This document shows positions 1 to 30,938 of a DNA stretch of 30,938 nt, piece by piece. The notes under the pieces were generated by a model, which had not been told where the DNA came from, searched no databases, and worked only from the letters and a program-made list of their open reading frames with translations. Location of the stretch: positions 1 to 30,938 of the IMG/VR virus record IMGVR_UViG_3300025647_000172; one strand, given 5' to 3'. This DNA is from a virus. Numbering within the stretch: position 1 is the first letter of the stretch; each line of letters starts with the position of its first letter. Made by a program: the position numbers and the translations under genes.

Positions 1-7
1 GCAAATA

Positions 8-2476
8 ATGGCACTTACAGCTACAGATACAGCAACTACACCTACATACTCGTCTATGACAACTGGCGAGCAGAAAGCTCTCTCAGGTACAGTAGCTACT
101 AATGTAACTAATCCAACAGTTCCAGAGTCTGCAACCCAGACCTATACAAGTTTACTATCAGGTTCTGATTATTTACAAAGTACTGCCCCAACGTCTGAAA
201 GCTTCATGGGCGATACGACAGATGCCACTGCTTATACTGGAACTACGCAGGATGCAAAGGCATCTACAGCAACTGCATCTACTTATACAGCCAGTACAAT
301 AGGTGAGACACCTACTGCCACTTCTGCTACAGGAGCTGTGAACTATACCATAGACCCTGCAACTGGTCAAATAACCCACCCTGCATTAGGTGCAATTGGA
401 CAGGTAAGTGAACAAGATCTGGCAGCAGTACAGCAAGGTACTGTCTCTATGGAGAGTCTTGTTCAGGCCGCTACAGAAGATCCAACAAGATTCAATATAA
501 GTGTAGATGATGCTAGGGCAGCTCAGATGTCAACAGTATCAGGAACAGCAGCTACTGGAACTGCGGCAGCTACTGATCTTGACTATGCCAAGCAGCAGAT
601 GAACTATGAAGGCCAGATAGTCAAGGCCGCTGAAGAAGGTAACCTAGATCAGTACATGCTACAGCAGTCACCTGAAATGGTTGCTGCACAGATGACTGCA
701 GTTACTGGTGAAGCTGCTCAAAGTGTAGCTGCTCAGATTGACATCAATGCCGCAATTCAGGACATTAATGCAGTACCTGCACAGATGCAAGCTGCCCTTG
801 CTGCACTACCAACGGAAGCTTTGGTAACTACACAGATGAATACTCTGTTAGCTGACCTCGAAGGTGGTAATACTCCTTCTTGGGCGCAACCTGCTATATC
901 TAATGTAGAGGCAATGCTTGCAGCCAGAGGCATGAGTACTTCATCCATTGGACGAGATGCGTTGTTTAATGCCATCATTCAAGCAGCTATGCCAATGGCT
1001 CAGCAGAATGCTCAGAGTCTTAAAGAACAGGCATTTCAGAATCAGGGATTTCAGCAAGAAGCTAACAAAATCAATGCACAGTTCCAACAAGAAACAGGAA
1101 TGATGCTATCTACGAATGTAGCTAACTTCCTTGCATTGAATACCAATCTCCGTCAGCAGATGAACATGGCTAACATGGACAAGCGTCAGCAGATGGAACT
1201 TGCTAATCTTGAATACATGAATCAAGCTAATGCTGCTAATATGACATCGGAGCAGCAAGCTAACCTTGAAAACCTGCGTAGCAGATTGCAAGTAGATCTA
1301 GCTAATCAGGCTGTAGGCGCTCAGTTTGGTATGCAGAACCTGCAGAATAGACAGCAGGCTAATGTACTTACTGCCCAGTTTGCCCAAGAAGCAGGCATGG
1401 CAGAGAGTACAGCTATTGCTCAATTCCTTAGCCAGAATACTCAGCTTCAACAGGACATGAATAGGGCTAACCTATCTAATGAACAGCAGATGCGTATGGC
1501 TAATCTGGAATATATGTTCCAGACCAATAGAGAGAATATGACTGCTCAACAGCAGACAGCTCTTGAGAATATGCGTAAGGATTTGAATGTAGCTACAGTA
1601 AATCAGCAAGTAGCTGCACAGATGGGATTGGCTAACTTAACCAATCAACAGCAGGCTGCGCTTACCAATGCACAAACCTATGCAAACATGGATGTGCTTA
1701 ACCTCAATGTAAAGCAGCAGACTACACTTGCTAACTCCCAATTCATGCAGACCATGAGCTTGCAGAACCTGAACAACCAACAACAAGCTGTTATGCAGAA
1801 TGCTGTTAGTTGGGCTGCAATGGATCAGCAGAATCTAACTAATGTGCAGCAAGCTCAGGTAGAGAATGCACGTAACTTCTTACAGATGGATCTTACTAAT
1901 CTGTCAAATGAGCAGCAGACTGCATTGTTCAATACACAGAACCAATTACAAACACTATTATCTAATCAGTCAGCACAGAATGCATCAAAGCAGTTCAATG
2001 CCCAAAGTCAGACACAAGTAGATACATTGATGGCACAGCTTGCTACTAACGTATCCTTGCAGAATGCTGCACAGTACAATGCTATGAGTCAGTTCAATGC
2101 AAATACACAGACTCAAGTTAGCCAATACAATGCACAGATGGAGTTTAACCGTGAACAATTTAACTCACAGATGTATGCACAGTTAGAGCAGAGTAATGTG
2201 AATTGGCGTAGGCAGGCCAATACGATTGATACGGCAGGATTGAATGCTGTCAATCAGGCCAATGCTATCAATGCCTTTAACCTCTCTAACCAAGCATTGA
2301 CTTGGCTATGGGGCGATATGAGAGATGCTGCTAGTTGGGCATTTCAAGCAGCAGAGAATGATCAGGAATACGATCTTCGTATGGCATTGGCTGCGTTATC
2401 TAACGAACAGGCAACTGATAAGTTATCACTTGACACTTGGAAAGCGGTAGGTTCATTCATCTCAGCGGTATTTTAA
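8..2476 (+). CDS. Gln/Asn/Ala-rich repeat virion protein (putative internal/ejection or tail protein)
   Basis: An 822-residue protein with no enzyme motif that I recognise. Residues 1-190 are Thr/Ala/Ser-rich. From about residue 230 to 740 it is strongly helical and packed with Gln, Asn, Ala and Met. Residues 359-457 and 458-556 are a tandem 99-residue duplication, and residues 544-653 are five 22-residue repeats, so the whole arm follows an 11-residue (hendecad) period. Phage proteins of this composition lie among internal virion or tail genes, which fits the virion genes that follow at once. The frame is open back to the window edge, so the ATG at 8 (context AATAATGGC) is a reasonable but unproven start. 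No signal peptide or membrane segment is seen. A structural role is inferred from context. Confidence 0.8.
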   Translation: MALTATDTATTPTYSSMTTGEQKALSGTVATNVTNPTVPESATQTYTSLLSGSDYLQSTAPTSESFMGDTTDATAYTGTTQDAKASTATASTYTASTIGETPTATSATGAVNYTIDPATGQITHPALGAIGQVSEQDLAAVQQGTVSMESLVQAATEDPTRFNISVDDARAAQMSTVSGTAATGTAAATDLDYAKQQMNYEGQIVKAAEEGNLDQYMLQQSPEMVAAQMTAVTGEAAQSVAAQIDINAAIQDINAVPAQMQAALAALPTEALVTTQMNTLLADLEGGNTPSWAQPAISNVEAMLAARGMSTSSIGRDALFNAIIQAAMPMAQQNAQSLKEQAFQNQGFQQEANKINAQFQQETGMMLSTNVANFLALNTNLRQQMNMANMDKRQQMELANLEYMNQANAANMTSEQQANLENLRSRLQVDLANQAVGAQFGMQNLQNRQQANVLTAQFAQEAGMAESTAIAQFLSQNTQLQQDMNRANLSNEQQMRMANLEYMFQTNRENMTAQQQTALENMRKDLNVATVNQQVAAQMGLANLTNQQQAALTNAQTYANMDVLNLNVKQQTTLANSQFMQTMSLQNLNNQQQAVMQNAVSWAAMDQQNLTNVQQAQVENARNFLQMDLTNLSNEQQTALFNTQNQLQTLLSNQSAQNASKQFNAQSQTQVDTLMAQLATNVSLQNAAQYNAMSQFNANTQTQVSQYNAQMEFNREQFNSQMYAQLEQSNVNWRRQANTIDTAGLNAVNQANAINAFNLSNQALTWLWGDMRDAASWAFQAAENDQEYDLRMALAALSNEQATDKLSLDTWKAVGSFISAVF
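1082..1675 (+). repeat. Two tandem 99-codon repeats inside the Gln-rich virion protein
   Basis: Residues 359-457 and 458-556 align end to end without gaps, with about 54 of 99 identical positions counted by hand. Shared landmarks are F-x-QE-x-GM at the start, ANLEYM in the middle and N-x-x-QQA near the end. The unit is nine times 11 residues. It looks like an old internal duplication now diverged. Confidence 0.85.
1637..1966 (+). repeat. Five consecutive 22-codon repeats
   Basis: Residues 544-653 divide exactly into five 22-residue units beginning LTNQQQA, LNVKQQT, LNNQQQA, LTNVQQA and LSNEQQT. Position 5-6 is always QQ, and most units have N at position 11 and end in N. The 66-base period is seen at protein level; the DNA copies have diverged. 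Confidence 0.85.
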
Positions 2477-2479
2477 ACT

Positions 2480-2926
2480 ATGGAAATACAGGAAGTAACA
2501 CCAGACAGAGCAGAGGAAGCTGCCAACTATCTTGATAATTATTATAACGAAGTCAAAATACCACTGACTATAGATCGTGAAAAGACCTACAACCAAGTAG
2601 TAGGAACTATATTTAATGATCGTGAACAACTCCTAATTGCCGTAGAGAACGGTAGTATAATAGGGATAGCTTGGAGTTATGCACTTGAACCATTCTTCTC
2701 TAATGACATCACCGTAGAGAATCTTCTGGTATATGTCTCTAAAGATAAAAGAGGCGGTATGGCAGGGCCAAGATTACTTAGACACATCAAGAAGTGGGCT
2801 AAGGATATAGACGCTAAGATGATAAAGATCGGAACCATTAGCGAAATTAATACATTACGTACAAAGAATCTATTCAAGAAGATGGGATACCGTGAAGTAG
2901 GTTCTCATTTTATATCGGAGTTATAA
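2480..2926 (+). CDS. GNAT-family N-acetyltransferase-like protein
   Basis: A 148-residue protein with the GNAT fold pattern. A beta strand (LLVYV, residues 82-86) leads into an acetyl-CoA-binding loop-helix of the R/Q-x-x-G-x-G/A type at residues 91-100 (RGGMAGPRLL). A later strand (MIKIG) and a C-terminal KKMGYREVGSHF segment follow, typical of motif B. The family moves an acetyl group from acetyl-CoA to an amine; the substrate cannot be told from the sequence. It starts three bases after the preceding stop, with no clear Shine-Dalgarno site, so translation is probably coupled. Its place between virion genes suggests modification of a virion or host protein on entry, or simple co-transcription (inference). 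Confidence 0.78.
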   Translation: MEIQEVTPDRAEEAANYLDNYYNEVKIPLTIDREKTYNQVVGTIFNDREQLLIAVENGSIIGIAWSYALEPFFSNDITVENLLVYVSKDKRGGMAGPRLLRHIKKWAKDIDAKMIKIGTISEINTLRTKNLFKKMGYREVGSHFISEL

Positions 2927-2928
2927 TT

Positions 2929-4221
2929 ATGGGTGGCGTAGTAAAGGCTATTAAGAAAGCTGTTAAAGGCGTAGGTAAGGCTGTTAAAAAGGTCGTTAAA
3001 GGCGTAGTCAAGGTAGCCAAAAAGGTCGTAAGTGCCGTAGGTGATGCTATGGGTAAGCTTGGGCCTGTAGGTACTATAGCTCTTAGCTTCATTGCACCAT
3101 ACGCTATAGGAGGTATGGCAGGATCTAGTATAGGTTGGGTTAGTACGATAGGCAAGGGATTACAAGCTATAGGAAGTACAATAGCTGCCCCTTTCAAAGC
3201 AATTAGCTCTGCCGCAGGTAATCTGTTAGGTGGTGCTGCTAAGAGTCTAGGTACATTCGCATCTGAGGCAGGTCTTAAGACTATCGGTGAAGGTCTGATG
3301 ACTATTTCTGATAAGATCTATACAGGAATAGGTACTGGCATTGGCGATGGTGTCTCTGATGCATTCACCAAGACTTGGAATGGAGTATCGGAAGCTTGGG
3401 GAGCTGCCAGTGATTCTTTTGCATCTACTATGAATGGAACAGAATCTGCAATTAAAACATTCGATACAGTCCAAGGTGTAGATGACTATATAGCTAAGAA
3501 CCCAGATGTTACATTTGAAAGTGATGGAAGTTTACTAAACAATTCAACTGGAGAGGTTGTAGGTCAGTTCAGCCCTAATGACTTTGCTCAAGGTCAAGCC
3601 TCTATGCTTCAAGAGCAAACAGCAGACTTTGGAGAATTTGGAAATGCATCTACATACAATGCAACCGTTGCTCCAGAAGGTGAACTCTTAACCTCTGGTC
3701 TATCTGATGTATCTCCATACGATAATGCTTCAGCGGTTGGTGCTCAAGGTATTTCACCGGGAGGTCAACAGCATGAGATGTTGCTTAATCAGGAATACTC
3801 CGTGAATCCACAGACAGGTGCTATAGACCCTGAATTATCGTTTGGAACTCAAGAGATGTACGATCAAGGTATGCTGCAATCTTCTACAGTTCAGGCTTTA
3901 GGTGGAGTCGAAGTAGAGCCTGAATCTACTTGGGATAAACTTAAAGATGGACTTAAGTCTTTTGGTGCATCAGAACTACCAGATGCTTCAGGCTTACTGG
4001 CATCTAATATAAGTACTTCAGGCTATGATCCATTAACCAGTGACTCCGCTAATGGGCCGGGATATGCAGGACAAGCTCAGAACTTCTATATGCTTGATGC
4101 CAGTGGTCAGGTAGTTCAGTCAACAGGTCAAACTGGTATTATGGGAAGTATGGAGTATGCAAGACAAGCGGGTTCCCTATTGAGTACAACTGGTAATCCA
4201 TATAAATACAGGTGGGCATAA
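2929..4221 (+). CDS. Virion protein with cationic amphipathic N-terminus, possibly membrane-active
   Basis: A 430-residue protein with no recognised family. Residues 1-40 are an almost pure Lys/Val/Ala/Gly amphipathic repeat (KAIKKAV, KGVGKAV, KKVVKGV, KVAKKVV). A hydrophobic Gly/Ala stretch follows at about 45-100, with several predicted helices suited to membrane insertion. The rest is Ser/Gly/Gln-rich and acidic, with little hydrophobic character. A GGAG site lies 8 bases before the ATG. Between the GNAT gene and the internal protein genes, a role in the ejection channel or tail tip is plausible, but this is inference from composition and position. The end is two bases before the next ATG. 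Confidence 0.75.
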   Translation: MGGVVKAIKKAVKGVGKAVKKVVKGVVKVAKKVVSAVGDAMGKLGPVGTIALSFIAPYAIGGMAGSSIGWVSTIGKGLQAIGSTIAAPFKAISSAAGNLLGGAAKSLGTFASEAGLKTIGEGLMTISDKIYTGIGTGIGDGVSDAFTKTWNGVSEAWGAASDSFASTMNGTESAIKTFDTVQGVDDYIAKNPDVTFESDGSLLNNSTGEVVGQFSPNDFAQGQASMLQEQTADFGEFGNASTYNATVAPEGELLTSGLSDVSPYDNASAVGAQGISPGGQQHEMLLNQEYSVNPQTGAIDPELSFGTQEMYDQGMLQSSTVQALGGVEVEPESTWDKLKDGLKSFGASELPDASGLLASNISTSGYDPLTSDSANGPGYAGQAQNFYMLDASGQVVQSTGQTGIMGSMEYARQAGSLLSTTGNPYKYRWA

Positions 4222-4223
4222 GT

Positions 4224-4778
4224 ATGAATAAACAAGGTATAACAGATGCGAGTTTATTTCAAAGTCCTACACCCGGAATAAGTCTAACAAACGATCCTGA
4301 TAATCCTAAGCCTTTTGAAAAAGCTCCTGAGTTTACTGATGTAAAGAAGGCTCAGGAACATCTATTTGAATCATTGGTAGATCCCGACAAAATCCCAACG
4401 CTACTAGAGATCATCAACATGGGAGTTCCACTAACCTCTATAGCACAGTCTATATTGTTTGCAGGCTTTAATAAAGGTAAATGGAATCCTGATCTCTATC
4501 TTCTGCTTATAGAACCTTGCATCTATATCCTACTTTTCATATGTGAGCAGTCAGGTGTAGACTACGTACTTAGTCCAGATGATAATGTTGAAATAGGCAA
4601 AGCAGGTGAACAGCAGTTCATGAAACATATTACCAGTGGTAAAGGTATCGCCAGAACCTTAGGTATTGATCCTGAAAAAGCTAAGATAAACTTACCTGAA
4701 GAAATTACAAGAGGTATTGGTGATAAGATCTTTAAAGAAACAGCATCTGCCCCGTCTATGTTAGGAGGTATGGCATGA
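4224..4778 (+). CDS. Hypothetical virion-region protein with hydrophobic central helix
   Basis: 184 residues counted from the ATG at 4224, which an AGGTGG site precedes at suitable spacing. A GTG at 4212 overlaps the previous stop and is less likely. The N-terminal 50 residues are Pro/Asp-rich. Residues about 60-115 are hydrophobic (helix with LYLLLIEPCIYILLFICEQ at its core), suggesting a membrane-associated or buried helical hairpin. The C-terminus is mixed charged. I do not recognise the family. The gene overlaps the next by four bases (ATGA) and so is co-translated with the internal virion proteins. Confidence 0.75.
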   Translation: MNKQGITDASLFQSPTPGISLTNDPDNPKPFEKAPEFTDVKKAQEHLFESLVDPDKIPTLLEIINMGVPLTSIAQSILFAGFNKGKWNPDLYLLLIEPCIYILLFICEQSGVDYVLSPDDNVEIGKAGEQQFMKHITSGKGIARTLGIDPEKAKINLPEEITRGIGDKIFKETASAPSMLGGMA

Positions 4779-5959
4779 GTTCAGCACTTCATGGATTCGT
4801 TCAGGGATTCTTAGGTGGAGAAACTAAGGAGATCCGTGATCAGGAAGAAGCAGATCGTGTACAGGCAGAGAAATACGAGAATGCCTTATTCGAGATGAAG
4901 ATGAAAGGTCAGGAAGAACGTAGAAAGAAACATAAGAATGTAAGTGAAATGTGGAACAAGGTAAACGAATTAAGGAAGGATGATACCAGACTTGCACTTG
5001 CTACGTTTGCTAAAGCCAATGACATCCCTCTTGAGACTGTATTATCATCTATGAAGAGTGAGTTAGGTGATGATGAAAAGCTTGAAGCTAATCTTGGAAA
5101 GATGGACAAGTATCTTGACAACGCTTATAAAGCATTCAAGGATAGACCAGAGCCTACGTATGACATAGATACCCCTGCAACTCTGAACTATAGAAGGGCA
5201 GCAGATAAACATGCGCTTGGTGGATTCCTCAGGGATGCTTTTGGTATTCGTGATACCACATCACCTATGACACCCTATGCGGCACATAGCAGAGCACTTG
5301 ATGAGTTCTATAAGAAAGAAGCTGAAATGGATGCTGCTGAAAGACCCACAGATGTTGAGGGCGGTGTTGGTTCATTCTACGGTAAAGTCAAGGATGGTAG
5401 CAAGGGTGGTTTAGATGCCTCTAAGATTGAACATAGACCAACAGGCACACCTGCAGGTGAAGATCCTAACTTCAAGTATGAAATGCTATATGTAAAAGGT
5501 ACTGATCAGCCGGTATTGAAAGCTGATGGAACTCCTATGTATCGTAAGTTAGATAGTCAGGATATACCTCCTCCAGAGTTTGCGACTCAGGCTGCTGACG
5601 TTGCAGCTACGTACTGGAAAGAGAAGGATGCAAATCTTGATAAGTATGCAAGTAAGCATGGTATTGATGTAGAGACTATAGCTGATATTAAGAGAAGACT
5701 TGGTGAAATGTCTCCATCTGAACAAGCTGAACTTGAAAAGAACTATGGCTATTATGTATACAAGAGGTCAGGCGGTAAGATGACCATTGATGCATTTGTA
5801 GAACATATTGCAAGTGCGGTCGGTGTAGACATATCCTCATCTCCAGAAGATATTACCAGTACAGAAAGTACTTCAAGTATGGTTAAAAGATCTATAAATG
5901 GAGTAACTTATTGGTTTGATCCAATCACTAAACAGAACCTAGGAAGAGTAGTAGAATGA
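4775..5959 (+). CDS. Hypothetical helical internal virion protein
   Basis: 394 residues, highly charged and largely helical. Residues 18-60 are a Lys/Glu-rich coiled-coil-like segment. Residues about 60-125 are a helical region, and a Thr/Ser-rich tail ends in a short YWFDP motif. No catalytic motif is seen. The start is well defined: AGGAGG sits 6 bases before the ATG, and that ATG overlaps the previous stop (ATGA). Its end overlaps the start of the 1606-residue protein in the same way. Position immediately before the giant internal protein suggests a partner in the ejected core complex (inference). Confidence 0.78.
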   Translation: MSSALHGFVQGFLGGETKEIRDQEEADRVQAEKYENALFEMKMKGQEERRKKHKNVSEMWNKVNELRKDDTRLALATFAKANDIPLETVLSSMKSELGDDEKLEANLGKMDKYLDNAYKAFKDRPEPTYDIDTPATLNYRRAADKHALGGFLRDAFGIRDTTSPMTPYAAHSRALDEFYKKEAEMDAAERPTDVEGGVGSFYGKVKDGSKGGLDASKIEHRPTGTPAGEDPNFKYEMLYVKGTDQPVLKADGTPMYRKLDSQDIPPPEFATQAADVAATYWKEKDANLDKYASKHGIDVETIADIKRRLGEMSPSEQAELEKNYGYYVYKRSGGKMTIDAFVEHIASAVGVDISSSPEDITSTESTSSMVKRSINGVTYWFDPITKQNLGRVVE

Positions 5960-8900
5960 TGGAACCTAATGCACTACCTGAGACTGAAGCATTACCTTCT
6001 TGGGATGAGACAGAGCCAGTAACCTCTACTCTACCCTCTTGGGATGAGACAGAACCTGTAGTTGAGAATGATCCTTCAGATATAAAAGAAGTAAATGACG
6101 ATACCAACAAGAACGTCATGTACAATGAAGGCTATGCAGATACTCTTCCAGATAAACTCAACTTTGGACTATTCGAGGTAGATACCCCCGAAGGTCTTGA
6201 AGCCCTTGTATCTGGTTTTAAACATGGTGCATCTGATACTACCAGAGGTGTTCAGCAGATACTTGAGCTTAATGAAGATTCATTAGCTTTGGAAGAAGCT
6301 GAAATGAACATGCTGTACAACTCCGATAAAGGTGGTTGGGCTAGAACTGGACAGGTGTTAGGTCTTATTGCAGATCCTGTAGGGTTTATTGCACCTTGGT
6401 TAGCTGTTAATAAAGTAAGAAAAGCCTATAAGTTCCTTGACACTGTAAATGATGTAAACAAGGCTACAAGAACTACTAAGATAGCTACAACTGCAGGAGA
6501 GGGAGCTATAGCAGGTGCTATAAGCGGAGCAACATCTTATATAGATGAAGAAAGCGGAATGAACCGTTGGACATCTACTGGTATTGGTGCTTTCTTCGGT
6601 GGATCTGTAGGTGGACTTGCAGGTAAGTATGTAGATTGGAAAGGAGCTAAGGAAGCAGAAGCTTCTTTAAACTCTTTCAATAAAGATGTTGCATCAATAA
6701 TGGTTGAGCAGGATAAGACCTATACTCAAGCTGTTAAAGAAGTATTCGACCTCTATCCAGAACTCCAGAATAAGATCAAGCAAAGCTCAAGCTATATTGA
6801 TACAACACCGACTAGGTTTAACAGTAAGGAAGAGGCTCAGATCTTCATAGATCAGAATGTAAACTACAAACAACATTGGAGAACTGGTAAGCCATACTTT
6901 GATAAAGCCTTTGGACTTCTATCTACAAGACTTGGCAACTATTCACAGACTGCTTCTCAGAAGCTTAAGATGATTGACTTTAATAGTCAGAGTTGGGCGC
7001 ATGAGTGGAAGCAGGGAGTTAAACCATTTGAAGATGTATTTAACACCATAATGAAGAAAGATCCTGCATCTGCTGAGAAGATAACCTATGGTTTGTATAC
7101 TCAAGATTTCAGGATAGTAAACGATGAACTTGAGAAGTCCGGCATACCCGATGCTATAAAACACTTCAGCGATGCTCAAGTAACTTTAAACAAGATCTTT
7201 GATAAGGGTACTGAACTTGGCATGTTCAAACCTAACAGTAAGATTCAAGACTACTGGCATAGAGAGGTTGAGGATTATGATGGCCTTATCGCTCATCTTA
7301 TGGATAAAGAAAAGGACAAGGTTAAAACCAAGTTCAATAAGACAGTAGAAGAGTTAGTAGATGATTTTGTATCAGGCTACCAGAAAGATCATAAGTCTCC
7401 ACCATCAGAACATCAGATAAATCAGTATAAGCTTGCACTACTTACAACCAAGAGCAAGAAGCCACCTACCATTAACTTAGGCTATGGCAAGAACCGTAAC
7501 ATCACTGTTACACCTGATATGATGAAGTTCTATAAAAAGCCACTTAACGCTATAGACTCTTACATCCATAATGCGGCTATCGATATGGCTAAGGCTGAAT
7601 TCTTGGGCGGTAAGAATGGAATAAAGATTAGCCAGTATGGTGATCTTGATGTTGGTGAAAGTATAGGTAACTTCATGAAGTTATCTGATGATTTTAAAGA
7701 CTTGAAACCGAATCAGAGACAGGAAGTTGCAAGCATCATTGAAGCTCGTATGATGGCTGATAAGATGAATCTACCATCTAAACTTGCAGCGTATAGGAGT
7801 CTTACACACGCTTACTTGTTAGGTAATCCATTCTCTGCTCTTACTCAGCTTGGTGATCTGTATGCTCCTATTTACAAGAACAGACTTGGATCACTTGTTG
7901 AAGATGCTTTTAAAGAGAATGTAAGGAAGAAAGGTGGATCTCCTGACTTCTCTGTTCAGGACTTTGGATTTGTAGATACAGCTATTGCAGAAATGGAGTC
8001 AACTGGTAGTGTTCGTAAGTTCACTAATAATATCTTAACTGCAGGTGGTTTCAATAAGATGGATCACTTCGGCAAGAAGGTATTTATGAATAATGCCTAT
8101 AGTCAACTTGAAAAAGCGGCTATGGATGGAACAAGTAAAGAGGCTAGGTATTTCTCCAATAAGTATCGTAGACTATTCGGTGATGATTACAATACCGTAA
8201 TTAGAGAAATACGTAATATGGAAGATGGCGGTAAGCTTAGCGAGAAGGCTAAAGCTATCCTCTATATGGAGCTTTCTGACTTTCAGCCTATAGGTCTTTC
8301 AGAGACTACAGAGCTGTATGCACGTTCTCAGTCATTCAAGGCAGCTTACTTCCTTCAATCCTTTACCCTGAAGATGTTTGATGTTCAGCGTAGGGAAGCA
8401 TTCAGACTTATGCGTCTTGGTGCTGCCAATAAGGATTCCTCTATGATTGCAGAGGGTGCTAAGAATATGACAAAGCTTGCCCTCCTCGTATCCTCTACCA
8501 ATATGGGGGTAAATGCACTTAAGGATTGGATCAGGGGTAGAGATACCGAGATGGAACCTGAAGAAGTTCCATTGGCATTTGTAAGGAATCTGTTCAGAAC
8601 ATACGGTCTAGATCCTTTTGTATTAGAAAGGGAGATCCTAGTAAAGAAAGATCCGGGTGGCGCAGTAAAAGAGTTGATCACTTCTGGCCCCGGTGGACTG
8701 TTTGCACCTATCAAGGATGCCACTAAAGCCGCTGCAGGTACTACTGAAAAAGATGCTTGGGGTGTTGAGCATTGGAAGGCAGACCCAGATGCTATCGCTA
8801 GATTTGCACCAGTTGTAGGCCCAGTTATGACAAACATGCAGTGGGCTAGAGATACTTTAACAGATTGGGGGATAATGCCAGAGGTTGAAGAAACACCCAC

Positions 8901-10776
8901 CGAGAAATATAACAAGCGTAGAGAAGATGAAAGAGCGCAGATACGTAGAGAGAACTTCATGCCAGATGTATCATCGTATGCAGAAGGCGGAGCTGTATCG
9001 GACGTACAAGACCCTAGGGCTGCTTCACGTATCCAGAGTTATCAGGATTCAGTAGACGCTCAGAAACAGGTTGTAGGGCAACAAACAGGAGAAGGAGCAC
9101 CTACCCTACCTGCACCTACTCAAAGTCCCGTTACAGGGCAATCTAAGCCCATTACACAGGAAATGAGAGATGCCTCTACACCACTTACACGTGCAGGTGA
9201 CGCTATCCAATCTGTAGGTAAGGAGACTTCAGGGAATGCAAGTGAAGAGGGGTACATTCCTGTAGTAAGTGAAATGAGGCACATCCTTAAACCATCTGCT
9301 GAAAGCATAGGCGAGGGTGTTGCAAGATCTCAAAAGCTGTTCACCGAAGATAATTCTGACTTGAATCAGGATGATATAAGAACCATCGGTTGGGCTGCAC
9401 TCGAAGGTACTGATCTGTTACCACAGAAAGCTGCTGCAACTGGGGCAATTGGAGCTATGACTAAAGGTGCTGATGATATTGTTAAAAGATTCAGAAAGAC
9501 TGCAAAAGGTACTGATACATTCAAGGGTGATGTATGTCATGGGGAGTCCTGCAAGGCACTGGGTAAAAGGCAGAAACCAACAGACCAAGTACTTATCTTC
9601 AATGAGGGTAAACACTCTATCGTTGTAGATGATAAAGGTAAGATAGTATCTGATAATCCTATGGGTACTTATGATCCAGAAACGGAAACCTTCACAAGCG
9701 ATGGCTCTATGGGTATGAAAGGTGCTCAATGGAAGCTTGATAAGAAAGTATCTGCCAAGGAACTGGATAGTCCATTTGAACTGGATGCGTCTAAGCACGA
9801 TGTACCTGTAGTGTCTCAAGTATTCAAGAATCCAGAATACTATATAGATAAGAAGAATGTAAAAGCCTCTATAGTCGAGATGACTCCTGAAGAGTATTTT
9901 AGTAAGGTTGATGAAATCTTCAAAGAAGGTGACCCTGAATACAAATTAGGAGAATGGAAGATTGGTGTAGATCAGGAACGTGTAGATCGGTATGTAAAAG
10001 ACATGAAGAATGGTGATAAGTTTCCAATGCCATTCTTAGACTATAGAAGTCCTGACTTCCCATCTCAAGAAGGCAGACATCGTATACTGGCTGCTTCAAA
10101 GCTAGGTCAGGATACTATCCCAGTGGCTGTTATAGAACGTGCAGATCCATCAATGCCGTATAGATATGCCGAAGGTGGAGCGGTTGAAGTAGACAGAGAC
10201 GCTCAGCGTGAAAGGTTTGAGAGCATGATGAGGGAGAAGGAAGGTACTAACATGGTTAAGCGTATGTTAGACCCTAAATCACCTTCATTGAAAACCGAAT
10301 ATGGCGAAGAGACTCACAGGATGTCTGCTGAAGTTCTTGAAGATGGCAGGTGGGTAGTATTCCCTACAATTGTAGATAAGGGTGATGGTAAACTACAGAA
10401 GCTAGTAAAGGATGATAAAGATCGAGCAGGTAGAGAAGCAGCTCTTAGACATGCAATGCAGACTGGTGAATACTTTGACTTCGGTGATGATAAGGAAGCT
10501 GCATTGACGTTCAGTGGAGCACCTTACGATAGAAAGACCGGAGCAACTAACAGCTATAAGGATACTGCCTTGTGGGGAAGAGGTAAGGGTCTGACTAAAG
10601 GTAAGACCACTGGAGAAAGGGCTAACCAAGCTAAGAAGATGCAGTATAAGGCCGAAGGTGGAGAGATTAAAGACAATCCTGTAAAGAAGCTAGAGGCAGG
10701 ACTGTACAAAGATGACGCAGGTCAGTACTGGAAAGTCAGTGATAATGGAGATATGAAACTGTATGACTTCAGCTAA
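5956..10776 (+). CDS. 1606-residue multidomain internal virion (ejection) protein
   Basis: The giant protein of the virion block; its length matches the large internal proteins of podoviruses. Residues 13-22 and 26-35 are a repeated LPSWDETEPV. Residues about 60-1000 are mainly helical with Gly-rich segments near 180-220. Three AEGG-type motifs (1008-1014, 1404-1410, 1566-1571) look like domain junctions. Between them lie a Pro/Gln/Thr linker (about 1015-1090), a possible papain-like domain (C1194, H1220, D1233), a ParB/sulfiredoxin-like domain (EGRHR at 1372-1376) and a separate 95-residue domain (1436-1530, WVVFPTIV to GEYFDFG). The large helical body suits an internal core protein; the C-terminal domains may act in the host after ejection. 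Family role is inferred; domain calls are by eye. ATG follows an AGGAAGAG site and overlaps the preceding TGA; a second ATG comes straight after it. Confidence 0.85.
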   Translation: MMEPNALPETEALPSWDETEPVTSTLPSWDETEPVVENDPSDIKEVNDDTNKNVMYNEGYADTLPDKLNFGLFEVDTPEGLEALVSGFKHGASDTTRGVQQILELNEDSLALEEAEMNMLYNSDKGGWARTGQVLGLIADPVGFIAPWLAVNKVRKAYKFLDTVNDVNKATRTTKIATTAGEGAIAGAISGATSYIDEESGMNRWTSTGIGAFFGGSVGGLAGKYVDWKGAKEAEASLNSFNKDVASIMVEQDKTYTQAVKEVFDLYPELQNKIKQSSSYIDTTPTRFNSKEEAQIFIDQNVNYKQHWRTGKPYFDKAFGLLSTRLGNYSQTASQKLKMIDFNSQSWAHEWKQGVKPFEDVFNTIMKKDPASAEKITYGLYTQDFRIVNDELEKSGIPDAIKHFSDAQVTLNKIFDKGTELGMFKPNSKIQDYWHREVEDYDGLIAHLMDKEKDKVKTKFNKTVEELVDDFVSGYQKDHKSPPSEHQINQYKLALLTTKSKKPPTINLGYGKNRNITVTPDMMKFYKKPLNAIDSYIHNAAIDMAKAEFLGGKNGIKISQYGDLDVGESIGNFMKLSDDFKDLKPNQRQEVASIIEARMMADKMNLPSKLAAYRSLTHAYLLGNPFSALTQLGDLYAPIYKNRLGSLVEDAFKENVRKKGGSPDFSVQDFGFVDTAIAEMESTGSVRKFTNNILTAGGFNKMDHFGKKVFMNNAYSQLEKAAMDGTSKEARYFSNKYRRLFGDDYNTVIREIRNMEDGGKLSEKAKAILYMELSDFQPIGLSETTELYARSQSFKAAYFLQSFTLKMFDVQRREAFRLMRLGAANKDSSMIAEGAKNMTKLALLVSSTNMGVNALKDWIRGRDTEMEPEEVPLAFVRNLFRTYGLDPFVLEREILVKKDPGGAVKELITSGPGGLFAPIKDATKAAAGTTEKDAWGVEHWKADPDAIARFAPVVGPVMTNMQWARDTLTDWGIMPEVEETPTEKYNKRREDERAQIRRENFMPDVSSYAEGGAVSDVQDPRAASRIQSYQDSVDAQKQVVGQQTGEGAPTLPAPTQSPVTGQSKPITQEMRDASTPLTRAGDAIQSVGKETSGNASEEGYIPVVSEMRHILKPSAESIGEGVARSQKLFTEDNSDLNQDDIRTIGWAALEGTDLLPQKAAATGAIGAMTKGADDIVKRFRKTAKGTDTFKGDVCHGESCKALGKRQKPTDQVLIFNEGKHSIVVDDKGKIVSDNPMGTYDPETETFTSDGSMGMKGAQWKLDKKVSAKELDSPFELDASKHDVPVVSQVFKNPEYYIDKKNVKASIVEMTPEEYFSKVDEIFKEGDPEYKLGEWKIGVDQERVDRYVKDMKNGDKFPMPFLDYRSPDFPSQEGRHRILAASKLGQDTIPVAVIERADPSMPYRYAEGGAVEVDRDAQRERFESMMREKEGTNMVKRMLDPKSPSLKTEYGEETHRMSAEVLEDGRWVVFPTIVDKGDGKLQKLVKDDKDRAGREAALRHAMQTGEYFDFGDDKEAALTFSGAPYDRKTGATNSYKDTALWGRGKGLTKGKTTGERANQAKKMQYKAEGGEIKDNPVKKLEAGLYKDDAGQYWKVSDNGDMKLYDFS

Positions 10777-11389
10777 ACCAGTAGGTAATCTTACAAAACT
10801 AAATAAAGTCCCTGTAGGTAAGATCAAGAAAACCTCCTTTGCCGAAGTAATAGATATTAAGGTCAAGGAGGCTGTAAAGGCCGTACCTCCTCAGGAAGTT
10901 ATTATCAGGGAACAAGCTGCACCTCCACCTCCTGTTGAAAGTAAACCTGAGCTTACCAAAGCTGATGTAGTGGATCTCATTCAACAGAACAATCCAGAGG
11001 TGGATGATCTCGTTGCAAGGATATTACAGAAGCTTCCTCCGCTTGGAGGTGGAAGTTCTTGGTCTGTAAAAGATATGCCCGGATACAAGGAATCCCTCAA
11101 TGGGTATGTATTCGGGATAAAGAACAAGAAGGCGGGTTTCTATGATCCGCTATCTCTTGGCATAGTGGGTGGAGGAGAAGAAGAAGTGCCTTACACTAGA
11201 TTGATAGACACCGATGGTGACTTTAAGTATGTAGGTGAAGCTAATCCGGGTACAGCTTCAAGTGCTGCCTCTTGGAGAATAAAGCGTATTGAATTCCTTG
11301 TAGGGGATGATATAGAAATAAAGTGGGCTAATGGGTCTGCAACTTTTGATAGAGTGTGGGATAACCGCACAAATGAAACTTACTCGTAG
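10763..11389 (+). CDS. Tail appendage/adaptor-like protein with C-terminal phage structural domain
   Basis: 208 residues. The N-terminal half is Lys/Pro/Glu-rich and probably flexible (PPPPVE near residue 55). The C-terminal part, from about residue 140, carries a domain seen in many phage tail or baseplate-linked proteins: a YVGEANPGTASSAASWRIKR block, then IKWANGSATFDRVWDNR and a terminal Tyr. The gene overlaps the end of the 1606-residue gene by 14 bases, and a GGAG lies 12 bases upstream. It opens the tail-appendage module. I infer a connector between the tail and the fibres encoded next; no enzymatic motif is visible. Confidence 0.72.
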   Translation: MTSAKPVGNLTKLNKVPVGKIKKTSFAEVIDIKVKEAVKAVPPQEVIIREQAAPPPPVESKPELTKADVVDLIQQNNPEVDDLVARILQKLPPLGGGSSWSVKDMPGYKESLNGYVFGIKNKKAGFYDPLSLGIVGGGEEEVPYTRLIDTDGDFKYVGEANPGTASSAASWRIKRIEFLVGDDIEIKWANGSATFDRVWDNRTNETYS

Positions 11390-11398
11390 GAGATAACA

Positions 11399-13141
11399 AT
11401 GGCATTAGATGCAACTAAATGGCAGGTCAATACTGACAAGTCGATCGAATATATCGGTGGCGACCACGGTACTGCCACTGCTAACTATGTAACCGTTCTT
11501 GAGCTTCACCGTTGGCTTCAGGACTTGGCAGATGATGCCTCTGTTCTAGATCACGGTAATGATGACTTCATGGACATCACCACCCTCAATCCTTCTGATA
11601 AGTCGTTTGATACGATCATTAACTTGGTCAACGGCTACTACCTTGACGAGCTAAGTGCTACACCGGCTGTAGAGTTTGTCTACGGTGGTTCCATCATTCA
11701 GAACAACGGTTCTGGCGAACAGATCTTTGACGGTATCAAAGTGGTTGCCGCAGAGGGTTGTGTGGTCAACGTAATTCAGGACAATACTGTACTGAGTAAC
11801 AAATTCTGGAACTCAACACCTAACGGAGAGACTTTACCGGGCATCAACCGTAACCTTGCAAACGGTGTGTGTATGCAGTTCATGGTCAAGGTTAAGGACT
11901 CCGGTGCTAACATTGACAACACCTCCCTTATCTTCACAACACGGGAATGGGGCTACACCTATTCAGAGTTTCGTATTCCTGCAACTGGTCGAGGTGAGAA
12001 CACCGTACCACTGACCTACGCAGAGGATTTGAACAACGCGACCATTATCGGTGATCTGATTTCTGCGCCGTTTACCGGCATCAGCAACACCAATGAAGGT
12101 TATATTCTGATTGACCTTCAGAACGGTGATGGCTCACAGGGTTACTACTCTGCATGGGACAGAGGTTCTGCGACAATCAACCAGTTCTATGAGTACATGA
12201 AGTACATCACCCGTAACGGTGAGACTACTACCCTGTACGGATTGGCCGGTGAAAGATTCCGTGGTATTACACATCAGGTAGCCTATACATCACTTTCTGG
12301 TGGTACTTTTGCTGACTCCACCTCAGTATCATGGGGTTCAGGTGCAACAGCCGGTACAGGTCAAATTCTGGCCGATGATGGTTCTGCAACCATGTGGATT
12401 CAGTTGCTTACTGGCGCACCTCCTGTTGCTGCACTGACCCTGACTCAGGGCGGCGTTACAGCCACATCAGGCACAATCACTGAGCGCACCCTGTCTACCC
12501 CGATGTGTGGTGCTTCCACTGGTTCTTCCTTGGTTGGTGCTTACGGTTTCAACCTTGAGTATGCTGATCTGTCGGTCAACGATAAGATGGTTGCTCTTGA
12601 CGGTACAACCCGTCAGCCTCCTAACAACGTACAGTTTACCGTTGGTGGTATTGCTTCTGGTTATCGTGTACTGGTTGGCCCTGAAGATGGCGCAAATGGT
12701 TTGAAATACGATCAGCTTTCTAACACAAGCCTACTTAACGGAGCGACTGTTACTGCTGTGCAGGTTGATGAGGCAATCCCTGCTAACACACCAAGCCCAA
12801 CAGGTACGATCCGTATTCAACGTGCAGATGGTCAGTACACTCGTCACCCTTATAGTGCGGTAGATACTGGAACGAGGACTTTCACCATTACATCGCATGA
12901 CTTTAGTGGCAATACTGCTGCTGCCGGTGCTAATGTGTTTATTTCCTACATTGACGATGCCGCATCAGGAACAACCATCAGCTACAACACGGTACAGACT
13001 GTAACGCAGACTTTGTATGTAGAAGCTCGATTTGGCGGGACTGGCCCTAACTATACTGACGCAATTAAACCAGCAAGGTCTACTGGTACACTCGGTAGTA
13101 CCGGCGGTTCTGCAACACTGTCGCCTGTATCTGATGCCTGA
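11399..13141 (+). CDS. Putative major tail appendage/structural protein
   Basis: 580 residues. The N-terminal region (about 1-110) contains a recurring marine-phage structural pattern: W-x-V followed by IEYIGGDHGTATANYVTVLE, then LHRWLQDLADDA, DITTLNPSDKS and a YGGSIIQNNGS stretch. The remainder is Thr/Gly/Asn-rich and beta-rich, with no catalytic motif. GGAG lies 6 bases before the ATG. Arginine codons are mostly CGT and asparagine mostly AAC, unlike the AGA/AGG-rich gene at 5956-10776, which suggests high expression or a different origin. I call it a tail protein on domain pattern and neighbours; the exact virion position is unknown. Confidence 0.75.
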   Translation: MALDATKWQVNTDKSIEYIGGDHGTATANYVTVLELHRWLQDLADDASVLDHGNDDFMDITTLNPSDKSFDTIINLVNGYYLDELSATPAVEFVYGGSIIQNNGSGEQIFDGIKVVAAEGCVVNVIQDNTVLSNKFWNSTPNGETLPGINRNLANGVCMQFMVKVKDSGANIDNTSLIFTTREWGYTYSEFRIPATGRGENTVPLTYAEDLNNATIIGDLISAPFTGISNTNEGYILIDLQNGDGSQGYYSAWDRGSATINQFYEYMKYITRNGETTTLYGLAGERFRGITHQVAYTSLSGGTFADSTSVSWGSGATAGTGQILADDGSATMWIQLLTGAPPVAALTLTQGGVTATSGTITERTLSTPMCGASTGSSLVGAYGFNLEYADLSVNDKMVALDGTTRQPPNNVQFTVGGIASGYRVLVGPEDGANGLKYDQLSNTSLLNGATVTAVQVDEAIPANTPSPTGTIRIQRADGQYTRHPYSAVDTGTRTFTITSHDFSGNTAAAGANVFISYIDDAASGTTISYNTVQTVTQTLYVEARFGGTGPNYTDAIKPARSTGTLGSTGGSATLSPVSDA

Positions 13142-13469
13142 TTGTGGTGGGTGTACGGCTTGTTGTACTGCTTTTATTATAAAGGCGTTAGACAAGCCAG
13201 CCCATTCACAATGTCAGCATTGTGATAATGGTTGCTCAGTACATGACTCTAAACCTGCTGAGTGTGGCCAATTTAATTGTGCTTACATTCAGTCAGGGAT
13301 AGATAACATAAAACTAAGACCGGACAAGTGCGGGGTCATATTTGAAATGCTAGATGATAAGACATTCTTTGCTACGGTGATAAAAGGAATGGAAATATCA
13401 GATTTAGCTAAAAGACAAATGGATGACTTTGTACGTCAGGGATATGTGGTTAAGGTAGCAATAGGCTAA
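13134..13469 (+). CDS. YkgJ-type cysteine-cluster (metal-binding) protein
   Basis: 111 residues from the ATG at 13134, which overlaps the previous stop by 8 bases. A longer reading from 13032 would run through the tail gene and has no support. Nine cysteines lie in the first 50 residues: C4-x2-C7-x2-CC (10-11), then C27-x2-C30-x3-C34, C44 and C49 in CGQFNC. This is the zinc- or iron-chelating cluster of the YkgJ family. The following LRPDKCGVIFEML segment also matches the family. Metal binding is predicted from the motif; the biological role is unknown. It is the only small non-repetitive gene among tail appendage genes, so a role in metal-dependent folding or host contact is speculative. Confidence 0.8.
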   Translation: MPDCGGCTACCTAFIIKALDKPAHSQCQHCDNGCSVHDSKPAECGQFNCAYIQSGIDNIKLRPDKCGVIFEMLDDKTFFATVIKGMEISDLAKRQMDDFVRQGYVVKVAIG

Positions 13470-15319
13470 TGGCAACATACAGCACAGATTTAACAACTGC
13501 GACTAACGCTGAAAGCGGTACTTGGACTGAGTTTAGCAGTGCCAACTCCGGTGGTACGCCTGCTGCTGATGGCGAAAACTTTATTCAAGGTACTGACTGT
13601 CGTTCTCAAACTACAGGTACTAAATCAGGTACAGCAAACCCTAAGTCTGTTGTTTATCAACACGGTTCAGATTTGGCAACTGGCTGGACATCAGGTGATG
13701 CGTTCTTTATCTGGACGTTCTATGCGGTTGGTGCAAACCTTTATGACTTTGACCAGACAACCTACTCTGGCTATGAGATAGGCATTGGCGCTGATATAAC
13801 CAATGTAGACAGGTACTTTGTTGGTGGCGCTAACTGGGGTCGTAACCCTTACGGTGGATGGGCTAACTTCGCTGTAGACCCTGAAGCTACTGCGTCTACT
13901 ACTTATGGCAGCGGTGGCGCTGGCTACCAGTACATTGGCGGTATTGCCTATACCATCAACGCGATCTCTAAAGGTACACCTCATGCTGTTGATGCGATCA
14001 GATACGGCAGAGGCCAGATCAGCGTTACAGGTAGTGGCGGTACATTCCTTGAGCTTGCGCAGTACAACGACTACAATGCAGGTGGTACACCTCCGGGAAC
14101 ATCATCTACTTCGGTAGATTCAGGTAGACACAGGCTTGGGCTGTTTCAGGAATCGTCAGGTACTTACCTCTGGAAAGGGCTTATGTCGTTTGGTCTTTCC
14201 GGTACGTCAGTGACATTCAGTGATTCAAACGAAACAATCATTATTGAGGACTGCCCTCATACCTACGCTTCCTTTAACAAGGTCGAGGTTAATAACGCCA
14301 GTTCTTCTGTAACGTGGAACAGTATTACATTCATTGCCACAGCCTCTACTGCTAATGGCAAAGGCCAGTTTGAGATGGTCGATAATGCGACTGTCAGCAT
14401 GACTGGATGTAGTTTCAACAGTATGGACTCATTTACTTACCTGTCAAATGCCACAGTAACGGGCTGCAACTTTAACGGCTGCGGTGTGGTGAATGTAGGC
14501 GGTGCGAACTTCTCTGGCTGCTCATTTAACTCATGCGCTCCTGTGACAGCAAGTAGTCCTGCTAATGCTGCTCTGGTGACTAACTCTGACTTTGTATCTT
14601 CAGGTACAGGACATGGGCTAGAGATCACAGGCACAGCAGCAAACATGACGCTGACTAACTGTAACTGGTCTGGTTATGCAGCTACTGATGGTTCTACAGG
14701 CAATGAAGCGGTCTATGTAAACATTGCTTCAGGATCGATGAACCTGACTATTGATGGCGGTACAACGCCTTCTGTGAGAACAGCCGGTGTTTCTGTTACA
14801 GTTATCTCCGGTGCGGTGACAGTTACAGCCAGAACGGTGACTGAGAATGGTACGAATATTCAAGATGCTAGGGTACATCTGGAGGCGGCGAGTGGAGGAG
14901 TATTTCCCGTTGCTGCTTCTGTTACTATCAGTAACAGCGGCACAACTGCTACTGTTACTCATAATTCTCATGGTCTTGCCACCAACGATAAGGTAGTAAT
15001 CAGAGGTGCATCACTGAATGAGAATCTAGGAGTTCACAGTATTACGGTGACAGACACAAACACCTATACTTACACAATGTCGAGTGCTCCGGGGTCAAGT
15101 CCTACCGGAACTATAACTTCAACCTTTGTTGTATTAAATGGATTAACTGATGTAAACGGAGAGATAAGTATGAGTCGTGTATTCTCAGGTAATCAGCCTG
15201 TAACTGGTAGGGCTAGGAAATCTTCTAGCGCACCTTATTTTAAAAACGCTAACCTGACAGGTACGGTTAGTTCATCAACTGGTGGTAGCTTTACTGCCGT
15301 AATGATTTCGGATGATTAA
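13469..15319 (+). CDS. Putative tail fibre/spike with beta-helix and C-terminal Ig-like domain
   Basis: 616 residues. The first 230 are a Gly/Tyr/Thr-rich beta domain. Residues about 255-440 show short parallel-beta-helix rungs with repeated turns (TVTGCNFNGCG, NFSGCSFNSC, LTNCNWSG). About residues 480-560 form a small beta domain with HGLATNDKVVIRGA and TNTYTYTMSS, a pattern common in phage adhesins. The composition (Ser, Thr, Gly, Asn; few charged residues) is that of a host-contact fibre. The ATG overlaps the preceding TAA (TAATG). Receptor binding is inferred; no depolymerase active site is obvious by eye. Confidence 0.75.
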   Translation: MATYSTDLTTATNAESGTWTEFSSANSGGTPAADGENFIQGTDCRSQTTGTKSGTANPKSVVYQHGSDLATGWTSGDAFFIWTFYAVGANLYDFDQTTYSGYEIGIGADITNVDRYFVGGANWGRNPYGGWANFAVDPEATASTTYGSGGAGYQYIGGIAYTINAISKGTPHAVDAIRYGRGQISVTGSGGTFLELAQYNDYNAGGTPPGTSSTSVDSGRHRLGLFQESSGTYLWKGLMSFGLSGTSVTFSDSNETIIIEDCPHTYASFNKVEVNNASSSVTWNSITFIATASTANGKGQFEMVDNATVSMTGCSFNSMDSFTYLSNATVTGCNFNGCGVVNVGGANFSGCSFNSCAPVTASSPANAALVTNSDFVSSGTGHGLEITGTAANMTLTNCNWSGYAATDGSTGNEAVYVNIASGSMNLTIDGGTTPSVRTAGVSVTVISGAVTVTARTVTENGTNIQDARVHLEAASGGVFPVAASVTISNSGTTATVTHNSHGLATNDKVVIRGASLNENLGVHSITVTDTNTYTYTMSSAPGSSPTGTITSTFVVLNGLTDVNGEISMSRVFSGNQPVTGRARKSSSAPYFKNANLTGTVSSSTGGSFTAVMISDD

Positions 15320-15321
15320 TA

Positions 15322-16020
15322 ATGGCTATTACATTAAGAAACGTAAAGGGTTCTGAATTAACCCACAACGAACTGGATCAGAACTTTATTGATCTGCGTG
15401 ATGGTGTAGCACTACAGATTCCAAAGGCGCAGAACTCAGGTATCAAGGTAGATTCTCAGGGTACACCTACCTACCCTTGGCATGACCTGATCGGTACATT
15501 GAATGTCTATGGTGATGTTGGTGATGCTACAAGGGCTGTCTACAGGGGCGGCATTAAGGTTCTACAGTGTGACGTATTAGATCAGGCATACGTTGACTTT
15601 CATATGCCGCATGACTACTTGATGGGGTCTGATATTCATATACATACTCACTGGTCACATGACTCAGCTACCGTAACAGGTGGTTCGGTGACTTGGGCGT
15701 TTGAAATGATTTACTCCAAAGGTCACGGACAAAGTGCTTTCTCTGCGCCGGTTACTTCGTCTGTTATACAGAGTGCCAGTACAACACAATATCAGCACAT
15801 GGTAGCTGAGACATTGGCCTCGACTTCTGGCGGTGCTGCTGACCTGTTGGACTCTGATTTAATTGAGCCTGATGGATTGATTCTGTGCAGGGTGTATCTT
15901 GACTCTAACGATATTACTGACTCTGTGACGCAACCTAGTCCATTCCTCCATGCAGTAGACATACATTATCAATCTACCACTGTAGGTACTAAACAGAAAT
16001 CACCTGACTTCTGGACGTAA
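15322..16020 (+). CDS. Tail-associated structural protein with fibre-type N-terminus
   Basis: 232 residues. The start, TLRNVKGSELTHNELDQNF, is the short LT-x-x-ELD-x-NF signature found at the beginning of many phage tail proteins. The middle has a conserved-looking block rich in His and Asp (residues about 93-115; MPHDYLMGSDIHIHTHWSHD), followed by beta-rich sequence and a C-terminal VDIHYQ. The His cluster could bind metal, but that is conjecture. It starts two bases after the previous stop, lies between two fibre-like genes and is probably a component of the same appendage. Confidence 0.72.
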   Translation: MAITLRNVKGSELTHNELDQNFIDLRDGVALQIPKAQNSGIKVDSQGTPTYPWHDLIGTLNVYGDVGDATRAVYRGGIKVLQCDVLDQAYVDFHMPHDYLMGSDIHIHTHWSHDSATVTGGSVTWAFEMIYSKGHGQSAFSAPVTSSVIQSASTTQYQHMVAETLASTSGGAADLLDSDLIEPDGLILCRVYLDSNDITDSVTQPSPFLHAVDIHYQSTTVGTKQKSPDFWT

Positions 16021-16023
16021 CAC

Positions 16024-17277
16024 ATGGCTACGCTCTATGTAGAAATTGGGTATGCTGCTGACGGGTACGTCCAATCAGGTCTATCGGTCGATTGGCTGAA
16101 TAAGATTGTCTATGTGCCTCAGACATTCCTCACGTTTATTGGTGGGCAGGTATATCAGTTAGACACCTATAACTTCAAGATTGCCATAAACGACATTGAG
16201 GACTCTGAGCAGGGTACTGTCTACCCTCAGATATTAAATCACAATACATCAATCACCCTCGGGGGTATTGAGTATGCTCGTATTCTTGAGGTTGTAAATG
16301 GGTACACAATCACGTTTGAGGAAACTGGAACACCGTATGTTGTCAATCTTGTGGGTTCTAATAACAACATTCTCGATGTTACTAATCTCGGTACTGTCCA
16401 GATAAGGTCGAACAACTCAGCCGGTTTGATTAACGTGCGTGAGGTTCAGTTCAACACGTTCTCTGGTGCGGTGTATATTGATCAGGCAAACGGCTCTACT
16501 GGTACTGTCTACCCGAAAGGCACTCCGCTTGATCCAGTGAATAACTTTACCGATGCGGTACAGATTGCAGCATCAAACGGGTTTGACACGATACAGATTG
16601 TGAACAATGCAACGCTTGGGGCAGAGGCTAATGTGGCAGGCTATAAGATAAGAGGCCAGAACGCTTCACGCTCTACCATTACTGTACAGGCAGCAGCAGA
16701 GACAACTAACTGTGAAATCTTTGAGGCTACCGTAACAGGGATACTGGATAACGGTATTGTGGTCAGGGATTGTATTATTGATAACGTGAACTACATCAAT
16801 GGCATTTCATACAACTGTATGCTGCGTAATACTATTCGTCTTGGCGGTGTGACTCCTGCTTATTTTCTGAACTGCTACTCTGCGGCTAGTTCTGATGAAG
16901 ATTTACTCATGCCGGTGATTGATTTCAATGGCGCTGATGATGGTCAGAATACCTCAATGGCTATACATAAATTCTCTGGTTACATTGAGCTGACAGAAAA
17001 AACAGGCGGCTCTAATGCAATCCTTGATCTGACCAGTGGTGAAGTGATTATTGATTCAACCTGTACCAACGGTAGTATATCGTGCAGGGGTGTAGGTGGG
17101 GTGGTAGATCACAATCACGTTAAGATGCCATCAGGTACTTACAATGGTAATCTTGTTCTGGATAATGATCTGGTATATGGTGAGTGGTTATATGAAGTCT
17201 GGAAGACGTTAGGACTCGATCCTGTTAATCCAGTAGACCCCCCAATGACTAAGGGCGACTTCCTAGCCCTTAAATAA
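16024..17277 (+). CDS. Putative beta-helix tail appendage protein, last gene of the rightward block
   Basis: 417 residues. The N-terminal 130 residues are beta-rich. From about 145 (VYIDQANGSTGTVYPKGTPL) the sequence follows the pattern of a right-handed beta-helix: a DP-x-N-x-F-x-DA motif followed by a chain of short strands (TIQIVNNATL, YKIRGQNAS, GIVVRDCIIDN and so on). The last 30 residues (GEWLYEVWKTLGLD) are a small helical end piece with Pro. This is the layout of phage spike or neck-appendage proteins. No hydrolase residues can be assigned. It ends immediately before the convergent terminator. Confidence 0.73.
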   Translation: MATLYVEIGYAADGYVQSGLSVDWLNKIVYVPQTFLTFIGGQVYQLDTYNFKIAINDIEDSEQGTVYPQILNHNTSITLGGIEYARILEVVNGYTITFEETGTPYVVNLVGSNNNILDVTNLGTVQIRSNNSAGLINVREVQFNTFSGAVYIDQANGSTGTVYPKGTPLDPVNNFTDAVQIAASNGFDTIQIVNNATLGAEANVAGYKIRGQNASRSTITVQAAAETTNCEIFEATVTGILDNGIVVRDCIIDNVNYINGISYNCMLRNTIRLGGVTPAYFLNCYSAASSDEDLLMPVIDFNGADDGQNTSMAIHKFSGYIELTEKTGGSNAILDLTSGEVIIDSTCTNGSISCRGVGGVVDHNHVKMPSGTYNGNLVLDNDLVYGEWLYEVWKTLGLDPVNPVDPPMTKGDFLALK

Positions 17278-17300
17278 AAAGGGGAGCATAAAGCTCCCCA
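17270..17300 (-). terminator. Rho-independent terminator of the leftward operon
   Basis: A perfect 7-bp stem, GGGGAGC (17281-17287) and GCTCCCC (17293-17299), with a 5-base loop. Read on the minus strand it is followed by TTTTTATTT, the classical terminator form. Read on the plus strand the tail is only AAATCTTT, so it is a weaker terminator for the tail genes. It lies six bases past the methyltransferase stop, between the two convergent blocks. Confidence 0.88.
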
Positions 17301-17305
17301 AATCT

Positions 17306-17800
17306 TTAGTAAGTCTTCACTGCAAACCTGAATCGATTATCTATTTCAGGCACTAGCGTAAGGGTATCAAACCACTTACCTAGGTAGTTGAGCCACCAAT
17401 CCTTAGGATGCACTGTAATGTGTGCAGGGCTTCCATCAGATAGTTTATGTGTATCAAGTGCAATCGCTATTGCAAAGAACACCTTATCACCATACTGTAG
17501 CATCTCATCAATGTAGGCAGGTATGTTACCTTCCGGTATATGCTCCAGTACATCCGTATTGATTATCCAATCAAACTTCCCCTCAGGCTTTATATCCCTC
17601 CCCATGACGTAAGGATCGTACTGGTACTTGATCTTTATTGGAAACTTATCAAGTAACTGACTCTGACCGCATGAGTAATCCAGAACACTCTTAGCGTCTT
17701 TAGGTCTGTGGTTCCAGATGGTATCAACCATTTGCTCACTACTTATACCGTACCTGCCTCGACTGTGTAACTTACGATATTCGTTTCCATAATCAATCAT
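17306..17800 (-). CDS. SAM-dependent class I methyltransferase
   Basis: 164 residues. Motif I is VLDYSCG (residues 39-45), an acidic residue after strand 2 is D62, and the motif IV region is FDWIINTDVLEHIPE (76-90), all of which fit small class I (Methyltransf_11-like) enzymes that use S-adenosylmethionine. The substrate is unknown: there is no target-recognition domain typical of large DNA methyltransferases and no DPPY/NPPY motif, so a small molecule, RNA or protein target is possible. It is the last gene of the leftward operon, with GGAGG 10 bases before the ATG and an 8-base overlap with the upstream gene. Confidence 0.82.
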   Translation of the reverse strand: MIDYGNEYRKLHSRGRYGISSEQMVDTIWNHRPKDAKSVLDYSCGQSQLLDKFPIKIKYQYDPYVMGRDIKPEGKFDWIINTDVLEHIPEGNIPAYIDEMLQYGDKVFFAIAIALDTHKLSDGSPAHITVHPKDWWLNYLGKWFDTLTLVPEIDNRFRFAVKTY

Positions 17801-17978
17801 CTAACCCTAACCTCCAAACCATTGCTTGCGCCCATATGTAGCTATCTGCTACAACCCCGCCTATCGGCATGTACCCAGATCTTATACTTGATATAACTTT
17901 ATCCTGAAGATCTTTGGCATTCTTACCAACCACTATTATGTACGTTTCCAGTTCTTGTCCCTTCTTAACATCTTGCAT
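17793..17978 (-). CDS. DUF1737-like small protein
   Basis: 61 residues. The layout fits the DUF1737 family: an N-terminal strand (TYIIVVGKN), a helix (DLQDKVISSI), the characteristic GYMPIGGVV turn, and QAMVWRLG at the C-terminus. Function is not known in any member I can name. AGGAGG stands 10 bases before the ATG. The gene overlaps both neighbours, the ParB-like gene by 43 bases and the methyltransferase gene by 8. Confidence 0.75.
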   Translation of the reverse strand: MQDVKKGQELETYIIVVGKNAKDLQDKVISSIRSGYMPIGGVVADSYIWAQAMVWRLGLDD

Positions 17979-18355
17979 ATCTCCATAGCCTCCTCTTTGC
18001 TATACACCAGACAGCTTACTGCATCTATGTTTGTAAAGTGATTGATTAATGCCCAATACCTATTATTACCGCACTGAACTCTGTACCTCACTTGAGATCC
18101 AAACACCCTAGGCTGTAGACAGGCTTCTCCCTGCTCCTTGCAGTCCTCCCACCATTCATCTTCATCAACCTGAGCGATGATCAGTGGATAGAGTAGACCC
18201 TCCTTCTCCATGCTATTAATCACTGAACTGTAGAAATCTTCACTCTGTACCTTAGCGAAGGGTTCTAACATATCCAGTGGTAACATTATGGCATTCTCGG
18301 AATGGTACTTGCTCTCAAGTATCCCATCACCTATTTCGCTTACCTTGTTTGGCAT
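17936..18355 (-). CDS. ParB-like domain protein (second of a tandem pair)
   Basis: 139 residues. A ParB/sulfiredoxin-like core runs from a strand-turn (MLPLDMLEPF, 24-33) through a helix and GLLYPLII (53-60) to YRVQCGNNRYWAL (91-103), where CGNNR replaces the usual G-x-R/H-R phosphate-binding motif. The 40-residue C-terminal extension is helical and charged. The upstream gene has the same CGNNR motif, so the two are probably ancient paralogues. No helix-turn-helix of a true partition ParB is seen. The ATG has GAGG 10 bases upstream; the start region overlaps the upstream gene by 29 bases. Possible nucleotide-binding or nuclease activity is inferred from fold only. Confidence 0.7.
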   Translation of the reverse strand: MPNKVSEIGDGILESKYHSENAIMLPLDMLEPFAKVQSEDFYSSVINSMEKEGLLYPLIIAQVDEDEWWEDCKEQGEACLQPRVFGSQVRYRVQCGNNRYWALINHFTNIDAVSCLVYSKEEAMEICKMLRRDKNWKRT

Positions 18356-18728
18356 TGAACCATTTCCTCATCTCTTTACAATATCCACTACCTGCGCTGA
18401 AAGACTCAACCATCAGAACATCAACCTCGGTGTATCCGAGTTCCTTTAAAGCCCTTACACGATTATTACCACAGGTAACAAAGTACCCCGCAGTTTCATC
18501 AGGTATCGACTCGTCAGGCTTTAAGAACACACTCTGTAGGTTTATAAACTTCCTCCAATCACCATGCGTCACGGCTACGACAACTGGAGGATACTCAAGC
18601 GGCTCTGACTCTACAGAAGCTTTGATCAGCCTGTAGTCATCCGGGTGACTAGGTGGGACTGTAATGCTTACCTCATCAATAGGGAGGGTGGCATTAACCA
18701 AGTCCTGTCTGATAGGGTAAGCCCTCAT
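18327..18728 (-). CDS. ParB-like domain protein (first of a tandem pair)
   Basis: 133 residues from the ATG at 18728, chosen because AGGTG precedes it by 7 bases and it overlaps the FmdB gene's stop (ATGA). A TTG two codons earlier is less likely. It contains LPIDEVSI, a variable helical part and GYFVTCGNNRVRALKELGYT (81-100), followed by VDVLMV, which is the terminal strand of the ParB/sulfiredoxin fold. CGNNR at 86-90 is shared with the next gene. The C-terminal 25 residues are basic. No function beyond the fold can be assigned. Confidence 0.72.
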   Translation of the reverse strand: MRAYPIRQDLVNATLPIDEVSITVPPSHPDDYRLIKASVESEPLEYPPVVVAVTHGDWRKFINLQSVFLKPDESIPDETAGYFVTCGNNRVRALKELGYTEVDVLMVESFSAGSGYCKEMRKWFNAKQGKRNR

Positions 18729-18925
18729 GACCAATCACCTGTATCTTTATGATCTCTTCTATAGAATCCCTCACCATAAAGCCTAAAGCTTTGACCGGAT
18801 GCACTCATTTTCTTCTCCGTGTTCACACCACCACATTCAGGGCATATCGCTATACCTTCCTTACCTATCCATAACTTTTCAAATACAACCTCGCAATCAT
18901 TGCAGGTGTAGTCAAAAATTGGCAT
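18725..18925 (-). CDS. FmdB-type zinc ribbon protein
   Basis: 66 residues. It begins MPIFDYTCNDCEVVF, which is the FmdB N-terminus, and has C-x2-C (8, 11) and C-x2-C (CPEC) about 20 residues later, forming one zinc ribbon. A GQSFRLYGEGFYRRD segment follows, also typical of this family. AGGAGG 5 bases before the ATG at 18925 fixes the start; a longer reading would add 17 residues without support. FmdB-family proteins are putative regulators; the phage copy's target is unknown. It overlaps both neighbours by 4-14 bases. Confidence 0.85.
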   Translation of the reverse strand: MPIFDYTCNDCEVVFEKLWIGKEGIAICPECGGVNTEKKMSASGQSFRLYGEGFYRRDHKDTGDWS

Positions 18926-19175
18926 TACGACCTCCTCTCTTAAGGTTAGCGGCATTAGGCAGAGGTTTAACGTCACAGCTTACATAGAATACATAATTGT
19001 CCTTTGCGTACTGAGCGATGGCATCTGCACAGGCATCCCAACTCGATGTCGGTAAGGATAATGCATTATAACTACGCATATCCACCCTATCATAGTGTGA
19101 TGGGATATTAAACCATACGGTATCTGCCATTACATTACCTGAAACAATTGCCAACATCATAATTAACTTCTTCAT
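18912..19175 (-). CDS. Small exported protein with signal peptide
   Basis: 87 residues. MKK followed by a hydrophobic stretch (LIMMLAIVSGNVMA) is a signal peptide with a probable signal peptidase I site after VMA (about residue 17). The mature part is about 70 residues and has two cysteines (near residues 48 and 67) that could form a disulphide in the periplasm. The family is not recognised. AGAGGG lies 7 bases before the ATG. The export prediction is strong, the function unknown; superinfection exclusion or envelope modification is speculative. Confidence 0.75.
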   Translation of the reverse strand: MKKLIMMLAIVSGNVMADTVWFNIPSHYDRVDMRSYNALSLPTSSWDACADAIAQYAKDNYVFYVSCDVKPLPNAANLKRGGRNANF

Positions 19176-19333
19176 TTGTTATCCCTCTCAAAGTACCTAT
19201 CAAACCTTTCTCTAACTTCCTTCAGTAAAGCTACAAATCCTGCATTAATCAGCAACGCTTTCTCCTCATCTGTAGCAACAAGTTCAAAGGATGCAGAACC
19301 ATCCTCATGCTCTACGAATTTCTCTACCTTCAT
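19172..19333 (-). CDS. Small hypothetical protein, 53 residues
   Basis: A short reading frame starting MKVEKFVEHEDG and ending RYFERDNK. It is acidic with a helical C-terminal half (LLINAGFVALLKEVRERF). It is supported by AGAGG 5 bases before the ATG and ATGA overlaps with both neighbouring genes. The family is not recognised. It may be a regulatory peptide, but nothing in the sequence says so. Confidence 0.75.
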   Translation of the reverse strand: MKVEKFVEHEDGSASFELVATDEEKALLINAGFVALLKEVRERFDRYFERDNK

Positions 19334-19500
19334 TTAAGCCTCTCCTCTACATACCAATTGTAGTTATTGTGAATGTCTGCGGGTGTTTCATTCAACCTAG
19401 CATACAGTGCCGTTACAACTTCCTGAGCAGACTTCCACTGATAGTCGGCCATCTTTACCATGACCCTGTGTAACTCCTTGCGTACATCTTCGCAGTTCAC
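19330..19500 (-). CDS. Small hypothetical protein, 56 residues, GTG start
   Basis: Begins with GTG at 19500, which overlaps the stop of the upstream gene as GTGA. GGAGG is 7 bases upstream, and the preceding in-frame codon is a stop, so GTG is the only reasonable start. The product is helical and Trp/Tyr-containing (MADYQWKSAQEVV, IHNNYNWYVEERL). The family is not recognised. It ends in an ATGA overlap with the next gene. Confidence 0.78.
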   Translation of the reverse strand: MNCEDVRKELHRVMVKMADYQWKSAQEVVTALYARLNETPADIHNNYNWYVEERLK

Positions 19501-19652
19501 TCAGTTACCTCCACAGTGATCTCCTTGATCTTAACGCCCTTCAGATTGAAGAACTCAATAGGCTGTCGTTCAATGGCTCGTTCTACCGTTGCATCTGGAA
19601 GACCAGACTTAACACGTGCCTTGATTGTATAAGTGATTTCTTTAGTTTTCAT
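19497..19652 (-). CDS. Small hypothetical protein, 51 residues
   Basis: The frame begins MKTKEITYTIKARV and ends KIKEITVEVTE, a strand-helix-strand pattern with symmetric beta ends. AGGAGA lies 9 bases before the ATG, and the ATG overlaps the nrdB stop (ATGA). It lies directly after nrdB, so it is co-transcribed with the reductase; a link to it is speculative. The family is not recognised. Confidence 0.75.
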   Translation of the reverse strand: MKTKEITYTIKARVKSGLPDATVERAIERQPIEFFNLKGVKIKEITVEVTE

Positions 19653-20659
19653 GTCCACAGATCTCCTGTAAGTGTTGATTTAGAATATTCGGTACTACGT
19701 TTTTCAAAGAAGTTGTCATGAGATACACCATTAAGCACCCAATCCAACCAATCTAAGGGGTTCTCCTTAATCCCATAGTTAGGTTTAAGCCCAAGTTGCA
19801 AGAGTCTACGGTCGCAGATGTACCGGATATACGTCTTAACCTCATCCGCTTCAAGCCCCTCGATCCCACCTTCTGCAAACGCCAGATCAATGAAGTGGTC
19901 TTCGAGTCTAACCATTTCCCTCGCAATGTCATATAGTTCTTTCTTGAAGTCATCAGTCCAAATCCAAGGATTCTCCTTAATAAATTCCCTGAACAACCAG
20001 AGCATACCGTCAACGTGCAGGGACTCATCACGTATTGACCACTCTACAATCGTACACATGCCCTTCATCTTATTGAACCTCTGGAAGTTCATAAGTATAG
20101 CAAAAGATGAGAACAATTGCAAGCCCTCTGTGAATGCTGAGTAGACGGCTATTGATCTTGCTATCGATTCCAGATACTCGTTAGATACGAAGCCGTCTGG
20201 AAACTTCTCTTCTTCACAGTTGTCGTTATCGTATTCGATTTCAAAACAGGAAACATACTTGTGCTTTTCTTGCATTTCCTTGAACGAGTGAAACGCCTGA
20301 TACTCAGCCTCAGGTAGCCCAATGGTGTCGAGAAGTAACGAATAGGCATGTTGATGTACACCCTCCATATTTGCAAAAGAACCTAGCATCATTCGCAATT
20401 CTGGAAGAGAGAATACAGGGATATACTTCTCGTAATAACCCTTTGCAACATCTACATCACCTTGCGTAAAGAATCTGAAGATCTGAGTAAGTAGGTTCTT
20501 CTCACTCGGATTCAGTTTGTTGTTCCAATCGAAAACATCTTGATGAAGTGGAACTTCTTCAGGTAGCCAGTGCATCTTCTGCTGTTCATTGTAGAACTCA
20601 AACGCCTTGGGGTAATCCAATGGCTTATAGTACCCTCTAGTTCCAAGTATGTTACTCAT
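19649..20659 (-). CDS. nrdB: Ribonucleotide reductase class Ia small subunit
   Basis: 336 residues. It holds the di-iron centre and tyrosyl radical that NrdA needs to reduce ribonucleoside diphosphates. Ligands line up with the E. coli enzyme: D68, E99, H102, E178, E212 and H215, with the radical tyrosine Y106 at the correct spacing (E-x-x-H-x-x-x-Y). Spacings between E178, E212 and H215 match exactly. AGGAG 5 bases before the ATG at 20659 favours this start; an ATG five codons earlier lacks a comparable site. Unusually, three small genes separate it from nrdA. It overlaps the upstream 43-residue gene by 8 bases and the downstream small gene by 4. Confidence 0.95.
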   Translation of the reverse strand: MSNILGTRGYYKPLDYPKAFEFYNEQQKMHWLPEEVPLHQDVFDWNNKLNPSEKNLLTQIFRFFTQGDVDVAKGYYEKYIPVFSLPELRMMLGSFANMEGVHQHAYSLLLDTIGLPEAEYQAFHSFKEMQEKHKYVSCFEIEYDNDNCEEEKFPDGFVSNEYLESIARSIAVYSAFTEGLQLFSSFAILMNFQRFNKMKGMCTIVEWSIRDESLHVDGMLWLFREFIKENPWIWTDDFKKELYDIAREMVRLEDHFIDLAFAEGGIEGLEADEVKTYIRYICDRRLLQLGLKPNYGIKENPLDWLDWVLNGVSHDNFFEKRSTEYSKSTLTGDLWT

Positions 20660-20783
20660 CGTCACTCCTATCATACCTTACAATGCTTTCATCAAATGCT
20701 AGAACCTTCTCTGCAAATTCAAGAGAGAGAGTCCAACCAGTCACATTACCCTTACCGTCAATTATCAGATATATCTTATCCAT
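20652..20783 (-). CDS. Small hypothetical protein, 43 residues
   Basis: Starts MDKIYLIIDGKGNVTGWTLS and ends with an acidic tail, YDRSDDE. GGAG lies 6 bases before the ATG. It overlaps the upstream gene's end and the nrdB start by 8 bases each, so the three are translationally linked. The family is unknown. It looks real because the start site, coupling and compact beta-helix pattern all agree, but the evidence is limited by length. Confidence 0.7.
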   Translation of the reverse strand: MDKIYLIIDGKGNVTGWTLSLEFAEKVLAFDESIVRYDRSDDE

Positions 20784-20946
20784 TTATATCTCCACTCGCA
20801 GGTATGCACACAGACCAACCATCCTTAAGCCTTCGTTCAACATGACGTTGCTGTTCAATACATTCGGCTTGTGTAGGGAAGTTGAATCTATAGAGATTAA
20901 CACAACTACCCACAACCATCCCACTACATACAATTAGACTATACAT
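20776..20946 (-). CDS. Small hypothetical protein, 56 residues, four cysteines
   Basis: MYSLIVCSGMVVG begins a hydrophobic start region, and the rest (NFPTQAECIEQQRHVERRL, then WSVCIPAS) is a helical hairpin with paired cysteines. This resembles small phage proteins with a C-x-many-C pattern, but no family is named. GGAGG lies 9 bases before the ATG. It overlaps the upstream 67-residue gene by 8 bases and the following gene by 8 bases. A weak membrane or signal-like N-terminus is possible. Confidence 0.7.
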   Translation of the reverse strand: MYSLIVCSGMVVGSCVNLYRFNFPTQAECIEQQRHVERRLKDGWSVCIPASGDING

Positions 20947-21142
20947 ACTGGTAATCCTCCAAAACTAACTTATATGCACTTACCAACTCCTCTATATACT
21001 TTAAGTCTTTAGACTTGTCAGGGTACTTTACAGGGTAGTAGAGTCCATCACCTGCAAGCATCTTCTCATAGACACCTACATTATATTCAAGAATCTCCTT
21101 CACCAACTTGTCTGCATAGTCATCGTCTATCTCTATCTTCAT
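20939..21142 (-). CDS. Small acidic helical phage protein, unknown function
   Basis: 67 residues, starting MKIEIDDDYADKLVKEILEY and ending YKLVLEDYQYV. Acidic and helical, with a spacer that contains a hydrophobic Tyr cluster (GDGLYYPVKY). Similar short proteins occur in several phage replication regions, but I cannot name the family. GAGG 6 bases before the ATG; the gene begins immediately after the nrdA stop. It separates nrdA from the small genes and nrdB. Confidence 0.75.
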   Translation of the reverse strand: MKIEIDDDYADKLVKEILEYNVGVYEKMLAGDGLYYPVKYPDKSKDLKYIEELVSAYKLVLEDYQYV

Positions 21143-21143
21143 A

Positions 21144-22910
21144 TCAAGCCTCGCAACTTAAACATTCATTCTCTGTAAGGTACATACGTTCAACCTTCTG
21201 GTTCAGGTTCTCTGCCCTACGAGCAGGTGCTGAACGACAGTAGTATAAGGTCTTGAGTCCCTTCTTCCATGCTCTAACATGCAAGTGGCTGAAGTCCTTA
21301 ATGTCCATCCCATAGGGGATGAAGATGTTGATGGATTGACTTTGACAGATAAAAGCCTGCCTATCTGATGCATGGTCAATGATCCACCGTTGATCGATCT
21401 CGTCTGCTGTTTTAAAGGTATCACGCTCATAGTCGTCAAGCTCCTTAAGATGCTGTACACTTCCACCGTTTGAAATAATACCCTTCCACACCTCCTTAGT
21501 ATTCATGCCCTTATCTTCAAGTAATCTCTCAAGATACTTATTCTTAACCAGATAACTGCCTGATAGTGTCTTGTGAGTGAATGCATTAGCTTTCCAAGGC
21601 TCCACACTAGGAGAAGTATTGGCAATAATACTAGAACTGGCATTAGGAGCAATGCTGAGAAGGTGAGCATTACGAAGCCCACTACCGACCACATCAGGTG
21701 CTTCGCCTCTCTCAATCGCCAATGTGTATGACCCACGTACAGCTTCCTCCTTAATGTGTTTAAATATCTGCAAGTTCAAGCTTGTAGCCAGTGCGCTCTC
21801 GAATGGCACTCCACGCCGTTGTAATAGTGCATGGAAACCCAACGTACCTATGCCAATAGATCTCTCCTGAGATGCGCTGTAGACAGCCTTAGGCATGTTC
21901 TCTGCATTCAGAATAAAGTACTCAAGTACATTATCAAGATACCTAACAACATCAGGAATGAAATTAACGTCAACTTTCCACTCATCCCAATTTTCGAGGT
22001 TAAGTGAAGCCAAACAACATACAGCCGTTCTATCGGTTCCAGTAGGAAGTGTAATCTCAGAACACAGGTTAGACTGCAAGATTCGTAAACCCTTATTGCG
22101 TTGACCTTCAGGTAATCTCTTATTTGAAGTATCAATGAAATGCAGATAGGGTTCTCCCGTTGTGGCCCTAGTGTTGATGATCTTTTCCCACAAAAGCTTA
22201 ACAGGAACAGTGCTGACCACATGACCACTGTTAGGGTCAACAAGATTCCAAGTAGGGTTACTGCCATTTAAAGCCTCCTCAACTAAATCCATAAAGTCGT
22301 CAGTAATGTTAATACCGTGATGTAGATTAAGGCACTTACGATTAACATCACCTCCGGTTGGTTTTCGCATTTCAATAAATTCAATGATCTCAGGATGCGA
22401 TATATCCATGTATGCGGCGTATGACCCCCTTCTAGTCTTCCCTTGATTAAAGGCAAGCATTTGAGAGTCCACCACATGCATAAAAGGTATGGAGCCAGTA
22501 CTAACACTACCGGAAGAAGTACTAGCCCCATCAGAACGAACATGACCCCAGTATCCACCGATACCACCTCCATTACTGGCTAACCATATATTCTCCTCGT
22601 AGTGACTTGCCAAGCCTTGACGAGAATCTGGTACATAGTTCAGGAAGCAACTGATAGGTAATCCAATCGACTCCCCATCGAAATACTCCTCTGAGAACCC
22701 ACCGTAGGTCTTACGGTAAGGTGCATTAGATAACGTAGGTGTAGCCAGAGTCATCCAGAAGTTAGTTGTATACTTGAACATACGGTTAGCGTGTTCTTCA
22801 TCATCTGCAAAAGCTGTACACGCTCGTCTGAAGGCATCTTCAGGGCAAGTGTCATGTCGTTGCAGGTAACGATCATTCAGCGTATCTCTTGCAAAATCAG
22901 TTAGATCCAT
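21144..22910 (-). CDS. nrdA: Ribonucleotide reductase class Ia large subunit lacking the ATP-cone
   Basis: 588 residues, well short of the roughly 760 of E. coli or T4 NrdA. The missing part is the N-terminal ATP-cone: the protein starts directly with the catalytic 10-stranded barrel. Active-site residues are all present: C88 (thiyl partner), N281, C283 and E285 in NLCSE, C298/C299, and the radical-transfer pair Y556-Y557. The C-terminus has the redox pair C583-x2-C586 that is re-reduced by glutaredoxin or thioredoxin. Without the cone the enzyme should not be shut off by dATP, which suits a phage that needs maximum dNTP. GGAGG 6 bases before the ATG. Partner of the nrdB gene 0.5 kb downstream. 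Confidence 0.95.
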   Translation of the reverse strand: MDLTDFARDTLNDRYLQRHDTCPEDAFRRACTAFADDEEHANRMFKYTTNFWMTLATPTLSNAPYRKTYGGFSEEYFDGESIGLPISCFLNYVPDSRQGLASHYEENIWLASNGGGIGGYWGHVRSDGASTSSGSVSTGSIPFMHVVDSQMLAFNQGKTRRGSYAAYMDISHPEIIEFIEMRKPTGGDVNRKCLNLHHGINITDDFMDLVEEALNGSNPTWNLVDPNSGHVVSTVPVKLLWEKIINTRATTGEPYLHFIDTSNKRLPEGQRNKGLRILQSNLCSEITLPTGTDRTAVCCLASLNLENWDEWKVDVNFIPDVVRYLDNVLEYFILNAENMPKAVYSASQERSIGIGTLGFHALLQRRGVPFESALATSLNLQIFKHIKEEAVRGSYTLAIERGEAPDVVGSGLRNAHLLSIAPNASSSIIANTSPSVEPWKANAFTHKTLSGSYLVKNKYLERLLEDKGMNTKEVWKGIISNGGSVQHLKELDDYERDTFKTADEIDQRWIIDHASDRQAFICQSQSINIFIPYGMDIKDFSHLHVRAWKKGLKTLYYCRSAPARRAENLNQKVERMYLTENECLSCEA

Positions 22911-23571
22911 TAAATGCCTCCATAGCTGTTGGGTATAATGTGCGGAGAAAAGCCTCTATAACCTCCGCATAAACTCTTATCTCGTACTGTGATGAGGGGT
23001 GCAGTCTCTCTTTCAGGAACTTCATCCAGTTAAGAAGGTTGGCGGTTGCAAACATATGACTGTAGGTACTAACAGGCATTACAGATCTTGCTAACTCTCT
23101 AGGGCATCCCTCTTCAATAAGCTTATGGTATACAGCAAGAGAACCTTCATTACACATACGCATCAAGTCTCGAAGTTCCTTTGCGTTCTTGTGTACTTCA
23201 TCTGTACGCATCTGCTTATTATCTGTACTCTGCGTTGTGATAGATCCTTCATCCGGTAGATAAAACTCAAGAGGAAGTTCCCTATACCTTGCAGATACCT
23301 CATTGTAACTCTGTGTCCTATGCCGCATCCACTGACGTAGTACGAAGATAGGAGCTTTGATTTCAAAAGTAACAGAGCAGGATTCAAAAGGACTTGTATG
23401 CCCATTCTTCCAGAGGTACTTGATCAGCCGCTTGTCTGACCCTGAATCCTCACCTGCTCTCCATTCGGCATCGTAAGATACCCTTGCGTTCCTAACGATG
23501 GATAGATCATTACCCATCCAATCCACAAGGCGAACAATGCCATGATCCAATACACATACCTCATCGCTCAC
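22897..23571 (-). CDS. thyX: Flavin-dependent thymidylate synthase
   Basis: 224 residues. ThyX methylates dUMP to dTMP using methylenetetrahydrofolate, NADPH and FAD. The family signature RHR-x-x-S-x-NE-x-S-x-RY is intact at 83-96 (RHRTQSYNEVSARY). I take GTG at 23571 as the start because GAGGAG lies 7 bases upstream and the sequence then enters the family's VLDHGIVRLVDWMGND opening. A TTG five codons earlier has no such support. It overlaps nrdA by 14 bases. Together with NrdAB it makes dTTP supply independent of host ThyA. Confidence 0.94.
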   Translation of the reverse strand: MSDEVCVLDHGIVRLVDWMGNDLSIVRNARVSYDAEWRAGEDSGSDKRLIKYLWKNGHTSPFESCSVTFEIKAPIFVLRQWMRHRTQSYNEVSARYRELPLEFYLPDEGSITTQSTDNKQMRTDEVHKNAKELRDLMRMCNEGSLAVYHKLIEEGCPRELARSVMPVSTYSHMFATANLLNWMKFLKERLHPSSQYEIRVYAEVIEAFLRTLYPTAMEAFNGSN

Positions 23572-23761
23572 CGTTATACTCCTCAATCAGAAAATCAATG
23601 TAGCTACGAGCCTTAAGCAGATCTTCAAGACCATTCTTGTTCTTGTACCTGCTTACATACTTAATAACATTACCTTCACAATACCCAAGTCCGTTTGACA
23701 GAATGTACTCTATAGGTTCGATCCCCATAACTTCGTAGTGAGTACCACCGACTTGTTTCAT
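23561..23761 (-). CDS. DUF3310 family protein
   Basis: 66 residues. Contains GGTHYEVMGIEPIEYI and EGNVIKYVSRYKNKNGLEDL, with LKARSYIDFLI, the defining pattern of DUF3310. Members are widely annotated in phages as putative nucleotide kinases, a label without solid experimental support that I can cite. GGAGAGGG precedes the ATG by 7 bases; ATGA overlap with the upstream gene. Sits between a basic hypothetical protein and thyX, consistent with a nucleotide-pool role. Confidence 0.88.
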   Translation of the reverse strand: MKQVGGTHYEVMGIEPIEYILSNGLGYCEGNVIKYVSRYKNKNGLEDLLKARSYIDFLIEEYNGER

Positions 23762-24018
23762 ATCTTAGCCCTCTCCAGTAATTCCTGATAAGTACTCTCA
23801 GGTCTTTTCTTCAACTGTTTGATGAACCAACGAAGTGAAGTATAACCAACTCGTATAGTTCTTTCAGATCGGAAGTAGCCATGAGTAGGTACTGCCTTGA
23901 CTAACTCCTTATCTGACTTGCCTTCGCACATCTCTTCAGACAACAGACGATCCTTAACATACTGTACAGCCATAAACCTAGCTAATCGTCTTATTGCTTT
24001 ACTCTTTCTCGAATTCAT
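23758..24018 (-). CDS. Small basic hypothetical protein
   Basis: 86 residues starting MNSRKSKAIRRLARFMAVQY; AGGAGG 6 bases before the ATG at 24018 fixes the start, and an alternative 21 residues longer lacks a site. It is strongly basic with a helical N-terminus and an RSERTIRVGYTSLRWF middle, so it may bind nucleic acid. No family is recognised. It overlaps the upstream gene by 20 bases and the following gene by ATGA. Confidence 0.75.
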   Translation of the reverse strand: MNSRKSKAIRRLARFMAVQYVKDRLLSEEMCEGKSDKELVKAVPTHGYFRSERTIRVGYTSLRWFIKQLKKRPESTYQELLERAKI

Positions 24019-24175
24019 CAACAGCCTCCTTATATATCTCAATAAGAGAAACAACCTCACTCGCAAGTATGTCATGCTCAACCATTGCTCTGAAGATACT
24101 GATGAAGTCCGACTCTTTCACCCAAGGTATATCAACAGGATGTTGCATAACACTATCATCATATATTAGAATCAT
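23999..24175 (-). CDS. Small acidic hypothetical protein, 58 residues
   Basis: Starts MILIYDDSVMQHPVDIPWVK and ends IYKEAVDEFEKE. Mostly helical and acidic; no family recognised. The ATG overlaps the MazG gene's stop (ATGA). Its last 20 bases contain the ribosome-binding site and start of the next gene. Coupling on both sides supports it. Confidence 0.75.
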   Translation of the reverse strand: MILIYDDSVMQHPVDIPWVKESDFISIFRAMVEHDILASEVVSLIEIYKEAVDEFEKE

Positions 24176-24492
24176 CTGAAGTCTCCATCACCTTTTATAA
24201 CATCTCTATTCTGCCTATCAATTAACTTATCCCTATTGTGTATAAGTATCTCTGACATAGGCCAACCGTAGTAATCGGAGAGCCTAGCGACAAACCACAT
24301 GATGTCACCAAGCTCTCCCTTTGCTCTCTTTAAAAACTCTTCAGAACCATAATCACCCCTATGATACTTTGCGGCGGCACTCATAAACTCGCCGACTTCA
24401 CCAATGATACCTGCCGTTAAATACTGACCCTCCCTATCTATAGGATAACCAATTGTTGATCTGGTGAACTCTTGATAAATATCTACATCCAT
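24172..24492 (-). CDS. MazG-like nucleotide pyrophosphohydrolase
   Basis: 106 residues forming a single MazG domain. The metal-binding motif E-x-x-E is GEVGEF (E32, E35) and the second acidic pair is KGELGDIMW (E60, D63), matching the EExxE...ExxD pattern of all-alpha NTP pyrophosphatases. The family hydrolyses NTPs or dNTPs to NMPs and pyrophosphate; phage copies have been proposed to alter host nucleotide or (p)ppGpp levels. AAGGAG 8 bases before the ATG. Adjacent to DUF3310 and ThyX, in keeping with nucleotide metabolism. Confidence 0.9.
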   Translation of the reverse strand: MDVDIYQEFTRSTIGYPIDREGQYLTAGIIGEVGEFMSAAAKYHRGDYGSEEFLKRAKGELGDIMWFVARLSDYYGWPMSEILIHNRDKLIDRQNRDVIKGDGDFR

Positions 24493-24713
24493 CAGTGTAA
24501 CTCCTTACCTTCAGACATACTATTAAAGAAGTCCGATACTTCATCAAACTCAACAGAGCCGATTGCATCATACAGAACATCATCATCAGTTGCTATCAAG
24601 TAGTACAGCACCATTACGAAGCTTCTCAATGTATCATCACCGTGAAACTGATCTATCGTCAGACTGATTCCACCATCTTCAAAGAAGGATATTGAGTGAA
24701 CCGAGTTATCCAT
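24492..24713 (-). CDS. Small acidic hypothetical protein
   Basis: 73 residues: a short beta region (SISFFEDGGISLTIDQF) then an acidic helical region (LRSFVMVLYYLIATDDD). No family recognised. GGAGG 6 bases before the ATG. One-base overlap with the following MazG gene and 8-base overlap with the upstream metallophosphoesterase. Such acidic small proteins are frequent in phage early regions; function unknown. Confidence 0.75.
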   Translation of the reverse strand: MDNSVHSISFFEDGGISLTIDQFHGDDTLRSFVMVLYYLIATDDDVLYDAIGSVEFDEVSDFFNSMSEGKELH

Positions 24714-25461
24714 AGTTTTCCTCCAAATACCGTAAGCTTACAGGAAGTTCGTCAAAGTGACCATCTTCCACTTCATTCAACATCCAAACTCCAGACCAAG
24801 AACCATTAGTCTGAGGATTCAGATAATCCTCATCATGTCTGTAGCAGATACCAGAGAATAGACCAGTGAGGTATTTGCCATCACCTCGCTTTGCGTAGGC
24901 TATATCCCTATCCTGAACATGACCCATAACACATGACATCATCTTCTTTGTAAGTAAAGCCCTTGCACTTGTAACTGGCTTACCCATTACGCCAGAAGTA
25001 AAGTAGTGACAGAAAGCTACCCCTTCAATTATCACAGGCTGCAGGAAAGGGTGAACTTCCCAATCACTCAGGTTAAAGTCTTCAGTCTTCAGAAGACCAT
25101 CAAGCTTTGCATCATTCTCTATAGCTCTCCTTATTCTATCTTCATGGTTACCGATAGTGAATACCAAGCGTGGGGTATACACTTTCTTTTTATTGTTCTT
25201 CTGTCTACGTTGCATAGACTTCAAAGGCTTTAGAAGAACATCCATTGCTTCATTACCTGCCTTAATATCCTCTACATATCTCCTCCCTTCAAATGACTTC
25301 TTACCAACATCGTATGAACTGAGACTAGGCATATCCCAGTGATCACCTATATGAACTACAACGTCAGGCTTCTTATCTACAATGTACTTACCAACCCATT
25401 CAAGATGCTGTACGCTTTGGTTTGGCTTTACCTGAGTATCCGGTATAACAACAATTCTCAT
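24706..25461 (-). CDS. Calcineurin-like metallophosphoesterase
   Basis: 251 residues. The five metal-binding blocks of the family are visible: D8 (PDTQ), GDHWD with D40 and H41, GNHED with N105 and H106, H152 (CHYF) and H181 (MGHVQD). The fold supports two-metal phosphoester hydrolysis; the substrate (nucleic acid, nucleotide or protein) is not clear. ATG at 25461 is supported by GGAGG 5 bases upstream; a longer reading from a TTG at 25473 lacks support. The start lies inside the end of the endonuclease gene (62-base overlap). Its place in the operon points to DNA processing or nucleotide scavenging. Confidence 0.88.
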   Translation of the reverse strand: MRIVVIPDTQVKPNQSVQHLEWVGKYIVDKKPDVVVHIGDHWDMPSLSSYDVGKKSFEGRRYVEDIKAGNEAMDVLLKPLKSMQRRQKNNKKKVYTPRLVFTIGNHEDRIRRAIENDAKLDGLLKTEDFNLSDWEVHPFLQPVIIEGVAFCHYFTSGVMGKPVTSARALLTKKMMSCVMGHVQDRDIAYAKRGDGKYLTGLFSGICYRHDEDYLNPQTNGSWSGVWMLNEVEDGHFDELPVSLRYLEENYG

Positions 25462-25888
25462 AGTTTCCTCCAAGGAAGAAGTTGAAGAGGTTGATCATCT
25501 GTTCTTCATCCCTTCCAGTGTATTTAATAAATCCTCTGCATCCCTCAAATGACCAATTGTATCCATTATCTCGGTCAAGATAAGATCCAGATAAAATGAT
25601 TGCAACTGCCTCTGCGAACCTGATAGCTGACTTAGAAGTGAATGCTGATAGTATACTGCGTTTAGTAATGCAGGCAGCTCCGCTTTCAACATCTCTAAGG
25701 AGTTCCTTAGACGAACCGATGTAGTCTCGCCACCCTGAATCGACCCAACTCCTTCCTCGCTTACTCCAGAATTGCTTTCTGCCAACGTAATACCCTCCAT
25801 TATCTAACTCGATAAGGTATATGAAACCAAGCAAGTCATCGAGGTTAGTGTCAAGATCGATCCCAGTTAGATTCACCCAGTTATTCAA
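25400..25888 (-). CDS. GIY-YIG-like endonuclease
   Basis: 162 residues. The hallmark strand is present as GFIYLIELDNGGYYVGRKQF (residues 21-40; FIY and YVG replace GIY and YIG), followed by WRDYIGSSKELL and a later Glu (RFAEAVAII), a layout seen in phage endonucleases of this type. There is no ATG near the N-terminus; TTG at 25888 overlaps the upstream stop as TTGA and is the likely start (GTG at 25876 is the alternative). The last 20 residues extend over the metallophosphoesterase start and look like a run-on tail. Possible roles: host DNA degradation or homing. Confidence 0.8.
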   Translation of the reverse strand: MNNWVNLTGIDLDTNLDDLLGFIYLIELDNGGYYVGRKQFWSKRGRSWVDSGWRDYIGSSKELLRDVESGAACITKRSILSAFTSKSAIRFAEAVAIILSGSYLDRDNGYNWSFEGCRGFIKYTGRDEEQMINLFNFFLGGNYENCCYTGYSGKAKPKRTAS

Positions 25889-26712
25889 AAGTCCTTTACC
25901 TCTTCAACATTAGGAACTTTCACAACCTTGGTAAGATACTTCATACCGTTGGAGTATTTGAAAGCCCTCACTTCAGGGTAACAGCTACGCTTGAATCCGC
26001 AGTAACGACAGGAACTACCTAGCTTCATATTACCAGACATACCATCAGGTTCAGGACGGAATGAACGAGATGGAAGCTCAGGTGAATTCACTAATGCCTT
26101 CACTGTCTTAACCTTTTCATCAATGTCCATAATATCTGTATTGACCTTAAGCAGTGCAAGCTCTCCAGAGTTCTTATCCATTGCAAGAAATGCACCTTGG
26201 TTCTTGTTCAGAGCCTTGGCATATCCGCTGATCTGTGCAATGTATCCAAACGAATCGTTGTCAGCCAGTGTACCATCCTTGAACTTGTTGAATGCATATG
26301 AACTGGCACTCTTAACATCAACTACCACATCATCGATTACGGCATCCATATGACCCTTAATGCCATGAAGCTCTACCTCTTCCTGCTCATGCGTTACGGT
26401 GTGACCCGCTTCTTTTGCAAGGTATAGAAGGATCTCTTCAACGACATTACCGTACATGAATCGAAGCTTAAGTGGTGGAGGAAGATCTTCACCCTTCTCA
26501 CCATTAGCCTCATACCACAATTGACGAGTGCAAGGTCTACCTACATTGGACATACGCAGTGTACCTTTACGCTCTTTCTGGTAGTTACGGATTGTATCAG
26601 CGATAATCTTCGATAGATTATCAGACAACTCTTTAACGTATTTCTCGGTAGGTTCAGCACCTTTGTCAAGTACGTTGTAGATGTCATCTATCAGTGTGTT
26701 TATCGTTTTCAT
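25885..26712 (-). CDS. Cas4/RecB-like PD-(D/E)XK nuclease with probable 4Fe-4S cluster
   Basis: 275 residues. The nuclease core shows GHMDA (D123), DVVVDVKSAS (D132, K134) and YIAQISGYAK (Q160), with E92/E93 in the first helix, as in RecB-family exonucleases. Four cysteines, C61 (GRPCTRQ) and C235, C238, C244 (CRYCGFKRSC), sit before and after the core as in Cas4 and AddB, so a 4Fe-4S cluster is likely. It probably acts as the 5'-3' exonuclease of the replication/recombination set, analogous to T7 gp6. No cas genes or CRISPR are present, so a CRISPR role is unlikely. TTGA coupling to the endonuclease gene. Confidence 0.88.
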   Translation of the reverse strand: MKTINTLIDDIYNVLDKGAEPTEKYVKELSDNLSKIIADTIRNYQKERKGTLRMSNVGRPCTRQLWYEANGEKGEDLPPPLKLRFMYGNVVEEILLYLAKEAGHTVTHEQEEVELHGIKGHMDAVIDDVVVDVKSASSYAFNKFKDGTLADNDSFGYIAQISGYAKALNKNQGAFLAMDKNSGELALLKVNTDIMDIDEKVKTVKALVNSPELPSRSFRPEPDGMSGNMKLGSSCRYCGFKRSCYPEVRAFKYSNGMKYLTKVVKVPNVEEVKDF

Positions 26713-26878
26713 AATGATCTCTCATGGCTTCAAGAGCCTCTGATAATTCCATAAAGTTATCTTGTATCCGGTTCAACCTAGCTATGTTAAACTCAACAAG
26801 CCTTATCAGGTTAGACAGGTTCTCTTTGAAAGGGTCGAACTCCCCTCCACTTCTCAGCTCGTCTGCTGAATAACTCAT
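26684..26878 (-). CDS. Small helical coiled-coil hypothetical protein
   Basis: 64 residues, helical from about 18 on, with a heptad-like run LSNLIRLVEF...LNRIQDNFMELSEAL. No family recognised. GAGG is 9 bases before the ATG. It overlaps the upstream gene by 68 bases and the nuclease gene by 29, which is unusually much; yet the start site and clean helical composition support expression. Possible dimerisation partner for a neighbour (inference). Confidence 0.65.
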   Translation of the reverse strand: MSYSADELRSGGEFDPFKENLSNLIRLVEFNIARLNRIQDNFMELSEALEAMRDHYENDKHTDR

Positions 26879-27257
26879 CTTCGTTTACCTCATCTCCGAA
26901 TTTAGATCTGACAATAGCTCGTTCAAGTGCAACAGAGCCAGAGCAACAATCAGTACCTACGCCACCACCATCTTCAACAACAGCCAGATAACCTTCATCA
27001 GTTCTTTCAAGGAAGAAGTTAATATTACAGGCTTCAATCAGTTGAGACATATGCGCCCAGTACCTAGGTGTGTACTCCTTTATGCAGAAACAAAAATGGT
27101 GAGGTGGTTGCATCCTTGCGTAAAAGTCCTTGTCTGAATAAAACCAAGTTGGAAGCATCCTATCCTTAGCATCTCCGTACCTCTCAATAACGTATCCCAA
27201 CGCTCTGAAAACCCAAGCATCCAATTTGTCTCCATCGAGGTCATCCACTTTAGTCAT
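26811..27257 (-). CDS. DUF2591-like phage protein
   Basis: 148 residues from the ATG at 27257, with GAGG 9 bases upstream. An N-terminal MTKVDDLDGDKLDAWV and a late ALERAIVRSKFGDEV resemble the DUF2591 family of phage early proteins, where the segment near the end reads A-x-R-x-x-V-x-SKFGDEV. The middle holds CFCIKEYTP and a Cys pair (CCSG). Function is unknown. Overlaps the zinc-finger gene by 8 bases. Confidence 0.7.
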   Translation of the reverse strand: MTKVDDLDGDKLDAWVFRALGYVIERYGDAKDRMLPTWFYSDKDFYARMQPPHHFCFCIKEYTPRYWAHMSQLIEACNINFFLERTDEGYLAVVEDGGGVGTDCCSGSVALERAIVRSKFGDEVNEDELFSRRAEKWRGVRPFQREPV

Positions 27258-27555
27258 CTTCATCCACCTCATTAAAATCTAGTTCTGTGAAAGAGTCGAG
27301 GTAATAGTCACCGTTGAAATCGTCCATGTATACGTCAAAAGTATTACTAGGGTAAGGATACCCACCCCAGTTCTGAAGACCATGTAGCCGTTCCTGTAAG
27401 CTTACAGGTTCTTTCAGCCAATCGTCTTCACTCCTCTTCTTACGCATCCAATCACGATTCCTTAGCTTCCTCATCTCCACCCCGCATGGTTGGCAATACT
27501 TCTGGTTTGCACCACTTGGGATGAAAGATACCTTGCACTCTTCACAGACCTTCAT
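27250..27555 (-). CDS. Zinc-finger protein with acidic C-terminus
   Basis: 101 residues. N-terminal zinc finger: C4-x2-C7 and C21-x2-C24, with F-x-P between, a common small DNA- or RNA-binding ribbon. It is followed by a basic helix (MRKLRNRDWMRKKR) and a long acidic, Tyr/Asp-rich tail. The gene follows the ssb stop by three bases, and no good Shine-Dalgarno site is visible, suggesting translational coupling. Likely nucleic-acid binding; no family named. Confidence 0.75.
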   Translation of the reverse strand: MKVCEECKVSFIPSGANQKYCQPCGVEMRKLRNRDWMRKKRSEDDWLKEPVSLQERLHGLQNWGGYPYPSNTFDVYMDDFNGDYYLDSFTELDFNEVDEDD

Positions 27556-27558
27556 GGC

Positions 27559-27993
27559 TTAGAATGGTGTATCGTCAGCCGGTGTATCAAACGACAGACT
27601 AGAACCACTGACAGGTTTGACATCACCTAGAACCTTAGCACCACGCACATAAGCCTTAACACCTGATCTGCCAGATACGTTCCACTCAGATACCGTGAAT
27701 TCAATATCCATCTTAGCACCGTTAGGTACAAGACCCTCGAACTCACTACCAAAACGATCATAGATACGCATAGGATTAGGCGAACCATCACGTTTGGTAG
27801 GACTCTGGGTGAAGCTGTACATCAGGTTACCTTCCTTGTCTTTCTTGAGCTTCAAGCCGTGTGATTCCAGTACACGCTGTTGCTCATGATTAGGTAGGAC
27901 AGTCAGTGACAACTTACCAAACTGATTCGGAGCAGTAGCCCAAACCCATTTAGTCTCAACACCCTTCAAAGTTTCGATTGCAATAACAGACAT
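27559..27993 (-). CDS. Single-stranded DNA-binding protein (T7 gp2.5-like)
   Basis: 144 residues. An OB-fold-like beta protein (VWATAPNQFGKLSLTVLP, MDIEFTVSEW, SGVKAYVRGAKVLGD) ending in an acidic tail with terminal Phe (SFDTPADDTPF), the hallmark by which gp2.5-type SSBs contact polymerase and helicase. It coats replicating strands and coordinates the replisome. It is the first gene after the only promoter seen in the operon; AGGAG 7 bases before the ATG. Sequence-family membership is inferred from layout and neighbours (family A polymerase, gp4-like helicase). Confidence 0.83.
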   Translation of the reverse strand: MSVIAIETLKGVETKWVWATAPNQFGKLSLTVLPNHEQQRVLESHGLKLKKDKEGNLMYSFTQSPTKRDGSPNPMRIYDRFGSEFEGLVPNGAKMDIEFTVSEWNVSGRSGVKAYVRGAKVLGDVKPVSGSSLSFDTPADDTPF

Positions 27994-28030
27994 ATTATCT
28001 CTCCTAAGTAAATTTGCAAACTGAGCCTAT

Positions 28031-28060
28031 ATTATAGCACAGTTGATTAGTAAAAGTCAA
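28031..28060 (-). promoter_or_regulatory. Sigma-70-type promoter for ssb and downstream genes
   Basis: On the minus strand: -35 TTGACT (28060-28055), 18-base spacer, -10 TATAAT (28036-28031), with TGC directly before it (extended -10). A start around 28024 would give a leader of about 30 bases to the ssb ATG. It lies in the only long non-coding gap (74 bases) of the leftward operon. GTTGA and TCAAC (28042-28061) form an inverted repeat around the -35 that could be an operator. Confidence 0.85.
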
Positions 28061-28067
28061 CAACTTT

Positions 28068-29417
28068 CTAGTGAGTTTCACACCAATTCCTACCAACCTT
28101 AACATCACCGATGATTGGTACACTAACCTTAAGGAATTCTCCTGATTTGACAAAAGCTTCCAGTGCAAGTTCCGTAATCTCCTCCTCATCTTCAGGTCTT
28201 ATCTCAAACTGGAACTCGTCATGCATATGCAAGATCTGATGTGCATCCAGTTTACGCTCCCTGATCCACTTGTTCAGGAACAACGTAGCAACCTTCACCA
28301 CAATAGATCCACCGGACTGAAACATGGCATTGACGATTGCATGTTTTGATCTGATGAATATCTTACGACCATCAAGACCGTACAGGTATCCTCTCTCATC
28401 CCATACCCTTGTCACATGATCCCTGAACTCAGCCAGTGCGGTGTTACCATCCCAGAACGCATCGTACAGCCTCTTGGCCTCCCATATGGGTATGCCTAGT
28501 GTCTCAGCAATCTTGGGTGGTTGCGCTCCGTAGGTCATCGCATACTTGGGAGCTTTCGCACCATCTCGGTCAGTGCCAAATAGTACAGCATTCTTGGCGT
28601 GAATATCACCATCAATCAACTCGTAAGCATATGCCTTACCTCCAGTATAGTTATAACAATAATGAGCCTCCATCCTAGCCTCAAGTGCTGAAGCATCGCA
28701 ACCTAGCATCAGTTTACCTTCAGGCACTCTGAACAGAGAACGCATCTCCTTACCGTAGACAACCTTATCGGAAGCCTTAGGTACGTTCACAACAATGCTG
28801 TGTCTGTACCTTCCGGTATTGGTAGCCTGTGGCATGGACTTAGCCTCAAGCCTACCGTCATCCCTCAACAATGCAATCCAACCTTTCTCATGTGGGTTCT
28901 TGATGTTGAGTATAGAATTCCTCCGGTGTTTCAGAATGTTGTACCTAGCTATCATCTTCGGTATCTCAGATTGAATAGAATCAAACGAGTCCTCAGTAAG
29001 CTTCGGTGACATCTTCTCGCCATCCTTCATGTTCCACTGTGTAGGAATCCACCCCTCGGATAAGAGGTAATCCTTGACTTGTGGACTTGAATTCAGGTTC
29101 ATTGGTATCCAACGTATACGAGTGAAAGCACCACCAACATTAGGAGCTTTGTCACCATACCAATCCCATACCAATTTCTTAAGCTGACCATTCTTCTTGA
29201 ACGGTGCTTCAACTACAACACCATGCTGTGATGCGGTGGGTGGTACGAGTTGTATGACCTTGTGGTTAATGCACTCCATCTCGTCATCTATCTCAGCACA
29301 CAGATCATACGCCAGATCAGTATCGAACAGCACCCCTGTTAATTCCTGCCTTGCCTGAATCAGAGCTATGTTGTGTTCTACCTTGATAGCCGTGTTCCAT
29401 TTCCCAAAGTAATTCAT
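28068..29417 (-). CDS. Family A DNA polymerase, polymerase domain
   Basis: 449 residues carrying palm, fingers and thumb, without the exonuclease. Motif A is LMLGCDASALEAR (D241), motif B (O-helix) RDGAKAPKYAMTYG with R284, K288, Y292 and Y296, and motif C HMHDEF (H399, D400, E401). The O-helix residue equivalent to E. coli Pol I position 762 is Tyr (Y292), as in T7. Conserved homology begins at WNTAIKVEH (residue 7 on); residues 1-6 are the shifted reading of upstream codons. The ATG has GAGGAG 8 bases upstream, so independent translation is possible. Overlaps the exonuclease ORF by 101 bases in another frame. Confidence 0.92.
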   Translation of the reverse strand: MNYFGKWNTAIKVEHNIALIQARQELTGVLFDTDLAYDLCAEIDDEMECINHKVIQLVPPTASQHGVVVEAPFKKNGQLKKLVWDWYGDKAPNVGGAFTRIRWIPMNLNSSPQVKDYLLSEGWIPTQWNMKDGEKMSPKLTEDSFDSIQSEIPKMIARYNILKHRRNSILNIKNPHEKGWIALLRDDGRLEAKSMPQATNTGRYRHSIVVNVPKASDKVVYGKEMRSLFRVPEGKLMLGCDASALEARMEAHYCYNYTGGKAYAYELIDGDIHAKNAVLFGTDRDGAKAPKYAMTYGAQPPKIAETLGIPIWEAKRLYDAFWDGNTALAEFRDHVTRVWDERGYLYGLDGRKIFIRSKHAIVNAMFQSGGSIVVKVATLFLNKWIRERKLDAHQILHMHDEFQFEIRPEDEEEITELALEAFVKSGEFLKVSVPIIGDVKVGRNWCETH

Positions 29418-29877
29418 CGTATATTCTCCTCGTCACTCTCACATCTTGCAGACAGTAGTCAAGCATCTCTTGTGAGAACTTATCAAACTCATGGAAGTCT
29501 CCCTTATGGAAACTCATAACCCTACCCCAACCTGCCAAGCTATGCCCCCACTGTCGGTCAGGGTAAAACAGTGAAGATAGTATGAACGTATCGGTAATCC
29601 TATCAACCATTGAATCTACCGGCAGTCTGAGTAACTTCTCCATTACAGGGAAATCATATCCCATACCGTTGTGATAAATTAATTCCTCGGCACTTTCAAT
29701 TAACTGCCTATGTTTTAAGAAACTAAGAAGTGTAGAATTCTTAGGTAGCCTAATGTCAGAGTCTCCGGTGTGCGATATGTACCAGTGGTTATTGTCGATG
29801 TCATAATTGACCATACAATGAATAACACTGGCATCATAAAGCAAACCATCACACTCTATGTCACCTACAAGTCTCAT
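29317..29877 (-). CDS. Family A DNA polymerase, 3'-5' proofreading exonuclease domain
   Basis: 186 residues with the DEDDy exonuclease motifs: GDIECDG (D6, E8), LIYHNGMGYD (D75) and YCLQDVRVTRRIY (Y141, D145). This matches the N-terminal domain of T7-type polymerase. Conserved sequence stops at about residue 160 (YDELLWEM); the last 26 residues are a low-complexity Gly/His/Ser/Arg tail that is merely the other-frame reading of the polymerase gene. The polymerase domain continues in the +1 frame. GGAGG 9 bases before the ATG; ATGA overlap with the upstream gene. Confidence 0.88.
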   Translation of the reverse strand: MRLVGDIECDGLLYDASVIHCMVNYDIDNNHWYISHTGDSDIRLPKNSTLLSFLKHRQLIESAEELIYHNGMGYDFPVMEKLLRLPVDSMVDRITDTFILSSLFYPDRQWGHSLAGWGRVMSFHKGDFHEFDKFSQEMLDYCLQDVRVTRRIYDELLWEMEHGYQGRTQHSSDSGKAGINRGAVRY

Positions 29878-30098
29878 TTTATTCTACCTCCACTCCAGTG
29901 CAACACCTGATGCCCATCGACCAACATCACAACATCGCTAACACCTGCACTTGCAGGGTCGAAATCGTACATCAGGCATCCCTCGTCAGACACTACACTG
30001 AAGATACCTGTATCGCTCTCATATGCTAATGCAGTATCACTTGGGAACACCTCAACGTCAGTTAATACGTTACTATAATACACTTTCATAACTATCAT
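29874..30098 (-). CDS. Small hypothetical protein between helicase and polymerase
   Basis: 74 residues, beta-rich and acidic (VYYSNVLTDVEVFPSDTALA, CLMYDFDPASAG, VVMLVDGHQVLHW). No family recognised. The ATG overlaps the helicase stop (ATGA), with AAGGGG 7 bases before it; an in-frame ATG three codons on is an alternative. Its place suggests a replication accessory role, without direct evidence. Confidence 0.72.
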   Translation of the reverse strand: MIVMKVYYSNVLTDVEVFPSDTALAYESDTGIFSVVSDEGCLMYDFDPASAGVSDVVMLVDGHQVLHWSGGRIK

Positions 30099-30938
30099 AC
30101 ATCATCCCCTTCAAGTTGGATTGAGTAGTGCCGACCAGTTATCGGATTATACTCACAGGTATCGGCAAGCCCTGTGTAACCCCATTCCCTATTCTTCAGA
30201 ACCCTGATCTGACTGATGTTCTGAGAATCTTCTGCCTGTTGATTTCGCTCAAGGGCAAGGACATTCCAAGACAACTGCTCAAGTGCGGCAGACCCACGAA
30301 GATCATTCAATGATACTTGACCACCTTCATTGAAAGAAGTTCCACCAGTTCTCTTCAAATGTACGATTGATATGATACCAACCCCTGTCTCATTAACGAA
30401 TGCGGCAAGCTTGGTCATCAGCATATCGATCTCCTTGCGCTCATCTGTTGTTGCAAGACCGGATATTACCATACTCAAGTGATCTAGCACGATGAAGTCA
30501 CAACGCTTAACAACAGCTAGGTATCTCATCTTATCCATCAGGTCATCTGCCTTGATAGAACCGAAGTGCTTCAGAAACCAGAACCTGTCATTATTGACTA
30601 GCTTGTTGAAGGACTTCTCTGCCTCGTCACGATCAACACTGGTATGATCTGCCCTTATACGAGCTACAGGTCTATTCAGATCCATAGCGACATAACCTAG
30701 CAGTGTCTTTTCATAACCCTCCTCCAAGAAGATATTACCTATCCGCATCTTGTGATGATTGAGCAGGTGATACACGATCTCCCTAGCCATTGTTGACTTA
30801 CCAATACCAGAACCTGCCGTAAGTGTAGTAAGCTCTCCCTTACGCAATCCACCAAGCCTCACGGTAAGTTCTGGGTAGGGTAAGGAGTATCCCTTTGCCG
30901 ATGATTTGAAGATGTCATCAAAGCTGACCTCGCTACCA
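30095..30938 (-). CDS. T7-gp4-like replicative helicase (5' part beyond window)
   Basis: 280 residues visible; the frame stays open to the window edge, so the N-terminal part (and any primase domain) lies outside. It is the RecA-fold helicase domain: Walker A GSGIGKST, Walker B FIVLDHLS, a SIVHLKR strand and a LRGSAALEQLSWNVLALERN block closely like T7 gp4 (arginine finger region). It unwinds the fork 5'-3' as a hexamer with the phage polymerase and SSB. A GTG at 30862 is in frame but lies inside the domain, so it is not the true start. Confidence 0.92.
   Translation of the reverse strand, partial: GSEVSFDDIFKSSAKGYSLPYPELTVRLGGLRKGELTTLTAGSGIGKSTMAREIVYHLLNHHKMRIGNIFLEEGYEKTLLGYVAMDLNRPVARIRADHTSVDRDEAEKSFNKLVNNDRFWFLKHFGSIKADDLMDKMRYLAVVKRCDFIVLDHLSMVISGLATTDERKEIDMLMTKLAAFVNETGVGIISIVHLKRTGGTSFNEGGQVSLNDLRGSAALEQLSWNVLALERNQQAEDSQNISQIRVLKNREWGYTGLADTCEYNPITGRHYSIQLEGDDV

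Follow-up and report, generated by a model that had tools for sequence, protein, structure and literature searches.

A tandem pair of predicted ParB/sulfiredoxin-fold proteins in a recurrent phage gene block with a Methyltransf_23-type methyltransferase

The window, the stretch of DNA analysed here, corresponds to an IMG/VR virus record, a fragment with a length of 30,938 bases. It encodes two adjacent ParB-like paralogues, PB1 and PB2, in a compact gene block with a class I SAM methyltransferase (MT). The block looks like a real, conserved but modest accessory module. An association between phage ParB folds and Methyltransf_23 domains is already known in the form of fusions, and the window contains a variant: a tandem pair encoded separately from the methyltransferase, in a cassette that also includes a zinc ribbon. 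The explanation we favour, to which we give about an even chance, is that PB1 and PB2 are NTP-binding accessory proteins of a Methyltransf_23-type O-methyltransferase acting on a glycan or small molecule and not on a DNA base. The features of the block are listed here in order of position.

17281..17299, minus strand: intrinsic-terminator-like hairpin (GGGGAGC-TTTAT-GCTCCCC plus a T-run), located after MT and between convergent gene blocks
17306..17800, minus strand: MT, 164 aa, compact class I SAM methyltransferase, Methyltransf_23/UbiG/Hen1-like
17793..17978, minus strand: small ORF, 61 aa, labelled DUF1737 in the first-pass annotation
17936..18355, minus strand: PB1, 139 aa, predicted single-domain ParB/sulfiredoxin-fold protein, CGNNR at residues 95–99, paralogue of PB2
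18327..18728, minus strand: PB2, 133 aa, predicted single-domain ParB/sulfiredoxin-fold protein, CGNNR at residues 86–90
18725..18925, minus strand: FmdB-like zinc ribbon (Zn_ribbon_8), 66 aa from the ATG at 18925

The first-pass annotation had reported two neighbouring reading frames that share a CGNNR motif, and both frames and both motifs lie where it placed them. The start of PB2 was given as TTG at 18734 in the ORF list; an ATG at 18728 forms an ATGA overlap with the zinc-ribbon stop codon. PB1 and PB2 are 29% identical over 111 residues (E = 3e-9 in a single BLASTP comparison), and their alignment has a Z-score of about 14.6 relative to 2000 shuffles. The two proteins are therefore homologous, and the common CGNNR reflects descent, not chance. 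As judged from their sequences, they are a diverged paralogue pair that duplicated anciently, although a tree of the ParB-like proteins leaves the timing unsettled. A second conserved Cys-Lys, additional to the cysteine that precedes GxxR, is located near the C-terminus of both window proteins (17936–18728) and of the ParB-like protein at L097:4059–4541 (residue 140).

Placement of the pair in the ParB/sulfiredoxin superfamily, also proposed in the first-pass annotation, is supported by the ParB_N matches of homologues and by the fold matches of PB1, with PB1 and PB2 themselves falling below the Pfam ParB_N cut-off. PB1 matches this family at E = 0.25 (11.9 bits; cut-off 26.3) and PB2 does not match it. 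The homologues, gp50 of Roseobacter phage CRP-9 and its relatives, align to PB1 at E values of about 1e-4 to 1e-6 and match ParB_N at 6.6e-5 to 3.1e-4, likewise below the cut-off. When the family profile is compared with the PDB, the best chain is a sulfiredoxin (E = 0.0048), and Spo0J and ParB match weakly. An AlphaFold2 model of PB1 is of modest confidence (pLDDT 65), and its top 15 Foldseek matches in the PDB all belong to the superfamily (sulfiredoxin, ParB/Spo0J, Noc, SbnI and SerK), each with an E value of 0.16–0.85. The remote homology and the modest model together suggest that PB1 adopts the ParB/sulfiredoxin fold. The pair lacks a partition-type DNA-binding domain, as first described: both are single-domain proteins of 133–139 residues with no helix–turn–helix or dimerization domain in Pfam or PHROG scans, which, together with their sub-threshold ParB_N scores, distinguishes them from the ParB proteins of ParABS systems. 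No ParA is found among the proteins scanned in this fragment.

Only the glycine and arginine of the motif, plus the start methionine, are invariant among ten ParB-like sequences. The motif is CGCNR in L097, CGHFR in L122 and GNNR preceded by isoleucine in CRP-9. GxxR is the phosphate-binding P motif of the published ParB-CTPase family, in which NTP binding depends on the arginine (Kaljevic et al., PNAS 2025, PMC12704722). The CGNNR sequence is indeed common to the two window genes, but its description as an altered motif was overstated. Because glycine and arginine alone are invariant and the published motif is GxxR, CGNNR reads as an ordinary ParB P motif with an unusual third residue (Asn where Arg or His is usual). 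With GxxR retained, PB1 and PB2 most likely bind NTP. The fold superfamily and the phosphate-binding arginine are also common to sulfiredoxin and the SbnI/SerK serine kinases. Sulfiredoxin-like chemistry was considered for the pair and rejected because the catalytic cysteine of the sulfiredoxin GGCHR motif is absent; its position is occupied by asparagine (N97 of PB1, in the G..R register).

The assignment of MT as a SAM methyltransferase is well founded, with a PHROG match at 3.8e-12 and a Methyltransf_23 (PF13489) match at 8.2e-6 that lies just below the cut-off (26.1 versus 27 bits). The MT model is confident (pLDDT 93) and gives 118 matches in the PDB with E ≤ 0.001, the nearest being ChlM, followed by HEN1 (E = 3.8e-5), DhpI and similar small-substrate enzymes. 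Residues D83, E86, H87, H127 and W136 are invariant, the first four across 35 relatives; these four would fit a putative metal-binding site of the form ExxEH...H. The family is large in phages, with at least 567 members (567 of the 600 candidates listed were confirmed).

The relatives of MT keep glycan-type company. Among 111 genes scanned next to 59 representative relatives, ten encode Glyco_transf_8 and eight encode MptE-like proteins, and eight of ten long ORFs of the family that were scanned fuse the methyltransferase domain to an MptE-like domain. Four of these fusions also contain FkbM, and two of the four a 2OG-oxygenase domain. In viruses S20/SI1, ctDrO704 and CcrSC, the named relatives have neighbours annotated or read as glycosyltransferases. 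Loci with a ParB-like gene beside the methyltransferase mostly have no clear glycosyltransferase neighbour. The glycan-type neighbours and fusions of the family argue against a DNA base as substrate, and MT probably acts on a glycan or small molecule. A literature search for precedents linking MptE-like proteins, phages and glycosyltransferases returned nothing useful. The combination of MptE-like, Methyltransf_23 and FkbM domains forms multi-enzyme phage polypeptides of 700–900 residues (L104:4134–6242, L102:4140–6794, L107:1865–4555 and L114:4986–7301), two of which also carry a 2OG-Fe(II) oxygenase domain.

In the window, virion genes occupy the plus strand up to 17277, and the minus strand carries genes for replication and nucleotide metabolism (helicase, PolA, NrdA, NrdB and ThyX). 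The cassette forms the 3′ end of a minus-strand operon of nucleotide-metabolism genes (NrdA, NrdB and ThyX). Its genes overlap by 4, 29, 43 and 8 nt, so the overlaps behind the earlier description of a translationally coupled cassette are real, but the thyX-to-MT operon has overlaps of 4–43 nt at every junction except NrdA/o67. Most of the operon is thus equally packed, and coupling or overlap alone does not define the cassette. Elsewhere on the minus strand, the family A DNA polymerase is encoded in two parts, a polymerase ORF of 449 aa (28068–29417) and an exonuclease ORF of 186 aa (29317–29877), which overlap by 101 nt. Relatives L009 (1621–3333) and L011 (848–2824) have a single ORF; the two-part gene of the window may have arisen by a natural split or a frameshift, or may reflect an assembly error. 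Also on the minus strand, a metallophosphoesterase gene (24706–25473) and a gene for a SegE-like GIY-YIG endonuclease (25400–25888) overlap by 74 nt.

The FmdB-type zinc ribbon is secure (Zn_ribbon_8 at 2.8e-11, 43.7 bits; cut-off 34.4). Beyond a counterpart in the L172 cassette, its relatives in IMG/VR lie in unrelated contexts, except at L179, where a reductase and a distant methyltransferase are nearby; the zinc ribbon may therefore be generic. The DUF1737 label on the small ORF had to be dropped, as a threshold as loose as E = 10 still yields no PF08410 match. A small ORF occupies the same position in L097, but the pairwise test is not significant, so the equivalence of the two is one of position only. 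Searches of the phage collection with the zinc ribbon and the small ORF gave no match, and nothing useful was found in the literature on FmdB proteins in phages.

The closest counterpart of the block is on IMG/VR contig 3300034073_002560 (L097 and L172), where a zinc ribbon, a ParB-like gene, a small ORF and a methyltransferase follow a ribonucleotide reductase gene in the same order as in the window. The L172 zinc ribbon is 40–44% identical to that of the window (43% at E = 4.5e-16), its ParB-like protein is 32% identical to PB2 (E = 1e-10) and its methyltransferase is 32% identical to MT (E = 1.8e-22). This contig differs in having a single ParB-like gene (with CGCNR), another type of reductase and an otherwise diverged genome, the reductase and most other genes having no match to the window. 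The reductase ORF of L097 (422–3370; 983 aa) appears, as judged by eye, to contain an intein.

ParB-like and methyltransferase genes are also neighbours in separate lineages. In CRP-9 and four related contigs the methyltransferase precedes the ParB-like gene. In L122 and L149 the ParB-like gene comes before the methyltransferase, and the L122 block is followed by 2OG-type genes. In L162 the methyltransferase is followed by a ParB_N protein that scores above the cut-off. The order thus differs: CRP-9 and L162 have the ParB-like gene downstream of the methyltransferase, and in the window, L097 and L122 it lies upstream. In 70 MT-selected records (2.0 Mb), three of five ParB_N matches are no more than 1 kb from the methyltransferase, where 8.8% would be expected (P = 0.006; 0.04 if L122 and L149 are treated as one case). 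The statistic is small and was devised once the first cases were known; it excludes the L087–L091 group, which was found through a ParB-like query.

The proposal that the cassette is a recurring unit is supported: the four-gene order recurs once and the ParB-like/MT adjacency several times. Most MT relatives, however, have no ParB-like neighbour, and in L090 (283–1142) a ParB-like gene directly follows a capsid gene without a methyltransferase. The genes do occur independently in these relatives, which is half of what the first-pass annotation named as refuting its idea, yet the block recurs. The N-terminus (MNLV) of the L090 ParB-like protein resembles the beginning of the methyltransferase fused to the ParB-like frame, an arrangement that may be a natural deletion or an assembly artefact. 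The whole cassette is absent from the closest NrdB relatives (L007–L011; 74–79% identity). The related loci were reached through MT and CRP-9: single-protein pattern scans of IMG/VR and tblastn searches of the phage collection with PB1 and PB2 gave no match, as did searches of phages with the L122 and L162 ParB-like proteins, and a scan of genome contigs with the ParB-like alignment gave no relative.

Among described systems, the nearest are the phage ParB-CTPase folds often fused to Methyltransf_23 (PF13489). ParB-fold/SAM-methyltransferase fusions bind ATP, and short single-domain phage forms of the fold also exist (PMC12704722). Common to these fusions and the window are a phage-borne GxxR ParB fold for which no partition function is expected and a Methyltransf_23 partner. 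The window differs in having separate genes, a tandem ParB-like pair, and a zinc ribbon and small ORF within the block. In Roseobacter phage CRP-9, gp51 (the methyltransferase) adjoins gp50 (ParB-like), and both belong to the same families as the window proteins. CRP-9 differs in that a single ParB-like gene with Ile in place of Cys before GNNR lies next to a capsid gene in reversed order, and no zinc ribbon or small ORF is seen.

In the mechanism we favour, PB1 and PB2 would be ParB-CTPase folds stripped of the helix–turn–helix and dimerization domains. They would bind NTP and serve as a nucleotide-dependent switch, a regulatory or substrate-activating partner of MT, with which they would associate physically. 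MT would methylate a hydroxyl group carried by a glycan, another small molecule or a component of the virion or envelope; a DNA base would not be its target. The zinc ribbon would belong to the same module, with less certainty. A more specific version, to which we give very little credence, is a two-component NTP-dependent methylation system. In it the duplicated pair, possibly as a heterodimer, would power or gate a Hen1/UbiG-like metal-dependent O-methyltransferase whose target during infection would be RNA ends or a glycan of the host envelope, making the cassette a hitherto unrecognized counter-defence or surface-modification module.

The genes could instead be independent passengers. The ParB-fold pair would then act alone, whether as a regulator that binds NTP, as a host-takeover protein or in some other role, and would owe its proximity to MT solely to phage gene mosaicism at the operon end. 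The many MT relatives that lack a ParB-like neighbour, the solitary L090 gene and the differing gene order between lineages are all consistent with this explanation. It is nevertheless rather unlikely, as it has to contend with the four-gene order common to L172 in an otherwise diverged phage, the adjacency repeated in separate lineages and the published fusions of the two domain types (PMC12704722).

The first-pass annotation had suggested a DNA or nucleotide modification or anti-defence unit. In a modification or anti-restriction unit of this kind, the ParB-like proteins would handle DNA and MT would modify bases. Phage ParB-fold domains are found fused to predicted DNA methylases, and anti-defence roles have been suggested for these fusions (PMC12704722); the cassette, moreover, ends an operon of NrdA, NrdB and ThyX genes. 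MT, however, has no [DNS]PP[YFW] DNA-methylase motif (its motif IV region reads TDVLEH) and, at 164 residues, no target-recognition domain. Its listed PDB neighbours are small-molecule, RNA or peptide methyltransferases, no N6_N4 methylase (PF01555) match occurs in the window, and the family context is glycan-like. MT is thus probably not a DNA-modifying enzyme, and we regard this reading, which the evidence on MT speaks against, as improbable. The least probable explanation that we weighed is a Hen1-like RNA-end or sugar-diol methyltransferase which, with an NTP-using ParB-fold partner, would counter host RNA-cleaving defences by a logic analogous to that of bacterial Pnkp/Hen1. The profile search with MT lists seven Hen1 chains (E = 0.001–0.006), the fold search places HEN1 second, and D83, E86, H87 and H127 are invariant. 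The ExxEH sequence is, however, also present in UbiG, which scores better in the profile search, and the top fold match is ChlM. Because these enzymes score equally well or better, the resemblance to Hen1, though it allows for an RNA-end substrate, is non-specific. Neither an RNA ligase nor a polynucleotide kinase is seen nearby, and the glycan-like context of the family weighs against this explanation as well.

Phages commonly encode single-domain ParB folds. The conserved block described here pairs them with one defined methyltransferase family, which provides a concrete partner and moves the expected substrate away from DNA and towards glycans or small molecules.
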